This document shows positions 1-64,000 of a DNA stretch of 64,000 nt, piece after piece. Both the position numbers and the translations under genes were made by a program. The notes under the pieces are model-generated. The model was not told where the DNA came from, ran no database searches, and saw only the letters and a program-made list of their open reading frames with translations. The stretch spans positions 868,001 to 932,000 of the forward strand of contig NZ_CP096247.1 of assembly GCF_023204875.1 (NCBI RefSeq), in the 5' to 3' direction. Position 1 is the stretch's first letter. Each line of letters starts with the position of its first letter. The stretch comes from Prevotella sp. E15-22. GTDB lineage: Bacteria; Bacteroidota; Bacteroidia; Bacteroidales; Bacteroidaceae.

Positions 1-2
1 AT

Positions 3-209
3 ATGAAGGCACCCATCGAACTGGTGTTCCAGAGCATCGAAGGATTGCACGAGGCTTGTCCTAATCACCCTGGCGACTGGTACTTCACAGGTCATTATCC
101 CACACCAGGCGGCGTGAAATTGGTGAACCAGGCGTTTGTGAACTACATTAACAAAACTTACACTTTGAAAGAAAACGATGGGTGTTTACTTTCAGATTGT
201 AAGAAGTGA
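3..209 (+). CDS. Amidophosphoribosyltransferase, C-terminal end (5' truncated by the window)
   Basis: This is the last 68 residues of a longer protein. The frame is open to the window edge, so the methionine at position 3 is unlikely to be the start. The tail, with the stretch DWYFTGHYPTPGGVKLVNQAF, matches the C-terminus I recall for Bacteroidales PurF-like glutamine amidotransferases. These transfer glutamine nitrogen to PRPP in the first step of purine synthesis, in the cytoplasm. The catalytic N-terminal cysteine is outside the window. The assignment rests on the tail alone. Confidence 0.6.
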   Translation: MKAPIELVFQSIEGLHEACPNHPGDWYFTGHYPTPGGVKLVNQAFVNYINKTYTLKENDGCLLSDCKK

Positions 210-264
210 AAAGATTTTAGATTTTTGTTGCAATATTAATGCAGACCAATCTGACAGAACGATA

Positions 265-272
265 TACCTTTG
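265..272 (+). promoter_or_regulatory. Bacteroidetes -7 box of glnN
   Basis: TACCTTTG fits the TAnnTTTG consensus of the Bacteroidetes primary sigma factor and lies 40 bases before the glnN start. I see no convincing TTG at the usual -33 distance. Confidence 0.6.
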
Positions 273-311
273 CAACCGTAAAAAAATAAAGTGTAACCAA
301 AAAGTAAAAAG

Positions 312-2528
312 ATGGAAGCATTAAGATTTCAGGTTGTCGGCGAGGCATTCAAAAAGAAGCCGCTCGACGTAAAAGCACCAAGTGAGAGACCTAGCGAGTA
401 TTTTGGCAAGAAGGTCTTCAATCGTGAGAAAATGTACAAGTACCTGCCCAAGGACGTGTACGAGAAGATGATTGACGTGATGGACAATGGCGTTCGTCTT
501 GACAGAGCTGTAGCCGATGCTGTTGCTGCTGGCATGAAGCAGTGGGCTACCGAAAATGGCGTCACTCACTATACACACTGGTTCCAGCCTCTGACTGAGG
601 GTACTGCCGAGAAGCACGACTCGTTCATTGAGCACGACGGCAAGGGCGGTATGGTTGAGGAGTTCAGCGGAAAACTGCTCGTTCAGCAGGAGCCTGATGC
701 TTCTTCTTTCCCCTCTGGCGGCATCCGTTCTACCTTCGAGGCTCGCGGCTATTCTGCTTGGGATCCCACCTCTCCTGTATTCATCATCGACGATACCCTG
801 TGTATTCCCACCGTATTTATTTCTTATAGCGGTGAGGCACTCGACTATAAAGCTCCTCTGCTGCGTGCCCTGCATGCTGTCAACGTGGCTGCTGTGGATG
901 TTTGCCACTATTTTGATCCAGCTGTGAAGAAGGTTACTTCTAACCTGGGTTGGGAGCAGGAGTACTTCCTCGTTGACGAGGGTCTTTATGCTGCCCGTCC
1001 TGACTTGCTGCTCACTGGTCGCACCCTGATGGGCCACGACTCTGCTAAGAACCAGCAGATGGACGACCACTACTTTGGTTCTATTCCTGAGCGTGTGCAG
1101 GCCTTCATGAAAGATCTGGAGATTGAGGCACTGGAACTGGGCATTCCTTGTAAGACACGTCACAATGAGGTGGCTCCTAACCAGTTTGAGTTGGCTCCTA
1201 TCTTTGAGGAGACAAACCTGGCTGTCGACCACAACATGCTGCTGATGTCAGTGATGAAGAAGGTGGCTCGTAAGCACGGCTTCCGCGTATTGCTGCACGA
1301 AAAGCCTTTTGCAGGCATCAACGGTAGCGGTAAGCACAACAACTGGAGCTTGAGCACTGATACTGGCGTACTGCTGCATGCACCTGGCAAGACACCTGAA
1401 GCTAACCTGCGCTTCGCTACATTCATCGTTGAGACCCTGATGGGTGTTTATCGCCACAACGGCTTGTTGAAAGCTTCTATCATGAGTGCTACTAACGCTC
1501 ACCGTCTGGGCGCCAACGAGGCACCTCCTGCCATCGTTTCTTCATTCCTCGGCAAACAGCTCTCTGAGTTGCTCGACCACATCGAGAAGGCCGACAAGGA
1601 CGACCTCCTGGCAATGGCTGGCAAGCAGGGCATGAAGATGGATATTCCTGAGATTCCTGAGCTTCTTATCGACAACACCGACCGTAACCGTACCTCTCCA
1701 TTCGCCTTCACTGGCAACCGCTTTGAGTTCCGTGCCGTAGGTTCTGAGGCCAACTGTGCCAGCGCCATGATTGCCTTGAACAGTGCTGTAGCCGAGGCTT
1801 TGGTTGACTTCAAGAAGCGTGTGGATGCTCGTATTCCTGAGTTTGCCGAGAAGCTGAAGGGTACAGAGCATAGCGCTACCTTCCACGCTATCATCGACGT
1901 GCTTCGCGAGGATATCAAGACCTGTAAGCCTATCCGCTTTGATGGTAACGGTTATTCTGACGAATGGGTAGCTGAGGCTGAGAAGCGCGGTCTTGACGTA
2001 GAGAAGAGTTGCCCGAAGATTTTTGAGCGCTATCTCGACGAGGCCAGCATCAAGATGTTCGAGAGTCTGGGTGTGATGACCAAGAAGGAACTCGAGGCTC
2101 GTAACGAGGTGAAGTGGGAGACCTACACCAAGAAGATTCAGATTGAGGCTCGCGTACTGGGCGACCTCAGCATGAACCACATTATTCCTGTGGCTACACG
2201 TTATCAGAGTGAACTGCTCTCTAACCTGAACCATATGGCTGTGGTGTTCCCCATCGATACTGCTGACAAGCTCTCTGCTCGCAACAAGAAGATTATCCAG
2301 GAGATTTCTGAGCGTACCTCTACTATCGAGAAGGGCGTTGAGGAACTGGTTGAGGCTCGTAAGAAGGCCAATAAGATTGCTGATGAGCACGAGAAGGCTA
2401 TTGCCTACCACGACAAGGTGGAGCCCTATCTCGACGAGATTCGCTATCAGATTGACAAGCTCGAACTCATCGTTGACGATGCCCTCTGGCCTCTGCCAAA
2501 GTATCGTGAACTGCTGTTCATTCGCTAA
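312..2528 (+). CDS. glnN: Glutamine synthetase type III
   Basis: A 738-residue cytoplasmic enzyme that joins ammonia to glutamate using ATP. Its length is that of GSIII (about 700-740 residues), well above GSI or GSII. Visible signatures are the EQEYFLVDE stretch, HNEVAPNQFELAPIFE, NGSGKHNNWSL and the C-terminal helical region (TSTIEKGVEELVEARKKANK). The ATG lies 40 bases after a TACCTTTG box and the ORF ends at a strong terminator, so it looks monocistronic. GSIII is the usual main glutamine synthetase of Bacteroides and Prevotella. The long ORF on the opposite strand inside it is a shadow. Assignment is secure. Confidence 0.97.
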   Translation: MEALRFQVVGEAFKKKPLDVKAPSERPSEYFGKKVFNREKMYKYLPKDVYEKMIDVMDNGVRLDRAVADAVAAGMKQWATENGVTHYTHWFQPLTEGTAEKHDSFIEHDGKGGMVEEFSGKLLVQQEPDASSFPSGGIRSTFEARGYSAWDPTSPVFIIDDTLCIPTVFISYSGEALDYKAPLLRALHAVNVAAVDVCHYFDPAVKKVTSNLGWEQEYFLVDEGLYAARPDLLLTGRTLMGHDSAKNQQMDDHYFGSIPERVQAFMKDLEIEALELGIPCKTRHNEVAPNQFELAPIFEETNLAVDHNMLLMSVMKKVARKHGFRVLLHEKPFAGINGSGKHNNWSLSTDTGVLLHAPGKTPEANLRFATFIVETLMGVYRHNGLLKASIMSATNAHRLGANEAPPAIVSSFLGKQLSELLDHIEKADKDDLLAMAGKQGMKMDIPEIPELLIDNTDRNRTSPFAFTGNRFEFRAVGSEANCASAMIALNSAVAEALVDFKKRVDARIPEFAEKLKGTEHSATFHAIIDVLREDIKTCKPIRFDGNGYSDEWVAEAEKRGLDVEKSCPKIFERYLDEASIKMFESLGVMTKKELEARNEVKWETYTKKIQIEARVLGDLSMNHIIPVATRYQSELLSNLNHMAVVFPIDTADKLSARNKKIIQEISERTSTIEKGVEELVEARKKANKIADEHEKAIAYHDKVEPYLDEIRYQIDKLELIVDDALWPLPKYRELLFIR

Positions 2529-2570
2529 ACATACGCATATTAATTATACTGATTCTTTTATTGAAAAGAT

Positions 2571-2602
2571 AAGCCACCCTGCAAGCGAGTAGGGTGGCTT
2601 TC
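2571..2602 (+). terminator. Terminator of glnN
   Basis: A 10-bp perfect stem, AAGCCACCCT with AGGGTGGCTT, around a 10-base loop and followed by T-rich sequence, 43 bases after the glnN stop. Confidence 0.85.
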
Positions 2603-2607
2603 TTATT

Positions 2608-2673
2608 CCTAGGAGGCCCTAGGATATCCTAGGATATCCTAGGTTTGCCTAGGACTGCCTAGGTTCTCCTAGG
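2608..2673. repeat. Seven CCTAGG palindromes at exact 10-bp spacing
   Basis: CCTAGG occurs at 2608, 2618, 2628, 2638, 2648, 2658 and 2668, always 10 bp apart. The 4-base spacers vary (AGGC, ATAT, ATAT, TTTG, ACTG, TTCT). An eighth decayed half-site (CCTATA) follows at 2678. The array fills the space between the convergent terminators of glnN and gap. The hexamers are conserved while the spacers drift, which suggests the palindrome and its one-turn phasing are what is maintained. Function unknown. Confidence 0.9.
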
Positions 2674-2687
2674 CACTCCTATAAAAA

Positions 2688-2720
2688 AATAAAGCCGTCC
2701 AGAATCTGGGCGGCTTTATT
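2688..2720 (-). terminator. Terminator of gap
   Basis: AATAAAGCCG paired with CGGCTTTATT around a short, partly paired loop. It is A-rich on the plus-strand left side, giving a U-tract for minus-strand transcription, 19 bases after the gap stop. Confidence 0.8.
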
Positions 2721-2738
2721 CATATTGTTGGGCTAATA

Positions 2739-3764
2739 TTACTTCAGCTCAGCGAGGTACTTAATGGTGCGAACCATCTGAGAAGTGTAAGAGTTCTCAT
2801 TGTCGTACCAAGAAACAACCTGTACGAGTGAGTTACCGTCCTCCATCTTGCTTACCATGGTCTGGTTAGCGTCGAACAGTGAACCGAACTTCATACCGAT
2901 GATGTCGCTAGAAACCAGCTTCTCCTCAGTGTAACCGAAGCTCTCGTTAGCAGCAGCCTTCATGGCAGCGTTGATGCTCTCAACAGTTACATCACCCTTA
3001 ACAACAGCGTGCAGGATGGTGGTAGAACCTGTAGGAGTTGGAACGCGCTGAGCAGCACCGATCAGCTTACCGTTCAGCTCGGGGATAACGAGACCGATAG
3101 CCTTAGCAGCACCAGTTGAGTTAGGAACGATGTTCTGAGCACCAGCACGAGCGCGCTGAACATCACCCTTGCGCTGAGGACCGTCCAGGATCATCTGGTC
3201 ACCAGTGTAAGCGTGAACAGTGGTCATGATACCGCTCTGGATGGGAGCGAGGTCGTTCAGAGCCTTGGTCATAGGAGCCAAGCAGTTGGTTGTACAAGAA
3301 GCAGCTGAGATAACAGTGTCAGCAGGAGTCAGAGTCTTGTGGTTTACGTTGTAAACGATGGTGGGCAGATCGTTACCAGCAGGAGCTGAGATAACAACCT
3401 TCTTAGCACCAGCGGTCAGGTGAGCAGAAGCCTTCTCCTTAGATGTGTAGAAACCTGTGCACTCCAGAACAACGTCTACGTCCAGCTTACCCCAAGGCAG
3501 CTCAGCAGCGTTGGGAATAGCATAGATAGTGATCTTCTGACCATCAACTACGATGTAATCCTCACCAGCCTCTACAGTGTGCTTGTTCTCACCAATCTTG
3601 CCACAGAAACCACCCTGAGCGGTATCGTACTTCAGCAAGTGAGCCAGCATCTTAGGACTTGTCAAGTCGTTGATTGCTACTACTTCATAACCTTCAGCCT
3701 CGAACATCTGACGGAATGCGAGACGACCAATACGGCCAAAACCGTTAATTGCTACTTTTGTCAT
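2739..3764 (-). CDS. gap: Type I glyceraldehyde-3-phosphate dehydrogenase
   Basis: A 341-residue cytoplasmic glycolytic enzyme that oxidises glyceraldehyde-3-phosphate to 1,3-bisphosphoglycerate with NAD and phosphate. The N-terminal Rossmann motif NGFGRIGR is at residues 7-14. The catalytic [12 protein letters not shown] motif puts the active-site cysteine at residue 157. The C-terminal [14 protein letters not shown] stretch is also typical. The full family length is present. Minus-strand box TAACTTTG at 3848-3855 gives its own promoter, and a terminator lies just past the stop, so it is a single-gene unit convergent with glnN. Confidence 0.97.
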
Positions 3765-3847
3765 TTTACTTTAATTTATTAAAGGGTTATAATATAAAAT
3801 CGAGTTTTTTTTTGCTTTCTCTGTGCAATTTTTCTTTGTTTCGCGTG

Positions 3848-3855
3848 CAAAGTTA
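3848..3855 (-). promoter_or_regulatory. -7 box of gap
   Basis: Read on the minus strand, this is TAACTTTG, matching TAnnTTTG, about 84 bases before the gap start. A plus-strand box, TATATTTG, at 3868-3875 could serve mscL, so the two promoters would be back to back. Confidence 0.6.
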
Positions 3856-4009
3856 CAAAAAAATTCCTATATTTGCACCCAGAATCAGTCTTAATTAAAG
3901 TGAAAAGTTAAAATGACGGCCGAAAAGTGATTCTCGTCAAGCTTGAAAGGACTGGATTGCAAAACATAGATTACAATTTATATATTAACCATTTAAACAA
4001 TTTACGACT

Positions 4010-4408
4010 ATGGGATTTATTAAAGAATTCAAGGAGTTTGCCATGAAGGGCAATGTAATGGACATGGCAGTTGGTGTGATCATCGGTGCTGCGTTTGGCA
4101 AAATTGTTAGTAGCTTGGTGGATGATGTACTGATGCCGCTGGTTGGTATGATTACAGGCAATGTTGATTTCACAGGTCTGGCGTTCCAGATTGGTGAGGG
4201 CGAAGAGGCTGCTGTCCTGAAGTATGGTAACTTCATCCAAAATACTGTTGATTTTATCATTGTGGCCTTCTGTATTTTCCTGATGCTGAAGGGTATCAAT
4301 AAACTGAATCGTAAGAAGGAAGAGCCTGCTTCCGAGCCTGAGGCTCCTAAGGGTCCCACCCAAGAAGAGTTGCTGGCCGAGATTCGCGACTTGCTGAAGC
4401 AGAAATAG
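4010..4408 (+). CDS. mscL: Large-conductance mechanosensitive channel
   Basis: A 132-residue inner-membrane channel that opens under membrane tension to release solutes during osmotic downshock. The N-terminal amphipathic helix ([14 protein letters not shown]) and the TM1 glycine/alanine-rich stretch [15 protein letters not shown] are diagnostic. TM2 is around residues 77-98, followed by a charged tail ending in [12 protein letters not shown]. Length is normal for the family. A weak stem-loop, CACCTT with AAGGGTG, follows the stop at 4412-4438. Monocistronic. Confidence 0.96.
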
Positions 4409-4575
4409 GCCACACCTTTTATTTAATATAAGGGTGCGGGTGTCATTTTGTCTGCTCATTCTGACATTTTGTCTTACTTTCTTGCACTGGCATTGATGTT
4501 GCATCATGGTTGTCGAGCAAGATGCTCAGAATGATTAAAATGTTTAATATTAATAATATTTTGGAGGACAAAACT

Positions 4576-5001
4576 ATGACACCAATGATGAGAACAAACA
4601 ACTGGATTCCTGCAGTGTTTAACGACTTCTTTGACACCGACTATATGCCGCGTGCTAATTGCACCGCACCCGCTATCAACGTAAAGGAATCGGATAAGGC
4701 CTATACCGTAGAGTTGGCTGCTCCGGGCATGAAGAAGGAAGACTTCAATGTGCATATCAACGACGAAGGCAACCTGATTATCAAGATGGAGCAGAAGAAC
4801 GAGAAAAAAGAGGAGGATAAGTCTGTGCGTTATCTGCGTCGTGAGTTCAGCTACTCAAAGTACGAGCAGACGCTGATATTGCCAGACGATGTTAAGAAGG
4901 ATGCTATCTCGGCCAAGGTGGACAATGGCGTATTAACCGTTGAACTGCCAAAGATCGTAGAAGAGAAGGCGAAAATCTCTCGTCAGATAGACATTCTTTA
5001 A
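4576..5001 (+). CDS. Small heat-shock protein, Hsp20/alpha-crystallin family
   Basis: A 141-residue cytoplasmic chaperone that holds unfolding proteins. The alpha-crystallin domain runs from about residue 33 (APAINVKESDKAYTVELAAPGMKKEDF) to 125, with the typical VDNGVLTVELPK strand near the end and a C-terminal I-x-I-like RQIDIL. I chose the ATG at 4576 because GGAGG sits 8 bases upstream. An in-frame start at 4510 would add 22 residues unlike the family. The gene ends in a bidirectional hairpin shared with the convergent trpB-like gene. Confidence 0.93.
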   Translation: MTPMMRTNNWIPAVFNDFFDTDYMPRANCTAPAINVKESDKAYTVELAAPGMKKEDFNVHINDEGNLIIKMEQKNEKKEEDKSVRYLRREFSYSKYEQTLILPDDVKKDAISAKVDNGVLTVELPKIVEEKAKISRQIDIL

Positions 5002-5013
5002 AAACATTATTCA

Positions 5014-5050
5014 AAAGTAAAGCCCCGCCAATTTGGTGGGGTTTTACTTT
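5014..5050. terminator. Bidirectional terminator between hsp20 and the TrpB-like gene
   Basis: A long stem (AAAGTAAAGCCCC with GGGGTTTTACTTT, with a central GCCA/TGGT extension) flanked by A and T runs. It can stop transcription from both convergent genes. Confidence 0.85.
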
Positions 5051-5065
5051 TTTTTATTTGATTAC

Positions 5066-6427
5066 TTATTTCTTATCAAGTTCTGCCAGGTTCTGAGCAA
5101 TCATCTCGTCGGTCACCGTGTAGTTCTGCAGGTCGCCGTTGATATACGACTCGTAGCTGGGCATATCGATGAGTCCGTGACCAGAGAGGTTGAAGAGGAT
5201 CACCTTCTCCTCGCCAGTCTCAATGCATTTCTTAGCCTCGCGGATGGTGGCGGCAATGGCGTGGGTGCTCTCAGGTGCAGGGATGATACCCTCAGTGCGT
5301 GCGAAGAGCATACCAGCCTCGAAGGTCTCCAGCTGAGGAATGTCCACACCATGCATCAGTCCGTCCTTAATCAGCTGCGAGATAATCATGCCAGCACCAT
5401 GATAGCGCAGACCACCAGCATGGATGTTGCTTGGCTTGAAGTTATGGCCCAGGGTGAACATGGGGAGCAGGGGTGTGTAGCCAGCCTCGTCGCCGAAGTC
5501 ATAGCGGAACTGACCACGCGTCAGCTTAGGACAGCTGTCGGGCTCGGCAGCAATGAACTCGGTGTGGCGCTCACCGCTCAGGTTGTGGCGCATGAAGGGG
5601 AACGAGATACCACCGAAGTTTGATCCGCCGCCAAAGCAGCCAATCACGATGTCAGGATACTCGCCAGCCATCTGCATCTGCTTCTCAGCCTCCAGTCCGA
5701 TGATGGTCTGGTGCAGACCCACGTGGTTCAGCACGGAGCCCAGCGTGTATTTACAGTTGGGCGTGGTGGTGGCCAGCTCAACGGCTTCTGAGATGGCTGT
5801 ACCCAGTGAGCCAGGATGTGTGGGGTCCTTGGTGATGATGTCCTTACCAGCACGGGTCGACATTGAGGGCGAGCCAGTGACGGCAGCGCCGAAGGTACGC
5901 ATCACGCTCGAGCGGTAGGGCTTCTGCTGCATGGTGATCTTCACCTGATAGACAGCGCATTCCAGTCCGTAGAGTTTGGCGGCATAACTCAAGGCCATGC
6001 CCCACTGGCCGGCGCCAGTCTCGGTGGTGACGTTTGTTGTGCCTTCCTGCTTGGCATAGTAGCACTGAGGAATGGCAGAGTTAATCTTATGTGAACCCAG
6101 TGGGTTGGTACTCTCGTTCTTGAAATAGATATGAGCGGGTGTGCCCAGAGCCTCCTCCAGTGCGTAGGCACGCACCAGCGGCGTAGAGCGATAGTACTTA
6201 TATTTGTCGAGAACTTCCTCAGGAATGTCTATCCAGCGATGCTCAGTGTCCAACTCCTGCACGCAACACTCGCGGGGGAAGATGTGTGCCAGGTCGTCAA
6301 CGCCAAGAGGTTGCTTTGTGACTGGATGGATGGGGGGCAGCGGCTTGTTGGGCATGTCGGCCTGAATGTTATACCACTGTGTCGGAATCTCATTTTCCTG
6401 AAGAATGAATTTCTTTTGTCTGCTCAT
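5066..6427 (-). CDS. Tryptophan synthase beta-chain-like protein (TrpB2 type)
   Basis: A 453-residue PLP enzyme. NPLGSHKINSA at residues 109-118 supplies the PLP lysine at 114, and GCFGGGSNFGG is the phosphate-binding glycine loop. TrpB2 proteins are longer than TrpB1 (about 400) and carry an N-terminal extension, seen here as PNKPLPPIHPVTKQPLGVDDL. They make tryptophan from serine and indole. No trpA or other trp gene is nearby, which fits TrpB2 acting as an indole-salvage enzyme; that role is inference. Monocistronic, convergent with hsp20. Confidence 0.92.
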   Translation of the reverse strand: MSRQKKFILQENEIPTQWYNIQADMPNKPLPPIHPVTKQPLGVDDLAHIFPRECCVQELDTEHRWIDIPEEVLDKYKYYRSTPLVRAYALEEALGTPAHIYFKNESTNPLGSHKINSAIPQCYYAKQEGTTNVTTETGAGQWGMALSYAAKLYGLECAVYQVKITMQQKPYRSSVMRTFGAAVTGSPSMSTRAGKDIITKDPTHPGSLGTAISEAVELATTTPNCKYTLGSVLNHVGLHQTIIGLEAEKQMQMAGEYPDIVIGCFGGGSNFGGISFPFMRHNLSGERHTEFIAAEPDSCPKLTRGQFRYDFGDEAGYTPLLPMFTLGHNFKPSNIHAGGLRYHGAGMIISQLIKDGLMHGVDIPQLETFEAGMLFARTEGIIPAPESTHAIAATIREAKKCIETGEEKVILFNLSGHGLIDMPSYESYINGDLQNYTVTDEMIAQNLAELDKK

Positions 6428-6509
6428 ACTTTTTTAATTATTGGATTTGTATTTGCGATGCAAAGATACGAAATATAACGCGAAAAGTGGAAAGTGGAAA
6501 GTGAAAAGT

Positions 6510-6540
6510 TTGCTACTGCCACATAAAAATCGTAACTTTG
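6510..6540 (+). promoter_or_regulatory. Promoter of the sodium:solute symporter
   Basis: TTG at 6510-6512 and TAACTTTG at 6533-6540, 20 bases apart, fit the Bacteroidetes -33/-7 pattern. The first ATG is at 6550, so the transcript would have almost no leader. Confidence 0.65.
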
Positions 6541-6549
6541 CACACTGTT

Positions 6550-8010
6550 ATGTGGATAATTGCAACTATATTAATTTATTTTGCAGTTCTGCTTGCCATC
6601 AGCAGACTGACACAGCGTCGTGCCACGAACGACACCTTCTTTCGTGCCAATCGCCAGTCGCCGTGGTATATGGTGGCCTTCGGCATGGTGGGTGCCTCCA
6701 TCTCGGGCGTCACGTTTGTCAGTGTGCCTGGCATGGTCTTGACCTCGCAGATGACCTATCTGCAGGTGTGCTTGGGTTTCATTGTGGGCTATCTGGCTGT
6801 GGCCTTTGTGCTGTTGCCGGTCTATTATAAGTTGAACCTCACCTCTATCTATGCCTATCTGGGTCAGCGTCTGGGCCAACGGTCATACCATACGGGTGCG
6901 TGGTTCTTCCTGTTGTCCAAGATGGTGGGCGCCTCGGTCAAGTTCTATGTGGTCTGCATGATTCTCCAGCAGTTTGTGTGCGATGCTCTGGGGGTGCCGT
7001 TTGCGTTGACCGTCAGCGTCATGGTACTGCTCATCTGGCTCTACACTCGCCAGGGTGGGGTGCGCACGCTGGTCTTCACCGATATGTTCCAGACCCTCTG
7101 CCTCTTCTCGGCCCTTCTTATTATTATATTTATGGTGATGCGCCAGATGGACTTCTCTTTGATGGATGCCGTCAGGTCGGTGGCCAGCGACGAACGCAGT
7201 CGTATCTTTGTGATGGACCAGTGGCAGTCGCCTCATTATTTCTGGAAACAGTTCCTTAGTGGTGCCTTCATCGTGATTGTGATGACGGGTCTCGATCAGG
7301 ATATGATGCAGAAAAACCTCACTTGTCGCACCTTGCGTGAGGCGCAAAAGGATATGTGCTCCTATGGCGTGGCCTTTGTGCCGGCCAACATGCTGTTCAT
7401 GGCCTTGGGTATCCTGCTGGCGCAACTCTTCGAGCGTCAGGGTATGGCGATACCTGCTAAGGGTGATGAGTTGCTGCCGTTCTATGTTGAGAATACATCT
7501 TCACTCTTCCTTCTTCCCTCATCCCTCAGCCATCTTACCTCAGCCCTCTTTATCCTCGGCATCGTGGCAGCCTCGTTCTCCAGTGCCGACTCGGCCTTGA
7601 CGTCACTTACCACCAGCTATTGCGTGGATATCAAGGGTAGGGTGGATGATGAGCGCCTGCGTAAGCATGCTCATCTGGCCATCTGTGCCTTGTTTGTAGT
7701 CTTTATTCTGCTGTTCCACCAGTTTAATCATACGTCGCTCATCGATGCCATCTACACCATCGTGTCGTATACCTATGGACCCTTGTTGGGACTCTTCGCT
7801 TTTGGCTTGTTCACCCGTCATCAGGTGCACGACCGCTGGGTGCCACTGGTCTGTGTGGCATCGCCTATCATCTGTTATGCTGCCGATTGTTGGGCACAAC
7901 AGCAGTGGAACTATCATTTTGGCTATGAGTTGCTGATGATTAACGGACTCCTCACGTTCGTTGCCTTGAGGCTATTAGCTCGCTCGGCTGGGTGCCAAAC
8001 TTCTTCTTAA
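6550..8010 (+). CDS. Sodium:solute symporter (SSS family)
   Basis: A 486-residue, highly hydrophobic inner-membrane protein with about 13 predicted membrane segments. It should couple sodium entry to solute uptake; the solute cannot be told from sequence. Family marks are GASISGVTFVSVPG near the N-terminus, GLDQDMMQKNLTCR, and AASFSSADSALTSLTTSY at the sodium site. I start at ATG 6550 because the upstream in-frame TTG lies inside the -7 box. At about 7495-7550, before LFILGIVAASF, there is a CT-rich coding stretch (SSLFLLPSSLSH) that looks like an in-frame insertion. The last 59 bases overlap the convergent hybrid kinase gene. Confidence 0.9.
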   Translation: MWIIATILIYFAVLLAISRLTQRRATNDTFFRANRQSPWYMVAFGMVGASISGVTFVSVPGMVLTSQMTYLQVCLGFIVGYLAVAFVLLPVYYKLNLTSIYAYLGQRLGQRSYHTGAWFFLLSKMVGASVKFYVVCMILQQFVCDALGVPFALTVSVMVLLIWLYTRQGGVRTLVFTDMFQTLCLFSALLIIIFMVMRQMDFSLMDAVRSVASDERSRIFVMDQWQSPHYFWKQFLSGAFIVIVMTGLDQDMMQKNLTCRTLREAQKDMCSYGVAFVPANMLFMALGILLAQLFERQGMAIPAKGDELLPFYVENTSSLFLLPSSLSHLTSALFILGIVAASFSSADSALTSLTTSYCVDIKGRVDDERLRKHAHLAICALFVVFILLFHQFNHTSLIDAIYTIVSYTYGPLLGLFAFGLFTRHQVHDRWVPLVCVASPIICYAADCWAQQQWNYHFGYELLMINGLLTFVALRLLARSAGCQTSS

Positions 8011-9622
8011 AGCACGTGGCGAAATACTTGGGGTCTCTGAAGCCTACCATATAGGCTAGGTCGCTCACTCTCAGGTTGGGCTGACTCTCTATCTGTCGCA
8101 TGGCTTCCTTCATGCGGATATCCTGGATAAAGTTGGTGACGTTCATGCCCGTCATGGCGCGCAACTTGTTATAGAGTGTCGATTCCGAGGCACCCATCTC
8201 GCGTGCAAATGCTTCGCGGTCAAAGTCGGCATCGTTCATGTGCTTCTTGGCACAATCCCTGGCTCGCTGCAGAAACTCCTCGTCGGCCGAAAGCGGACGC
8301 TGTTCGTTCTCCTTTGTTGCAGGTGTGCGTTCGCCCACAATGCGGATGCGGTTTTCAATGATATTATTGATGCGTAGTTTTAGGTCGCTCAATCGGAATG
8401 GCTTGGTGATATAGTCATCGGCGCCGGCCAGCATCGAGGTCTTACGGTCGTCCTCACTGGTTTTCGATGAAATCAGAATTACGGGCAGGTGACTCAATGC
8501 CTTTGTCGACTTGATCTTCCTGGTTAGTTCGTTACCATCCATATCGGGCATCTCCACGTCCGACACGATGAGGTCTAATGGTTCTTTGGCAATCATCCTC
8601 AGTGCTGTCTCACAGTTGTTGGCTGTCAGTACGCAGAAATGGTTGCATAGCAGCGAACCCATCAGCATCAGCAACTCCTCGTTGTCTTCTACAATCAGTA
8701 TGCGATAAAGGTTCTCATTTTCAGCTCTGTCTGTCATGGTCTCAGGTTTTACTAGGTAGTCAATATCTTCCATGTCGATGATGGTGTGCTGGGGTTTGGC
8801 CATGTCGATGGTCTTCTCCTCGTCCACTTGCTCAGGTGCATAGTCTTCCTTCCTGATGGGCAGTGTCACGGTGAACGTAGTACTCTGGTCTTTGATGCTC
8901 TGACAGTCGATGTCTCCGTTGTGCAGAAACACCAGGTCGCGTGTCAAGGCCAGTCCCAGTCCTGTGGCGTGTACTTTCTTCCATCGATAATCGCCATCAT
9001 AATAGCGGTTGAATAGGTCTTTTATCCTGTCGGCAGGAATGCCCACGCCATTGTCTGTCACCTTTATAATCACTTGGTCGAAGTCCTTACTCATCGTCAC
9101 CTTCAACTGAACGGTGCCTGGCGTGCGCGCATATTTGGCGGCATTAGACAATAGGTTATAGATAATCTTGTCCACCTTGTCGGTGTCTATCCATCCCATC
9201 ATCGACTCTGGTTCGCAGTGAACCAAAAAGGTGAGTCCCTTTTTGTGCATCAGCGGCTCTATGCAGAAGGCTGTCTGACGGATAAACTCAATCACATCGC
9301 CTTGTGTCACCTTGAGCTTCAATTGGCCCGACTGCGATTTGCTGGCTTCCAGAATTTGTTGAAGCAGGCGTGTCATGCGAATCACGTTGAGGTCCATCAG
9401 GGCGTAGTCCTTACTGTGGGTGGGCTCCTGCTCGCGTAATTGTTCTATGGAGGCTGCTATCACGGTGAGAGGGGTGAGTAGTTCGTGCGAAATGTTCATG
9501 TAAACGTGCTCCATCTGGCGTCTGGTGCGTGCTCGCTCCGTACGCTGATAGAGTTTTCGACCCAGGTAAATGATAATAAGGGCCAAAATAATATAGATAA
9601 TTGTGTTTATTACTGTTGTCAT
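7952..9622 (-). CDS. Hybrid two-component protein without a periplasmic sensor (kinase, receiver, AraC)
   Basis: A 556-residue protein. One TM helix at residues 4-21 is followed by a HisKA domain with the phosphorylated histidine in NISHELLTPL (about residue 46), an HATPase domain (NLLSNAAKY, DNGVGIP, GLGLAL) to about 255, and a receiver domain at about 308-420 with acidic site VEDNEE and phospho-aspartate in VSDVEMPDMDG. A C-terminal AraC helix-turn-helix domain runs from about 455 to 556. This is the cytoplasmic half of a Bacteroides HTCS regulator, but the usual beta-propeller sensor of 700 or more residues is absent. A minus-strand TACCTTCG box at 9655-9662 supports this short start, so it is probably natural and not a missed N-terminus. 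It may regulate the overlapping symporter. Confidence 0.9.
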   Translation of the reverse strand: MTTVINTIIYIILALIIIYLGRKLYQRTERARTRRQMEHVYMNISHELLTPLTVIAASIEQLREQEPTHSKDYALMDLNVIRMTRLLQQILEASKSQSGQLKLKVTQGDVIEFIRQTAFCIEPLMHKKGLTFLVHCEPESMMGWIDTDKVDKIIYNLLSNAAKYARTPGTVQLKVTMSKDFDQVIIKVTDNGVGIPADRIKDLFNRYYDGDYRWKKVHATGLGLALTRDLVFLHNGDIDCQSIKDQSTTFTVTLPIRKEDYAPEQVDEEKTIDMAKPQHTIIDMEDIDYLVKPETMTDRAENENLYRILIVEDNEELLMLMGSLLCNHFCVLTANNCETALRMIAKEPLDLIVSDVEMPDMDGNELTRKIKSTKALSHLPVILISSKTSEDDRKTSMLAGADDYITKPFRLSDLKLRINNIIENRIRIVGERTPATKENEQRPLSADEEFLQRARDCAKKHMNDADFDREAFAREMGASESTLYNKLRAMTGMNVTNFIQDIRMKEAMRQIESQPNLRVSDLAYMVGFRDPKYFATCFKKKFGTQPSELIASRQRT

Positions 9623-9654
9623 TAGGTTGGTATTAGGTAATTATTAATCGTGAG

Positions 9655-9662
9655 CGAAGGTA
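9655..9662 (-). promoter_or_regulatory. -7 box of the hybrid kinase gene
   Basis: Read on the minus strand, this is TACCTTCG, one mismatch from TAnnTTTG, 33 bases before the ATG. It argues that the gene really starts at 9622. Confidence 0.5.
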
Positions 9663-9808
9663 CGAAATTCTTTTGAAACGTGCAAATTATTTCTACATTT
9701 ATCGTCTATTTGGGTATAAAATTCGTGATTTTGGGTAGAAAAATCAAGAAATAACGTTTTTTAAACCCATTTTAACTATTATTGAACCGCTAATTCAAAA
9801 AAAAGTAT

Positions 9809-9900
9809 TACCTTTGCATCGTAAAAGATTTTTAATGGTTAAGGTTTATGGTTGATTAATTTAGTTGGAAAAGCCTCGCTGTGAAGCGCGGCTTTTCATT
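9809..9900 (+). ncRNA. Candidate small RNA or leader transcript with its own promoter and terminator
   Basis: TACCTTTG at 9809-9816 should start transcription near 9822. A GC-rich hairpin (AAAAGCC-CGC with GCG-GGCTTTT) at 9869-9896 should end it, giving a transcript of about 75 bases. It contains a six-codon ORF at 9835 (MVKVYG) and no other coding potential. It lies alone in the 392-bp gap between trxB and the kinase gene. A TTG at 9782-9784 is a possible -33 element, though 24 bases away. No known RNA family is recognised. Confidence 0.5.
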
Positions 9901-9942
9901 TCAAGAAGGTTTTTGGGAGCGCCCAGACTTTCTATTTTGACA

Positions 9943-9969
9943 AAAAAGCCCAGGATTTCCTGGGCTTTT
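9943..9969 (-). terminator. Terminator of trxB
   Basis: AAAAGCCCAGG with CCTGGGCTTTT around ATTT is a near-perfect 11-bp stem with flanking A and T runs, 46 bases after the trxB stop. Confidence 0.85.
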
Positions 9970-10014
9970 ATTGTTTTTATCCGTTTGCTTGGCTTAATCT
10001 GTTTTGGTGGTTGA

Positions 10015-10941
10015 TTAAGCCAGCAGGAATCGTTCTGCTTCGATGGCTGCCTGACAACCTGTGCCAGCGGCACTAATGGCCTGACGGTAGGTGGGGTCGG
10101 CGCAGTCGCCAGCCACAAACACACCAGGAATCTTTGTCTTGGGCGTACCGTCAATCTTCTTCAGATAGCCCACCTCGTCGGTCTCCAACCACTCCTTGAA
10201 GATATCGGTGTTGGGCTTGTGGCCAATGGCCAGGAAGAAACCGTCAATCTGGATGTCGAGCTGCTCCTCATCGGGCTCGCCCTTGCGCTTCACCAGGTGT
10301 GCACCCTCAACACCATCCTCGCCAAACAGGCCCACGGTGTTGTGTTCAAACAGAATCTCGATGTTCTCGCGCTCCATCACGCGCTGCTGCATCACCTTCG
10401 AGGCACGCAGGTAGTTCTTGCGCACAATGAGGTACACCTTCTTGCACAAGCCACTCAGGTAGAGGGCATCCTCGCAGGCAGTATCACCACCGCCCACCAC
10501 GGCCACGGTCTTCTTGCGATAGAAGAAGCCGTCGCAGGTGGCACAGGCACTCACACCCATGCCGTTGTACTTCGTCTCGTCGGGCAGTCCCAAATACTTA
10601 GCCGAGGCGCCTGTGGCAATAATCACCGTGTCGGCCACGATCTCCTCGCCAGCATCGTCCCATGCCTTGTAGGGGCGCTCCGAGAAGTCCACCTTCACAA
10701 TCTCACCATCGCGGATGTCGGTACCAAAGCGCTCGGCCTGCTGGCGCAGGTCCATCATCATCTGGTTGCCGTCCACACCCTCTGGATAACCAGGGAAGTT
10801 CTCCACCTCGGTGGTCTGGGTCAACTGGCCGCCAGGTTGCAGTCCGCAGTACTCGATGGGCTGCAGATTGGCTCTGGAGGCATAGATGGCTGCGGTGTAG
10901 CCCGCAGGACCGCTACCTATAATTAAACATTTCGTCTTCAT
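10015..10941 (-). CDS. trxB: Thioredoxin reductase
   Basis: A 308-residue cytoplasmic flavoenzyme that reduces thioredoxin with NADPH. The FAD-binding motif IGSGPAGYTAAIYASRA starts at residue 8. The redox disulfide CATC is at residues 133-136, and the NADPH motif VVGGGDTACEDA follows. The C-terminal FVAGDCADPTYRQ FAD motif is complete and the length is normal. It lies 31 bases downstream of the glutathione peroxidase gene on the same strand, so the two are probably co-transcribed as an oxidative-stress pair. Confidence 0.97.
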   Translation of the reverse strand: MKTKCLIIGSGPAGYTAAIYASRANLQPIEYCGLQPGGQLTQTTEVENFPGYPEGVDGNQMMMDLRQQAERFGTDIRDGEIVKVDFSERPYKAWDDAGEEIVADTVIIATGASAKYLGLPDETKYNGMGVSACATCDGFFYRKKTVAVVGGGDTACEDALYLSGLCKKVYLIVRKNYLRASKVMQQRVMERENIEILFEHNTVGLFGEDGVEGAHLVKRKGEPDEEQLDIQIDGFFLAIGHKPNTDIFKEWLETDEVGYLKKIDGTPKTKIPGVFVAGDCADPTYRQAISAAGTGCQAAIEAERFLLA

Positions 10942-10972
10942 AACTATAAACTTTAAATGATGAACTTTGAAC

Positions 10973-11524
10973 TTACTTCAGCAGCTCTTCAATGCGCTTG
11001 GCAATGTTCTCAATCTTCTCGGTGGGCTCGAAACGGGCAATCACCTGTCCCTTCTTGTTGATCAGGAACTTGGTGAAGTTCCACTTAATGTCGGCCTTCT
11101 CCTTGTAGTTAGGATCGGCCTTGCTCAGCATGTCGTCCAGGATGTGGGCAATGGGGTGACTCATATCCCATCCGGCAAAGCCCTTCTGTTCTTGCAGGAA
11201 TTTATACAGTGGCTCAGCGTCGTCGCCATTCACCTTCACCTTCTTAAAGCGAGGGAACTCAGTGCCGAAGTTCAGTTTGCAGAACTCGTGGATGCTCTCG
11301 TCGGTGCCAGGAGCCTGCTGACCAAACTGGTTGCAGGGGAAGTCCAGAATCTCGAAGCCCTGACTGTGATACTGCTCGTACAGTTTCTCCAGCTCATCAT
11401 ACTGGGGGGTGAATCCGCACTTGGTGGCAGTGTTCACAATGAGCAACACCTCGTTGGCATACTCTTTCAGCGATACGTCTTTGCCTTTTCTGTCTTTTAC
11501 AGAGAATTCATAAACCGTTTTCAT
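10973..11524 (-). CDS. Glutathione peroxidase family protein (thioredoxin-type peroxidase)
   Basis: A 183-residue thiol peroxidase. NTATKCGFTPQY supplies the peroxidatic cysteine at about residue 36, where animal enzymes have selenocysteine. The FPCNQFGQQ motif supplies the tetrad glutamine, and IKWNFTKFLI the tryptophan and asparagine. Bacterial members usually take electrons from thioredoxin, which fits the trxB gene directly downstream. It starts 36 bases after the stop of the upstream nuclease gene on the same strand. Confidence 0.93.
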   Translation of the reverse strand: MKTVYEFSVKDRKGKDVSLKEYANEVLLIVNTATKCGFTPQYDELEKLYEQYHSQGFEILDFPCNQFGQQAPGTDESIHEFCKLNFGTEFPRFKKVKVNGDDAEPLYKFLQEQKGFAGWDMSHPIAHILDDMLSKADPNYKEKADIKWNFTKFLINKKGQVIARFEPTEKIENIAKRIEELLK

Positions 11525-11560
11525 TGTTTAATTAGCGTTTATTAGATTGTATTTTGATTA

Positions 11561-12526
11561 TTATTTGTTCGACAGGTTCCATAGTCGCTTAATGGTGGCT
11601 ATGTCTTGTGTCTCTACAGCATTCTCAATATCATCGGGCAGGTTACAGAAGAAGTCGATGCCGTCGTTGCGGCCTGTACGACTCTTGCTCTTCTCCTCCA
11701 GCGTGCGGATGTTCACCAGATAATCGCTCAACTTGGCGTTGGCGCGACTCTCGTTGGTGTGCTCAATCCAGAAGCCCATGGCCTGATAGCTTCCATTGCG
11801 CTTCAGCAACAGGGCCATGAAGAAATAGCGGGGCACGATGAATCCGCTCTTGGTGCGACACAGAATCTGGTCCTCGTGGTCAATGGTGCCACCCTTCACC
11901 ACAAACAGGGTGTCGTTGGCACCCGTGATGTTGCGGCCCCAGTCGTTGCGCACAAACGATTCCATGGTCGACCATATGCCTGTGTTGAACTTGTCGCCCT
12001 GCGGAAACATGTTCGACATGTAGAACGTCTGACCGTTGGCATCCATCGAGGCCACACGGTCTTCCGAGGCGCAGATATGGCCACGCTGGAAGTACGTAAA
12101 GCCCTTGTCGGGATAACTGCTACCGCTAAACTCGCCAGTCACGTTGGGCTGCTCGGCATAGGGAATCTTGGGGTCTTTCTGAAAGGGGTCGCCATTCCAG
12201 TTCTTGCCATCCCAGTTGATGCCACCTCTCCAGTTGTTGCGGTTCCAGTTCTTTACCTTGTTTTGCTTGGTGAAGTAATAGCAGGTCCAGCGCTGGGCCT
12301 TTCGTGTGTGGTCCCATTCCAATGAATAGGTGATGCCATACTCTGGCGTGCTGTGGGTCACAACGCTACTGTTCCCGCTACTGATGTGGGGAAACTCCAA
12401 ACCAGCATAGCGGTCAATGTTCTTGTTGGCATTGCCCGAGTACTGACTTTTTTCTTCACCATTGTCGCCACAACCCGCAATCACTGCGGTCATGGCCAGA
12501 AGAGATAGTACTTTAAGTAGCTTCAT
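11561..12526 (-). CDS. DNA/RNA non-specific endonuclease, lipoprotein (NucA/EndA type)
   Basis: A 321-residue exported nuclease. A lipobox near residue 19 (VIAGCG) after a hydrophobic signal predicts a lipid anchor. The beta-beta-alpha-metal motif is YFQRGHICASEDR, with the catalytic histidine at about residue 150 (RGH in place of DRGH) and the metal-ligand asparagine in SNMFPQGDKFN. A W/N-rich stretch lies just upstream at about residues 93-112 (NWNRNNWRGGINWDGKNW). Likely role is degradation of external DNA or RNA for nutrient or phosphate. It heads the minus-strand run nuclease, peroxidase, trxB. Confidence 0.9.
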   Translation of the reverse strand: MKLLKVLSLLAMTAVIAGCGDNGEEKSQYSGNANKNIDRYAGLEFPHISSGNSSVVTHSTPEYGITYSLEWDHTRKAQRWTCYYFTKQNKVKNWNRNNWRGGINWDGKNWNGDPFQKDPKIPYAEQPNVTGEFSGSSYPDKGFTYFQRGHICASEDRVASMDANGQTFYMSNMFPQGDKFNTGIWSTMESFVRNDWGRNITGANDTLFVVKGGTIDHEDQILCRTKSGFIVPRYFFMALLLKRNGSYQAMGFWIEHTNESRANAKLSDYLVNIRTLEEKSKSRTGRNDGIDFFCNLPDDIENAVETQDIATIKRLWNLSNK

Positions 12527-12546
12527 TTGTTTCTGTGTTAAAACAA

Positions 12547-12591
12547 TGAAGGTGCGTACAAGGCATATGCAACTACCCTGGACGCACCTTC
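12547..12591. terminator. Possible terminator between rpmE2 and the nuclease gene
   Basis: GAAGGTGCG pairs with CGCACCTTC around a 27-base loop. On the minus strand it follows rpmE2 and has a short T-rich tail. The long loop makes it a weak candidate. Confidence 0.4.
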
Positions 12592-12617
12592 TGTAAGTGT
12601 CATTTCCTAGAAATATC

Positions 12618-12872
12618 TTACTTCTTCGAAGCCTTACCGTAGCGGCTCATGAACTTATCGACGCGACCAGCGGTGTCGACGAGCTTGCTCTTACCAGTGT
12701 AGAAGGGGTGAGAGCTGCTTGAGATTTCAACTTTTACCACGGGGTAAGTTTCGCCTTCGAACTCTACAGTGTCGTTAGTCTTAGCAGTAGACTTCGTAAG
12801 GAACATATCGCCGTTGGACATGTCCTTGAACACGACGGGGCGATAGTTTTCGGGATGAATTCCTTTTTTCAT
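12618..12872 (-). CDS. rpmE2: 50S ribosomal protein L31 type B
   Basis: An 84-residue ribosomal protein. It begins [17 protein letters not shown] and contains the [23 protein letters not shown] block typical of L31. It lacks the CxxC zinc ligands of type A and has the longer type B form. This start gives the canonical N-terminus. No zinc-responsive site is visible upstream; that region holds a palindromic array. Confidence 0.96.
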
Positions 12873-13004
12873 TTTGTTTCTTATAATTGATAATAAATAT
12901 GTATTCTATGCGCATAATGCGCCAATCAGGGTGCAAAGGTACTAACTTTTTTTGAATCTCGCAAACTTTTGCTCTTTTTTTTGGAAATCACCACCGCTCT
13001 TTAG

Positions 13005-13201
13005 TACCAACCCCTCTGGTATTCTCAGTACCAACCGCTTTGGTATTTTCAGTACCAAGCCCTCTGGTACTCTCAGTACCAACGCTTGGTAGCGTCCGTA
13101 CCAAGTGTTGGTAGCCACACTACCAAGCGTTGGTAGCCTGCCTACCAAGCCGTGGTAGTCACCCTACCAAAGGTCGGTAGTCATGATACCAAAGATTGGT
13201 A
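13005..13201. repeat. Nine-unit array of TACCAA/TTGGTA inverted repeats
   Basis: TACCAA occurs at 13005, 13029, 13053, 13077, 13099, 13121, 13143, 13165 and 13187. The spacing is 24 bp for the first three steps and exactly 22 bp for the next five. Each is followed 9-11 bases later by an inverted half-site, TTGGTA or a one-base variant (CTGGTA, GTGGTA, TCGGTA). Between half-sites the sequence varies. The array ends 90 bases before a RAYT-like transposase gene. The short ORF across it is an artefact of the repeats. There are no CRISPR-like unique spacers. Confidence 0.92.
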
Positions 13202-13257
13202 GTGCTGAAGGAGCATAAAAAGAGAAACGAAAGGCCATTTGTTCGTGTTTTTATTTG

Positions 13258-13265
13258 TACCTTTG
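13258..13265 (+). promoter_or_regulatory. -7 box of the RAYT-like gene
   Basis: TACCTTTG, 26 bases before the ATG at 13291. A TTG at 13239 is closer than the usual -33 spacing. Confidence 0.55.
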
Positions 13266-13290
13266 CACTCGTAAAATCAGATGAGCCATA

Positions 13291-14343
13291 ATGACCGAGG
13301 ATCAATTGCAGACAAGAAAAATATTAGCCGGAGAGAAAAATCCATCGATGTTGCGCAGAAGTGACACGCACGACTATACAGGGAAATGCTTCTATCTGGT
13401 GACCATGACCGTTGAGGGCCGACGGCCTTTGCTCGGTGTTCTGACGGGTAGGGTAGAGGCCAGGCCTGGCGCTGCGGATGCTCCCGCTGTGGATCTGTCG
13501 CCCTTAGGGCAGGCGGTGAGCGAGGCCTGGGAGGCCATCAGTAGTCATTATCCCCAGGTGGCAGTCATTGCCCAGCAAGTGATGCCCGACCATTTTCATG
13601 GCATCCTCTTCTTTCGTGAGAGCACCGATGGCTTGCATCTGGGGCATGTCATCCGTGGCTTCAAAGCTGCCACCAACCGCGCCTATCGTGAGCTTTTTCC
13701 TTCCTCGTGTGCTGCCAGTATTGGTGTGCCTCGTCCTTCTTCGTGTGCTGCGACATTGTCGCAGCCAACCATCGAAGGACGAAAGGGCCCAGGCCTGCTG
13801 TGGAGCAAGGGCTACAACGATCGCATCCTTTATAATTATTATCAGCTGGACCGCTGGAAGGCCTACCTCCGTGATAACCCTCGGCGCCTTTTGGTGAAGC
13901 ACCAGCATCCAGAGTTCTTTCGTGTGCAGCGCAATCTGCAGTATGCGGAGCTTTCTTTCTCGGCCATTGGTAATCGCTTCTTACTTGATTATCCTGTGAA
14001 ACTGCAGGTGCAGTGTTCGCGACGCCTGACGCTCGAGGCTTTGGAACAGAAAAAGGCCGATTTGCTGTCGGCGGCAGCTCAGGGTGCTGTCCTTGTATCG
14101 CCTGCCATATCGCCTGGCGAGAAGGCCATCATGCGTGCAGCATTCGATGCTGGTTATCCCTTGATTATTCTTCAGGAGAATGGTTTTACAGATCTGGCGA
14201 AGCCCGGTGGTGCGCGCTTTGATGCTTGTGCCCGTGGCCAGTTGCTTTTATTAGCTCCGTGGGAACATCATAACGAGCGACTGGTCATTCGTCGCGATCA
14301 GTGTCTGCAGCTTAATGAGATGGCCAGGCGGATTTGTGAGTAA
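13291..14343 (+). CDS. REP-associated tyrosine transposase-like protein with an extra C-terminal domain
   Basis: A 350-residue protein. The N-terminal about 210 residues match the Y1/IS200-like transposase fold: YLVTMTVEGRRPLLG, the HUH-type motif in QQVMPDHFHGILFF (residues 101-103) and the candidate catalytic tyrosine in AYLRDNPRRLL (about 192). RAYT proteins excise or copy REP palindromes, and an inverted-repeat array lies just upstream. Residues from about 240 do not belong to RAYTs I know. AVLVSPAISPGEKAIMRAAF and LAKPGGARFDACARGQLLLLAPW suggest a Rossmann-like SLOG/DprA-type fold; this is inference. Residues 138-155 contain a small in-frame duplication (PSSCAA). No IS ends are seen, so it is likely a domesticated single-copy gene. 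Confidence 0.75.
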   Translation: MTEDQLQTRKILAGEKNPSMLRRSDTHDYTGKCFYLVTMTVEGRRPLLGVLTGRVEARPGAADAPAVDLSPLGQAVSEAWEAISSHYPQVAVIAQQVMPDHFHGILFFRESTDGLHLGHVIRGFKAATNRAYRELFPSSCAASIGVPRPSSCAATLSQPTIEGRKGPGLLWSKGYNDRILYNYYQLDRWKAYLRDNPRRLLVKHQHPEFFRVQRNLQYAELSFSAIGNRFLLDYPVKLQVQCSRRLTLEALEQKKADLLSAAAQGAVLVSPAISPGEKAIMRAAFDAGYPLIILQENGFTDLAKPGGARFDACARGQLLLLAPWEHHNERLVIRRDQCLQLNEMARRICE

Positions 14344-14347
14344 AAAC

Positions 14348-14383
14348 AATCCGGGCTGCAATCATGTGATTGCAGCCCGGATT
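14348..14383. terminator. Bidirectional terminator after the RAYT-like gene
   Basis: Perfect 17-bp arms (AATCCGGGCTGCAATCA and its complement) separated by two bases, between the convergent RAYT-like gene and the OB-fold lipoprotein gene. The plus side is followed by TTTTGTTT. Confidence 0.9.
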
Positions 14384-14407
14384 AGTGTTTTGTTTATGCT
14401 TAAAAGC

Positions 14408-16174
14408 TTATTCGGCATAGGTGATTGTCACGCCAGTGCAACGGAACTGAGTACCACCACTGTTGGTATCAAAGTCGTTCACCACCTTCAGCGTGCTGTT
14501 GTTCACATTGCTGAAGGTCACGTTCTTGTCGTCCTTGGTGGGAGTAATCTTGTTGCTGCCAGCCTGACCGTACATCTGTTCATTGCCCTTATAGGCAGTG
14601 CCCTGATATGTGTCGTAGGCAAATACCACCTTAGCAATCTTCTTGTTCTTGGCATTGATGGTCACAGAGTTGTGAGCATCAATGCGGATGATGCTAGTGT
14701 TAGCGTGATAGATGGGAGGGTTCTTACCGTCTTCCTGTGAGAAGGTGAGGGTTGTGCCATCGGTCAGTGTGATAGCGCTGCTCAGGTCAGTGAGACCTAA
14801 GTCACCATAAACCACAGTGATGCTTGCGCCATCTACGGTGCCACCACCGTCATTGCCACCACCATTGCCACCACCGTTACCGTTAGCGGTGCGCTTTACT
14901 AGGTAGTTGCCCTGAGCAATCTCAGGAACGATCTTGCTGTTCTTGGTATCCTCGTACTTCATCAGCTGACCGTAGACAACCACCTCATCACCAACCTGCA
15001 ACTGGTCGGCAGAAGTGAAGTCAGAGTTGTCGAGGTTCTTGCCACGGAACACCTTGATCTCGTTGTTACCATCATCAGTGATGAGGTAGTCGATGTTCTT
15101 ATACTGAGAGATCTTGTCGGCAGCAGTGATCACCTGCTTAACCTTACCCTTTACATACCAGAACTGCTCTGTGGTAGCACCCTTAGCCAGAGCGTCAACG
15201 GCTGCCAGAGCCTCGGCTACAGTCTTAGGATTGTCCTTTGTACCAACGGCATCGCCAGTGTTGCCACCACCATTACCACCAGCGGTGTACTTCACCAGGT
15301 AGTTGCCCTTGGCAATCTCAGGAGTCATTTTGTCGTTCTTCACGTACTTCTGGATGTGACCATAAACCACAACCTCATCACCCTGCTTCAGAGCGTCGAT
15401 GCCAGAGAACTGAGTGTTGTCCAGACCATTACCAGCATAAACGGTGATGGTGTTGCTCTCAGTACCATCCTCAGAGATGAGGTAGTTCAGGTTCTTGTAC
15501 TGGTCGAAGCTGGCCTGGTTGGTAGTAACCTTCACCACCTTACCCTTTACATACCAGAACTCAGTAGAGGTAGCACCATCCTCCATAGCGTTGATGGCAG
15601 CCAGAGCCTCAGTCACACTCTTAGGAGCGTCCTTAGAACCAACCTCGTCGGCGCTGGGCGTCTCGCCACCACCTTCACCCTTCTTAATAGAGTGAATTTT
15701 GCTTCCGTAGTTGAACTGTATACCTCCTTGGTGATTCTTAATTGTTCCAGAAACGAGTACAGTGTCACCTACAGACAGGTCTGCCAAAGAAGTAAACTTT
15801 GCTCCATCCAGTCCATATCCACCGTAGATATAGAATTGACCAGTTTTTCCATCTTTATCATCAGAAACATAGTAGTCGATTTCTCCATATTTTTCTTGGA
15901 AATTGGCAACGTTAGAGATGATACCTTTTACATAGACTTCCTTTGTGTCAGAAGAACCGGATGCTAATCCAAGGTTCGTAGCATATTCATTTATTCCAGA
16001 TACATTGAAAGGTGCTGCTTCGGTTCCATCTCCCTCAGGATCAAGTGGAGTAACTTCTTCTTCTGGTTCAAATGAACTCCATGGATTGTTGTACGGCTCG
16101 GGCACATCCTCACACGAGGTGAAGGTAAATGCTGCGATGGCCAGTGCCATCATGCTAAAATATATCTTTTTCAT
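14408..16174 (-). CDS. Surface lipoprotein with three OB-fold-like repeats
   Basis: A 588-residue lipoprotein with signal peptide and lipobox FTFTSC (cysteine 21), followed by acidic residues that could favour surface export. Three related units lie at about 45-170, 175-295 and 310-425. Each has a YVKG-type start (VYVKGIIS, WYVKGKVV, WYVKGKVK), a YLI/YVS-DD core and a GDxVxVxGxI/L ending, as in bacterial OB-fold (DUF6359-like) modules. Glycine/asparagine-rich linkers separate them. The C-terminal 150 residues form a separate beta-rich domain. OB folds often bind nucleic acid. It is the last gene of the TonB receptor operon, so it may capture substrate at the cell surface. Confidence 0.8.
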   Translation of the reverse strand: MKKIYFSMMALAIAAFTFTSCEDVPEPYNNPWSSFEPEEEVTPLDPEGDGTEAAPFNVSGINEYATNLGLASGSSDTKEVYVKGIISNVANFQEKYGEIDYYVSDDKDGKTGQFYIYGGYGLDGAKFTSLADLSVGDTVLVSGTIKNHQGGIQFNYGSKIHSIKKGEGGGETPSADEVGSKDAPKSVTEALAAINAMEDGATSTEFWYVKGKVVKVTTNQASFDQYKNLNYLISEDGTESNTITVYAGNGLDNTQFSGIDALKQGDEVVVYGHIQKYVKNDKMTPEIAKGNYLVKYTAGGNGGGNTGDAVGTKDNPKTVAEALAAVDALAKGATTEQFWYVKGKVKQVITAADKISQYKNIDYLITDDGNNEIKVFRGKNLDNSDFTSADQLQVGDEVVVYGQLMKYEDTKNSKIVPEIAQGNYLVKRTANGNGGGNGGGNDGGGTVDGASITVVYGDLGLTDLSSAITLTDGTTLTFSQEDGKNPPIYHANTSIIRIDAHNSVTINAKNKKIAKVVFAYDTYQGTAYKGNEQMYGQAGSNKITPTKDDKNVTFSNVNNSTLKVVNDFDTNSGGTQFRCTGVTITYAE

Positions 16175-16205
16175 AAGTCTTAAATTTTCTATTATTGTTG
16201 TTGTT

Positions 16206-17117
16206 TTACTTCACTTCCTCGATGTCGTCGAGAGAGCGGATGATGATTTCCCACTGGTCGCGATAGCGCTTCACCACACCCGTGATGTTCACTTTGCCAG
16301 TAGGCAACTTCACAGCGGCGAAGTCGGCATAGTTGCTGGTGTAGATCTGCACGCCACCAGTCTGACCGTCGGGCTGCTCCTTGAAGTACCATGAGGTAGA
16401 GTAGTTAGGATCCGAGAAAGAAGACTCGCCAGCAACGAAGGGCACGTTGTCCACATACTGCTTCGTGTCGCTGTTATAGTAGCCACCCTTCTTGAAGCTC
16501 ACGTTCTTAATCACGCACAGCTTACCAGCATCCTTAGCGATGTCCCAAGTCGTCTTGGTGGTGCCGTCGGCAAATACCTCAGGCTTCAGAGGCATGCGGT
16601 TGCCAGTGAGTTTGAAGTGCTGCTGCCACAGCATGCGAGGCATGCGGCTCACGCTGGTGTCGCCAGAAGAGTTGGTGTAAGGTGTGCCGATGGTGGCGCT
16701 CTTACGATAGTTACCAATATAGAGTCCCTTCAGGTCAACCAGGATCTCAGTGCCCTCGGGCAGGTAGCCGAAGATACCACCCTGAGCGATGCCAATGAAG
16801 ATGGCGCCCGTCTCGTCCTGAACAGAAATCTCGTTATACATGTTTCCCTGGATATCGTTAGCCGTAACGATGGCCTTGATCTGCATATCCTCGGTGATGA
16901 GCTTGTACTGACCCTCGTTGTCAATCTCGTTCTTGAACTTGGTCTTCAGCGCATCGATGGTCACCACGTTGGTGGCCTTGATCTCGTTGTTGCCATAGAG
17001 GGTAGCGTCTGTAGCCGGCTCGTCCCACTCCTGCGTGAAGAAGTTTGAGTTGCCGTCGGCACAGCTGGCAAAGATGCCGCATACAAGTGCTAATAATAAA
17101 TAATGTATCTTTTTCAT
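16206..17117 (-). CDS. DUF5689-like lipoprotein
   Basis: A 303-residue lipoprotein with lipobox IFASC at residue 19. The region MQIKAIVTANDIQGNMYNEISVQDETGAIF and the later GLYIGNYRKSATIGTPY match the DUF5689 family, an OB-like surface domain common beside TonB receptors in Bacteroidetes. It lies 22 bases after the TonB receptor stop and 31 bases before the OB-fold lipoprotein, so the three form one operon. Its role is probably substrate binding at the outer membrane. The ligand is unknown. Confidence 0.8.
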   Translation of the reverse strand: MKKIHYLLLALVCGIFASCADGNSNFFTQEWDEPATDATLYGNNEIKATNVVTIDALKTKFKNEIDNEGQYKLITEDMQIKAIVTANDIQGNMYNEISVQDETGAIFIGIAQGGIFGYLPEGTEILVDLKGLYIGNYRKSATIGTPYTNSSGDTSVSRMPRMLWQQHFKLTGNRMPLKPEVFADGTTKTTWDIAKDAGKLCVIKNVSFKKGGYYNSDTKQYVDNVPFVAGESSFSDPNYSTSWYFKEQPDGQTGGVQIYTSNYADFAAVKLPTGKVNITGVVKRYRDQWEIIIRSLDDIEEVK

Positions 17118-17139
17118 AACCTTTCTGTTTTGATGTTGA

Positions 17140-19707
17140 TTAGAACTTGTAAGCGATGTTCAGCATACCGTTAATACCGTAAGCATAGTACTTGAACGGA
17201 TTCTTCTGGAACTGATAAGCACGTACGTTGTCGCTGGCAGTATAGCTTGAGCGACTCTGCTCATAACCACCAGTCACGATGTTCCGGTTGTTCAGCAGGT
17301 TGGTGATCGAGAGGTTGAGGCTCAGAGAGCGACCCTTACTCAGATACAGGCTGCGGCCGATAGAGGCGTCGAGCATGAAGCCACCGTGACCCTTGGCCTG
17401 AGCCAGTGCACTCTCGAGCACGTTGCCATCATTGTCGTAAACGGGCTCGAAGTCCAGACGGTTACGCTTGTCCAGTGTTGACTGGTAGCGATAAGAGGGA
17501 GAGTACGACAGATAGATACGGTCGTACCAGTTGCCATTGAGGTCGATATACCAGCCACCCTTGTGATAGCTCAGGATGAAGCTCAGGGCGGTGAGTGGTG
17601 TGCCAGCCTCACGCATGTTCTTGTTGTAGCAAATCTCGGGTTTGCCGTCGTTAGCATCGTTGAAGGTACCCTTCGTAGAACTCATGTACCACACCTGGGC
17701 GTTGTTTGTGTTGCGAGCCTCGCTCACCGTACCCAGTGTCTTGATGCTGATAGCGTCGGTCACCTTGAAGTTCAAGCCCCACTCAATGCCGTAGTATTCC
17801 TTCGACTGGCCAGTCATAGAAACATACGAGAATGAGTTGATATCGTCGAAGTAGAAGTTCTGCCATTCAGTAGCATCCGTTACGATAGCGCCATAGACCA
17901 TGATGTTAGCCTTGAGCCATGAGTTCTGCATCTGATAGCCAATCTCGGCCGAGTAGTTCTTCTCGTTCTTCAGGTCAACCACGAAGTCGTTGTTCATCTC
18001 GGGCGATACGAAAGCAGCCTGAGCCTGAGGAGCGCGAACGTCAACGCCAAAGCCGCCAGTCAGCACATGACCATGACCCAGGGTAACGGCAGCACCCATC
18101 TTACCACCTCCTTCGAGAAAGTGAGCAGTGCTGCTCTTGCCGTATGAATTGTTGAGGAACATACCATTCTTCATCTTACCGTCGCGCTGCATCTCAACAC
18201 CACCAATGCGGCCACTGATAAAGGCGTGCGTGTTGCCCACGTTGGCAGCATAGGTAGCCCATGCGCTGGCTTTGTCAACCAGGATGTTGTAGTCGTAGCC
18301 AAAGCGATCACCTACACCCACGCTGGCATTGCGGTTGTTAGCATCATACTGCACGCGATCATCGCTGGCAGCATAAGTACCCAATGCATACGTGTTGATG
18401 TTATGGAAACTGTTGGCACCCATCAAGTCCTCCATGGTCTGATAGTGCATGCCCTTGTTGGTGGCCAACTGGATGCCCAGGTTCAGACGCTGGTCCTTGT
18501 TCAGGTCGAAGTTCAGGTTTGACGACAGCGCCAGGTTCAGGTTGTCGTTGTGCTTAGCCTGGATATAGTACATGGCATCAGCGCCCTGCAGATTAGCACC
18601 CTTGTTGGCCTGATACAGACGGTCGAAGTTAATCTGACGGTCAGCCTTGTAGCCACTCATGAAAGTCTTGGCGCGCAGCCAGTCGCTGGCACCCTGCTCA
18701 GTACGGTTGGCAGCATCCTGCTCAAACCAAACGTCGAAATAGCTGCTGGGCAGGTTCTTCCAGTAGTTAGGCTGAGGGTTGTCGCTGTTGTTATAGTTCA
18801 GCTTGGTGCTCTTATACATCGAGTAGCGACCAGTCAGTGTGGTCACCAACTTCATCTGGTCGTTAATCTTCCAGTCCCATGTAAACAGAGCCGTAGGCGC
18901 AAAGTCGTTCACTACGCGCGAGTTGCGGATGTGACCGTTCTGATAGCCCCAGTAAGGGTTGTAGTAGCGGTCGTTGGCCAGCCAGTACATCTCGTCGGTA
19001 GCAGCACCCTGTGAGGCACGCTCAGTGGGGTTACCCCAGGTCACCAGTGAGATGTGGTGCTGGTCGTTGATAAACTTCTCAGCGCCGAAGAAATAGCTCA
19101 GTGAGTTGTAGAACGTACCCTCCACGTAAGCCGTCTTAGGACTAGCCCAGCGATAGGTCACGTTGGCCGACAGCGCCCAACCATTCTCCATCACACCAGT
19201 GTTGTAGGTGTACATGCCGCGGAATGTGTAGTTGCGGTTGGCACCCGAGAGTGTGACGCGCTGTCCTGTGGCGAAGGCCGAAGGACGGAAGTTGTAGTTG
19301 TTCGATCCAGCCATGCCGCTCACGGCAAAGTTGTTGTCCTCAAAAGGCAATGCGTTTTCCACGCCACGTGTCTGCTGATTCAGACCACCCACGAGTGAAT
19401 AGCGGAACTGTCCCGTCTCCATGTCGTTCATCTGAACACCGTTGATGTAGATGTCATTGTACTTTTGGTTAAAAGCACGGTAGCGGAAACGCATGGGACT
19501 GAACAGATAGCCCACCTGTGAGGCATAGGCGTTCGAGTTCGAGTTGATGATTGTCACGTTCTGCGACATATCATCATCATCGCCCAACTGTGCTTCCGTG
19601 AATGTGAAGGCCTGCTCCTCCTGCACCCCCAGAGAGTCCACCTCCTGGGCCATCATTGCAGGCGTGCAGCATAGTGCCATCACCACGAGTTTCAGTTTTT
19701 TATTCAT
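17140..19707 (-). CDS. TonB-dependent outer-membrane receptor
   Basis: An 855-residue beta-barrel protein. A signal peptide (to about residue 20) is followed by a short plug-like region with NDIYINGVQMNDMETG, a long series of amphipathic strands rich in aromatic residues, and a terminal aromatic strand (GMLNIAYKF) as needed for BamA insertion. There is no CarboxypepD-like N-terminal extension and no SusD gene follows, so this is not a classic Sus pair. It leads the operon with DUF5689 and OB-fold lipoproteins. A minus-strand TATCTTTG box lies at 19737-19744. Likely imports a ligand bound by the lipoproteins. Confidence 0.88.
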   Translation of the reverse strand: MNKKLKLVVMALCCTPAMMAQEVDSLGVQEEQAFTFTEAQLGDDDDMSQNVTIINSNSNAYASQVGYLFSPMRFRYRAFNQKYNDIYINGVQMNDMETGQFRYSLVGGLNQQTRGVENALPFEDNNFAVSGMAGSNNYNFRPSAFATGQRVTLSGANRNYTFRGMYTYNTGVMENGWALSANVTYRWASPKTAYVEGTFYNSLSYFFGAEKFINDQHHISLVTWGNPTERASQGAATDEMYWLANDRYYNPYWGYQNGHIRNSRVVNDFAPTALFTWDWKINDQMKLVTTLTGRYSMYKSTKLNYNNSDNPQPNYWKNLPSSYFDVWFEQDAANRTEQGASDWLRAKTFMSGYKADRQINFDRLYQANKGANLQGADAMYYIQAKHNDNLNLALSSNLNFDLNKDQRLNLGIQLATNKGMHYQTMEDLMGANSFHNINTYALGTYAASDDRVQYDANNRNASVGVGDRFGYDYNILVDKASAWATYAANVGNTHAFISGRIGGVEMQRDGKMKNGMFLNNSYGKSSTAHFLEGGGKMGAAVTLGHGHVLTGGFGVDVRAPQAQAAFVSPEMNNDFVVDLKNEKNYSAEIGYQMQNSWLKANIMVYGAIVTDATEWQNFYFDDINSFSYVSMTGQSKEYYGIEWGLNFKVTDAISIKTLGTVSEARNTNNAQVWYMSSTKGTFNDANDGKPEICYNKNMREAGTPLTALSFILSYHKGGWYIDLNGNWYDRIYLSYSPSYRYQSTLDKRNRLDFEPVYDNDGNVLESALAQAKGHGGFMLDASIGRSLYLSKGRSLSLNLSITNLLNNRNIVTGGYEQSRSSYTASDNVRAYQFQKNPFKYYAYGINGMLNIAYKF

Positions 19708-19736
19708 AAAATTTAAGATTAATGTGTTACTGACCG

Positions 19737-19744
19737 CAAAGATA
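19737..19744 (-). promoter_or_regulatory. -7 box of the TonB receptor operon
   Basis: Minus-strand TATCTTTG, 30 bases before the receptor ATG. It is divergent from the plus-strand TATCTTTG at 19839-19846 that serves the nuclease/uridine kinase operon, so both could share a regulator in the roughly 95 bp between. Confidence 0.6.
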
Positions 19745-19838
19745 CATTAAAAAAATGGAACGGCAAAGTAATTAATAAAAAAGTTTTGCAAGGCACAAAA
19801 TATGTTGCGAAAAACGTAGGCGGTATCAGTTTTTTTTG

Positions 19839-19846
19839 TATCTTTG
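19839..19846 (+). promoter_or_regulatory. -7 box of the EEP nuclease-udk operon
   Basis: TATCTTTG, 23 bases before the ATG at 19869. It overlaps an upstream in-frame TTG and so excludes that as the start. Confidence 0.6.
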
Positions 19847-19868
19847 CAGCAGTTATAACTGCCTAATT

Positions 19869-20918
19869 ATGAAAAAGACGTTTTTATTTCTCGCGGTGAT
19901 GCTCCTCTGGGGTGTCAGTACCGCTTCTGCCGACGAGAAGAAGTTCTCGCTTTATGGCGTTGGTTTCTACAACTTGGAGAACCTGTTTGATACCTGTCAT
20001 GACGAGGGTCACAACGACTATCAGTTCCTGCCCGACGGGCAGTATAAGTGGACAGGCCTGAAGTACACCCATAAGTTGCGCAATATGGCCCGAGTGCTGG
20101 CCGAGTTGGGCACCGATAAGTTGCCAGGCATTGGCTGTGCGCTGATTGGCGTGTCGGAGGTCGAGAATGCCAAGTGCATGGAAGACCTGGTGGCACAGGA
20201 GCCCCTGAAGGCCCGTGGCTATAAGTTCGTGCATGTCGAGGGTCCTGACTATCGTGGTGTCGATTGCGCCCTGATCTATAACCCCCGCCTGTTCAAGGTG
20301 AACAACGTGAAACTCGTGCCCTATGTCTATATCCTCGAGAAAGACAGCAAGCGCAACACCCGTGGCTTCCTCACCGTCAGTGGTACACTGGCTGGCGAGC
20401 ATGTAGTGGTCATTGTCAACCACCTCCCTTCGCGTGGTGCCGAGTCATTCTATCGTGAGGAGGGCGGTCGCCAGTTGCGCATCGTCAAGGACTCGTTGGT
20501 CAAGGAAGATCCCAACGCCAAGATCATCGTCATGGGTGATATGAACGACGATCCTCAGGACAAGTCAATGGCAGTGTCACTGGGTGCACAGCGCAAGATG
20601 AAGGACGTTGAGAAGGGTGGCCTTTGGAACCCCTGGTGGGATGTGCTGGCCAACGGTGCAGGTACCCTGCAGTACGATGGCAAGTGGAACCTCTTCGACC
20701 AGATTATCCTGTCTCAGACCCTCCTCGATCAGAAGGGCAAGAAGGATTATCAGACCCTGAAATACTGGAACCATCAGATTTTCCGTCGCGACTATCTGTT
20801 CCAGAAGGAGGGTAAGTATAAAGGCAACACCCTGCGTACCCATGCCGGCGGCGTATGGCTCGATGGCTATAGCGACCACCTGCCCACTGTTGTTTATCTC
20901 ATCAAGCAAGTAAAATAA
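19869..20918 (+). CDS. Secreted endonuclease/exonuclease/phosphatase (EEP) family protein
   Basis: A 349-residue exported protein with signal peptide MKKTFLFLAVMLLWGVSTASA. EEP motifs are in order: FYNLENLFD, IGVSEVENAK (metal glutamate), YRGVDCALIYN, VIVNHLPSRG (Asn-His), VMGDMNDDPQD (Asp-Asn) and the terminal SDHLPTVV (Asp-His). The set of catalytic residues is complete. Members of this Bacteroidetes group are annotated as extracellular nucleases. Its stop overlaps the uridine kinase start by one base (TAATG), so the two are translationally coupled, and it is divergent from a TonB receptor/OB-fold lipoprotein operon. Together these point to nucleic-acid degradation for nucleoside uptake. 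Confidence 0.85.
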   Translation: MKKTFLFLAVMLLWGVSTASADEKKFSLYGVGFYNLENLFDTCHDEGHNDYQFLPDGQYKWTGLKYTHKLRNMARVLAELGTDKLPGIGCALIGVSEVENAKCMEDLVAQEPLKARGYKFVHVEGPDYRGVDCALIYNPRLFKVNNVKLVPYVYILEKDSKRNTRGFLTVSGTLAGEHVVVIVNHLPSRGAESFYREEGGRQLRIVKDSLVKEDPNAKIIVMGDMNDDPQDKSMAVSLGAQRKMKDVEKGGLWNPWWDVLANGAGTLQYDGKWNLFDQIILSQTLLDQKGKKDYQTLKYWNHQIFRRDYLFQKEGKYKGNTLRTHAGGVWLDGYSDHLPTVVYLIKQVK

Positions 20919-21532
20919 TGACCATCATAGGAATAGCAGGCGGAACAGGTTCTGGCAAGACCACCGTCGTGAAGAATATTGCCAAGGCTTTGCCCCCTCA
21001 TTGTGTGGCAGTGGTGCCCATCGACTCATATTATAACGACACCACCAACATGACCCCCGAGGAGCGTAAGGCCATCAACTTCGACCATCCTGATGCCTTC
21101 GACTGGAAGTTGCTGACGGAGCATGTCAAGAAACTGAAGAGTGGCGAGGCCATCGAGCAGCCCACCTATTCGTATATCGAGAGCAACCGTCAGAAGGAGA
21201 CCATCCACGTGGAGCCCAAGCCCGTCATCATCATCGAGGGCATCATGGCCCTGCACAGCAAAAAGTTGCGCGACATCATGGACCTGAAGATCTTCGTCGA
21301 TACCGACAGCGATGTGCGACTCATCCGAAACATCCGTCGCGATGTGGTGGAGCGAGGCCGTACGGTAGAGATGGTGCTCGATCGTTACGAGAAGGTGCTC
21401 AAGCCCATGCACGAGCAGTTTATCGAGCCCACCAAGCAGTTTGCCGACCTGATTATCCCATCGGGAGGCGAGAACAAGACGGGTATTCATATCCTCAAGA
21501 CCTATATCGAGGGCATCGTCACCGGGGTATGA
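20918..21532 (+). CDS. udk: Uridine kinase
   Basis: A 204-residue cytoplasmic kinase that phosphorylates uridine and cytidine in pyrimidine salvage. The P-loop GIAGGTGSGKTT is at residues 5-16. PIDSYYND, the INFDHPDAFDW substrate motif and the IIIEGIMAL strand are all typical of udk, and the length is normal. It starts inside the nuclease stop codon and its own stop overlaps the next start by four bases, so the three genes form a tight operon. Confidence 0.96.
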   Translation: MTIIGIAGGTGSGKTTVVKNIAKALPPHCVAVVPIDSYYNDTTNMTPEERKAINFDHPDAFDWKLLTEHVKKLKSGEAIEQPTYSYIESNRQKETIHVEPKPVIIIEGIMALHSKKLRDIMDLKIFVDTDSDVRLIRNIRRDVVERGRTVEMVLDRYEKVLKPMHEQFIEPTKQFADLIIPSGGENKTGIHILKTYIEGIVTGV

Positions 21533-22044
21533 CCACACTCTATCTTGCTCGCCATGGCGAGACCTATGACAACGAGCGCCAGATCATGCAGGGGCAGACA
21601 CCTGGCGAACTCAACGATAATGGCATCTGTCAGGCTGAAGAGCTGAGTCTTCAGTTGGCGGATGCCCCTTTTGATGCTGTGGTGGCCAGCGACCTGTGGC
21701 GTTCGGTGCAGACAGCACGTATTGTGGCCCAGCCTCACGCCCTGGAGGTAGTGACCACACCCTTGTTGCGCGAGCGCGACTGGGGCAGTTTCACAGGGCG
21801 TTTTATCCCCGATTTGAAGGACATCAAACCCTGGCCCGATGATATCGAGTCGCTGGAGGCCATGAAGGCTAGGGCAGGGCGCTTCCTTGATTTCATCCGT
21901 ACTACCTATCCCAACCAGACGGTACTGGCAGTGGGCCATGGCATCATCAATAAAGCCATCCAGGCAGTGTTCTTCCATAAAGAGATGCACGAGATCGAGA
22001 AAATGAAAAATGCCGAGGTACGCGTCCTCGACATTTCTCTCTGA
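21529..22044 (+). CDS. Histidine phosphatase (phosphoglycerate mutase-like)
   Basis: A 171-residue cytoplasmic protein with the RHGET motif at residues 8-12 (phospho-accepting histidine 9) and the second histidine in VGHGII. The short form is typical of cofactor-dependent mutase-like phosphatases such as CobC or broad-range phosphatases, not of glycolytic PGM (about 230-250). Its start overlaps udk by four bases (ATGA). Its substrate may be a nucleotide or sugar phosphate; that is inference from context. Confidence 0.85.
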   Translation: MTTLYLARHGETYDNERQIMQGQTPGELNDNGICQAEELSLQLADAPFDAVVASDLWRSVQTARIVAQPHALEVVTTPLLRERDWGSFTGRFIPDLKDIKPWPDDIESLEAMKARAGRFLDFIRTTYPNQTVLAVGHGIINKAIQAVFFHKEMHEIEKMKNAEVRVLDISL

Positions 22045-22077
22045 ATTTTTCGTTGAATTTTTCGTTTTATTAATTCT

Positions 22078-22905
22078 CTATCTTCTGCCGCCACCACCAC
22101 TTCTGGGGCTGCTTCCATTTCCTCTTACAGATCCACTAGTACTTCTGCTGAACGAACCACTGCTGCGGCTGGGGGCAGAATTACCTCGGCTGAACGAGCC
22201 AGTGCTGCGAGTTGATTCAGTACTTCTGCTGAACGAGCCAGTGCTGCGAGCAGGCTCTGCGCCTCGGCTGAATGAGCCATTGTTGCGGATATCTCGTCCA
22301 CTGCCAATCTCACGACCATTACGATTGTCATGACGCTCAGTCACCTTGGTAGAGCTGCGTCCATGGTTGCCACGATAGTCACCGCGGTCCCAACTGTTAC
22401 GCATGCCAGAGTGCTCCTCGCGTGTTCTGTGCGGACGGAAATGATCGTGACGACCCTCGTAATAGCTGCGGCCACCATTATGGCGCCAGCTGTGTCCACC
22501 ACGATAGGTCAGGTAGAAGTGTGGACGACCAAAGTAGAAGTAGTCACGATGCGGATAGCGGGCATAGATGCCAAAGTGCCAAACACCAGCCTCCCAATAG
22601 AGTGGGCGGTAGAAGTAGGTAGCGGCTCGGAACAGATCCCACTGCCAGCTATAGAGGATATAGCTGATATCCAGGTTGCGACGCTCCCAGTAAGTACCAA
22701 ACACATCGTTATAACTAGTGACGCCCATCAGATAATCCAGGTTGATCTCATAGGCAGCCTCATATTGTGCATCCGTCAGGTTCAACTCGTAGGCCATCTT
22801 GTCGGTCAGGAAGAGCGCCTCTCTGCGAGCCTGCTCGTATGACATGGCGTTGGCCGATACTGCTATCGTCAGCATGGCAACTAGGGTAAACAACATCTTC
22901 TTCAT
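22078..22905 (-). CDS. Secreted protein with Ser/Arg/Gly repeat tail
   Basis: A 275-residue protein with a signal peptide ending about residue 20 (SANAMS). Residues 20-150 are rich in Tyr, Trp and Phe, with YERARREALFLTDKM-type helices (here YEQARREALFLTDKM) then WERRNLDISYILYSWQWDLF. From about residue 140 it becomes His/Arg-rich, and the last 80 residues repeat the unit GSFSR(S/G) with SAPSRS or STESTRS spacers. No catalytic motif is seen and the function is unknown; similar proteins occur in Bacteroidales. A minus-strand TACTTTTG-like box lies at 22952-22959. Confidence 0.75.
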   Translation of the reverse strand: MKKMLFTLVAMLTIAVSANAMSYEQARREALFLTDKMAYELNLTDAQYEAAYEINLDYLMGVTSYNDVFGTYWERRNLDISYILYSWQWDLFRAATYFYRPLYWEAGVWHFGIYARYPHRDYFYFGRPHFYLTYRGGHSWRHNGGRSYYEGRHDHFRPHRTREEHSGMRNSWDRGDYRGNHGRSSTKVTERHDNRNGREIGSGRDIRNNGSFSRGAEPARSTGSFSRSTESTRSTGSFSRGNSAPSRSSGSFSRSTSGSVRGNGSSPRSGGGGRR

Positions 22906-23026
22906 AGTCGTATTCTTTAGATGATTCTACATTCTGTTTCTTAATCTCTGCTGCAAAAGTAACGTAAAAAACAAAACATGCAAAAGGATTTTCCCTAAAC
23001 CCACGGGGAAAATCCCTAAACCAAAA

Positions 23027-23065
23027 AAGGATGGCATCTCAAATGATCTTGAGATGCCATCCCGC
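23027..23065 (-). terminator. Terminator of the CapD-type gene
   Basis: A perfect 14-bp stem (GGATGGCATCTCAA with its complement) with a 6-base loop. On the minus strand it is followed by a run of T, 35 bases after the gene stop. Confidence 0.9.
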
Positions 23066-23097
23066 ATAAAGGTATTATCAGTTATAATTCTCGTTAT

Positions 23098-25020
23098 TTA
23101 TTTGTCGAGCGAGCTGTAGATCGAGTTGTTACTGCGATACTCAGGCACAATCTCCTTCATCTTGCCCACAGTCTTCATATCGTCAAACTGCTTACCAATC
23201 TCATAGAGCTCGTCAATGTCCTGGCATACCTCGTCGTAGTCATACTCACGTACGGTGGCAATGCGAATCTTCTCGTGGAACGAAGGCTTCGTAGTCTCCT
23301 TCTCGTTCAGCACCTCCTCATAGAGCTTCTCACCAGGACGTAAGCCCGTGAACTTAATCTCCACGTTGGTGGCACCCGACAGGGCAATCATGCGCTTGGC
23401 CAGGTCGGCAATCTTCACAGGCTGACCCATGTCAAACACGAAGATCTCACCACCATTACCCTTCGTACCAGCCTCCAGCACCAGCTTACAAGCCTCAGGA
23501 ATCAGCATGAAGTAACGGATGATGTTCGGGTCGGTCACTGTGAGAGGACCACCCTTTTTGATCTGTTCCTTAAACAGGGGAATCACCGAACCGTTAGAGC
23601 CCAGCACATTGCCGAAGCGCGTGGTCACAAACTGCGTCACACCCTCAATCTTCTTGTCCTTGATAGCCTTGTCCAAGCTCTGCACATAAATCTCGCAGAT
23701 ACGTTTAGAGCATCCCATCACGTTGGTGGGGTTCACAGCCTTGTCCGTAGAGATCATCACGAACTTCTTCACCTGATACTTCACGGCCAGGTCGGCAATC
23801 ACACGCGTGCCAATGATATTGTTGCGCACACTCTCCGAGGGGTTATCCTCCATCATGGGCACGTGCTTATAGGCAGCAGCATGGAACACATAATGCGGCT
23901 TGTAGCGCTTGAAGAGCGACTCCATATAGTCCTTCTCACAGATGTTAGCCACGATGGTGTGAGCCTTGATGTCGGGCCACTGGTTCTGCATCATCAGTCG
24001 GATATCATGCTGAGGCGTCTCAGCAGCATCCACCAGCACCAGTTCCGAGGGCTTATAGATGGCAATCTGGCGCACCATCTCACTACCAATACTACCGGCA
24101 GAGCCAGTAATCATGATGCATTTGCCTGTCAACTGTTCACCCACCGATTTCATGTCCACCTGAATCTCATCACGTGGCAGCAAGTCCTCAATACTGATCT
24201 CGCGCAGTTGTGGTGCCGACGATATAACATCGCCCGGGGCTTTCACCTCTTTCTCCTGTTGCGAGATATACAGACGGATACCAGCGTTAATCAGTTCCTC
24301 CTGGAAGTTCTGCTTCTGACGGAATGCGTTCATGCGCTGAGGCGACACGATGATAGCCTCAATCTTCTCCTTCTTCAGGATGTCAATCAGGTTCTCATCA
24401 ACATAATACACCTTCTCACCCATCATGATATGCCCATCCATCTTCTTGTCGATGGTGGCGAAACCCTTCAGGTGGAAGCGCATAGGCTTCTCGCTGCGGA
24501 TATGCTTACCAATGGCGATAGCGTCACTCAGCACACCAAAGATAAACGTGCGCTTAGCTCGCTGGTTGGCAAACAGCAGGTCGTGCAGACTCTTCACGGC
24601 AATACGCTCAATCCAGATGATGATGGTGGCCATCAGGAACGATGCAAAGATTTGTCTGCAGGTAATCATCTGCAGATCCACTACATCAAAATGTCTGAAC
24701 AGCGTGTGTGTGGCCATTGACAGACCCCAGCCCACCATCATGGCAAATCCTGTGCGCTGCAGGTCGATGAACGACGAATAGCGCAGGATGCCCGAATAGG
24801 TTCTGAAGATTCTGAAGCCAATGTTATAGAAAACCATGTAGATAAGAGCATTGATGAACACCAGCTCCAGGTTTTGGAATGATCGCTCATCCCTATTATA
24901 TAATAGGAACATAAAGGCAATAGAGCCGAACACAATAGCATTGTCGATAAGCAGGATACCCCAAATGGGCAGTGCTTTTCTGCTAAAGTACCAGTTCGCA
25001 ATTTTTCCGATGTAACCCAT
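23098..25020 (-). CDS. Membrane-bound nucleotide-sugar 4,6-dehydratase (CapD/PglF/WbpM type)
   Basis: A 640-residue protein. Four or so N-terminal membrane helices (residues 15-130) lead into a CoA-binding-like domain and then an SDR domain with NAD motif TGSAGSIGSEMVRQ near residue 300. The catalytic region is STDKAVNPTNVMGCSKRICE, as in UDP-GlcNAc 4,6-dehydratases, which make UDP-4-keto-6-deoxy sugars for N-acetylated deoxysugars. It is at the end of polysaccharide locus 1 but has its own promoter (minus-strand TACCTTTG at 25096-25103) and a strong terminator. Confidence 0.92.
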   Translation of the reverse strand: MGYIGKIANWYFSRKALPIWGILLIDNAIVFGSIAFMFLLYNRDERSFQNLELVFINALIYMVFYNIGFRIFRTYSGILRYSSFIDLQRTGFAMMVGWGLSMATHTLFRHFDVVDLQMITCRQIFASFLMATIIIWIERIAVKSLHDLLFANQRAKRTFIFGVLSDAIAIGKHIRSEKPMRFHLKGFATIDKKMDGHIMMGEKVYYVDENLIDILKKEKIEAIIVSPQRMNAFRQKQNFQEELINAGIRLYISQQEKEVKAPGDVISSAPQLREISIEDLLPRDEIQVDMKSVGEQLTGKCIMITGSAGSIGSEMVRQIAIYKPSELVLVDAAETPQHDIRLMMQNQWPDIKAHTIVANICEKDYMESLFKRYKPHYVFHAAAYKHVPMMEDNPSESVRNNIIGTRVIADLAVKYQVKKFVMISTDKAVNPTNVMGCSKRICEIYVQSLDKAIKDKKIEGVTQFVTTRFGNVLGSNGSVIPLFKEQIKKGGPLTVTDPNIIRYFMLIPEACKLVLEAGTKGNGGEIFVFDMGQPVKIADLAKRMIALSGATNVEIKFTGLRPGEKLYEEVLNEKETTKPSFHEKIRIATVREYDYDEVCQDIDELYEIGKQFDDMKTVGKMKEIVPEYRSNNSIYSSLDK

Positions 25021-25095
25021 ATTCTATGTTTTCTATATGACAATCTACTCTCTAAAAATGGAGGATTAATCAATCTATGTTACCTAATCCGGCTG

Positions 25096-25103
25096 CAAAG
25101 GTA
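25096..25103 (-). promoter_or_regulatory. -7 box of the CapD-type gene
   Basis: Minus-strand TACCTTTG with a TTG on the same strand at 25127-25129 (23-base spacing), about 75 bases before the ATG. Confidence 0.6.
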
Positions 25104-25156
25104 ATCATTTCTTTTGAATAATCTTACAAGAATATCCAATTATTTTTACCATGTAC

Positions 25157-25537
25157 CTAATATTTGTACAAACTCCATGTCTGGGTTCCCTTCGAGAGTA
25201 TCAGGTTGTCATCGTCCAGGTTCTCTATTTTCAGACGGATATCCGTGAAAGGCTTGAGTTCGAAAGAGTCCTCCACAATACAAGTGTCCTTTGCCAGACT
25301 GTTGATAGAGGAACATTGGATAAACAGACTGTCACCCTGGTGCTGGAACTTCCCAAATACCTCACCTTTATGGATATAGCGGAACAGAACCACAGAGCCC
25401 GAGAAGCTTACATACTTCACGTCAGACCCACGCATACGCCATTGTCCCAGAAGGTCACCTGCTTCCCTGCCTTCCTGACACGAGAGAGATAAAAAGATAA
25501 ATAAGAAAAAAAGTATATACTTATAGAATTTTTGCAT
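25157..25537 (-). CDS. Small lipoprotein, lipocalin-like
   Basis: A 126-residue lipoprotein. The start MQKFYKYILFFLFIFLSLSC has a lipobox cysteine at residue 20, so I prefer ATG 25537 to the longer frame from 25606, whose first 23 residues overlap the Wzi gene and are not signal-like. The mature part (LLGQWRMRGSDVKYVSFSGSVV, then alternating polar strands) resembles small lipocalin-like beta barrels of Bacteroidetes. Its start overlaps the end of wzi by 17 bases, so it is translated as the last gene of the locus 1 operon. Function unknown. Confidence 0.65.
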   Translation of the reverse strand: MQKFYKYILFFLFIFLSLSCQEGREAGDLLGQWRMRGSDVKYVSFSGSVVLFRYIHKGEVFGKFQHQGDSLFIQCSSINSLAKDTCIVEDSFELKPFTDIRLKIENLDDDNLILSKGTQTWSLYKY

Positions 25538-27026
25538 GATAATTAATTTTAATGTTAAACGTAGAGCAATCACCATAGATGTTGCCCTTGTCGAAGCCAA
25601 AGGCACCCGAGAACTGCCACGGGCCCATGGTGTAGATGCCTTGCAGCATCATGTCAAACGAGTGGTGTTTGTCGGCAAGTGGCAAACTGTAAGTACCCCA
25701 TCCCTCGCGATACGAGCCCTTGGCCAGATAGCTCAGTCGGTCGGTGATTTCACCACTGATACCCATGTGCCAAGCCTTCACACGGTTGTCGCTAAAAGCC
25801 GTAAAGCCATCCTTGTTATATATAGGAGAGGTGATTAGGGCAATACCAGGCGTCATGCCATAGTGCGAATAACTGTCATAGCGCGTGTGGTTGTAATACT
25901 CATCAGCACCCACCACCACATCTTTTATCTGACTGCGGATAGGCTCAGGATAGTCACCACCGTCAAAGTGCAGCGGTCCACATTGGTTGGTAGTCTGGAA
26001 ATACTCCACCACAGCCTTTCTCACATATTGCACCCCAGCAGTTCTGTTGTCGTATTGCAAGCCCCAGGTACCATCACACCCATTACTCTTGCGCATGCCC
26101 GAGCCATCCTCAAAGGGGTCGTCCAGATAGATTTGCAGTAAGTGGTTCTTGTTGATGTTCCATCCCAATTGTACGGTCATCTCCCCCAAGTGGTTACCAA
26201 ATATCCAGTCCTCATGCGCATCATCCTGATAATAGTTCTTGTCGCCCAGCGGCAGGATCACATCCAGGAAAGCCTTCAAACTCGTATCCTTGTTTTTCGT
26301 CCTCAGGTTGTTCTTCTCGTCGTGATACATAATTGTGCCTCCAAACTGCACCACATGTTCAATGCCACCCACAAAGAAGAAACGCTTATTGGGGTTCGTT
26401 CTGAAATAGAAATGTTTCTGGTGATATAGGATATCCGATGCATATCCCCTGTTGATGTCAGGCTGTTCATAGTATCTGGTCTTTCGATAGTCGCCATCCA
26501 AGAATTTACCATAGCCACCGTCGAAGTTCACCTCCAACCAACCATTGGTGAAAGGCACTGTCCAGTAGCCATTTGTACCTATGTGAATCTGAGGAATCGG
26601 TTTGGCGTTCGTGCCCTTGGCAAACGAGCCAATCGACAGGTCCTCATCACGAATCACAGGCTTCAGCTCACGCGCACCAGCCTCCAGGAAGAAGTCCTTC
26701 CACGACAGGTTCGCGTAGCACTGCTGCAGATACGCCTTATGGTCAGCATGCACCGAACCAATCACATCCACAGCACCCGAGAGCGTCCAGTCCTTGTTTA
26801 TCTGATGCTCAATGGTGATGGCACCACGCGTATAACCCGTGTTGGCCCTGGTGCCTAGCACATGGTGACGGTTGGTCACCAATTGATAGGCCGTATAGTC
26901 ACCAGTACCCATTGCTACCTCTGTTGTCAGGTCATACGAGATGTGCGTCTTGGTTGAGTCCTGTGCGTGTAATGTCATGGCGCACAGCACACAGGCAATA
27001 GTCAAGGAAATAGGCTTGTTATTCAT
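25521..27026 (-). CDS. Capsule assembly Wzi family protein
   Basis: A 501-residue outer-membrane beta-barrel protein. The start at 27026 gives a signal peptide (MNNKPISLTIACVLCAMTLHAQ); the longer frame adds 11 charged residues in front. Family signs are the early EVAMGTGDYTAYQLVTNRHH, TLSGAVDVIGSV, AGARELKP and long alternating strands. Wzi binds surface polysaccharide and helps organise the capsule. It is placed among synthesis genes and shares the operon. Confidence 0.85.
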   Translation of the reverse strand: MNNKPISLTIACVLCAMTLHAQDSTKTHISYDLTTEVAMGTGDYTAYQLVTNRHHVLGTRANTGYTRGAITIEHQINKDWTLSGAVDVIGSVHADHKAYLQQCYANLSWKDFFLEAGARELKPVIRDEDLSIGSFAKGTNAKPIPQIHIGTNGYWTVPFTNGWLEVNFDGGYGKFLDGDYRKTRYYEQPDINRGYASDILYHQKHFYFRTNPNKRFFFVGGIEHVVQFGGTIMYHDEKNNLRTKNKDTSLKAFLDVILPLGDKNYYQDDAHEDWIFGNHLGEMTVQLGWNINKNHLLQIYLDDPFEDGSGMRKSNGCDGTWGLQYDNRTAGVQYVRKAVVEYFQTTNQCGPLHFDGGDYPEPIRSQIKDVVVGADEYYNHTRYDSYSHYGMTPGIALITSPIYNKDGFTAFSDNRVKAWHMGISGEITDRLSYLAKGSYREGWGTYSLPLADKHHSFDMMLQGIYTMGPWQFSGAFGFDKGNIYGDCSTFNIKINYHAKIL

Positions 27027-27036
27027 AGACTCACAT

Positions 27037-27612
27037 TTATATTTTCTTTCCAAAAGCAATCTTGGTGAACGTCTTGAAGATGATGCTCAGGTCCAGTTCC
27101 CACGACTGGTGTTCCATGTAATACAGGTCCAGTTCCAGTCTTCTCAGCATCTTCTCCATCGTGTCGGTATAGCCATTATAGAGTGTGGCATACGACGTGA
27201 TGCCTGGGCGCATCTGATAGAGTTCCACATAGCGCGGGTCATGCTCCATAATCTGGTCGATGAAGTATTTGCGTTCTGGGCGATAGCCAATAAACGACAT
27301 GTCGCCTATCAACACGTTCCACAATTGTGGCAACTCGTCCAGGTGATGTGATCTCAGGAACTTTCCAAACTTTGTCAGACGCTGGTCGTTCGGCTCAGCC
27401 AACTGCGGAATACCATCCAACTCGTTGTTCACAATCATCGTGCGGAACTTATAGATATAAAACGGTTTCCCGTTCTTGCCAATACGTTCCTGCTTAAAGA
27501 TAACAGGTCCCTCGCAACTCAGTTTGATACCCAGGAAAATAATCAGATATAAGGGCGAGAAGATTAAAAGCCCTATGATAGAGAATGTAATGTCGAACAA
27601 ACGTTTTGCCAT
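27037..27612 (-). CDS. Undecaprenyl-phosphate sugar-phosphate transferase (WcaJ/ExoY type)
   Basis: A 191-residue membrane enzyme that starts polysaccharide units by moving a sugar-1-phosphate to the lipid carrier. It has one re-entrant or TM helix (FDITFSIIGLLIFSPLYLIIF), the conserved KQERIGKNGKPFYIYKFRTM, and DELPQLWNVLIGDMSFIGYRPE, and lacks the large N-terminal membrane domain. I prefer ATG 27612 (MAKRLFDIT, two bases after the upstream stop); an ATG at 27627 would add five residues and overlap. It is one of two initiating enzymes in this operon. Confidence 0.92.
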   Translation of the reverse strand: MAKRLFDITFSIIGLLIFSPLYLIIFLGIKLSCEGPVIFKQERIGKNGKPFYIYKFRTMIVNNELDGIPQLAEPNDQRLTKFGKFLRSHHLDELPQLWNVLIGDMSFIGYRPERKYFIDQIMEHDPRYVELYQMRPGITSYATLYNGYTDTMEKMLRRLELDLYYMEHQSWELDLSIIFKTFTKIAFGKKI

Positions 27613-27614
27613 GG

Positions 27615-28739
27615 TTACTGCTGACATGAAATATAAACCTTTTGTCCCTTACTCTCAATCACTTTGTTGATTCCGAAGTTCACCAAGATCCAGACGACGA
27701 TGTTTGTGAACACAATATAGCCCATTCTCACGTTGAAGATATGCCATAGCGTCAGGTTCATCAGGATGAAGCACAGCGTGAGTGCCAGGATGAATATCAG
27801 CGCACAATGCTGTCCCAGTCCTGTCCTCATCAGCTTATGGTGAATATGGTTCTTGTCGGCCTTGAACACGTGCGCCTTATGCTTTAGTCTCACCAGCGAC
27901 ACACGTACCACATCGAATGAAGGCACGATGAGCAACGTGTAGGCCAGCATCATCGACTCCAGGTTGAAGTGCTTCACGTGAGGGTTATCCATCGAAAACT
28001 TCACGAACAGGAAGCCCAGGATGAAGCCCAGCGTCAAACTGCCCGAATCGCCCATGAAAATCTTTCTGTTCTTCTCCTGACTGCCAAAGATGTTGTAATA
28101 CAAGAAAGGCACCAGGATGCCAATCAGTCCTGCAATTAGAATACTATAAACGATGATGCCCTCGTTCAGGAAACAAATCATAAAGCCCGTCAGCGCCACC
28201 AACGAAACCCCAGCCGACAGACCATCAATACCATCAATCAGGTTAACGGCATTACAGATGAACACGATGATAAACACCGTGAGCACACTGCCCACACCGG
28301 CAGAAATCTCATGAATCCCCATGAACCCATAAAGGTTGTTGATGTATAAGCCCGAGAGCGGCAGCACCGCTGCAGCAATTACCTGTATCGAGAACTTCGT
28401 TCTGGCCCCCAGTCCCACAACATCGTCAACGATGCCAACACCATAGATCAGCAGCAGACTGAAGAAGAATGCCACCGACCAAAGGCTGAAGGTCACCTGC
28501 TGATCATTTCCCTCGTGATTATAAACAACGATAGCAACGATGGTTGCTAGAAGCATACTCGGCATAAAACTGATACCTCCCAGTCGGGGAACAGCACTTT
28601 TATGAATCTTTCTGCTGTTGGGTAAATCATATAAGCCTTTCTGCTTACAGAAGTTTAAAGTCAACGGGATGAATGCTAATCCGCAGAGCGCACTGGCAAA
28701 GAATGCAATGAGAAGATAGAGGGTATAATTTTCAATCAT
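27615..28739 (-). CDS. Polyprenyl-phosphate N-acetylhexosamine-1-phosphate transferase (WecA/MraY family)
   Basis: A 374-residue protein with about ten membrane helices. The cytoplasmic motifs are visible: NAVNLIDGIDGLSAG, MGDSGSLTLGF and HKAHVFKADKNHIHHKLM (the HIHH motif), together with PRLGGISF near the N-terminus. It transfers a HexNAc-1-phosphate from UDP to undecaprenyl phosphate. The gene has a WecA-like set of motifs, not the MraY set. Having both a WecA-type and a WcaJ-type enzyme in one operon is notable. Confidence 0.92.
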   Translation of the reverse strand: MIENYTLYLLIAFFASALCGLAFIPLTLNFCKQKGLYDLPNSRKIHKSAVPRLGGISFMPSMLLATIVAIVVYNHEGNDQQVTFSLWSVAFFFSLLLIYGVGIVDDVVGLGARTKFSIQVIAAAVLPLSGLYINNLYGFMGIHEISAGVGSVLTVFIIVFICNAVNLIDGIDGLSAGVSLVALTGFMICFLNEGIIVYSILIAGLIGILVPFLYYNIFGSQEKNRKIFMGDSGSLTLGFILGFLFVKFSMDNPHVKHFNLESMMLAYTLLIVPSFDVVRVSLVRLKHKAHVFKADKNHIHHKLMRTGLGQHCALIFILALTLCFILMNLTLWHIFNVRMGYIVFTNIVVWILVNFGINKVIESKGQKVYISCQQ

Positions 28740-28805
28740 AAAGTTTCGTTTACTATATAACCGAAAAAACGCTCATATATTGCATTCTCAGACTAAAAAA
28801 AACGA

Positions 28806-31028
28806 TTATTTTTTTGCTATTAATTGCGCGTAAATCTCCATGTGCTTTTTCACCACTTGGACAACTGAGAATTCCTCCTCAGCTTTTTTCCTGCCTTGCA
28901 GTCCCATTTCCTTTCTCAGCTGCGGGTTGTTGATGAGCGTGATGAGCTTGTCAGCCAGCGACTTAGCATCTTTCGGCATAATCAGAAAGCCATTCTTGCC
29001 ATCATCCACTGTGTCCTTACAACCAATCGATAATGTCGTCACGATGGGTCTGCCAATGGCACAAGCCTCGATGAGCGAGCGCGGCACACCCTCCCTGTAA
29101 TAACTGGGCAAAACCACGATATGCGAGGCCATCAGCAGTTCCATGATGTCATTGCGATGACCCAGCCACTGGATATAACTGCCATCACACCATTGTCTCA
29201 GTTCCTCCTCCTGAATACCCTCAGGGTTGTTCGACAAACAGCCACAGAGCAGGAACTGCACCTTTCCCTCCATCTCGCTGCGCAGCATCTCGGCAGCCTC
29301 AATGAGTGTGCAGATACCTTTCTCCTTCACCATGCGAGCCGTCAGGATAACCTTGATGGGTTGCGTATCCGGTTCAGGCGTATACACAAACTTTGTCAGA
29401 TCCACGCCAGAGCCTTTGATGAATTCACACTGCTCGTCCTTGGCAATGCCATGCTTTACGAACAGTTCACGGTCCTCACTGTTCTGGAAAATCTGTTTCA
29501 CGTTTTCTCTGTTACTTGAAAAGCGCATCACCATCATCACACACCTTGTCATCAGTCCAAAGTGCTCGCCCGAAAACAACACCCCCAGTCCACTCACAGC
29601 ATTCACCACTCCCTTGATGCGTGTCAGTCGAGCAGCCAGTCCACCCCAGAGGATGTTTTTAATACCCACATGATGCACAATGTCCGGGCGATCCTTCCTG
29701 TATAAATTCAGTAAGAAACGGAATGTCTTCAGTTCCTCAAAGATATTACTGCCAGTAGGGTTGATGGGCAGTTCAATCATGGGAAGTCCCAAGTCCAGCA
29801 CCTCCTGTTTCCTGCCAGTGTCCTTACAGATAATGCACACCTCATACCCGTTCTTTACGGCCTCGATGGCAATGTCCTTGCGGTGCGATAAGAAGAAGCG
29901 ATCCTCGTTCACCACCATATAAAGTTTCGTAGGACTCTGCACCATCTTCATCCAAAACGTCTTATTACCCTCAAACGAATAGTGCTGGTCGTAATGAGCC
30001 TTCGCTTTCTCACACCTTTTTATATAACTGTCCCAGTCCTTTGCTAGGTCCATGATAGCCTCCTTCCATGAGAAGGTTGTGTTGCCTTCCTGAATAAGAT
30101 GGCCCACCTCCTTGGTCACCACCTCCTTGTTGAATCCAACCTGCGAGGCCACAACGGGCATGCTGGCAGAAAGATATTGAATCAACTTAAAAGCCCCTTT
30201 ACCTCGGGTGAAGGGCGTGTCAGGTAGTGGCATCAATCCGATGTGAGCTTCACCCAACTCCTCCTTAGCCTTCTCCCTGTCCCATGGAATGTTCACAATC
30301 TCCAGGTCTTCCGATACCATCTCCAGCGGTTTGTTGCACACCACATGCAGACAGAGCCTCTTGCCCCATTCCTTCCGGATGGCGCGAGCAGTCACCTCCA
30401 AATCACTGATGATAGCACTCAGATACGCCAATCCATTGGCAGTGGCCACCCAAACCAACCTGATTTCTTGCTCAAACAAAGCCTTTCTGCGTGCCAGGAT
30501 CATGGCAGCATCAAGTGTCAGCATATCCCCATCCGTGGTAGGGAGCAGTGTCACCTTCTCCTGATAGCATGGCTCAACCAATGACATCAAAAAGCTGTTC
30601 GTCACCACAATCTTATGACTCGTTCGTGCCATGAAGTTGAAGTCAGCCTTCGAGATGGTCCTTGTCTCGAGCATGTTATCGTCAAAGTCCCATATCAGTT
30701 GGTTCCTCCTGCTTAGTATTTTGATGAGGCAACGATGCAACAAAGGCAAGTGATGAGGCACCACCACCTTCGATATAATCACCGTTCCCCCATGGAGTGT
30801 CATCACATCGTGAAACAAAGAAACCAGTGTTCTCACCACATAGAAGAGATACAGGAACACCTTCATCAAAAGCTTTCCCTTTTTGCTCCTACTGTGCCAC
30901 CATGTATAGACACCATTGGGCAGAGCCGAGTGCAGTCTGGCACCACTGCCTAGGAAATATTGCGTCAACCTGTAGTAGCTTGACGGTGTGAGGTGAGCGT
31001 TCTGAAGGTATATGGATACTTGTTTCAT
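28806..31028 (-). CDS. Fused pair of GT4-type glycosyltransferases
   Basis: A 740-residue protein made of two GT-B units. Residues 1-365 end with HIGLMPLPDTPFTRGKGAFKLIQYLSASMPVVAS, the usual GT4 donor site without a strong E-x7-E. Residues 370-740 restart with an N-terminal half (YMVVNEDRFFLSHRKDIAIEAVKNGYEV, DIVHHVGIKN) and a full GT4 donor site (ILTARMVKEKG, VLPSYYREGVPRSLIEACAIGRPIVTT). No frameshift or internal stop is seen, so this is a true gene fusion; each half is the size of one enzyme. It probably adds two successive sugars. It starts 4 bases after the preceding GT2 gene. Confidence 0.85.
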   Translation of the reverse strand: MKQVSIYLQNAHLTPSSYYRLTQYFLGSGARLHSALPNGVYTWWHSRSKKGKLLMKVFLYLFYVVRTLVSLFHDVMTLHGGTVIISKVVVPHHLPLLHRCLIKILSRRNQLIWDFDDNMLETRTISKADFNFMARTSHKIVVTNSFLMSLVEPCYQEKVTLLPTTDGDMLTLDAAMILARRKALFEQEIRLVWVATANGLAYLSAIISDLEVTARAIRKEWGKRLCLHVVCNKPLEMVSEDLEIVNIPWDREKAKEELGEAHIGLMPLPDTPFTRGKGAFKLIQYLSASMPVVASQVGFNKEVVTKEVGHLIQEGNTTFSWKEAIMDLAKDWDSYIKRCEKAKAHYDQHYSFEGNKTFWMKMVQSPTKLYMVVNEDRFFLSHRKDIAIEAVKNGYEVCIICKDTGRKQEVLDLGLPMIELPINPTGSNIFEELKTFRFLLNLYRKDRPDIVHHVGIKNILWGGLAARLTRIKGVVNAVSGLGVLFSGEHFGLMTRCVMMVMRFSSNRENVKQIFQNSEDRELFVKHGIAKDEQCEFIKGSGVDLTKFVYTPEPDTQPIKVILTARMVKEKGICTLIEAAEMLRSEMEGKVQFLLCGCLSNNPEGIQEEELRQWCDGSYIQWLGHRNDIMELLMASHIVVLPSYYREGVPRSLIEACAIGRPIVTTLSIGCKDTVDDGKNGFLIMPKDAKSLADKLITLINNPQLRKEMGLQGRKKAEEEFSVVQVVKKHMEIYAQLIAKK

Positions 31029-31031
31029 GCT

Positions 31032-31991
31032 TTATACTTTTCCGATGAGAATTCTAATCATTAAGAAAAACTGATCTGTGGCCCGGGTCATCCTGATACC
31101 TTTGGGTGCGTGAGGCAGTCCCAAGAGCCACGAGAGTCTGAGCCACCAATGCTGTCTGTAGGTTGCCACAAACGAGATGAGCTTTCTGTCGTCCACAGAG
31201 AGCAGTGTGTCGTAGGCCTTCAATAGTTCCTGAGCCTCAATCTCCCTGAAGTGTTGCGTCTTGAGTGTCTTGAACGACTTCATCTTACTGTGAAGACGCT
31301 GGATGAACGTTGATTTCGCTCCGATTTCGTTATTCCGGTGCTGTCTGTACAGTATGTATGGCTGCGGGTCATAGATAATCTTTCCCAGAAACATACACGA
31401 GTGAAACAGCCACAGGTCGTGCAGGTGCAATCGCTGGACGTCATACGATGTAGCCACCTGCAGTAACGCCCTGTTGAACACCATGGTGCATCCTGTGGCA
31501 AAGCTCTCAACCAGTGATTTCGCCTTATTCGTCGTCTCAGGCAGTCCCTGGCGTTTCAGTCCCAGCGTGTGCAACTCTGCATCCGTGTATGTCAGGTTCG
31601 AACAGTACAGACAAGGTCCCTCCTCCTGAGCCTGTTCCAGTTGCGCTACAGCCCTGCTCACTTTGTCTTCCAGCCAATAATCATCCTGATCGCAGAAAGC
31701 AAAGTAAGCATAGTCCTCCAGATGTGCCTTCGCATATTGCAGCAAGAGCCAGAAACTCCTGGCACACCCCACGTTATCACCTTCAATCACCGTGATGCGC
31801 CCAGATTTCTGTTCATAGTCATGTAAGATACTCCGTGTTGCGTCGGTAGAGCAGTCATCTCGCACAACAATATCCAAGGCCTGATATGACTGACCGAGCA
31901 GACTGTCCAGCTGTTCAGCAATATATCTCTCTCCCTGATACGACGACAAGAGAACCAATACACGTTTAATGTCTTTTTCCTGCATATGCAT
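31032..31991 (-). CDS. Glycosyltransferase family 2 (rhamnosyltransferase-like)
   Basis: A 319-residue cytoplasmic or membrane-associated enzyme. The GT-A start VLVLLSSYQGERYIAEQLDSLLGQS is followed by RDDCSTDATRSIL, the FCDQDDYWLEDKV metal-binding DxD region and HLHDLWL further on. The pattern matches rhamnosyltransferase-type GT2. The start codon overlaps the stop of the next upstream gene by one base (TAATG), showing coupling. Confidence 0.9.
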   Translation of the reverse strand: MHMQEKDIKRVLVLLSSYQGERYIAEQLDSLLGQSYQALDIVVRDDCSTDATRSILHDYEQKSGRITVIEGDNVGCARSFWLLLQYAKAHLEDYAYFAFCDQDDYWLEDKVSRAVAQLEQAQEEGPCLYCSNLTYTDAELHTLGLKRQGLPETTNKAKSLVESFATGCTMVFNRALLQVATSYDVQRLHLHDLWLFHSCMFLGKIIYDPQPYILYRQHRNNEIGAKSTFIQRLHSKMKSFKTLKTQHFREIEAQELLKAYDTLLSVDDRKLISFVATYRQHWWLRLSWLLGLPHAPKGIRMTRATDQFFLMIRILIGKV

Positions 31992-32845
31992 TAATAGCGC
32001 CCCAGTTTGATGCGCTTTTTATATTTCAGTTTAAATTTGATATATTTGATGATGGAGCCATACCCCAGTGATGCCAGCATTGCATAGTAGTTGCGGTTAC
32101 TCCTGATTACCTTGGTTAGATGTCTCAAACGGTAAGTCCAGTTCACGGCCTTTGCTTCCGTATCACCCGAACCCAGACAGTTGTTCCCATGTTGCCTATA
32201 CAGCACCAGTTTCTGGTTGATTCCATGAATCAGTCCCCCCTCCTTCAGAGTGCATAAACAAACCCAGCAGTCGTGCATAATAGCCTTTTTCGCGTCATAT
32301 CTGCAGCAAAGCTTTGCCTGCTTGTTAAACAGCATTGTACTGCCTGTGACATTGGCTGTGTGGCCTCCAAAATCATCAAAGGTCCTGAGGTACTGCGGAT
32401 AGACACCCGTATGTAGCCACATCGACTCATACGTCATCTTCAGATGCTCGTCAACGATGCACAAGTCCGAGAACACCACAATGCCCTTCCCCTGCAGAGA
32501 GGCCTCTAATGCTTGCATCTCTTTCAGCGAAATTTCCACCTTTTCAGATACCCATACATCATCCTGGTCGCAAAACATATAATAGGGTGCATCCACCCGT
32601 TCCATCATGCTGAGGAAGTTGCGGCAGGCGCCCCCCTGAGACGCATAGTCCAGCAAAGAAATCTGCTGGGGGAAACGGCCGGCATAGTCCTTGAGGATAT
32701 CCATGGTTGCATCTGTTGACCCATCATCATGGACATACAAGTGCCAGTCATGACACGTCTGCACCATGATCGAGTCCAGTTGCTCCCTGAGAAACCTTTC
32801 CCCGTTATAGGTAGCCATCAAGATGGCAATCGTTTGCTCCTTCAT
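31991..32845 (-). CDS. Glycosyltransferase family 2
   Basis: A 284-residue GT-A enzyme close in layout to its neighbour: AILMATYNGERFLREQLDSIMVQT, HDDGSTDATMDIL, MFCDQDDVWVSEKVEIS and MHDCWVCL. The pair probably arose by duplication. It adds a sugar to the growing lipid-linked unit on the cytoplasmic face; donor and acceptor are unknown. Confidence 0.9.
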   Translation of the reverse strand: MKEQTIAILMATYNGERFLREQLDSIMVQTCHDWHLYVHDDGSTDATMDILKDYAGRFPQQISLLDYASQGGACRNFLSMMERVDAPYYMFCDQDDVWVSEKVEISLKEMQALEASLQGKGIVVFSDLCIVDEHLKMTYESMWLHTGVYPQYLRTFDDFGGHTANVTGSTMLFNKQAKLCCRYDAKKAIMHDCWVCLCTLKEGGLIHGINQKLVLYRQHGNNCLGSGDTEAKAVNWTYRLRHLTKVIRSNRNYYAMLASLGYGSIIKYIKFKLKYKKRIKLGRY

Positions 32846-32850
32846 ATCCT

Positions 32851-33696
32851 TCAGATGGGCGTTCTTAGTCCCTCAATCGTTCCTTTAATCAGCATCTTGA
32901 TGCGGTTCCATTTATCCTCCTCGTCCAGGACGATGAGAACTAGTCGGCGCAAGTAATAGCGCTTGATGATCATCCATTTCTCCTGAAAGGTCAGCCAGTC
33001 GTGATGCTTCCTGAGGCAAATCATATGACTTCGAGCCATCGAGTAGGTGCGTTGTGCGTTGTGGTTACTCGTCTTCAGGTGCAAATGTTTCGAGAACGTA
33101 GGTGCCCCAATCGTATGACTAAGTATGGCGTCCGCCAGTTTCACAATGCGATAACCCTTCTTCTGAATTCTGATGGCCATATCGTGGTCCAGCGCATCCA
33201 GAGGCATCAGCTCGTCAGCCCCTCCAATGTCCTGAAGAACCTTGATGGGAATCACCGTGCCCGAGTTGATGAACAGACGAAGCACCTCCACTGGTTCAGC
33301 AGGTTTCGGTTGACCGGCAAAATAAGGCGTAAACACCCATTCGTGTCCCATGCGCCAGTGTTCCTCAATCATTTTTTTGTAGTCAGCAAAGTTCTGCCAC
33401 TCACTGTCCTGGTCCATAATCAGCAGCATGTCGAATCCATTCTCCTGTGCATGGTGCCAGGCAAAGTTCACTGCTGATGCAATGCATCTGTTCTCTCCAT
33501 TTCCCTGCCAAACAATTCTGTCAGCATCATCAGTCAGGATTGCCATCACCTGTTCCTTCACCTTGTCCTTCAGGGGCGAGTTGTCCCAGATGATGAGCTG
33601 GTCCAAGTACTCCAGATAACGTTTGATGTTATCCGTAGCCACCTGTATATTCGGATGATAGAGCGTTACAAGTCCCAGAAACTTCATATTCTTCAT
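32851..33696 (-). CDS. Glycosyltransferase family 2, rhamnosyltransferase type
   Basis: A 281-residue enzyme. LGLVTLYHPNIQVATDNIKRYLEYLDQLIIWDNSP is the start typical of RfbF-like rhamnosyltransferases. LLIMDQDSEW contains the DxD motif, and FINSGTVIPIKVLQDIGG and DALDHDMAIRIQKKGY match the acceptor-side motifs. It belongs to a more distant GT2 branch than the two genes that follow it in the operon. It lies 5 bases before the next gene. Confidence 0.88.
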   Translation of the reverse strand: MKNMKFLGLVTLYHPNIQVATDNIKRYLEYLDQLIIWDNSPLKDKVKEQVMAILTDDADRIVWQGNGENRCIASAVNFAWHHAQENGFDMLLIMDQDSEWQNFADYKKMIEEHWRMGHEWVFTPYFAGQPKPAEPVEVLRLFINSGTVIPIKVLQDIGGADELMPLDALDHDMAIRIQKKGYRIVKLADAILSHTIGAPTFSKHLHLKTSNHNAQRTYSMARSHMICLRKHHDWLTFQEKWMIIKRYYLRRLVLIVLDEEDKWNRIKMLIKGTIEGLRTPI

Positions 33697-33708
33697 GTTG
33701 GCCTCTCC

Positions 33709-35061
33709 TTATTTTATTCTCCACCAGCCAGTGGCCCTGCCTTTCAGAATTTTGTTAAACTGCAGCATGTTCACCACAATACTCGGTGCAATGCAGAAAC
33801 ACATCACACCCATGAAACACAGAATGTTGTGTGTCTCTCTGCTCACCAGCCATGCCAGAGGAATGAACACCACCGTCATCACGGTCATATAGAGTTGCAG
33901 TCTCAATGCTCCTACACCATTCAGGAAGTAAGAGTATCTCAGACTCAGCACCATCAGGAAAATGTAGAGCGCCATCATGGCAGTCATGCCCATAGGCACC
34001 TCACAACGATCACCAATCCAGATGTCGTAGACCCATGGCGAGATGATGACCATCAGCACCAGCAGACCTAAGATCATCATCGTCATCCAGTTCATCCTTC
34101 TGCTCGAGCGCCTAATCCAGTCCATGTCCCCCCGTTCATAAGCATCCGTTGTAGCATTCCAGAAAGGCATGCAAATCACCGTAAAGGCAATCATCACAAT
34201 ACTCACATAGCGATAGGCAATCTGATAAGGTGTCACCATCTCGGGTGTGAAGAAGCGTGATATCAGGATGTTGGCCGTGGCAAACTGAATCAGGGCAGCC
34301 ACCTGTAGCCAGAAAAACTTTACGCCAAGGTTGCCCAGTTCCATGGCAGCACCCATCTTCACCCATTTCAGCGAAGGTCTGAGCATGGGAAACTGCTTGA
34401 AGAACGTATAGGGATAGGCTATCAGATAAACCAGCAGTGGTGCAGCCGTGTTAGCAATGACGATGGCCGTGAACGAAGCTTGGTCGGTGTAGTAGAGTAG
34501 GGCAGTAAGAATCAACGCCACCGTCTGTCCCAAAGCTAGCAGCAGGTTACTCACAGCCGGCAGTTGCATGCCCATATACACATTGCCAATAAACTTCAGC
34601 ACAAACGTCATGCATACCAAAGTCACTGCAGCCGTCAGAGCCGTACGCAGTTCCGGAATCAACTCCGGATCCACGTTGAGCATGCCATACACATCCCCAT
34701 AGGCAATCAATGCCCACAGAATCAGAAGCAGCGGAACCACGATACAGATGAGCATAGCCAGTGTAGAACTCACAATCTGTCGCGCCTCCTCGTATTGCTG
34801 ATGCGCCATGTGGATGGCCAACTTATTTCTGAGTCCGTTGCCCAAACCAATATCCATCTGGTCAATCCACACCAGGATGCTGCTGATGGTGAGCCACACT
34901 CCATTCTTATACGAGCCAAGACACGTCAGGGTGAGAGGCACCATCCATAGCACAATGAAGGCAGACCACCCCTTCACCACGAATGAGGCAGCCACATTGC
35001 TTATCAGGAGTTTAGATCTTTTGGTGTCTCTCTTATTAACCATATCCCTTTTGTTATTCAA
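33709..35061 (-). CDS. Polysaccharide flippase (Wzx-like)
   Basis: A 450-residue inner-membrane protein with about 12-14 helices, beginning with a charged tail and then LLISNVAASFVVKGWSAFIVLWMVPLTL. It fits the MATE/MOP-type polysaccharide exporter superfamily and should flip lipid-linked repeat units. Its stop is 12 bases before the GT2 start; its own start overlaps the EpsG-like gene by 8 bases. Confidence 0.85.
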   Translation of the reverse strand: MNNKRDMVNKRDTKRSKLLISNVAASFVVKGWSAFIVLWMVPLTLTCLGSYKNGVWLTISSILVWIDQMDIGLGNGLRNKLAIHMAHQQYEEARQIVSSTLAMLICIVVPLLLILWALIAYGDVYGMLNVDPELIPELRTALTAAVTLVCMTFVLKFIGNVYMGMQLPAVSNLLLALGQTVALILTALLYYTDQASFTAIVIANTAAPLLVYLIAYPYTFFKQFPMLRPSLKWVKMGAAMELGNLGVKFFWLQVAALIQFATANILISRFFTPEMVTPYQIAYRYVSIVMIAFTVICMPFWNATTDAYERGDMDWIRRSSRRMNWMTMMILGLLVLMVIISPWVYDIWIGDRCEVPMGMTAMMALYIFLMVLSLRYSYFLNGVGALRLQLYMTVMTVVFIPLAWLVSRETHNILCFMGVMCFCIAPSIVVNMLQFNKILKGRATGWWRIK

Positions 35062-36268
35062 TGTTTCGAATGCTCTTATCCTCCACCTTCAGCATCGTAG
35101 CCTCCTGGTGCGCAATGGGACGGAACTCCACGTTCGCATCCTCGTTCAGCACACAGGTGTAGGGGTAGAAGAACTCATAAAAATACGTGTTGGTTATTTT
35201 GTAGTGTCCCGTATATAAGTCCAGCACAAAGAACAAACTACCCGCCAAGGTGGCCAGTCGGATGATGAGGTGCTCCTTCACACGGAATAGCAAGAAGATA
35301 AAGTCGGCAAAGGCAATGAAATACAGGATATACGCATAGTTGTAGAAACGCATAAATCCAGGGATGGCACTGGCGAAGATGGCCAGCATACACATATAAG
35401 CCGTGAACCGCTCCTTACACCTCTTCAGCTCCTCAGAAGGCTCAAACTGCACCGACGTATACATGATGACAAACGGGAATACCAAATATCTGGCAGCATG
35501 ACGGATGAATCCAAATACCGAAGTAGCCTGCAGCGAGTAGTACATCACCTTGGTCGACATAGCTTCAGAGCCACCCAGAACAGCCAGTATCAGTCGTCCC
35601 AGAATCACGTCACTGATGAGCCACACCATAGCAGCCGCCAGAAACGCGTAGAGCAGTGTCTTCCATGATATTCTGATGAAAGCGAAAGGAAAGAGAATGG
35701 CGATGGCAGCCGAGAGGTGGAACATCAGCGCCAAGAGCAGCATCACGAAGAACACCCATCTCTTTCCGTCCATCCAGAACTTCATGCCCACCAATACCAA
35801 GGCCAGCGCAAAACCCTCACGCATCACCTCCGTATTGAAAATAAAATATTGTAATGATAGGAAGTAGATCAGCAGAAAAATAAAATACCGGTGTGTGTAT
35901 TTCATCACGAAATAGCACACTGCGATATTAATAGCCATACTTTCCAGAAACTGTACGGCATAGAACGAGTCAAACACCGTTTTGCACACCATGTTCAGAA
36001 TAGTCCAAAAAGGCATCTGTCCTCTGATCATCAGTCCCTTCAGGATGAAGTCACCCGTTTCCGACAAGTCCTTCGAGTAGTATTCAAACTCCTCCATATA
36101 CGTAAACTTGTCAGCCCCCAGTCCATAGCTGAATCCCGACAGACAAACCAAGTAGCCGCACATCAGCCACATCCTGTGCACTTTGTGCGAGTCATATTCC
36201 TCTATCCCATCATAGCGGATAGAGAAATAGATGGTTAGTCCTATGAATATCAGATAGAAGACCGTCAT
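35054..36268 (-). CDS. EpsG-family polysaccharide polymerase (Wzy-like)
   Basis: A 404-residue inner-membrane protein with 10 or more helices. The start MTVFYLIFIGLTIYFSIRYD, the GLGADKFTYMEEFEYY loop and the aromatic-rich TEVMREGFALALVLVGMKF match EpsG/Wzy polymerases, which join repeat units in the periplasm. Sequence conservation in this family is low, so the role is assigned by topology and by its place between flippase and Wzz. Confidence 0.8.
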   Translation of the reverse strand: MTVFYLIFIGLTIYFSIRYDGIEEYDSHKVHRMWLMCGYLVCLSGFSYGLGADKFTYMEEFEYYSKDLSETGDFILKGLMIRGQMPFWTILNMVCKTVFDSFYAVQFLESMAINIAVCYFVMKYTHRYFIFLLIYFLSLQYFIFNTEVMREGFALALVLVGMKFWMDGKRWVFFVMLLLALMFHLSAAIAILFPFAFIRISWKTLLYAFLAAAMVWLISDVILGRLILAVLGGSEAMSTKVMYYSLQATSVFGFIRHAARYLVFPFVIMYTSVQFEPSEELKRCKERFTAYMCMLAIFASAIPGFMRFYNYAYILYFIAFADFIFLLFRVKEHLIIRLATLAGSLFFVLDLYTGHYKITNTYFYEFFYPYTCVLNEDANVEFRPIAHQEATMLKVEDKSIRNIE

Positions 36269-36281
36269 AGACTACACGCGT

Positions 36282-37349
36282 TCAGAACCACTCCTTCAAC
36301 TCTTTGCGGAAGATATGTACGACGGTTCCGCAGGTAGCCAAGAACAGCATAGCAGCCACGAAGATCATGCGCTTGGGGCCAGCAGGCTTCACGGGAACCG
36401 TGGCGTTGGTCAGTGTGGTGAACACAGGCGTGTTCTCCTGCACCTTAGCCTGAGCAGCCTCCAGTCGGGTGTTCATGGCCGTATAGATGTTGTACTTCAG
36501 TTGCATCTCGTTCTCCAAGTCATCCATCTTCGTCTTGGCACTCAGCAGATACACCTCCTGATGCGAGTCAGCATACGAAGCATAGGCAATGCGCGCCTTG
36601 TCATAGGCCTGTCGAGCCTCGTTGGTCAGCGTCTTATAGTGCTCATAGTCAATGCGCGATTTCTTCGTTCTGTAGTCCGTGATATATTCCTGTAGATGAG
36701 CCTTCACGCTATCAGCCATCAGAGCACACACCAGTGCATCCTGATCCGTCACGTTGATGGTCACCACATCTGTGGTACGGCTGTATGTACACACAATGTT
36801 GTCCATGGCCTTGCTGAAAATCTCCGAGTCTTTTTTCGACAATTGGAACGGATTGAAACGTTGTCCATCCTTTCCTGGAATACGATTGTCCTCCTTCTTA
36901 AACAGCGACTTCACCTGATCACCCACCCATCGGAAAGGAGCAGTCAGCACATTCTGCTTCTGGTGCTCCTTCAGGTAAGTGAAGTAATCCGTCTCCACCT
37001 CACCATCCAGGGTCTTCACCCGGATGTCCATCAGGTTCACCATAAACTGTGTCGACGAGAACAAGTCAGGATACAGTTGCGGATAGATGGCATCACCCGA
37101 GCCATTGCCAAGGCTCACGCCAAAACTCGAAGCCAGAGAGGCCAGACTACCCACATCCTCGTTGTTCGAACCTTCAGGGGCTATAGACACCTCAGCCGTG
37201 TAATAGCGAGGCTGTGGAAATATCCATACACAAGCCAGTACAAACGTGATGCCCCATACCTTGAAGAATAGCCATTTCCGGCTCATGCAGGTATTGAAAA
37301 TCTTACGAATATCTATATTCAGTTTCTTCTTGTTCTCCATATCTTTCAT
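36282..37349 (-). CDS. Chain-length determinant protein (Wzz-like)
   Basis: A 355-residue protein with two TM helices: near residue 32 (WLFFKVWGITFVLACVWIFP) and near the C-terminus (RMIFVAAMLFLATCGTVVH), with a periplasmic coiled domain between. PYYTAEVSIAPEGSN-like sequence (PRYYTAEVSIAPEGSNNED) follows TM1, and the proline-rich VPVKPAGPKR motif precedes TM2, as in Wzz. There is no Wzc-like tyrosine kinase domain. It sets polymer length. Confidence 0.9.
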   Translation of the reverse strand: MKDMENKKKLNIDIRKIFNTCMSRKWLFFKVWGITFVLACVWIFPQPRYYTAEVSIAPEGSNNEDVGSLASLASSFGVSLGNGSGDAIYPQLYPDLFSSTQFMVNLMDIRVKTLDGEVETDYFTYLKEHQKQNVLTAPFRWVGDQVKSLFKKEDNRIPGKDGQRFNPFQLSKKDSEIFSKAMDNIVCTYSRTTDVVTINVTDQDALVCALMADSVKAHLQEYITDYRTKKSRIDYEHYKTLTNEARQAYDKARIAYASYADSHQEVYLLSAKTKMDDLENEMQLKYNIYTAMNTRLEAAQAKVQENTPVFTTLTNATVPVKPAGPKRMIFVAAMLFLATCGTVVHIFRKELKEWF

Positions 37350-37395
37350 CTTACATCTTACATCTTACTTCTTCCATCTTCCATCTTACATCATC
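37345..37395. repeat. CATCTT/CATCTTA microrepeat between wza-like and wzz-like genes
   Basis: About seven imperfect copies of a CATCTTA/C-type 7-8 base unit fill the 50-bp gap between the two genes. A similar run (AACATCTTCCATCTTCC) occurs at 59238-59270 in the other accessory locus. Confidence 0.7.
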
Positions 37396-37399
37396 CCTC

Positions 37400-40006
37400 T
37401 TACTTCGTCAGAATATTCGCAAGCGTAGCAATCATGGTGGCGATAGAGGCGATACCAGAGCCCAGGGTCACGGTCTCAGCCGTAGTCATCTTGTTGATCG
37501 ACTTCTGGGGCACCACAATCTCGCAGCCAGGGCGCACCTTGGTGCGACCCGTCACCTTAGCCACATCACCATTCATATAAATAATGTAGGTGCGCTTTTT
37601 CTTTGCCTTGGCACTGTAGCCACCAGCCTGATTGATATAGTATTTTGCCTTTTTGCCAGCCGCAAAGCCCACCGTGTTGGGATACATCACCTCACCACTA
37701 ATCTTCACCGTACTTGTCAGTCCAGGCACCACCAGTCGGTCACCCTCACGCAGCACGATGTCAGCATCACTGCCAGGTTTTTCCAGAGCCTTGTCCAGCT
37801 CGATGCCCACGAAGTAAGTCTCAGGCACCTTCAGCTTCTCCTGAGCTGTCTGGTTGGCAGCCTTCATCTCACTCACCGAGCGGCCACTCTTCAAGGCCTG
37901 CTCCATCATCGCAGCCTCGTTCTGCTGTTGCTGCATCTTTACCGATTCCTCATAGCGAATGCGCTCAGCCTCATTCATCTTACGCTCCAGGCGGGCACCA
38001 GCCACATAGGCAATCGATGTCACGCCACCAGCCTTTTTAATCAAGTCACTCAAGCGCTCGTTCTGCTTCGTCAGCGAGTAGTCACCACTGAATTGCACCT
38101 CGCCCTCCACCGTCACGTTCTGCTGAATCTTATAACCAGGACTCTTACGCACAAACACCTCGTCGAACGGTTGCAGGTGGAAGCCCGGTTCCCCGTCAAT
38201 CACAAACCCATCCTTCAAGGCAAAGCTGAACGAATGACCCAGGATCGAGTCAGTCTCCGTAGCCTTCGGGTTGATGATTCTGCGCGACACAAACACATTC
38301 ACCATGGCAGCAGTCTCCTTCAGTCCGCCAGCCTGCAATACAAAGTCCTCCAGCGTCTCATTATCCGCATAGCGATACACACCCGGATACTGCACCTCAC
38401 CATGAATCGTGATCGTCTGTTCCTCCTGCACATCCTGTCGTGTGGGCACAAACAGCACATCCTCGTTCTGCAGCATGATGTCACTGGCCGAGCCATCCAT
38501 GATGCCAGCCAAGTCCACGGGAACCACCTCCAGGGTGCGGTCCTTCTTCATGCGGTGCATCACAGCATGGGCCGTAAACGCCTCCTCCGTCACACCCTCA
38601 CAGTTCTCCATCAAGGTCTTCACACTGTTAATCTGTCCACCCAGCTGATACATGCCCGGACGGAACACAGCACCCTTCACCTCCACCATATTCTCATAGC
38701 GGTTCAGGATCGAGTCCACCAATACCGAGTCGCCATCAGCAATCTTAAACGAGCTCATGTCAAACTCATTCACGTTGAATACACTCATCTGCGAGCCCAT
38801 CTTACGGATCACACGTACCGACTTACGATACGCATCACTGGCAAAGTCGCCCGCATAGTTAATCAGCGACTTCATGCTCTCGTTGCGCTTCATTTCGTAG
38901 TACATCGGGCGCTTCACCTTACCGTTGGCACTCACCAAGCAGTCGTATGTGCCCACCGTGATCACATCATTGTCCGCCAGACGCACATTACCCTTCAGGT
39001 TACCATTCAGGATATAGTCATACACATCCACCGTAGAAATCAGTCGGTTGTTGCGATACACCTTGATGTTTCGCAACGTACCAATCTCGTTGGGACCACC
39101 AGCCATATACAATGCATGAAACACCGTGGCAAAAGCCGATAGCGTATAAGAGCCAGGGGTCGTCACCTCACCCATCACGTTCACCGTGATGGTGCGTGTC
39201 TGACCCACCGAGAACATAATCTGTGAACTGCTATAGCGCGTTTTCAGTTGCGCCTTTACACGCTGACTGGCCTGCGCCACTGTCAATCCACCAATCTGAA
39301 TAGGACCAAAGTCCTCCACCATGGCCTGACCATCAGGCGTGATCGTAGCCTCCACACTCTTCTGCGAAGCTCCATAGATGTCAATAAACACCACATCGCC
39401 AGGACCCAGCACATAGTTCTGGGGCGTGGCCACGTTCATAGGCGGCTCAAACGTCAGGTCCTCCTTCTGAAACAGGTCATGACCGAAGATCTTCTTCTGA
39501 GCCTTCTTCTCATATTCATCCTTCGCCTTCAGGTAGTCCTGAATCACCTTGCGGTCATACAGGTCAAACGAGTCGGGCATAAATTCATCCATGTCCTTCT
39601 TCAGCAGTCCGGCCTTGTAATCCTCAGTCTCCTCCTGTTCCTCCTCATCGTCCAGCGACACGATGCGCCTCGGACTCTTATCCTTCAGTTTCTGCGTCGA
39701 GTTGTTGTCCTTCTTCGGGTCGCCATTAGCCTTACGCTGGCGTTTGTCCGTGCCCAGTGTCTTGTCGTTCACGGTGCCCAGGCCCTCATTGTTCTTCAGG
39801 CGCTCCACCTTTTTCTGTACACGTTTAATCTGGTCGGTGGTCACACCCTTCTGCACCAGTTTCACTGCAATCTCCTGCTGTGTAGAACCAGCCTTTTGTT
39901 CTTTCATAACAAACTTAATGACCTGCTCGTCAGTCAGAGTCGACTGTGCCGAGATGGTCATACAAGTCAGAAAGAACATCCCCAAGAGGAAGAAAACTTT
40001 TCTCAT
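37400..40006 (-). CDS. Polysaccharide export outer-membrane protein with multiple SLBB domains (Wza-like)
   Basis: An 868-residue exported protein. Signal peptide MRKVFFLLGMFFLTCMTISAQ is followed by a short helical region (residues 22-110) rich in lysine, then the export domain (YVLGPGDVVFIDIYGASQKSVEATITPDGQ, near 190) and about five or six SLBB-type units, each with a VTVxGEV/xPGxY-like strand (for example TITVNVMGEVTTPGSY, TITIHGEVQYPGVY, VTVEGEVQFSGDY). It lacks a clear lipobox. It forms the channel across the outer membrane and leads the locus 1 operon. Confidence 0.9.
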   Translation of the reverse strand: MRKVFFLLGMFFLTCMTISAQSTLTDEQVIKFVMKEQKAGSTQQEIAVKLVQKGVTTDQIKRVQKKVERLKNNEGLGTVNDKTLGTDKRQRKANGDPKKDNNSTQKLKDKSPRRIVSLDDEEEQEETEDYKAGLLKKDMDEFMPDSFDLYDRKVIQDYLKAKDEYEKKAQKKIFGHDLFQKEDLTFEPPMNVATPQNYVLGPGDVVFIDIYGASQKSVEATITPDGQAMVEDFGPIQIGGLTVAQASQRVKAQLKTRYSSSQIMFSVGQTRTITVNVMGEVTTPGSYTLSAFATVFHALYMAGGPNEIGTLRNIKVYRNNRLISTVDVYDYILNGNLKGNVRLADNDVITVGTYDCLVSANGKVKRPMYYEMKRNESMKSLINYAGDFASDAYRKSVRVIRKMGSQMSVFNVNEFDMSSFKIADGDSVLVDSILNRYENMVEVKGAVFRPGMYQLGGQINSVKTLMENCEGVTEEAFTAHAVMHRMKKDRTLEVVPVDLAGIMDGSASDIMLQNEDVLFVPTRQDVQEEQTITIHGEVQYPGVYRYADNETLEDFVLQAGGLKETAAMVNVFVSRRIINPKATETDSILGHSFSFALKDGFVIDGEPGFHLQPFDEVFVRKSPGYKIQQNVTVEGEVQFSGDYSLTKQNERLSDLIKKAGGVTSIAYVAGARLERKMNEAERIRYEESVKMQQQQNEAAMMEQALKSGRSVSEMKAANQTAQEKLKVPETYFVGIELDKALEKPGSDADIVLREGDRLVVPGLTSTVKISGEVMYPNTVGFAAGKKAKYYINQAGGYSAKAKKKRTYIIYMNGDVAKVTGRTKVRPGCEIVVPQKSINKMTTAETVTLGSGIASIATMIATLANILTK

Positions 40007-40107
40007 ATTTATAGATCTATATTTTAGTTCGTTATTTAAGTACCGATTTTAATGGCGATTCGTTGCCTTCTCACCTTATATATAACTGCGTTTCCGCAAA
40101 ATTATTG

Positions 40108-40115
40108 CAAAGGTA
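40108..40115 (-). promoter_or_regulatory. -7 box of polysaccharide locus 1
   Basis: Minus-strand TACCTTTG, about 100 bases before the wza-like start, back to back with the ssrA promoter. No other convincing box occurs between here and 25.1 kb, so locus 1 down to the small lipoprotein is probably one long operon. Confidence 0.5.
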
Positions 40116-40134
40116 CAACAAAATCTTAAAATAA

Positions 40135-40165
40135 TTGGGTGTTTCATAAATTTTTTGTACCTTTG
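40135..40165 (+). promoter_or_regulatory. Promoter of ssrA
   Basis: TTG at 40135-40137 and TACCTTTG at 40158-40165 with a 20-base spacer. Transcription would start near 40171, shortly before the mature 5' end. Confidence 0.7.
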
Positions 40166-40202
40166 CGCCGCAATACCGGCATTTTGCCTGGTCATTCAAT
40201 CT

Positions 40203-40604
40203 GGGGTTGACTGGATTTGACGGCAAGATGAAATGGTACGTAAGCACGCGGAGCTGGTCGATGGGAGGCTCCCTAATCTCTTCTGTCGGAAAATTAATTG
40301 GCAACAATGAGTATGCTCTCGCTGCCTAATCGAAGTACAGTAGATTAACGGCTTAATTCCCTTACAAGGTGAGGGAACGGGACGTTGCTCCAAGGATGTT
40401 GTTCCGAATCCGAGGGTCAAGCAACGCAGGTAAATCGGAAATAGCCTGTCGGGCGCTCCGACTGTCAGGTGAAAATTTAGGAGATAAGGCAGTGGTTGGT
40501 GGCTTGGGTCTTGCCATTGCACGAAAACGAAGTCCAAGATAAGCGTGTAGAAAGCGTATGGTTTCCTTGTGCGGACGAGGGTTCGACTCCCTCCAGCTCC
40601 ACTA
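40203..40604 (+). ncRNA. ssrA: Transfer-messenger RNA
   Basis: The 5' end GGGGTTGACTGG pairs with the 3' CAGCTCC to form the tRNA-like acceptor stem (seven pairs, one a GU). The T arm GGTTCGACTCC precedes it. The tag frame ends GNNEYALAA before TAA at about 40328, matching the YALAA end of Bacteroidales tags. The discriminator base A at 40601 is followed by CTA, so the CCA end is not encoded exactly. tmRNA rescues stalled ribosomes with SmpB. Confidence 0.95.
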
Positions 40605-40636
40605 TTTAATTAAATTACTATCAACGTAAACACAGC

Positions 40637-41956
40637 ATGAAAAAAATTATCTGGGTCATCCTCCTCATGATGACCATTGTCTCTTGTGAGAAAGAATTGC
40701 TGCTGGACAACAGCGAAAATGACGGACAAACATCGTTGTTAACCTCCCGCCTCAGTATCACCACCCGTGCCGTGGATGACGATGGCCAATTGCAGGCCGT
40801 GGCGCAAGGTCGTGTGTATGTCTTTAATGCCCAAAATCAATGCGTAGAGGTTCTATCGACAACCGCAGAAGAAGGCACTTTTTCAACGGAACTCCCCATC
40901 GGAGCCTACACCCTTTATGCCGTTGGTGCCGACGATTTGGATCGTTATGTCCTCCCCACCCAGGAAGAAGCTACTCCCACCAGTATTATCACCTGTGCCG
41001 AAGGCAAAACCCTGGGAGATCTCCTACTGAAAAAAGCCAACATCGAGCTCAAGCGCAAGGCCACCAACAAACTCACCCTCGACCTCAAACGCCAAGTCCT
41101 ATGCCTCAGTCAGGTTCAAATCAACAACGTCCCCACCGACGTCACCAGCGTCGAGGTTACCCTCTCTCCCCTCTACAGCGGTGTCACCCTCTCCGAAACC
41201 TATTCTGGTTCCAAGTCCTGCACTGTCGAACTGAAAAAAGGCGATGATGATGGCCTTTGGCAATCGGAACCCAAAACCTATCTCTTTCCCTCGAAAGACA
41301 CTCCCACTATCACCATTTCCTTCACTACCTCCGAAGGCACCCAGAGTTACTCATACTCCACCAACCAACCCCTTGAGGCCAATCACCATGTCATTCTCTC
41401 TGGCACCTACGAAGGCCACCAAGGCGTATCCCTCACTGGTGTCCTTCTTTCAGAAAAGTGGGGTGAAAACATCACCATCACCTTCGGCTTCGACACCCCC
41501 ACAGACAATAATAATTCGAACCCTTCCGACCCCACCGTCACTCCCGTCCCGGGCCGGTTCTACCACGACTACTATGTCGTATCAGTAGATCAAACCAATC
41601 ATAAGGCTGTTCTATTGTCAAGGGATAATTTGACGTATAGTGAGCCTGCTAAAAACGATGCAAATAATGAGGGTTGGTTGAGGGTTGTAAAATCAGCTAT
41701 AGCGAAACTCGAGAAGCCCTCTGGTCTTACCTGTGACAGTTGGCGTGTGCCAACCATCGATGAGGCCTTAATATATGTTCAAGATCCCTCAGTTATCACA
41801 TTGAGCACAAAATATGTGCTATGTGCTTGCATGATTGGAGAGTCATTGGGCTGGATTCGTTATGGCTTAAATAAGGCAGGTGAATTCGATTACGAACAGA
41901 ATCCTTCTTTCGGAAGCGTAATACCTCTTCGCCCCGTCATCGACATCACCTACTAG
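40637..41956 (+). CDS. FimB/Mfa2- or fimbrillin-like lipoprotein
   Basis: A 439-residue lipoprotein with lipobox TIVSC near residue 17. The mature part has the beta-rich layout of fimbrillin-type proteins: GRVYVFNAQNQCVEVL, LPIGAYTLYAVGADD (the common YTLYAVG motif) and VEVTLSPLYSGVTLSETYSG. The last 130 residues (FYHDYYVVSVDQTNHKAVLLSRDNL to SWRVPTIDEALIY and VIPLRPVIDI) resemble the FISUMP/DUF1566-like modules found at the ends of surface proteins. Codon use is C-rich in the middle. It is a single gene ended by a terminator and then the 146-bp repeat array. Confidence 0.7.
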   Translation: MKKIIWVILLMMTIVSCEKELLLDNSENDGQTSLLTSRLSITTRAVDDDGQLQAVAQGRVYVFNAQNQCVEVLSTTAEEGTFSTELPIGAYTLYAVGADDLDRYVLPTQEEATPTSIITCAEGKTLGDLLLKKANIELKRKATNKLTLDLKRQVLCLSQVQINNVPTDVTSVEVTLSPLYSGVTLSETYSGSKSCTVELKKGDDDGLWQSEPKTYLFPSKDTPTITISFTTSEGTQSYSYSTNQPLEANHHVILSGTYEGHQGVSLTGVLLSEKWGENITITFGFDTPTDNNNSNPSDPTVTPVPGRFYHDYYVVSVDQTNHKAVLLSRDNLTYSEPAKNDANNEGWLRVVKSAIAKLEKPSGLTCDSWRVPTIDEALIYVQDPSVITLSTKYVLCACMIGESLGWIRYGLNKAGEFDYEQNPSFGSVIPLRPVIDITY

Positions 41957-41986
41957 TCACCTTATACACAATACACACATGCACAC

Positions 41987-42010
41987 AGCGGGGCCTTAGG
42001 TCCCGCTTTT
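41987..42010 (+). terminator. Terminator of the fimbrillin-like gene
   Basis: AGCGGGGCC with GGTCCCGCT around a short loop, then a T run. Confidence 0.85.
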
Positions 42011-42377
42011 TTAATTTTATTTTTTTATTTTTTCTAATTCTTGACCCCAATTCTTTCTAATTCTTTCTAATTGTTTTCCATCCTCCTCGGGCCCTTTGGC
42101 CCCCCTTCTTTCCTGATTAGAAAAGAATAAGCAAGAATAGGCAAAAATTCTTCCCAACAATAAAAAATAATAATTATTTCTTTCCCATTCTTGGCCTTAA
42201 TTCTTTCTCATTTTTTCCAATTCTTTTCCATCTCGGGCCCTTTGGGCCCCCTTCCTTCCTGATTTGAAAAGAATAAGCAAGAATAGGCAAAAATTCTTCC
42301 CAACAATAAAAAATAATAATTAATTCTTTCCCATTCTGAAGTGAACCCAGAAAGTTGGACACAACAGAAAGGTTCAA

Positions 42378-42914
42378 ATGAAAAAAGAATTTAGTTTAGA
42401 AGAAAAGATGTCCGCAATTGGGTTTGTGTTCCAAGGCGAGTCAGCCCGTTCTGTGTCCCGTAGACTCCACTTAGGCCATCATATTCTATATGAGTGGATA
42501 GAGAGTTACAAACTCCTTGGCATTGAAGGTCTAAAATTAAAGCCGAAGAAGAAAAAGAGGCTTTCATATGAAGAAAAATGCAAAATAGTTCGTGATTATC
42601 AGGAAAGTGAATTAACTTTGTTCCAGCTTTCAGCCAAATATCAATTGTCAAGCTCGATAATTGGCAATTGGGTTAAATTGGTTGAGCGAAATGGATTTGA
42701 AGCACTGGAATCTCGACGATCCAGGCATTTCCAAACTGGTGAGCATATGGTTAAACGACTACCAAAAGAAGAGTACGAAAAGGAGAACGAGCGTCTTCGC
42801 AAGGAGAACGAACGCTTAAGACTGGAGAATCTCCTGCTAAAAAAAGTGAGAGCCTTAGTCGAGGAAAGAGAAACCCAAAACAGAGCGATTGGGCGCAAGC
42901 CATCGAAGAACTAA
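42378..42914 (+). CDS. IS3-family OrfA
   Basis: A 178-residue protein with a helix-turn-helix DNA-binding start (EEKMSAIGFVFQGESARSVSRRLHLGHHILYEWI), a second HTH-like unit (EEKCKIVRDYQESELTLFQLSAKYQLSSSIIGNWV) and a leucine-zipper-like coiled end (ENERLRKENERLRLENLLLKK). At 42839-42845 the A7 run in CTAAAAAAAG gives the heptamer A AAA AAA in the zero frame, suited to -1 slippage into the OrfB frame, which is open from at least 42845. The frameshift product would be the active transposase. Confidence 0.92.
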   Translation: MKKEFSLEEKMSAIGFVFQGESARSVSRRLHLGHHILYEWIESYKLLGIEGLKLKPKKKKRLSYEEKCKIVRDYQESELTLFQLSAKYQLSSSIIGNWVKLVERNGFEALESRRSRHFQTGEHMVKRLPKEEYEKENERLRKENERLRLENLLLKKVRALVEERETQNRAIGRKPSKN

Positions 42915-42961
42915 GGCGTAATGAGCATGCGGACTTAGATGTCCTGCTAGAGCTCAAGAAG

Positions 42962-43750
42962 ATGGCGCGTAGCACGTTCTACTATCACCTCAAGCACGGC
43001 AAGAAGAAAGACAGGTACAAGGAAGTAAAAGATATGATATACACCGTATTTCATAAGCACAAAGGTCGTTACGGCTACAGGCGTATAACGCTGGAACTCC
43101 GTAAAGATGGCTGTCCTATCAATCACAAGACAGTCAAGAAGCTTATGGACGAAATGGAACTGAAGAGCGAGGTGAGGAAGGTGAAATTTCACTCCTATAA
43201 AGGAGAAGTTGGCAAGACTGCGCCTAATATCATAGACAGGGATTTTACAGCTGAAAGACCTTATCAGAAGCTTGCAACAGACGTGACCCAGATGACGATA
43301 GGCGGACGCAAGATTTACCTGTCACCTATACTTGACATGTGCGATGGTGAGATTCTTGCATATTCAATCACAGAGAAGCCAAACATGGAAATGGTACTCG
43401 GTATGCTCAACCAGATGTACAGGCGTATAAAGCTGCCTGAGGGTGTCGTATTGCACTCTGACCAAGGATGGCACTACCAGCACGTAGCCTACCAGAATAG
43501 TCTAAAGAAACATGGCATTATCCAAAGCATGTCTCGCAAGGGAAATTGTCTGGATAACGCCATGATGGAGAATTTCTTTGGTCTCATGAAGTCAGAGCTG
43601 CTGTATTCTGGAAAGTACACATCAGCAGACACCTTCATCAAAGACCTGGTAGAATACATGGAATATTATAATAACGAGAGAATAAAACTGAGGCTTAATG
43701 GCATGTCGCCCGTACAATACAGGAAGATGCTTACTGCTTCGATTGTTTAA
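42962..43750 (+). CDS. IS3-family OrfB (DDE transposase)
   Basis: 262 residues from the first ATG, but the frame is open back to 42845, so it is probably made as an OrfA-OrfB fusion. An N-terminal HTH_21-like region (ARSTFYYHLKHG, YGYRRITLEL) precedes the integrase core. Catalytic residues are D107 in ATDVTQ, D167 in LHSDQGWHYQ and E203 in DNAMMENFFGLMKSE, giving the D(35)E spacing of IS3. It carries out cut-and-copy transposition of the element. Confidence 0.94.
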   Translation: MARSTFYYHLKHGKKKDRYKEVKDMIYTVFHKHKGRYGYRRITLELRKDGCPINHKTVKKLMDEMELKSEVRKVKFHSYKGEVGKTAPNIIDRDFTAERPYQKLATDVTQMTIGGRKIYLSPILDMCDGEILAYSITEKPNMEMVLGMLNQMYRRIKLPEGVVLHSDQGWHYQHVAYQNSLKKHGIIQSMSRKGNCLDNAMMENFFGLMKSELLYSGKYTSADTFIKDLVEYMEYYNNERIKLRLNGMSPVQYRKMLTASIV

Positions 43751-44183
43751 TTCGTCCAAACTTTGGGGTTCACTTCATTCTTGGCCCCAATTTTTTCTAA
43801 TTCTTTCCAATTCTTTTCCTTCTCGGGCCCTTTGGGCCCCCTTCCTTCCTGATTTGAAAAGAATAAGCAAGAATAGGCAAAAATTCTTCCCAACAATAAA
43901 AAATAATAATTAATTCTTTCCCATTCTTGGCCCCAATTTTTTCTAATTCTTTCCAATTCTTTTCCTTCTCGGGCCCTTAGGGCCCCCTTCTTTCCTGATT
44001 TGAAAAGAATAAGCAAGAATAGGAAAAAATTCTTCCCAACAATTAAAAACAATAATTATTTCTTTCCCATTCTTGGCCCCAATTCTTTCTCATTGTTTCC
44101 AATTCTTTTCCATCTCTCAGGGGCCTTGGCCCCACATTCTTTTCCCTCTCTCAAATGATGTTTTAAAAAATTCTATACTTTTC

Positions 44184-44215
44184 TTGTATTATGTGGAAAT
44201 TTCTTTGTACCTTTG
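44184..44215 (+). promoter_or_regulatory. Promoter of polysaccharide locus 2
   Basis: TTG at 44184-44186 and TACCTTTG at 44208-44215, 21 bases apart. I see no flanking inverted repeats that would make it an invertible capsule promoter. Confidence 0.65.
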
Positions 44216-44221
44216 CATCGG

Positions 44222-44380
44222 CAAAGCACCTGAAAACAGGCCCTTTTCCGCTAAGGTAATAATATGCAAATCATGCATGTAGCTGGAAATCAGCGCATAA
44301 GATGAGAAGCTCACAAACTAACCCCTTAAACGTCCCCGCAATATCCTTATGCGGTGACCCCCTCCTTTTGTCTTTCTCGT
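44222..44380 (+). promoter_or_regulatory. Structured leader before the UpxY-like gene
   Basis: About 160 untranslated bases. Possible structures are GCTGGAAATCAGC (44283-44294) and the long-range pair CGCATAAG (44294-44301) with CTTATGCG (44346-44353). A 13-codon ORF starts at 44264. The 11-mer CCTTTTCCGCT at 44242-44252 also occurs in the 54-bp repeats at 53 and 59 kb. In Bacteroides the UpxY protein acts on the leader of its own capsule transcript, so this is the likely target region. Confidence 0.5.
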
Positions 44381-44962
44381 ATGATGTCCAATGATGCCCC
44401 GACGCCCCGTCGGGCGCAAATTTTTTGGTACCCCATGCGAGTCACCTATGGTCGTGAGGAGGCCATTCGCGACGTTTTAAATGAGTTAGGCGTGCGCACC
44501 TTTCTCCCCATGCAGCGATTGCGCGGCTGGGTCGACGACTCCGGCGAGCCCCACGAAAACCTTCAGCCCGCCATTCGCAATCTCATCTTTGTCTATGCCT
44601 CCCAGGAGCGCATCACCGAGTTGAAGATGTACAACAAGGCCTGTCATCCTTTGCGCTACATCACCAACCCCTTTTCCCATAGCGATGACGATTATCTCCT
44701 CACGGTGCCCGAACGCCAGATGAACAACTTCATCCGCGTGGCCTCTGTCCAGGACGATCGTCTGTATTACCTCGACCCCAATGCCGATTATCTGAAGACC
44801 CCCGGCAAGCGCGTGCGCATCACCGATGGCGACTTCAAGGATGCCGAAGGCGTCATCAAGCGCATCAAGAGTAACAAGCGTGTGGTCGTCGAGATCAAAG
44901 GCGTGGCTGCCGTAGCCATCACCTTTGTGCCCACAGTCTGGCTCCAGCCCATCGAAGAGTAG
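44381..44962 (+). CDS. UpxY-like transcription antiterminator (NusG family)
   Basis: A 193-residue cytoplasmic protein. The N-terminal NGN-like region (IFWYPMRVTYGREEAIRDVLNELGVRTFLPMQ) and the C-terminal KOW-like region (GKRVRITDGDFKDAEGVIKRIKSNKRVVVEI) match UpxY/NusG paralogues that lie first in Bacteroidales capsule loci and stop early termination of their own operon. I start at the ATG pair at 44381. The frame could extend to 44354, but the first nine codons look unlike the family. It stands right after a promoter and long leader, as expected. Confidence 0.88.
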   Translation: MMSNDAPTPRRAQIFWYPMRVTYGREEAIRDVLNELGVRTFLPMQRLRGWVDDSGEPHENLQPAIRNLIFVYASQERITELKMYNKACHPLRYITNPFSHSDDDYLLTVPERQMNNFIRVASVQDDRLYYLDPNADYLKTPGKRVRITDGDFKDAEGVIKRIKSNKRVVVEIKGVAAVAITFVPTVWLQPIEE

Positions 44963-44973
44963 CTCCATAGTCC

Positions 44974-45849
44974 ATGCGCCTTGTCCCATCCCTTCTGTTC
45001 CTGCTTCTGATGCTCTTCGCATCCTGCGAGAAACCCCAGATGAACGAAGCCGACGACCAAGACGACAAGAAGCAGAGCAACCTCACGGTCAGCATCTTCC
45101 AGATAGAGCAGACCCCCTTCAGCGAGTTCACCAGGAACCAGCAGGACATGCCCACACGCATCAGTTTTGCCGCCTACGACATGGAAGGCGAGCGCGTGAA
45201 GCAAATCAATCAGAAGTCAGGCGATGCCGACTATGGCCAAGCCCGTTTCCTGTTAACCCCCGGCACCTATCAGTTGGTAGTGGTGGCCCATAGCAGTAAT
45301 GGCAACCCCACGATGACCAACCTTGGCAAGATACAGTTCACCAATGCCCAGGGCTATACCGACACCTTTCTGGCCGTCGATACCGTGGAAGTAACCACCC
45401 AGAGTCAGACCCTTGATGTCAGTCCCCAGCGCATTGTCTCCCTCTGTCGGTTTGTCGTCACCGATACCTATCCCCAGAATGTTGCCAAGCTCCATTTTCT
45501 TTATACCGGAGGCTCAGGCGCATTCGATGCCCATACCGGCCTTGGCAGTGTGAACAGCAGTCAGGCCATGGAAGTCGAAGTCACCAAAGACCGCAAAGAG
45601 TTCGACCTCTATACCTTTCTCCACAGTGAGGAAGACACCATCGACCTTCAAGTCACAGCCATCGACAAGAACGGCATCATAGCCCACCAGCGCCAGTTCC
45701 AGGTGCCCATGGCCCAACGCCAGATCACCAGGTTCTCAGGTCCCTTCTTTGGCGGCAATGGGGGAGGCGGCACCACCGATGAAAGCCTTTCTGTGGGCAT
45801 CACCATCAACACCCAGTGGGATGGTGAATACAACGTCACCTTTCAGTAA
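44974..45849 (+). CDS. FimB/Mfa2-like lipoprotein
   Basis: A 291-residue lipoprotein with lipobox LFASC near residue 18. Features of Mfa2/FimB anchor proteins are [43 protein letters not shown] (the turn before the second strand set) and [13 protein letters not shown] near the end, followed by a glycine-rich linker and [17 protein letters not shown]. It starts 11 bases after the UpxY-like gene and lies 17 bases before the dehydrogenase gene, inside a capsule operon. This is an unusual place for a fimbrial-type lipoprotein. Confidence 0.65.
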
Positions 45850-45866
45850 GAACAAAAACAAAAGAT

Positions 45867-47258
45867 ATGAAAATTGCAGTAGCAGGCACCGGCTATGTCG
45901 GTATGAGTATCGCCACTCTGTTGGCACAGCACAACCACGTCACAGCCGTGGATGTCATTCCCGAGAAAGTCGAGAAGATCAATAATCGCATCTCACCCAT
46001 TCAGGACGAATACATAGAAAAGTACCTAAAAGATACCTTCATTCTTCCTTGCGTAGGAGAGGCATCTACTCCTCTCCCTCAACAGGGAGAGGCCGGGAGA
46101 GGGTCTTTAATAGCTACCCTTGATGGCGCTTCAGCCTATAAGGATGCCGACTTCGTCGTCATTGCGGCCCCCACCAACTACGACCCCCAAAAGAATTTCT
46201 TCGACACCCATCATATCGAGGATGTCATCGACCTCGTCTTGAGTGTCAATCCCGATGCCGTGATGGTCATCAAGAGCACCATCCCCGTGGGCTATTGCCG
46301 CTCATTGTACGTCAAGTACGCCTTGAAGTTCCTGACCGACCCTGCATTGAAAGGAAAGACGTTCAATCTGCTTTTCTCCCCCGAGTTCCTGCGCGAGAGC
46401 AAAGCCCTTTACGATAACCTCTATCCCTCTCGTATCATCGTGGGCTATCCCAAGGTTCTGCCTGCCGACAGAAATAAGAAGTGGGACGAGGAAAATGCCG
46501 CCATTGCCGCCATTGGCAATCCCGAGGCAGAAGCCAAGGCCAAGACCTTCGCCAGCCTGCTTCAACAGGGTGCGATAAAAGAAAATATCGACACCCTGTT
46601 CATGGGAATGACGGAAGCAGAGGCCGTGAAACTCTTCGCTAATACATACCTTGCCCTGCGTGTCAGCTACTTCAACGAGCTCGACACCTATGCCGAGGTC
46701 AAGGGTCTCGACTCCCAAGCTATCATCTCTGGCGTGGGCCTCGACCCCCGCATCGGCACCCACTACAACAACCCCAGCTTTGGTTATGGCGGCTACTGCC
46801 TCCCCAAGGACACCAAACAGCTCCTGGCTAACTATGCCGATGTGCCCCAGAACATGATGACCGCCATCGTCGAGAGTAACCGCACCCGTAAGGACTTCAT
46901 TGCCGACGAAGTCCTTCGTAAGGCCGGCTGGTACGCTTACAGCACTGATAACCAGTACGATGGCAGTAAGGAGCCCGTCACTATCGGTGTCTATCGTCTC
47001 ACCATGAAGAGCAACTCCGACAACTTCCGCCAAAGCGCCATCCAGGGCATCATGAAGCGCATCAAGGCCAAGGGAGCCAATATAATTATCTACGAGCCAA
47101 CCCTCGAAGATGGAACAACCTTCTTCGGATCTCAGGTGGTGAACGATTTGAAAAAATTCAAATCACTTAGCAAGGCTATCATTGCCAATCGCTACGATGC
47201 CTGCTTGGACGACGTACACGACAAAGTGTATACTCGTGATATTTTCAAGAGGGACTAA
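45867..47258 (+). CDS. ugd: UDP-glucose 6-dehydrogenase-like nucleotide-sugar dehydrogenase, with an in-frame insertion
   Basis: A 463-residue cytoplasmic enzyme that oxidises a UDP-sugar to the uronic acid for capsule. It has the NAD motif [18 protein letters not shown], the IAAPTNYDP loop, [20 protein letters not shown] and the catalytic cysteine in [12 protein letters not shown]. Length is about 40-50 residues above short Ugd forms. Residues 59-81 ([19 protein letters not shown] region), between EKYLKDT and [15 protein letters not shown], are foreign and come from a palindromic repeat at 46055-46103; family members run through this loop directly. The reading frame stays open, so the enzyme may still work. 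Confidence 0.88.
46055..46103. repeat. Palindromic repeat element inside the dehydrogenase gene
   Basis: GGAGAGG (46056-46062) pairs with CCTCTCC (46071-46077), CTCCCT (46074-46079) with AGGGAG (46084-46089), and the unit ends in CCGGGAGAGGG. Such CT/GA palindromes with the core CTCTCCCT-AAC-AGGGAGAGGCCGGGAGAGG are dispersed intergenic repeats in many bacteria. Here one is translated. Confidence 0.75.
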
Positions 47259-47293
47259 TAGTATCTATGAATCTTATTGCATAAATAGAATTA

Positions 47294-48289
47294 ATGAATA
47301 TCCTGTACATCATAGGTAATGGCTTAGACATAGCCCATCATATGAAGACGTCCTATCAGGATTTCTTCAAATATTATCTTGCTCTTCCATCAGATGATTA
47401 TAAAATCGATTCGATGAAGCATGATATCAAGAGTCATCGATATGAGACTTGGGCAGATTTAGAGATAGGTCTGGGGCAATATTCATCCCATTGCATTAAC
47501 AAAGGTGAGTTTCTGAGATGTTTGTTAGATATTAAATCGAATCTAAAGACATACCTTCAGAAAGAATCCGAGAAAATCACAGGGTATTCGCTTAAGTCTA
47601 CATCAAGTTTCTTAAATCTGGGTTCTTTCTTGGATCCAGAACCCAAAAGCCGATATGATTATTATGTAGGTCGTTTTGCATCAAACAAGCGATTAGATGT
47701 CAATATTATGACATTTAATTACACGTCTACATTGGAATGGTTGTTTGATTTTTCCGGTGGAGCTAAGGCACTTGCTCCTAATACATGGTTAGAGTCCATA
47801 CAACATGTACATGGGGTGTTAGACAACATGATGGTAATGGGGGTGAACGATTCCGACCAGATTGCCAATACATCTTTTAATACAGATGAGGATGTGATGG
47901 AAGATTTCGTTAAACCCGAGTATAACGATGCCTGCATGAATAACAAAAACAAAGTATGCGAATCGCTTATCCGTAAAGCAGATCTTATCGTACTTTATGG
48001 CACCTCTTTAGGTAAGTCTGATGAAAAATGGTGGAAGCTCATTGGGCAAAGAATGAGTCTTGAAAACAACTATCCTTTATTGGTGTTCCTTCCTTATGAC
48101 GAAAAGAAAGACCAAGCAGCAGAGCCCAACCACCTGAGACGATGGGTAATGCAAAGCGTCCGCGAAATAAAGGAGAAGTTCGCTATACAGCTCGATGATA
48201 AAGTATTAGCTTCCAGAATCTGTGTTGCTTTCAATAAACGCCTGTTTAATATCAGCAAGGATGCACAAAAAACTGTAATGACACGATGA
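47294..48289 (+). CDS. AbiH family protein
   Basis: A 331-residue protein matching the abortive-infection AbiH family: start NILYIIGNGLDIAHHMKTSYQDFFKYY, the FNYTSTLEWLF motif, HVHGVL and the late LIVLYGTSLGKSDEKWW. AbiH from Lactococcus gives phage resistance; its mechanism is unclear. It stands alone between ugd and the AAA ATPase operon, 35 bases after ugd, and its base composition is AT-rich compared with ugd, suggesting it was acquired. Confidence 0.88.
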   Translation: MNILYIIGNGLDIAHHMKTSYQDFFKYYLALPSDDYKIDSMKHDIKSHRYETWADLEIGLGQYSSHCINKGEFLRCLLDIKSNLKTYLQKESEKITGYSLKSTSSFLNLGSFLDPEPKSRYDYYVGRFASNKRLDVNIMTFNYTSTLEWLFDFSGGAKALAPNTWLESIQHVHGVLDNMMVMGVNDSDQIANTSFNTDEDVMEDFVKPEYNDACMNNKNKVCESLIRKADLIVLYGTSLGKSDEKWWKLIGQRMSLENNYPLLVFLPYDEKKDQAAEPNHLRRWVMQSVREIKEKFAIQLDDKVLASRICVAFNKRLFNISKDAQKTVMTR

Positions 48290-48354
48290 AACGAACTTTA
48301 CGGTTAAAATATATTAAAAATTACATGCTTTAAAACGATTATATAGAAAAGTTG

Positions 48355-48362
48355 TATCTTTG
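48355..48362 (+). promoter_or_regulatory. -7 box of the AAA ATPase operon
   Basis: TATCTTTG, 26 bases before the ATG. It gives the AAA-unknown-MBL-membrane gene run its own transcription, independent of the capsule operon. Confidence 0.6.
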
Positions 48363-48388
48363 TAAGCAAAAAAGTAAACTATTCTTTT

Positions 48389-49738
48389 ATGAGTACTTAT
48401 AAATATAAGATGTCAGACTATCATGCAGTCCGTTCAGCGGACATTGTTGTTGATGGTCTTACGATCTTGGCTGGTGAAAATGGATGTGGAAAATCAACGC
48501 TATCTCGTTGGTTATATTATCTTGTTAATGGAGTTCAACAATTTGATAGACTCGTAATTAAAGATTACGTGGAAAAAGTTGAACGACTGATTCGTCAGCA
48601 GAGAATGGCTGCAAGAGAAATGCGCTATTATATTCAGAGTAGAGATACTTCTTCAAATAGAAGTATAAGCGATATTTCGTATAATTCTGTTAAGCAATTT
48701 AAAACCTCGGACTCTGATGAAGATATTATTCAGCAATGTCAAGAGAACTTTGCTCTGTCTATTCATAATCTAAGTGATTTAATCGTAGATTTCCTGAATA
48801 ACACAAAGTCGGGTGTTCGCCGTGATCGTATTTTGGCGTACCTTAAGATCGATGCTAATGAAGCTATGATGGATTCGCATCAGGTCGCAGAAAACTTTGT
48901 AGATAAAAATCTGCGTCTATTAAGAAAATTTTCTGATCAGTTATATGTTGATTTGGAAAAACGTTCTTTTGAGTGTTTGATGAAGAATATTTGTCATGAA
49001 TATGAAGAAGATGATAATCCTCCACAGTCTTTGCATTTATTTGAGGATGATGTTGATTTGATTGATGACGGAAGAGTTTCATCTCTATTTAGTCTTCAAC
49101 GTGCCATTTATGTTGATACTCCTATGGCATTGACAAATGACTATGCTGAAAATGTTTTTTGGAGAGAATTGAGAAACTTGGTGCAACAATCTAAGCAGGA
49201 ATTGGGGCTTCCTGAGAAAAAACTTCTACGTAGAATTAAAAATATTCTCCATGGTGAAGCCAAAATGGTTAAAGTAGATTCTCCTTTTGATGAAGAAGAA
49301 TTGAGATTTGTAAGTGATGATGGTAAGGTCAATATTGAAATTGAGAAGGCCGCCACAGGATTTAAGACTTTCACATATCTTCAGCGTCTATTGGAAAATG
49401 GCTTCCTCGGTGATAAATGTTTACTGTTGATTGATGAGCCTGAAGCTCATTTACATCCTCAGTGGATTGTGGAGTATGCTCGTATCTTGGTTCTTTTACA
49501 TAAAGAGCTGGGATTAAAGATTATGGTTGCCACACATAATCCTGATATGGTAGCTGCACTAAAATCTATTGCTGAGCGTGAGCAGGTTCTTGATAAGACA
49601 CATTTCTATATTGCAAAGTCTTCAGAGAACTCATATGGTTATGATTACAAGGATTTAGGTGGAGATGTGAGTGAGATCTTTAAATCTTTCAATATAGCGC
49701 TTTCAAGAATTGAGTCATATGGAACCAGTAGTTTATAA
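48389..49738 (+). CDS. AAA/SMC-like ATPase, probable defence component
   Basis: A 449-residue cytoplasmic P-loop ATPase of the AAA_21/OLD type. Walker A is GENGCGKST at residues 29-37. The middle is helical (residues 55-240), with a likely signature region AATGFKTFTYLQRLLENG, Walker B LLLIDEPEAHLHPQW and the switch histidine in VATHNPDM. There is no TOPRIM nuclease domain, so an effector must be elsewhere. It overlaps the next gene by 20 bases. ATPases of this class act as sensors in Lamassu, Septu, PARIS and OLD-type anti-phage systems. Confidence 0.85.
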   Translation: MSTYKYKMSDYHAVRSADIVVDGLTILAGENGCGKSTLSRWLYYLVNGVQQFDRLVIKDYVEKVERLIRQQRMAAREMRYYIQSRDTSSNRSISDISYNSVKQFKTSDSDEDIIQQCQENFALSIHNLSDLIVDFLNNTKSGVRRDRILAYLKIDANEAMMDSHQVAENFVDKNLRLLRKFSDQLYVDLEKRSFECLMKNICHEYEEDDNPPQSLHLFEDDVDLIDDGRVSSLFSLQRAIYVDTPMALTNDYAENVFWRELRNLVQQSKQELGLPEKKLLRRIKNILHGEAKMVKVDSPFDEEELRFVSDDGKVNIEIEKAATGFKTFTYLQRLLENGFLGDKCLLLIDEPEAHLHPQWIVEYARILVLLHKELGLKIMVATHNPDMVAALKSIAEREQVLDKTHFYIAKSSENSYGYDYKDLGGDVSEIFKSFNIALSRIESYGTSSL

Positions 49739-50501
49739 TAACGAATTCCTACGGCATCACCCTTTGATAGAATGTTGTTTAAGTACCTTAAATACTGTTT
49801 CAGAACGCGATTACCCAGGAAAAAACTATTTCAATCCGGAGATTGAATGTTTAGATATTGATACATATGAGTGTAAACATAGTCATGGAGAACGCGGTTG
49901 TACGGCTGATGCAGTAATTGGTATTAGCGCCTGCAAGAATAAGGTGTTAAGTGGTCATCGTCTCCAGATAGTTGAATTACGAATAGACTTTAAATCTCCT
50001 AAAAATTTACGCAAAGATGAACTGGAAAACAAGGTTACGCATACAAAGGAATTATTAGGCACGGAATTGCCAGTTGATACTTACAGCATATTTGTTTTTT
50101 CAGAAAAGGTAGCACCTCAGGCACGTCATTGGGTAGAATCCCAAAAACATGAGGGTGGTGAGATTCGATTTTGCAAAGCATATTCAGTGCAGGAATTTCA
50201 TAATAATATATTGTCTGTTGATGATATACCGTATGTCCCTCAATATAATCCAAACTCAATTTCCGAAGAGTTGAATAAGTTGGTTGATGATGAGTCCTGG
50301 AATAAATTGTGTGAAAAGATGTCGTTTTGGATAAAACTGGCAGGAGAATTGAGATATGGTAATATCTATGAATACGATAGTCTTAAAGAAACGCTAACAA
50401 AGTGGTGGAGTGCTTTTCGTGCGAATTGTCCGATTATTGATGACGATGATGAACTGAATGCTCTTATTGTCGATGAAGACATTGAAACAGTTCTGAAATA
50501 A
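49719..50501 (+). CDS. Unknown protein of the AAA-MBL operon
   Basis: A 260-residue soluble protein, start ATG 49719 (the TTG at 49710 is poorer), overlapping the ATPase end by 20 bases. I recognise no family. The region GERGCTADAVIGISACKNK then QIVELRIDFKSPKNL has the look of a nuclease-like alpha/beta core (D-x-x, then a strand with E-x-R-x-D), and RHWVESQKHEGGEIRFCKAY follows. A PD-(D/E)XK relation is a guess. The C-terminal third is helical and acidic. Tight coupling to the ATPase suggests a partner or effector. Confidence 0.6.
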   Translation: MEPVVYNNEFLRHHPLIECCLSTLNTVSERDYPGKNYFNPEIECLDIDTYECKHSHGERGCTADAVIGISACKNKVLSGHRLQIVELRIDFKSPKNLRKDELENKVTHTKELLGTELPVDTYSIFVFSEKVAPQARHWVESQKHEGGEIRFCKAYSVQEFHNNILSVDDIPYVPQYNPNSISEELNKLVDDESWNKLCEKMSFWIKLAGELRYGNIYEYDSLKETLTKWWSAFRANCPIIDDDDELNALIVDEDIETVLK

Positions 50502-50524
50502 ACACGATTTCCCAAAATACAGTT

Positions 50525-51385
50525 ATGGCAAAACAGGCAACTATGAAAGTGTGGGATGTACAACTTGGGTTGGCAATCCATATCAAGGCTCCTAATGGAA
50601 AATACCTTGTTATTGACATGGGTACCGGCAACTGGGAGAGTGGTAATACATCCCCTTTGTCACTGTTGCGCTATAAGGATATTCATTATATGATAATCAC
50701 ACACCCACATCTAGACCATATAGATGACATCCTTCAATTTGACAATAATACACCTACGGTTCTTTGGAGAGCGACTGCTATCACAAATGACGAGGTGATG
50801 GAGGATGTTCGTGATTGTGATAAGCCTAAGTTTGAAAAGTATTGTGAAATTAACGATAGGTTTAGCCGCGCTATTAGTTCGGATGAAGATCCAACTACTG
50901 AAACTCCCTTTGATGGAATGACAGTAGTTAAATATGCTACAGTGCTTTGTGATAAATCAAACTTTAATAATTTCAGTCCAGTAACGATTGTTTGTTTGAG
51001 TGGCATTAAAGTTGTTATATGTGGTGACAATGAAACGGCCTCTTTTGAAAAATTGATGAATCAAACAGGTTTTACAGACGCTGTTAGTGATGCGGATATT
51101 CTCGTAGCGGCCCATCATGGTCGCGAAACTGGCTATTATAAGGATTTTGTTGACAAAGTGAACCCACGTTTGACAATAATATCTGATACATCTAAATCAT
51201 CAACAACCGCTCAGACAAAATATACAAATGCGAGTCGCGGTTGGGATGTTCATAATAAGAATAAAGGCAAGGATGAAAAACGTTATTGCTTAACGACTCG
51301 AAGTGATGGAAATATTGAAATCGAGTTTGGAGAGAGTAACGACCCGAATTTTAAAAATGTTCTTTCTGTTACTATTCATGCTTAG
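50525..51385 (+). CDS. Metallo-beta-lactamase fold hydrolase, ComEC-like
   Basis: A 286-residue cytoplasmic hydrolase. The metal motif ITHPHLDHIDD gives HxHxDH at residues 60-65. GDNE and AAHHGRETGYYKDF supply later metal ligands, in the arrangement seen in ComEC/Rec2 C-terminal domains. Stand-alone versions occur near defence genes and may act on DNA, RNA or nucleotides. It starts 23 bases after the unknown protein and ends 12 bases before the membrane protein. Confidence 0.85.
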   Translation: MAKQATMKVWDVQLGLAIHIKAPNGKYLVIDMGTGNWESGNTSPLSLLRYKDIHYMIITHPHLDHIDDILQFDNNTPTVLWRATAITNDEVMEDVRDCDKPKFEKYCEINDRFSRAISSDEDPTTETPFDGMTVVKYATVLCDKSNFNNFSPVTIVCLSGIKVVICGDNETASFEKLMNQTGFTDAVSDADILVAAHHGRETGYYKDFVDKVNPRLTIISDTSKSSTTAQTKYTNASRGWDVHNKNKGKDEKRYCLTTRSDGNIEIEFGESNDPNFKNVLSVTIHA

Positions 51386-51397
51386 TACTATAGACTC

Positions 51398-51898
51398 ATG
51401 GAGAATTTACTTGATAGGCTATCATCTTATAACATACTGAATTATCTCATCCCAGGTGTACTATTCTTGGTATTGGTAGATGCCTTTGATATTGCGCCCA
51501 TTGAGGAGAAAAATATATTGCTGATGCTTTTTGGAGGCTATTTTGCAGGTATGGTCTTGAGTCGAGTAGGCTCTGTTATAATCGAACCATGGTTTAAGAA
51601 GTGGAAGATAGTAAAGTATGCACAATATAAGGATTTTCTTGATGCAGAAGCAAGGGATTCGAAGATTTCGACTTTGTTGTCAGAAAGCAATATGTTCCGC
51701 ACATTTGTTGCGATGTTTCTATTCTTGCTAATTCTATTTGGCATTTGCATGATTCCAAATGTTAAAGGATGGTTGAGGACACCATGGGCAGTTGTCGTTA
51801 TGATTTTCCTAATGTTGATGCTATTTGTGTTTTCATACCGCAAGCAGTCTTCTTTTATACGCAAGCGAGTAGAACATATAATAAAGAGTCAGTCGTAA
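51398..51898 (+). CDS. Four-helix membrane protein of the AAA-MBL operon
   Basis: A 166-residue inner-membrane protein. Two hydrophobic stretches near the start (YNILNYLIPGVLFLVLVDAF, about residues 12-31, and ILLMLFGGYFAGMVL, about 39-54) and two near the end (FVAMFLFLLILFGICMI, about 106-123; AVVVMIFLMLMLFVFSY) enclose a soluble loop of about 50 residues. The LLDRLSSYNILNYLIPG opening is common in uncharacterised Bacteroidetes proteins. Possible membrane effector or anchor of the system. Function unknown. Confidence 0.7.
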   Translation: MENLLDRLSSYNILNYLIPGVLFLVLVDAFDIAPIEEKNILLMLFGGYFAGMVLSRVGSVIIEPWFKKWKIVKYAQYKDFLDAEARDSKISTLLSESNMFRTFVAMFLFLLILFGICMIPNVKGWLRTPWAVVVMIFLMLMLFVFSYRKQSSFIRKRVEHIIKSQS

Positions 51899-51944
51899 GT
51901 CGAATTTCTATTCTAAGGTAGATGGAAGAGATTTGCCAATAGCG

Positions 51945-52043
51945 ATGATTCAACTTAATCCACAATATGAGGCGATATTTGATGCTCGGAACATTGATGA
52001 AGATTGCAATAATATAGCTGTATCGATATGCAGAAACTTGTAA
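51945..52043 (+). CDS. Possible 32-residue small protein
   Basis: ATG at 51945 opens MIQLNPQYEAIFDARNIDED and ends within the next gene (16-base overlap). It would couple translation of the small P-loop gene. Could be a remnant of a longer protein. Confidence 0.3.
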   Translation: MIQLNPQYEAIFDARNIDEDCNNIAVSICRNL

Positions 52044-52453
52044 TAGCAAATAGAGGCTCTAAAGAGCAAGGGAAAACATCTTCTATCCGAGAGGTGTTCA
52101 ATATTCTTGCTGCCAAATATCCTGCAAATGTCTATATTGACTATGGTGATATTATGGCAACCATTAAGATTGGGGATGTTCTGGTAGGTTTGGAGAGTCA
52201 AGGCGATCCTGGTTCTCGTATATTTGACTCTTTGGAGAAGTTCGTGGAATTGGGTTGTGATGTCATTGTGTGCGCCTGTCGGTCTTACGGAGATACGACC
52301 GATGCTGTATATGGGTTGGCAAATAATGGCTACCAGGTTATATTTGCCCAGAATGACAAATCTGATGATGAAGCAATGCAAGTGGTACTGAACAAGAAAT
52401 ATGCTACTCGCGTTGTAGATATGATAGAGGAACGAATTAGTGGTGATTTCTAG
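52028..52453 (+). CDS. Small P-loop NTPase
   Basis: A 141-residue protein with a perfect Walker A, GSKEQGKTSS (residues 9-18), at the start. VYIDYGDIMATIKIGDVLVGLESQGDPGSRIFDS follows and VIVCACRSYGDTT looks like a Walker B/sensor strand. Apart from the P-loop I recognise no family; the size fits a minimal nucleotide kinase-like fold or a regulatory NTPase. It is co-directional with the AAA-MBL operon, 129 bases after the membrane protein, so it may or may not belong to it. Confidence 0.6.
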   Translation: MQKLVIANRGSKEQGKTSSIREVFNILAAKYPANVYIDYGDIMATIKIGDVLVGLESQGDPGSRIFDSLEKFVELGCDVIVCACRSYGDTTDAVYGLANNGYQVIFAQNDKSDDEAMQVVLNKKYATRVVDMIEERISGDF

Positions 52454-52481
52454 TCCAGACGAGTTGTTAAGTGCGATGCCA

Positions 52482-52511
52482 GGGACCGGGGGGGACAGGT
52501 CCCCTCTGTCC
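52482..52511. repeat. GGGACC/GGTCCC palindromic element at the start of the HEPN-like gene
   Basis: GGGACC (52482-52487) pairs with GGTCCC (52498-52503), and GGACAG (52493-52498) with CTGTCC (52506-52511), so two hairpins compete. The core resembles REP-type repeats of the GGGGACAGGTCCCC kind. It lies one base before the likely ATG of the next gene. Confidence 0.6.
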
Positions 52512-52934
52512 ATGACACGAGTCCAGATGACTGACTTTGAGCGGAAGATATACGATGCGGTGACGTACAATGCGTTCCTGTTCTTGAAGGAGGCGCTGGG
52601 GCGTTTGCTGGAGCGCGATGCGGAAGGGAACGGCAAGATCGACAAGGAATTGCTGACGCTGACTTGTGCTGAACTGCAGATTGCGCTGGAGTTGGCAGTA
52701 AGGGCTGTGGTGATTCGGAGGGATGGCATCAAGGGCGTGCTTAAGAGCTCCCAGAAGGAACTCAAGGAGGATGATATCATTCGCCACTACGAAAACAAAA
52801 CGCTGAAGGTTGAGGACTTTGAAAAATTGAAGAACCACCTTAAGAAACATAGCGTTACGTCACTAAAAAAAGAAGAGTTCGAAGAGGTTGAGCGTTTTCA
52901 GCTATACCGCAACAAGATTTCCCAGCTAATGTGA
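52512..52934 (+). pseudogene. HEPN-like protein, probably truncated
   Basis: 140 residues from ATG 52512. The helical layout (FERKIYDAVTYNAFLFLKEALGRLL, ELQIALELAVRAVVIRRDG) and the ending FQLYRNKISQLM resemble a HEPN RNase domain. In HEPN proteins the R-x4-6-H motif reads RNKISHL or similar; here the histidine is glutamine and the protein stops two residues later. It is therefore probably a broken remnant. Base use is more GC-rich than in the genes before it. The frame is open back to 52440, across the palindromic element. Family call is tentative. Confidence 0.45.
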
Positions 52935-53443
52935 ACTTCCGCATAACAGCCTGATACTGAGTGTAAAACGAAAACACCGTTTCCTGTTTCATCAGACATT
53001 CATCAGACATCCGGGAAATTGAGCCTTTTCCGCTCATTTCTATACAAAATTACTACTTTTTACCCGAATACGCAAGAGCGTTAAGATTTCTTATCCATTA
53101 AGAGTAAAGAAATGTTAATTTAAGAAAGACTGGTTGAGATGACAAAAGGGGCGTTTGAGGGGAAAATGAGAGAAAATCGAGAAAAATCAGGGTTCGGACT
53201 GCTCTGAGATAATCCGAGAGAAGTTGAAAAGACCCTTGTTTAACTAGAAAACAAAATTTCACAATAATAAACATTCTCTAACAAAGACGGTGGTAAAATG
53301 ACAGGAGTTTGACTTCTGGCTAATGACTTGAAACAAATATCTGATTGCACAGGTGGTCGCATAACGATGCAGTTCGATACTGCCAATTGGAACCAATAAG
53401 TTTTGTTTGAATTATAATTGCATAAATCGATAATACACATAAT
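52935..53443. other. 509-bp intergenic region with no supported gene
   Basis: It contains the first copy of the 54-bp direct repeat (52995-53048) and its diverged extension to about 53095. The remainder is AT-rich with short purine-rich runs (GAGGGGAAAATGAGAGAAAA). I see no tRNA, no convincing promoter box and no coding frame. Confidence 0.6.
52995..53048. repeat. 54-bp direct repeat, copy 1
   Basis: Identical over 54 bases to 59274-59327. It starts GACATTCATCAGACATCCGG and contains GAGCCTTTTCCGCTC, which can fold as GAGC/GCTC. Similarity continues, weakened, for about 45 more bases (AATACGCAAGAGCGTTAAG here, AATAGGCAATAGCTTTAAG there). Confidence 0.9.
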
Positions 53444-53764
53444 ATGGCAATATTCACCAACCTATTAGAAAAGGCGGCTGCTCGTATAAATGAGATACGC
53501 CAGAGCTGTACGTCATATAAGATTGGCAAAACAGGTATGCTTCTTGAATCGAGGCTCAATGAGCCTGATTACAAAGATGATTATACTTCGATTGAACCAG
53601 TATATGAATCAAATAGTAAGGAATTGTGCAGTTTTGCTGAGTCAGAACTGATAAATACTTTTATAGATGATCCTCAATGCGACAATAAGAAAGATGGAGA
53701 TCATAGCATAGGAGATAATTTGGCAGATACTCCGCCATTCTATGTTTATGTTGTCAGTCGATAA
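53444..53764 (+). CDS. Small protein, possibly GIY-YIG-like
   Basis: A 106-residue protein. YKIGKTGMLLESRLNEPDY and ELCSFAESELINTFIDDP resemble the small GIY-YIG-type domain of T5orf172 proteins, but the typical GIY and YIG strands are only partly present (YKIGKTG) and the last residue (R) closes the protein early. The end overlaps a 55-residue ORF by 17 bases. Function unknown. Confidence 0.45.
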   Translation: MAIFTNLLEKAAARINEIRQSCTSYKIGKTGMLLESRLNEPDYKDDYTSIEPVYESNSKELCSFAESELINTFIDDPQCDNKKDGDHSIGDNLADTPPFYVYVVSR

Positions 53765-53915
53765 TAGGCAGACTTTAAATAGGATATTACCTGAAGGGTT
53801 GATACATATCTTAGAGAACTACGAGTCAGATTTCCATTTTGACAGGAGGAGACCTGGAGAAGTATACTTTCAGAGAATTCCTTTGTTTAGGGTGATTAGA
53901 AAAATAAGGTATTGA
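53748..53915 (+). CDS. Possible 55-residue protein
   Basis: ATG 53748 to TGA 53915: MLSVDNRQTLNRILPEGL at the start and FQRIPLFRVIRKIRY at the end. It overlaps the preceding gene by 17 bases in another frame, so translational coupling is possible. Basic C-terminus. Could also be a 3' fragment of a longer gene. Not recognised. Confidence 0.35.
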   Translation: MLSVDNRQTLNRILPEGLIHILENYESDFHFDRRRPGEVYFQRIPLFRVIRKIRY

Positions 53916-53936
53916 ATAACAAAAACATTTAGAATT

Positions 53937-54275
53937 ATGGCAATACAGATAAATCAAATAGAAATACTGAAGGAATATTTCAATGGCGTGATGAACAGAG
54001 CAGACCATCATGCAGATGATGTAAACGAGATAGTGTTGGCATTGATTGGCGGTGTGATTTGGCGAGCAGAAGGAAACTTTGAGGTTAAGCAATACGGTGG
54101 TGCGCCTGCAAACATCCTTTGGATGTATGTGGGTGACAATAGATATTGCTTCAAGTTTAACCACGAGACGGGTAAGATAGAATGTCATGAGGGTGGACAT
54201 AATGGCGAACTGATAGAATCTTTCGATAACCAAACTTCGATTTCAAAGGTTAAGCAGTTCTTTGCAAATATTTGA
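53937..54275 (+). CDS. Conserved-looking small protein of unknown function
   Basis: A 112-residue soluble protein: MAIQINQIEILKEYFNGVM then NRADHHADDVNEIVLALIGGVIWRAEG, a glycine-rich turn (QYGGAPANILWMYVGDNRYCF) and a beta-rich end (HETGKIECHEGGHNG). The pattern is of small proteins carried in mobile or cassette regions of Prevotella and Bacteroides. No catalytic or toxin motif is clear. It precedes the sugar-nucleotide cassette by 78 bases. Confidence 0.55.
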   Translation: MAIQINQIEILKEYFNGVMNRADHHADDVNEIVLALIGGVIWRAEGNFEVKQYGGAPANILWMYVGDNRYCFKFNHETGKIECHEGGHNGELIESFDNQTSISKVKQFFANI

Positions 54276-54353
54276 ATATCGTATATATTTGATAATAGAA
54301 AATAGTTTGCTATATAGAGATAGTTTTTTAACATTTGTCTTCTAACTTTTAAA

Positions 54354-54926
54354 ATGAACATAATAAAAACAGCAATAGAAGGCGTCCTAATCATCGAACC
54401 AAAGATTTTCGAGGATGCCCGGGGGTATTTCTTTGAGTCATTCTCCCAGCGTGAATTCGATGAGAAAGTGGGGAGGGTAAATTTTGTACAGGACAACGAG
54501 AGTAAATCATCCTATGGAGTAATGCGTGGACTGCATTTTCAACGCCCCCCCTTTACTCAGAGCAAGTTGGTTCGTTGCGTAAAAGGTGCTGTGCTTGATG
54601 TTGCTGTTGACATTCGTAAAGGTAGTTCTACGTATGGTCAGCATGTGGCTGTAGAACTTACTGAGGATAACCACCGTCAGTTCTTTGTACCGAGGGGCTT
54701 TGCACACGGCTTTGCCGTGCTGAGCGAAACGGCAGTTTTCCAGTATAAGTGTGATGAGTTCTATCATCCTGAGGCTGATGGAGGAATCAGTATTTTGGAT
54801 GATTCTCTTGGTATTGATTGGCGTATTCCTACAGAAAAGGCATTACTGTCTGAGAAAGATACAAAGCATGCAATGCTTAAAGATTTCGAAAGCCCATTTG
54901 ATATTAACGTAAACCTTTACAAATGA
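54354..54926 (+). CDS. rfbC: dTDP-4-dehydrorhamnose 3,5-epimerase
   Basis: A 190-residue cytoplasmic cupin enzyme that epimerises dTDP-4-keto-6-deoxyglucose at C3 and C5. EPKIFEDARGYFFESF, QDNESKSSYGVMRGLHFQRPP (with the active-site histidine in LHFQ), RKGSSTYGQHVAVEL and PRGFAHGFAVLSE are all typical. rfbB and rfbD, needed to complete dTDP-rhamnose, are not in the window. Confidence 0.95.
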   Translation: MNIIKTAIEGVLIIEPKIFEDARGYFFESFSQREFDEKVGRVNFVQDNESKSSYGVMRGLHFQRPPFTQSKLVRCVKGAVLDVAVDIRKGSSTYGQHVAVELTEDNHRQFFVPRGFAHGFAVLSETAVFQYKCDEFYHPEADGGISILDDSLGIDWRIPTEKALLSEKDTKHAMLKDFESPFDINVNLYK

Positions 54927-55006
54927 ATTATCGTGCAAACCGAATGCAGCAAGCTCGCTTATTGCTGAGGTGCAGCCGATGATGCATAAATTAACAGAGT
55001 AAATTT

Positions 55007-55921
55007 ATGAAGGGTATAGTTCTCGCTGGCGGCTCCGGAACCCGCCTTTATCCCATAACAAAGGGTGTAAGTAAACAGTTACTCCCTATTTATGATAAAC
55101 CGATGGTTTATTATCCGATTTCTGCACTCATGCTTGCAGGAATTAGGGATATCCTTATCATCTCTACTCCTTATGATCTCCCTGGATTCAAACGCCTGTT
55201 AGGTGACGGTTCTGATTATGGTGTACACTTCGAGTATGCGGAACAACCAAGTCCGGACGGCCTTGCCCAAGCCTTTATCATAGGTGAGAAGTTCATTGGC
55301 AATGATTCTGCTTGCCTTGTACTTGGGGACAACATTTTTTATGGTGCAGGTTTCACAGCTCTGCTTCGTAGGGCAGTTGAAGATGCTGAAGTTAATGGAA
55401 AGGCATCAGTATTTGGCTATTGGGTTTCTGATCCAGAACGTTATGGTGTTGCTGAATTCGATAAACAAGGCAACTGCCTTTCTATTGAGGAAAAACCAGC
55501 TAATCCTAAGTCAAACTATGCTGTGGTAGGTTTATACTTCTATCCTAACAAAGTGGTGGATGTGGCTAAACATATCAAGCCGTCAGCAAGAGGCGAACTG
55601 GAGATTACCACTGTTAATCAAGAATTCCTAAAAGATGGCGAATTGCTGGTAAAGGTGTTTGGACGCGGCTTTGCTTGGTTAGATACCGGTACACACGACA
55701 GCCTTGCAGAAGCTTCTACATTCGTTGAGGTGATTGAAAAGCGCCAAGGACTGAAAGTTGCTTGTTTAGAGGGTATTGCTTATCGCAATGGCTGGATAAA
55801 CGAAGAGCGTATGCGTGAAATTGCTAAGCCCATGCTCAAAAATCAGTATGGTCAGTACCTTTTGAAAGTAATAGATGAGATGAAGGAGGATATTAACAGC
55901 GGAACGCTGGAACATGTGTAA
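55007..55921 (+). CDS. rfbA: Glucose-1-phosphate thymidylyltransferase
   Basis: A 304-residue cytoplasmic enzyme that makes dTDP-glucose from dTTP and glucose-1-phosphate. The nucleotide site [28 protein letters not shown] is complete, followed by [19 protein letters not shown] and [12 protein letters not shown]. Length is normal. It follows rfbC by 80 bases and supplies the substrate for the rhamnose branch. Confidence 0.96.
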
Positions 55922-55942
55922 TAGTATTTAAATAGCAAATTT

Positions 55943-56698
55943 ATGAAACCAGTAATAATAGCAGGGCCTTGTGTCATTGAATCACAGGATTGCCTAAATG
56001 AAGTCGCTGAGGAACTTGTTCGCCTGAACAAGAAATATGATTTGAGTATCATTTTCAAGTCTTCCTTTGATAAGGCAAATCGTACCTCTATCAAATCATT
56101 CCGTGGCCCTGGACTTGAAAAAGGACTGACGATGTTGAACGATATACGTGAGAAGTATGGCCTTAAACTTCTGACAGATATTCACGAAAGCTATCAAGCT
56201 GCCCCCGCAGGTGAGGTGGTAGATGTTTTGCAGATACCTGCTTTCCTTTGCCGCCAGACAGACTTGCTGGTAGCAGCAGCCCGGACAGGAAAGGTTGTAA
56301 ACATTAAGAAAGCACAATTTCTGAGCGGTCAAGATATGGAATACCCAGTACAGAAGGTACGGGAAAGTGGTAATGATAAGGTATGGCTTACAGAGAGAGG
56401 GAATATGTATGGCTATAATAACCTTGCTGTTGACTTCCGCAATATAGCGGATATGAAGAAGTTCACAGATACAGTAATCATGGATTGTACTCACTCTGTT
56501 CAGAGACCAGGCGCCGCTGGTGGTAAGACTGGTGGAAATCGTGAATTTGTTCCAGCAATGGCTTTGGCGGCTAAAGCGTTTGGCGCAACGGGTTATTTCT
56601 TTGAAATCCATCCTAATCCTGAAGTTGCAAAGAGCGATGGCCCGAATATGTTGGCATTAAAAGACTTCGAGAAGGTGGTCAAATCATTATTGGATTGA
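55943..56698 (+). CDS. kdsA: 3-deoxy-8-phosphooctulonate synthase (Kdo-8-P synthase)
   Basis: A 251-residue cytoplasmic aldolase-type enzyme that joins phosphoenolpyruvate and arabinose-5-phosphate. IAGPCVIES, the KSSFDKANRTSIKSFRGPGLEKGL phosphate-binding block, TDIHES, IPAFLCRQTDLL and NIKKAQFL are diagnostic. Its stop overlaps the next start by one base. This copy sits with a matching phosphatase, isomerase and CMP-transferase, so the Kdo is probably for capsule and distinct from the essential LPS copy. Confidence 0.95.
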   Translation: MKPVIIAGPCVIESQDCLNEVAEELVRLNKKYDLSIIFKSSFDKANRTSIKSFRGPGLEKGLTMLNDIREKYGLKLLTDIHESYQAAPAGEVVDVLQIPAFLCRQTDLLVAAARTGKVVNIKKAQFLSGQDMEYPVQKVRESGNDKVWLTERGNMYGYNNLAVDFRNIADMKKFTDTVIMDCTHSVQRPGAAGGKTGGNREFVPAMALAAKAFGATGYFFEIHPNPEVAKSDGPNMLALKDFEKVVKSLLD

Positions 56699-57231
56699 TG
56701 ATGAATATAAAAATGCTTGTCATGGATGTTGATGGCACATTGACAGACGGGAATATATATATGTCTGCCAATGGAGAATTGATGAAAGCCTTCAACATTA
56801 AAGATGGATATGCTATTGCTCGACTGAGAGATTATGGTATAGAACCAGTCATTATAACAGGTCGCTCATCAGAGATTGTAAAGCAACGATGTGCTGAACT
56901 TAAAATAAAAGAATTGCATCAAGGCATAGAGAATAAAAGCTATAAACTGAGAGAAGTTTGTGAGAAACTGCATGCCGAATTGAGTCAGGTGGCATATATA
57001 GGCGATGATTTGAATGATTTGTCTTGTATGAAGATTTGCGGCTATTCAGCATGTCCGTCTGATGCTATGATGCAGGTTAAGGATAGTGTCAGTTATGTTT
57101 GTCAAGCAAAAGGAGGTGATGGTGCAGTAAGGGAATTTATTGACCATATTATCTCCAATCTCGAAAAGGATGATTCAATAGCTGACTATACATTTAATGA
57201 GATAAAATACGAGAGTCAAGATAATGAATAA
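56698..57231 (+). CDS. kdsC: KdsC-like HAD phosphatase (Kdo-8-P phosphatase)
   Basis: A 177-residue cytoplasmic HAD enzyme. MDVDGTLTDG has the nucleophile aspartate and acid/base aspartate, VIITGRSS is motif II, and YIGDDLNDLSCM is motif IV with the metal aspartates. The Lys of motif III is in the ENKSYKLREV region. The family size (about 170-180) and the KdsA neighbour support Kdo-8-phosphate as substrate. It starts inside the kdsA stop (TGATG) and overlaps the next gene by 8 bases. Confidence 0.92.
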   Translation: MMNIKMLVMDVDGTLTDGNIYMSANGELMKAFNIKDGYAIARLRDYGIEPVIITGRSSEIVKQRCAELKIKELHQGIENKSYKLREVCEKLHAELSQVAYIGDDLNDLSCMKICGYSACPSDAMMQVKDSVSYVCQAKGGDGAVREFIDHIISNLEKDDSIADYTFNEIKYESQDNE

Positions 57232-58183
57232 TATGAATGAAATAAATCAGTTTGCGGTAAAATGTTTTGAAGACGAAGCTCAGGCTATTTTGAATCTGAT
57301 TCCTCGTCTGGACGAGAACTTTACCAAAGCGGCAGAACTTATATACAAATGTAAAGGTAAACTGATTGTAACAGGAGTGGGAAAGAGTGGTCATGTAGGT
57401 GAGAAAATTGCAGCTACATTGGCTTCGTTAGGAACACCTTCATTTTTCCTTAATCCGTTAGATGCATATCATGGTGATCTAGGGATGATTGCTACGGGTG
57501 ATGTGGTAATGGCTATATCTTATTCTGGTTATACGGATGAGTTGTTGAGGTTTATACCTTTAATTATTGATAGGAATGTACCAATCATTGGTGTTTCAGG
57601 TAATCCAGATTCTCTTTTAGCTCAGTATTCTGTATGTCATCTTAACATTGCTGTTGACCATGAGGCCGATCCACTGAACTTGGCTCCTACATCATCTACA
57701 ACAACTACTATGGCTATGGGTGATGCACTAGCATGCGCCTTGGTACATATGCGAAACTTTAAGCCAAGTGACTTTGCTCGTTTCCATCCTGGTGGTAGTC
57801 TTGGCAAAAGATTACTAAGTACGGTTAAAAACTCAATGGTCACGGAAAATCTCCCAATTGTAAAATTGGACGATAAGGTGAGTGACACTATTATCGCCAT
57901 AAGTCAAACTAAACAAGGAATAGCAGTCGCCATTGAAAATGGAAAGATTGCAGGCGTTGTTACTGATGGAGATGTACGCAGAGCCATGCGTAATCAACAG
58001 AATGGTTTCTTCCAACTGAAAGTGAGAGACATCATGAGTTGCAATCCTAAAACTGTCAATGAAAAGGCAAAGTTAACAGAGGCTGGTAATATGATGAGAA
58101 AATATAATATACATTCATTGATTGTTGTTAATGATGATAATCAACTTGTAGGCATTATTGATTCTTTCGCTTGTTTGTTGTAA
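57224..58183 (+). CDS. kdsD: Arabinose-5-phosphate isomerase (KpsF/GutQ/KdsD type)
   Basis: A 319-residue cytoplasmic enzyme that converts ribulose-5-phosphate to arabinose-5-phosphate for KdsA. The SIS domain spans about 35-180 (VTGVGKSGHVGEKIAATLASLGTPSFFLNPLDAYHGDLGMI and AISYSGYTDELL), and two CBS domains fill about 200-319 (TQKGIAVAIENGKIAGVVTDGDVRR, here with SQT before it, and HSLIVVNDDNQLVGIID). The CBS domains suggest feedback control. It completes the Kdo pathway with kdsA and kdsC. Confidence 0.94.
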   Translation: MNNMNEINQFAVKCFEDEAQAILNLIPRLDENFTKAAELIYKCKGKLIVTGVGKSGHVGEKIAATLASLGTPSFFLNPLDAYHGDLGMIATGDVVMAISYSGYTDELLRFIPLIIDRNVPIIGVSGNPDSLLAQYSVCHLNIAVDHEADPLNLAPTSSTTTTMAMGDALACALVHMRNFKPSDFARFHPGGSLGKRLLSTVKNSMVTENLPIVKLDDKVSDTIIAISQTKQGIAVAIENGKIAGVVTDGDVRRAMRNQQNGFFQLKVRDIMSCNPKTVNEKAKLTEAGNMMRKYNIHSLIVVNDDNQLVGIIDSFACLL

Positions 58184-58200
58184 ATTAATAGAATTAAAAT

Positions 58201-58848
58201 ATGAAGACTGTAGCATTTGTTCCGATTCGCTTGAACAGTAAGCGAGTAGTGGGTAAAAATCTGAAAATGTTGGGCGACAAGCCATTAATGTGCTATGTCC
58301 TCGAAACACTGGCTAAGGCTAAAGGTGTGGATGAGGTCTATTGCTATTGCAGTAATGAAGATGTGATAAAATACCTCCCTGAAGGCGTTAAGTTCTTGAA
58401 AAGACCAGAGTTCCTTGACAGGGATGAGACTCTTGGTAAAGAGATTTACGAGGAGTTTACTAAGACTGTGGATGCTGATGTATATATTCTTGCACATACT
58501 ACATCTCCTTTCATGAAGAAAGAAACCTTCGAAAATGCTCTTGATAAAATTATCAATGAGGATTATGATTCGGCCTTTAGTGCAGAGAAGATTCAGACAT
58601 TTGCATGGTTTAAGGGCAAAACATTGAATTATGATTTAAAGGAAATTCCCAGAACTCAGACTATTGAACCTGTTTTTGTAGAAACGAGTGCTTTTTTTAT
58701 GTTTAAACGGGACATTTGGAAGGTGCATAAGCAACGTATAGGTTTCAAACCCTATATGGCATTAGTAGATAAGATTGAGGGTGTAGATATTGACTGGCCT
58801 GAAGACTTTGAGTTTGCAGAGAAAATATTGGATACTTACAAAAAATAG
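58201..58848 (+). CDS. CMP-acidic-sugar synthetase (NeuA/KdsB-type cytidylyltransferase)
   Basis: A 215-residue cytoplasmic cytidylyltransferase. VAFVPIRLNSKRVVGKNLKMLGDKPL is the CTP-binding start (R-x-x-S-K-R-V-x-G-K). The rest (LAHTTSPFMKKETFENAL, IDWPEDFEFAEKIL) fits the acylneuraminate cytidylyltransferase family better than classical KdsB (about 250). With KdsA, KdsC and KdsD next to it the substrate is most likely Kdo or a Kdo-derived sugar, not sialic acid; no neuB or neuC is seen. It is the last gene of the cassette. Confidence 0.88.
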   Translation: MKTVAFVPIRLNSKRVVGKNLKMLGDKPLMCYVLETLAKAKGVDEVYCYCSNEDVIKYLPEGVKFLKRPEFLDRDETLGKEIYEEFTKTVDADVYILAHTTSPFMKKETFENALDKIINEDYDSAFSAEKIQTFAWFKGKTLNYDLKEIPRTQTIEPVFVETSAFFMFKRDIWKVHKQRIGFKPYMALVDKIEGVDIDWPEDFEFAEKILDTYKK

Positions 58849-58852
58849 CATG

Positions 58853-59187
58853 CATATGAATAGCGATGCATGTCTGAATTATAGAATAGTTTGTCATAAG
58901 GTAAGCGGGTATATGAGAAGTCAGTGCCAGTATATTTGCAATCCGTGTCAAATCTCTGCAATCAGTTACTTCGGACAGGCACCAGTATCGGAGCCAATAA
59001 TGCCGAGGCATGTAACGGCATTAGTAAAGCTGATTTCAAAAGCAAATCTTTTATTGCACTAAAGGAGGCTCGAGAATCACTTTATTGGATTGAATTGCTT
59101 CATAGGAATAATTTTATTGATGATAGGCAATACGAGTCTATATATGGTGACTGTGAGGAGTTGGTAAATTCTCCATCATCGCTGTAA
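58853..59187 (+). pseudogene. Four-helix-bundle protein (23S rRNA intervening-sequence type), frameshifted
   Basis: The second part (LRTGTSIGANNAEACNGISK, KSFIALKEARESLYWIELLHRN, QYESIYGDCEELVN) matches the four-helix-bundle family, whose N-terminal helix should precede LCNQLLRTG in the same frame. That helix (YRIVCHKVSGYM) is in the other frame from ATG 58859, so there is a frameshift near 58920. The end is also shortened. Function of intact members is unknown. Confidence 0.6.
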
Positions 59188-59444
59188 AAAGATCAATGAT
59201 ACGGAATAAGAGGAGTTATAGGATTGGGTGTAGCAACATCTTCCATCTTCCTTCTTCCATCTAACATCTTTACGACATTCATCAGACATCCGGGAAATTG
59301 AGCCTTTTCCGCTCATTTCTATACAAAGCTAGCCATTTTTAGTTGTCAAATAGGCAATAGCTTTAAGAAAGTTTGTCATAATCCTTTTATGTGTAATATT
59401 TGAATGTTATAATAAAATTGAACTATTCTTTCAAATTTTTGATG
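59188..59444. other. Intergenic region with direct repeat and microrepeat
   Basis: Contains a CATCTT microrepeat run at about 59238-59270 and the second copy of the 54-bp direct repeat at 59274-59327. It ends at the left end of the IS66 element. No gene seen. Confidence 0.6.
59274..59327. repeat. 54-bp direct repeat, copy 2
   Basis: Identical over 54 bases to 52995-53048, same orientation, 6.2 kb apart. The two copies bracket the small-gene and sugar-nucleotide cassette. Confidence 0.9.
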
Positions 59445-59521
59445 GTAAGCCATCATTTTAGCGTAAGGTCATTCAAAATATAATATTTACCTTTGTCGCC
59501 AAATTCAAATTTTAGTTGATT

Positions 59522-59833
59522 ATGGAGACAAGAGAGTATTTTGAGAAAGTGATGCAGGACTACAACCAGAACCGTAATGGCAGGAGCCTGCGTAAGTATT
59601 GCAAGGATGAAGCAGTGGATTACAACTGGCTCATGGAGTTCAAGAAAACCTATTCGGCTAGTAAGCCGGTAGAGCAACAGTCTTTCATTTCCCTCTCCTT
59701 GGAGGAGGAAACTCCGAAGCGGATGACCTGGGAGGTGAAGGTGCTGCAGTTGCAGAGTCCTGATGGTGACAGTATTGAAATCAAGAGTAATAATCTGTAT
59801 GCAGTGTCCGAGCTGCTTCGCAAACTGTCATAG
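59522..59833 (+). CDS. IS66 TnpA-like accessory protein
   Basis: A 103-residue protein beginning METREYFEKVMQDYNQNRNG, with SLRKYCKDEAVDYNWLMEFKKTY, as in IS66 OrfA of Bacteroidetes (MET ATG at 59522 after TTG at 59516). The end (VLQLQSPDGDSIEIKSNNLYAVSELLRKL) is a typical IS66 TnpA tail. Needed, with TnpB, for transposition. Confidence 0.88.
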   Translation: METREYFEKVMQDYNQNRNGRSLRKYCKDEAVDYNWLMEFKKTYSASKPVEQQSFISLSLEEETPKRMTWEVKVLQLQSPDGDSIEIKSNNLYAVSELLRKLS

Positions 59834-59835
59834 CC

Positions 59836-60168
59836 ATGATTAATTTCACATCGAGAACCAAGTATTTCATTAGCAGCAAACCTACTGACATGCGCAATGG
59901 CCGCGAAGGGCTAGCAGGTATAGTGCGAGAGGTGATGGGCCATAATCCTAAGTGCTATGACGAGGCATTCATATTCTACTCAAAGGATTACAGGAAGGTC
60001 AAGATCCTCCATTATGACATCAACGGCTATGTGATGTATCAGAAATGGTTTGATAGTGGTAAGTTCTTGAAACCTGAATTTACGAAGGTACAGAAGAGCC
60101 ACGAGATCAGTCGTGAAACGCTTATTTTGCTTCTGTCCACTGCCATCCAGACCAAGATAGCGATATAA
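59836..60168 (+). CDS. IS66 TnpB-like protein
   Basis: A 110-residue protein of the IS66 Orf2 family: KPTDMRNGREGLAGIV near the start and KVKILHYDINGYVMYQKWFDSGKF. The gene begins 2 bases after tnpA. The product is required for IS66 movement by an unknown mechanism. Confidence 0.9.
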   Translation: MINFTSRTKYFISSKPTDMRNGREGLAGIVREVMGHNPKCYDEAFIFYSKDYRKVKILHYDINGYVMYQKWFDSGKFLKPEFTKVQKSHEISRETLILLLSTAIQTKIAI

Positions 60169-60173
60169 AGAAT

Positions 60174-60479
60174 ATGTGTAAGACTTATACTCTTGAAGAC
60201 AACGATGGCTTGATGGCCGAGCTGAAGTCCATGCATGGAAAGATGGCCGAGATGAGAGGCCGTTTGGAACGTGACGAGATTACTCCTGATGAGTGGAGGG
60301 AGTGGTATGCAGGATATCAAGCCCGTCTTGACGAGATCAAGGAGGCCGTTTCTGGGATGCGTGAGGAGATTTCTCGCAGAAATGCAGATTTGGAACGTCA
60401 GAAACGCGAGAGGGCGGCAGAATTGAATATGTCATTCGAGGAGTATGAAAATTATCTTAAGTCGCTGATAATCAGTTAG
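60174..60479 (+). CDS. Coiled-coil protein encoded within the IS66 element
   Basis: A 101-residue, highly charged helical protein (MAELKSMHGKMAEMRGRLERDE, AVSGMREEISRRNADLERQKRER). It starts 5 bases after tnpB and stands before the transposase. IS66 elements often hold only tnpA, tnpB and tnpC, so this is an extra or accessory gene; I do not recognise it. It may interact with the coiled N-terminus of the transposase. Confidence 0.65.
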   Translation: MCKTYTLEDNDGLMAELKSMHGKMAEMRGRLERDEITPDEWREWYAGYQARLDEIKEAVSGMREEISRRNADLERQKRERAAELNMSFEEYENYLKSLIIS

Positions 60480-60508
60480 TTATATTAATATTTATTAACT
60501 TGAAATAT

Positions 60509-60539
60509 TTGCATAAGTCATTGATTTTTAGTAACTTTG
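60509..60539 (+). promoter_or_regulatory. Promoter inside IS66 for tnpC
   Basis: TTG at 60509-60511 and TAACTTTG at 60532-60539, 20 bases apart, only 4 bases before the tnpC ATG. Leaderless or nearly leaderless start. Confidence 0.6.
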
Positions 60540-60543
60540 CAGT

Positions 60544-62472
60544 ATGATAGAAAGAGATAATAGGGACATCCAGTTCACCCATCTTGCAATGGAGAACGTC
60601 AGGCTTCAGAACTTGGTTCTGGAGTATGAAGAGGAGCTCCGTCTGCGCGATGTGGAGGATGCTGCGGATAAGGCTCAAACGGCCGAAATGCTGGCATCTA
60701 AGGATCGGCAGATTGCCGAACAGGCTGCCCTTATAGAATCTCAGAAGAAAGACATTGAGCGCATCACGGCAGACAGAGACCAGGAGAGGGATAGCCGTAT
60801 AAAGGCAGAAGATGAGAAGAAAGCCCTGATTATACAGCTGAACCAGCAGAAGCAGGATCATGAGGAGGAACTGAAGGAACTGCTTCCAGCCAAGGAAATG
60901 CTCAAGGAGGTCGAGAAGAACAATCTCGACTGTCAGGCTGTTATCAAGATGATGCTCAATCGCAAGTATAATACCAACAGTGATGCCAGACGCTATATGG
61001 ATGGTGAGTTCTGTCTTGATGATCCGCTGATTCAAGACATGGGACTAGGCGATATAGTAAAGGCCCTGCTTGCACGTACTCAGACCTCCGATTACAAGGA
61101 GGAAGAAAAACCGGCGCCTCGCAGGTCTCCAAGAGGCAGTGTCAAACCGAAAAACAAGAAGAGCCAGGCAGGTATCAGTAAGAAACGCCGCAAGTGGACT
61201 AAGGAAGCTATCGAAGAGCTTGGCATCGACACGTCAAATCTCCCTAAAGGTGCAAAGCTCATCAAGCGTAAGGACAAGGATAGCGGCTATGACATTTGGT
61301 ATGTAGAGCTGATAACCTATGTCGGTCCTAAGTTGGAGAGAAGGACATACTGCATAGGCCGTTTCAATGTGCCGGGCAGAGATCCGATGTGCAGCAAGTA
61401 TCCAGAAAGTATCATACAGGGCAATCCGATGACGCCCAGTCTTGCAGCCTTCTACCTAGATCAGAAGATAGGCTACGGCATGAGTGAGGAGAGAATCCTT
61501 CAGATGCTGGCGCAGATGGGTGGCAACATCCCGCAGGCAACTTTGAACGGCTGGGCACATGATGTCATGGGCTATCTGAAGGACAGGCTGCAAGAGCCAA
61601 TGAAGGATGCCATCAAGCTTTCTGTGTACACTCATAATGACGGCACACATATAATAGTCCGTAGCTGGAATGAGGAGAAGAAGTGTTACGAATACCATGT
61701 GGAGTGGATTCATGGTGTGCTTTCTCCTGATATGAAGACGGTAGTTATGCTCTATGCTGATGGCAGTCGCAGTCATACGATCCAGGAAGAGGAGATTTTC
61801 AAAGGCTCCAATATCAAAAGTTTCATTGCAGACCGGGCTCCTCTATATGAGACTATAGTCAAGGACTTGGAGGAATACCATATTGTACGTGCTGCCTGCT
61901 GGTTTCACGCTCGCCACAAGTTTGTTAATGCCTATATCAGTGACAAGCGCATGGCTCAGATAATAGACCTTATTAATGGTCTGTTCATGATTGAGCGTCA
62001 GGCAAAGGACATGAGCTTCAAGAAACGGAAGGAATTTAGGAGGATACACAGCAGACCGCTTGTGACGAGGCTGTTCTTCCTCCTTCATAAGATGCGACGG
62101 CGGGCAGAAGACTATGGGAAGATGGTTAACGATGCCGTGAATTATTTATTAGATGATGAGAAAGCCTTTAAGGCATTCCTTAAAAATGGTAGAATTGAAC
62201 TCTCAAACAGTGCTGCGGAGCGTATGTTCCGACACATAGCCATGGGCCGTCGTAATTGGCTGCACTCTGGTAGTCATGATGCTGCCCAGAACATAGCCTT
62301 CATGTACTCGCTGTATGAAAGCTGTAAGCTTAATGATCTGAACTTCTTTGATTACATCAATGATGTGCTGACCAGACTGATGAAGGGTGAGACCGATTAC
62401 AAGTCTCTTATCCCATGCAATTACAAGCCTCTTCCCAAGGACGATGGTGAAGGGCAAAAAGAGGCGGCCTGA
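60544..62472 (+). CDS. IS66 transposase (TnpC)
   Basis: A 642-residue transposase. Coiled N-terminus (residues 1-140) is followed by a basic region, HTH-like DDE-associated zinc-binding region (YCIGRFNVPGRDPMCSKYPE), then the DDE core: VYTHNDGTHIIVRSW, ADGSRSHTIQEEEIF, KSFIADRAPLYETIV, the CWFHARHKFVNA motif and NGRIELSNSAAERMFRHIAMGRRNWLHSG. Complete, so the element may be active. An internal ATG at 60589 is an alternative start. Confidence 0.92.
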   Translation: MIERDNRDIQFTHLAMENVRLQNLVLEYEEELRLRDVEDAADKAQTAEMLASKDRQIAEQAALIESQKKDIERITADRDQERDSRIKAEDEKKALIIQLNQQKQDHEEELKELLPAKEMLKEVEKNNLDCQAVIKMMLNRKYNTNSDARRYMDGEFCLDDPLIQDMGLGDIVKALLARTQTSDYKEEEKPAPRRSPRGSVKPKNKKSQAGISKKRRKWTKEAIEELGIDTSNLPKGAKLIKRKDKDSGYDIWYVELITYVGPKLERRTYCIGRFNVPGRDPMCSKYPESIIQGNPMTPSLAAFYLDQKIGYGMSEERILQMLAQMGGNIPQATLNGWAHDVMGYLKDRLQEPMKDAIKLSVYTHNDGTHIIVRSWNEEKKCYEYHVEWIHGVLSPDMKTVVMLYADGSRSHTIQEEEIFKGSNIKSFIADRAPLYETIVKDLEEYHIVRAACWFHARHKFVNAYISDKRMAQIIDLINGLFMIERQAKDMSFKKRKEFRRIHSRPLVTRLFFLLHKMRRRAEDYGKMVNDAVNYLLDDEKAFKAFLKNGRIELSNSAAERMFRHIAMGRRNWLHSGSHDAAQNIAFMYSLYESCKLNDLNFFDYINDVLTRLMKGETDYKSLIPCNYKPLPKDDGEGQKEAA

Positions 62473-62595
62473 CTCTGTCAATCGGGCAATTTTTAAACTC
62501 AAGTGAATTTTTCTGAAATTGTTTTGTACGTAACTTGCTGAAAATCAAGTTTACGTCAAAGTGATAGTTTACTTTTTGATGAGGTGAGATTAAGA

Positions 62596-63882
62596 ATGAA
62601 AGATACTATCATTTCCGTACTAAAAGGAAGCCTTTTCAAAGAAACATTTATTTATACTGCTACAGATATGATAGGGAAGGCTATGGCTTTTATACTCCTT
62701 CCCATAGTCTCTTTTTATATGCCTCCAGCAGAACTAGGAATAGCTACAAACTTTACGGTACTAACGGGATTGATAATTCTATTATCTGGACTTGCTATTG
62801 TTAATAGCTTATTCTATTTCTTTTATGAGCAGAATAAGAATGAGAACAACCAGATGGTTTCTAATTCTATACTACTATGCATTATTTTATCTTGCACTAT
62901 TGGTAGTTTAATGTTATTATGCCATCGTATAATCGAAACTTATCTGATGTTAGACAGAAAGATACAGTTGCTTAGCATGGCATTTGTTATTGGTAGCCTA
63001 ATTTCACAAGCCAATCTAAATGTATTACGTTTAGAGAATAAAGCAAAACAATACGCAGCTTTGCAGGTCTTACAAATAGTATTGCATGCTATTGTAGTGT
63101 TATTTTTTGTAGTCACCTTGAAAGGTGGAGGCATCGGAAAAATTTATGCAGAGGTATTAGTTTTCTCATTTATAGGGAGCATCCATTTCGCGTTCTTAAT
63201 GCGAAAGGGCTATTTGAAATTGAAGGCAAGTGTTGCGTGGATGAAAAAACTATTAAGTTTTGGTTTACCCTTATTACCACATTCTTTGTCATTTTGGTTA
63301 AAAGGGGGAATGGATAAAATATTAATAACAACATATTGTGGTCTTCAATTTAATGGTTTATATTCTATGGCACTTAGCATTAGTTCAATTTATACAATGC
63401 TTATCCAGTCATTTTTTAATGCATATATTCCTTATTTACAAAAAAGGTTATCTTTTAATGGTGAAGCAATCGATGAAAAAAAAAGAATTGTCAAACAAAT
63501 ATATTTAATTATTTCTATATTTGCATTAATTGCAATAATATCCTTAGGTGGATGTTGGTTTGTATTTAATTATATGATTGATTCTAAATATTTAACTGCA
63601 TATCAATATTTACCTGTTATATTTTTAGCCAATTTTGTCTATACTTTCTATAGTTTTACGATACAATTTATTTATAAAGCCAAGAAAACTTTTGTTATGG
63701 GAATAATAACATTCACTGCAAGCTTAACGCAAATGGCTTTAACGTTCTGGTTCGTACAACTTTTTGGAGTTATGGGAGCTGTATATAGTCTTTTACTAGG
63801 TAATTGTCTTATAACAGTTGGAATTTCTTTATATAGTAATTATGTTTATCCCATGCCATGGGTATCGTTTAATAGAAAATAA
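62596..63882 (+). CDS. Oligosaccharide flippase (Wzx-like) of polysaccharide locus 2
   Basis: A 428-residue inner-membrane protein, start ATG 62596 (the GTG at 62584 is less likely). ETFIYTATDMIGKAMAFILLPIVSFYMPPAELG is the typical N-terminus of the polysaccharide biosynthesis/Wzx family, then about 12-14 hydrophobic helices (LHAIVVLFFVVTLKGGG, LFGVMGAVYSLLLGNCLITVG). It should flip lipid-linked units of the second polymer. IS66 lies directly upstream. Very AT-rich. Confidence 0.88.
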   Translation: MKDTIISVLKGSLFKETFIYTATDMIGKAMAFILLPIVSFYMPPAELGIATNFTVLTGLIILLSGLAIVNSLFYFFYEQNKNENNQMVSNSILLCIILSCTIGSLMLLCHRIIETYLMLDRKIQLLSMAFVIGSLISQANLNVLRLENKAKQYAALQVLQIVLHAIVVLFFVVTLKGGGIGKIYAEVLVFSFIGSIHFAFLMRKGYLKLKASVAWMKKLLSFGLPLLPHSLSFWLKGGMDKILITTYCGLQFNGLYSMALSISSIYTMLIQSFFNAYIPYLQKRLSFNGEAIDEKKRIVKQIYLIISIFALIAIISLGGCWFVFNYMIDSKYLTAYQYLPVIFLANFVYTFYSFTIQFIYKAKKTFVMGIITFTASLTQMALTFWFVQLFGVMGAVYSLLLGNCLITVGISLYSNYVYPMPWVSFNRK

Positions 63883-63891
63883 TTTATTATT

Positions 63892-64000
63892 ATGAATGAT
63901 TTTGAAAAGTATAAAATAATAAAGGAACAATACGACATAGAATATAATGGATATAAATTAAATCGTATTTTGGCACTTGTCTTGTGGTCGTTTGCGAATG
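63892..64000 (+). CDS. Start of an unknown gene (3' truncated by the window)
   Basis: ATG 63892, 9 bases after the flippase stop: MNDFEKYKIIKEQYDIEYNG then YKLNRILALVLWSFAN, open to the window end. Only 36 residues are visible. A capsule gene is likely by position, but no family can be named. Confidence 0.55.
   Translation, partial: MNDFEKYKIIKEQYDIEYNGYKLNRILALVLWSFAN

Follow-up and report, generated by a model that had tools for sequence, protein, structure and literature searches.

A preliminary description of a 64,000-nucleotide stretch of the Prevotella sp. E15-22 genome (hereafter the window) proposed that four tightly packed genes next to AbiH in a capsule locus form a single new defence system, which raises the question of whether these four genes belong together. 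All four open reading frames (ORFs) were found on the plus strand and packed as described. Module 1 comprises an ATPase gene (48389..49738, 449 aa) and a gene for protein 2 (49719..50501, 260 aa), and module 2 comprises a gene for a ComEC-type metallo-beta-lactamase-fold hydrolase (MBL; 50525..51385, 286 aa) and a gene for a membrane protein (51398..51898, 166 aa). The gap between protein 2 and the MBL is 23 bp and that between the MBL and the membrane gene is 12 bp. The start of protein 2 is most likely the ATG at 49719, which overlaps the end of the ATPase gene, because an ME start is common to six of seven aligned members (that of L005 differs); the alternative mechanical start is a TTG at 49710. 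The AbiH neighbour was confirmed upstream on the same strand (47294..48289; PF14253, 2.5e-35) and is a separate, known abortive-infection gene. At 48355..48362 (plus strand), the exact start of the stretch described, we found the box TATCTTTG, which we take to be a Bacteroides-type -7 box by the Bacteroides promoter consensus. The full -33/-7 Bacteroides pattern was not matched at this box, and a matching -33 box is absent; of the promoter that had been proposed for the block only the -7 part was recovered, and a four-gene block with its own promoter appears plausible from these letters. In addition, we surveyed the ugd site: of 60 genus genomes, 32 had a ugd match, and 10 of the 31 others were taken; in these 10 genomes none of the four genes followed ugd, and no clean empty site was seen either (one stretch, L107, ends in ugd).

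In PADLOC, the MBL matched PDC-M48B (PDLC04675) at 3e-96 over residues 1-282 of 286, and the gene 12 bp downstream matched PDC-M48A (PDLC04670) at 9e-53 over residues 1-161 of 166. By these nearly full-length profile matches the MBL and the membrane gene are PDC-M48, a defence candidate that PADLOC already lists. The PADLOC PDC candidates are credited to Payne et al. 2024 (bioRxiv) in PMC12988326. The name 'PDC-M48' was absent from the main texts of the literature searched, and the 'metallo' passages in the DefensePredictor paper concern metallophosphatases, not MBLs. Without the ATPase and protein 2, the PDC-M48 pair occurred in P2-like prophages, at the gpA-gpQ antiviral hotspot, on phage P24E6b (L027) and on a 5.5-kb Citrobacter plasmid (L028). 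It was present in 44 of 5426 E. coli genomes, and both of the places opened, out of 45 in E. coli, lie between the replication endonuclease and the portal gene, the interval that corresponds to the P2 hotspot of Rousset 2022. Of 10 prophage loci with the membrane gene, eight carried the pair (L071 is without the MBL and L069 ends at the membrane gene); these eight amount to about four kinds because of near copies (L072-L075; L067 and L068). Neither the ATPase nor protein 2 occurred in any of the 10. Elsewhere, a PDC-M48A gene was located at a contig end near Septu genes (L017), and a Neorhizobium plasmid (L030) carried a short membrane-gene fragment with no MBL nearby.

Module 1 showed the converse distribution. 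The ATPase lay directly upstream of protein 2 in all seven other loci, and neither the MBL nor the membrane gene was found in any of the seven stretches around these relatives. In L024 the pair is flanked by type I hsdS and hsdR, in L019 it adjoins hsdR, and inspection by eye revealed no defence genes around L021, L025 and L026. Protein 2 and PDC-M48 were each sought in 201 family genomes, the same set judging by the labels; protein 2 was detected in G000, G326, G419 and G456, and strong PDC-M48 matches in G000, G417 and G386, so that G000 alone carried both. The neighbourhood search thus found the pairs apart and only one genome with all four genes. Since the pairs occur apart and the MBL and membrane gene match a named candidate, a single new four-gene system is unsupported, and the proposal of a novel set holds for the ATPase and protein 2 only, within Pfam, PADLOC, NCBIfam and PHROGs. 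This unlisted pair is the new part of the locus. The defence setting is supported for both pairs, and this part of the original proposal stood. We favor, with a probability of roughly 0.78, the reading that the locus consists of AbiH, an ATPase and nuclease-like pair and then PDC-M48, as a small defence cargo block in the capsule locus.

Because the two pairs are separated by 23 bp on one strand, they may be co-transcribed and functionally linked. If the four genes formed one composite system, the ATPase and protein 2 would be an upstream control that gates PDC-M48, and E2-E1-JAB proteins may gate similarly elsewhere in the MBL family. The shared strand and short gaps are consistent with this, as are MBL relatives that have a different upstream module (patatin in L145, L146 and L147, accompanied by confirmed E2-E1-JAB in the first and last of these). 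However, the lack of PDC-M48 in the seven module 1 stretches, the lack of module 1 in the 10 prophage loci and the single genome with all four genes make such a composite quite improbable.

Turning to module 1, the ATPase carries the Walker A motif GENGCGKST and the Walker B motif LLLIDEPEAHLHP, and only AAA_15 and AAA_21 of Pfam matched above the curated cut-off. As had been noted, this OLD/ABC-type ATPase is without TOPRIM: no Pfam TOPRIM match was obtained, and the frame stops after the ATPase at residue 449. PADLOC models matched it in the order HEC-02A (7e-23), AriA (2.6e-17) and PtuA (9.5e-14); the HEC-02A model covers residues 281-401, and a HEC-02B model covers residues 307-413. The ATPase profile also found five weak loci in viral contigs.

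Protein 2 had been called unrecognised, and it indeed matched nothing in Pfam, PADLOC, NCBIfam or PHROGs, nor in a PDB profile search. Pfam gave no family for the window protein at E values up to 5 and, on seven aligned members, two single-member matches at chance level; at the sensitivities used, plasmids, phages and viral contigs contained no relatives. The alignment included the shortened frame of L021 as is and left out the shortened frame of L025. An AlphaFold2 model (pLDDT 89) places strands at 65-73 and 76-88, a helix at 99-113 and a strand at 123-127. D64, E86, R88, K105 and K110 are invariant in the seven members; D64 begins one strand of the modelled hairpin, and E86-x-R88 ends the other. 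The usual PD-(D/E)xK active site has a catalytic K where protein 2 has R. On this model and these residues, protein 2 is a putative PD-(D/E)xK-like nuclease, with the R as a point against it. TOPRIM was rejected for it because the first D of the LDxD motif is N in L005. The E-x-R in place of E-x-K in all seven members would also suit a protein of nuclease-like fold that has no catalysis and serves as an adaptor or antitoxin, not as the effector, but the five invariant residues fit an active site better than a bare scaffold, and we consider the dead form doubtful. With protein 2 as a nuclease, the ATPase would sense infection while holding protein 2, and a change of ATP state would free or activate protein 2 to cut nucleic acid, following the logic of AriA/AriB and PtuA/PtuB with another effector fold; we give this mechanism about even odds.

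For module 2, the preliminary assignments of a ComEC-type hydrolase and a four-helix membrane protein both proved correct. The MBL matches PF00753 and NCBIfam ComEC (1.5e-8) and keeps the T-H-P-H-L-D-H, G-D and H-H-G motifs, and the membrane protein has four hydrophobic segments. Furthermore, the PADLOC Csx27 model matched the membrane protein at 2.3e-7 with no match in any of 14 control genomes, and a reverse profile built without any Cas13b-linked Csx27 found the L055 Csx27 at 1.4e-4 among 2237 ORFs; the profile-profile probability was only 32%. Searches in both directions relate the membrane protein to the Csx27 of CRISPR VI-B. A single-sequence scan of viral contigs with it gave no match. 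The soluble enzyme or trigger may be the MBL, and the Csx27-like protein may be the arm that acts on the membrane, damaging or depolarising it when infection is sensed, a mechanism that we hold to be about as probable as that outlined for module 1. A competence-derived device for DNA uptake or degradation, with a DNA-degrading MBL and the Csx27-like protein as its channel, would instead have no role in phage defence. The ComEC match of the MBL points that way, as does the finding that in 71 of the 76 genomes with a match, all matching frames are 790-923 aa long and so ComEC-sized (a size-based call). According to PMC7642515, Makarova 2019 predicted that Csx27 proteins act as channels, and, to judge by a title, a link between Csx27, competence and ubiquitin was in print in 2019. 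However, this device is unlikely, given that a 5.5-kb plasmid carries the pair and that P2-like prophages have it in their antiviral hotspot; moreover, competence families matched none of the nine Pfam-scanned ORFs at 47294-54275, and the MBL alone had an NCBIfam competence match among seven ORFs scanned.

The membrane-acting partners of MBL relatives vary between loci: Csx27-like, other polytopic or patatin, the last with the E2-E1-JAB protein; L034 has an MBL without a membrane partner. Plasmids gave 34 MBL records, of which all eight with at least 80% coverage and two of the other 26 were opened. The window and 20 fetched loci, 21 in all, gave 24 MBL ORFs shorter than 420 aa, of which 12 adjoin a protein of 140-260 aa with at least two hydrophobic segments and 10 one with at least three (27 of 590 genes in the comparison set, all stretches of 8 kb or longer, have at least three), a biased test because the loci were partly picked by membrane partner (L059 came from the Csx27 search). 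The boundary between Csx27-like and other partners is blurred because the L013 partner scores 1.2e-4 with the reverse profile; the L016 partner was called Csx27-like by alignment alone, with no PADLOC match and a profile itself trained on L016, and L037 was assigned by its similarity to L036. Three of 12 aligned MBLs (L029, L034 and L038) no longer carry the two leading His of the metal motif, which argues against one catalysis common to all. It is conceivable, with low probability, that the MBL is the common core of modular defence operons in which the membrane arm is exchanged among a Csx27-like protein, another polytopic protein and a patatin phospholipase, and the upstream control is none, E2-E1-JAB conjugation or, in the window, the ATPase and PD-(D/E)xK-like pair. 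On this reading the MBL would stand where CBASS has its nucleotidyltransferase, either as the target of conjugation or making or breaking a signal. Type II CBASS uses E2-E1-JAB conjugation, and the operons with that control would resemble type II CBASS without the cyclase.

PARIS (AriA/AriB) and Septu (PtuA/PtuB) work by an ATPase and effector logic, and the window ATPase is of the same broad class as those of PARIS, Septu and HEC-02. In contrast, their partners are absent from the window because protein 2 matches no PADLOC model; PARIS was rejected for want of AriB, Septu for want of the HNH protein PtuB, and HEC-02 for want of its partner beside an HEC-02A-matching ATPase. Gabija/OLD was rejected because the ATPase frame ends at residue 449 without a C-terminal TOPRIM. 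The PDC-M48 pair of the window differs from other copies in being preceded by the ATPase and protein 2, and in phage P24E6b and two prophages of E. coli the genes are convergent, not in an operon. The membrane protein shares with Csx27 its polytopic nature and an N-terminal YD...L.PG motif, but it is paired with an MBL; L055 is the one locus with a confirmed Cas13b, which is absent beside the window gene, where the largest ORF in 44000-56000 is 463 aa. Operon type 6a, described in Iyer 2006 as an E2-E1-JAB triple protein adjoining a specialised MBL, with Pnap in its row, resembles the loci in which relatives of the window MBL occur with E2-ThiF-JAB (L145 and L147) and a Polaromonas naphthalenivorans plasmid (L038) with a ThiF protein beside the MBL relative; it differs from the window, in which none of nine ORFs scanned matched E1, E2 or JAB. 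These comparisons correct the four-gene reading to two separate units. Through the ATPase and protein 2 pair, the PARIS/Septu ATPase class gains a nuclease-like partner, and the exchange of MBL partners bears on the roles of the Csx27 family outside CRISPR VI-B and raises the question of whether a ComEC-type hydrolase controls membrane-attacking effectors.

The cargo block lies on the single 3.3-Mb contig of the host genome (window at 868001-932000) between genes named from sequence as ugd (45867-47258) and rfbC (54354-54926), and comprises AbiH, the four genes and then small ORFs. The preliminary description had listed four genes, and four ORFs were found: an ATPase (gene 1, 48389-49738), protein 2 (to 50501), a ComEC-type metallo-beta-lactamase-fold hydrolase (MBL, 50525-51385) and a four-helix membrane protein (51398-51898). 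Alignment places the start of protein 2 most probably at ATG 49719; the other ORFs are as first described. Three small ORFs 3' of them (52028-53764; 141, 164 and 106 aa) had no convincing family match, and VCH_CASS14 (53937-54275) matched the integron cassette protein family PF18315 (2.4e-24). Relatives of the window genes were from Bacteroidales, with Xylanibacter muris (G326, L023) in the same genus group. Capsule loci near an UpxY-like antiterminator carry defence-type genes in three genomes (L016, L018 and window 44354-54926); thus, this position may be a landing site for such genes.

Among 201 family genomes, protein 2 was detected in 4, counting the window genome; among 296 phylum genomes, the window genome alone had it; a pattern scan of one genome per species (84,980 species) returned six loci, two of them already known. 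At all seven loci besides the window (six genomes, L024 and L026 being one MAG), the ATPase lies immediately 5' of protein 2 (34-46% identity; one locus is cut at the contig start), and none of the seven fetched stretches contains the MBL or membrane gene. The pair sits between type I hsdS and hsdR in L024, with an extra ORF 3' of hsdS, adjoins hsdR in L019, and lies 3' of an UpxY-like gene and 5' of sugar genes in L018; inspection by eye revealed no defence gene around L021, L025 or L026. Genes 1-2 are a pair separate from genes 3-4, unlisted and of a kind already known.

Protein 2 matched nothing in Pfam, PADLOC, NCBIfam, PHROGs or PDB. AlphaFold2 modelled it from seven sequences with a mean pLDDT of 89.2 and pTM of 0.72 (other four models, 57 to 82), predicting a core of two successive strands (65-73 and 76-88), a helix (99-113) carrying K105 and K110, and a strand (123-127). 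In this model, D64 immediately precedes the first strand and E86-x-R88 ends the second, so these residues would meet in a hairpin. D64, E86, R88, K105 and K110 are all invariant in the alignment, and the predicted arrangement fits a PD-(D/E)xK-like nuclease with R replacing K.

PADLOC matched the MBL to PDC-M48B (3e-96) and the membrane protein to PDC-M48A (9e-53); genes 3-4 are the already-listed candidate PDC-M48. The earlier statement that no described system matched holds, within the databases searched, for genes 1-2 only. The name PDC-M48 was absent from the main texts of the literature searched; PMC12988326 credits the PDC candidates of PADLOC to a guilt-by-embedding preprint (Payne 2024). 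Mobile elements that carry genes 3-4 but lack genes 1-2 are the P2-like phage P24E6b, a Citrobacter plasmid of 5.5 kb and an Arsenophonus plasmid whose MBL is remote (4e-9). Scanning viral contigs with a profile gave ten membrane-gene loci, eight with an adjoining convergent MBL, one at a contig end and one without MBL; genes 1-2 were present in none. The four-gene order was repeated at neither these ten nor the seven protein 2 loci, which does not support the proposed single new system. Of 5426 E. coli genomes, 44 carry the phage pair, and both sites inspected (of 45) lie in a P2-like prophage between the replication endonuclease and portal genes, corresponding to the gpA-gpQ hotspot described by Rousset et al. 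2022 (PMC9122126). This hotspot and the hsd neighbours of genes 1-2 support the suggested defence setting.

The Csx27 model matched the window membrane protein (2.3e-7) and those of L032 (7e-7), L033 (2.8e-10), L035 (1.6e-5), L036 (2.2e-4) and L059 (1.3e-6). Conversely, a profile built without Cas13b-linked Csx27 recovered the L055 Csx27 (1.4e-4; 2237 ORFs searched); profile-profile comparison with Csx27 was weak (32%). The model matched in 12 of 296 phylum genomes vs 0 of 14 control genomes. Among the 11 besides the window genome, one match lies by Cas13b (L055, the one locus scanned for Cas13b) and one by an MBL (L059), and nine genomes had no MBL match nearby. In L055 (2260-6330; genome G230, of the same family as the window) the Csx27 gene adjoins Cas13b. 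The Csx27, competence and ubiquitin link is not new, because the title of Makarova et al. 2019 (in the reference list of PMC7642515) already names all three.

The MBL also occurs with other partners. Seven of the eight plasmid records with MBL match coverage of at least 80% encode a polytopic protein adjoining the MBL or one gene further; the eighth, L034, has none by the MBL. Csx27-like partners occur in L032, L033, L035, L059, L148 (PDC-M48A) and, judged from the alignment only, L016, with those of L036 and L037 one gene further; other polytopic proteins occur in L008, L013, L031, L038 and a second pair in L145; and a patatin phospholipase in L145, L146 and L147. No such partner was found by the MBL in L009, L010, L011, L012 or L034. 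The patatin loci follow the order E2-E1-JAB fusion, patatin, MBL relative; scanning of L145 and L147 verified the fusion there (E2-ThiF-JAB), and the MBL frame is broken in L147 (4042-4494). No cyclase was noticed in passing at these loci. Row 6a of Iyer et al. 2006 (PMC1779556) records that E2-E1-JAB proteins nearly always adjoin an MBL. At 1e-10, the MBL model matched 76 of 395 phylum genomes, 71 of them solely via ComEC-sized frames (790-923 aa).

We propose, with a probability of about 0.5, that the ATPase of genes 1-2 would act as sensor and holder and protein 2 as a putative nuclease effector. At similarly even odds, the MBL may be a soluble enzyme or trigger and the Csx27-like protein a putative membrane arm. 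Csx28, another VI-B accessory, is reported in PMC12669027 to form a membrane pore, and the Csx27-like arm would resemble it by analogy only.
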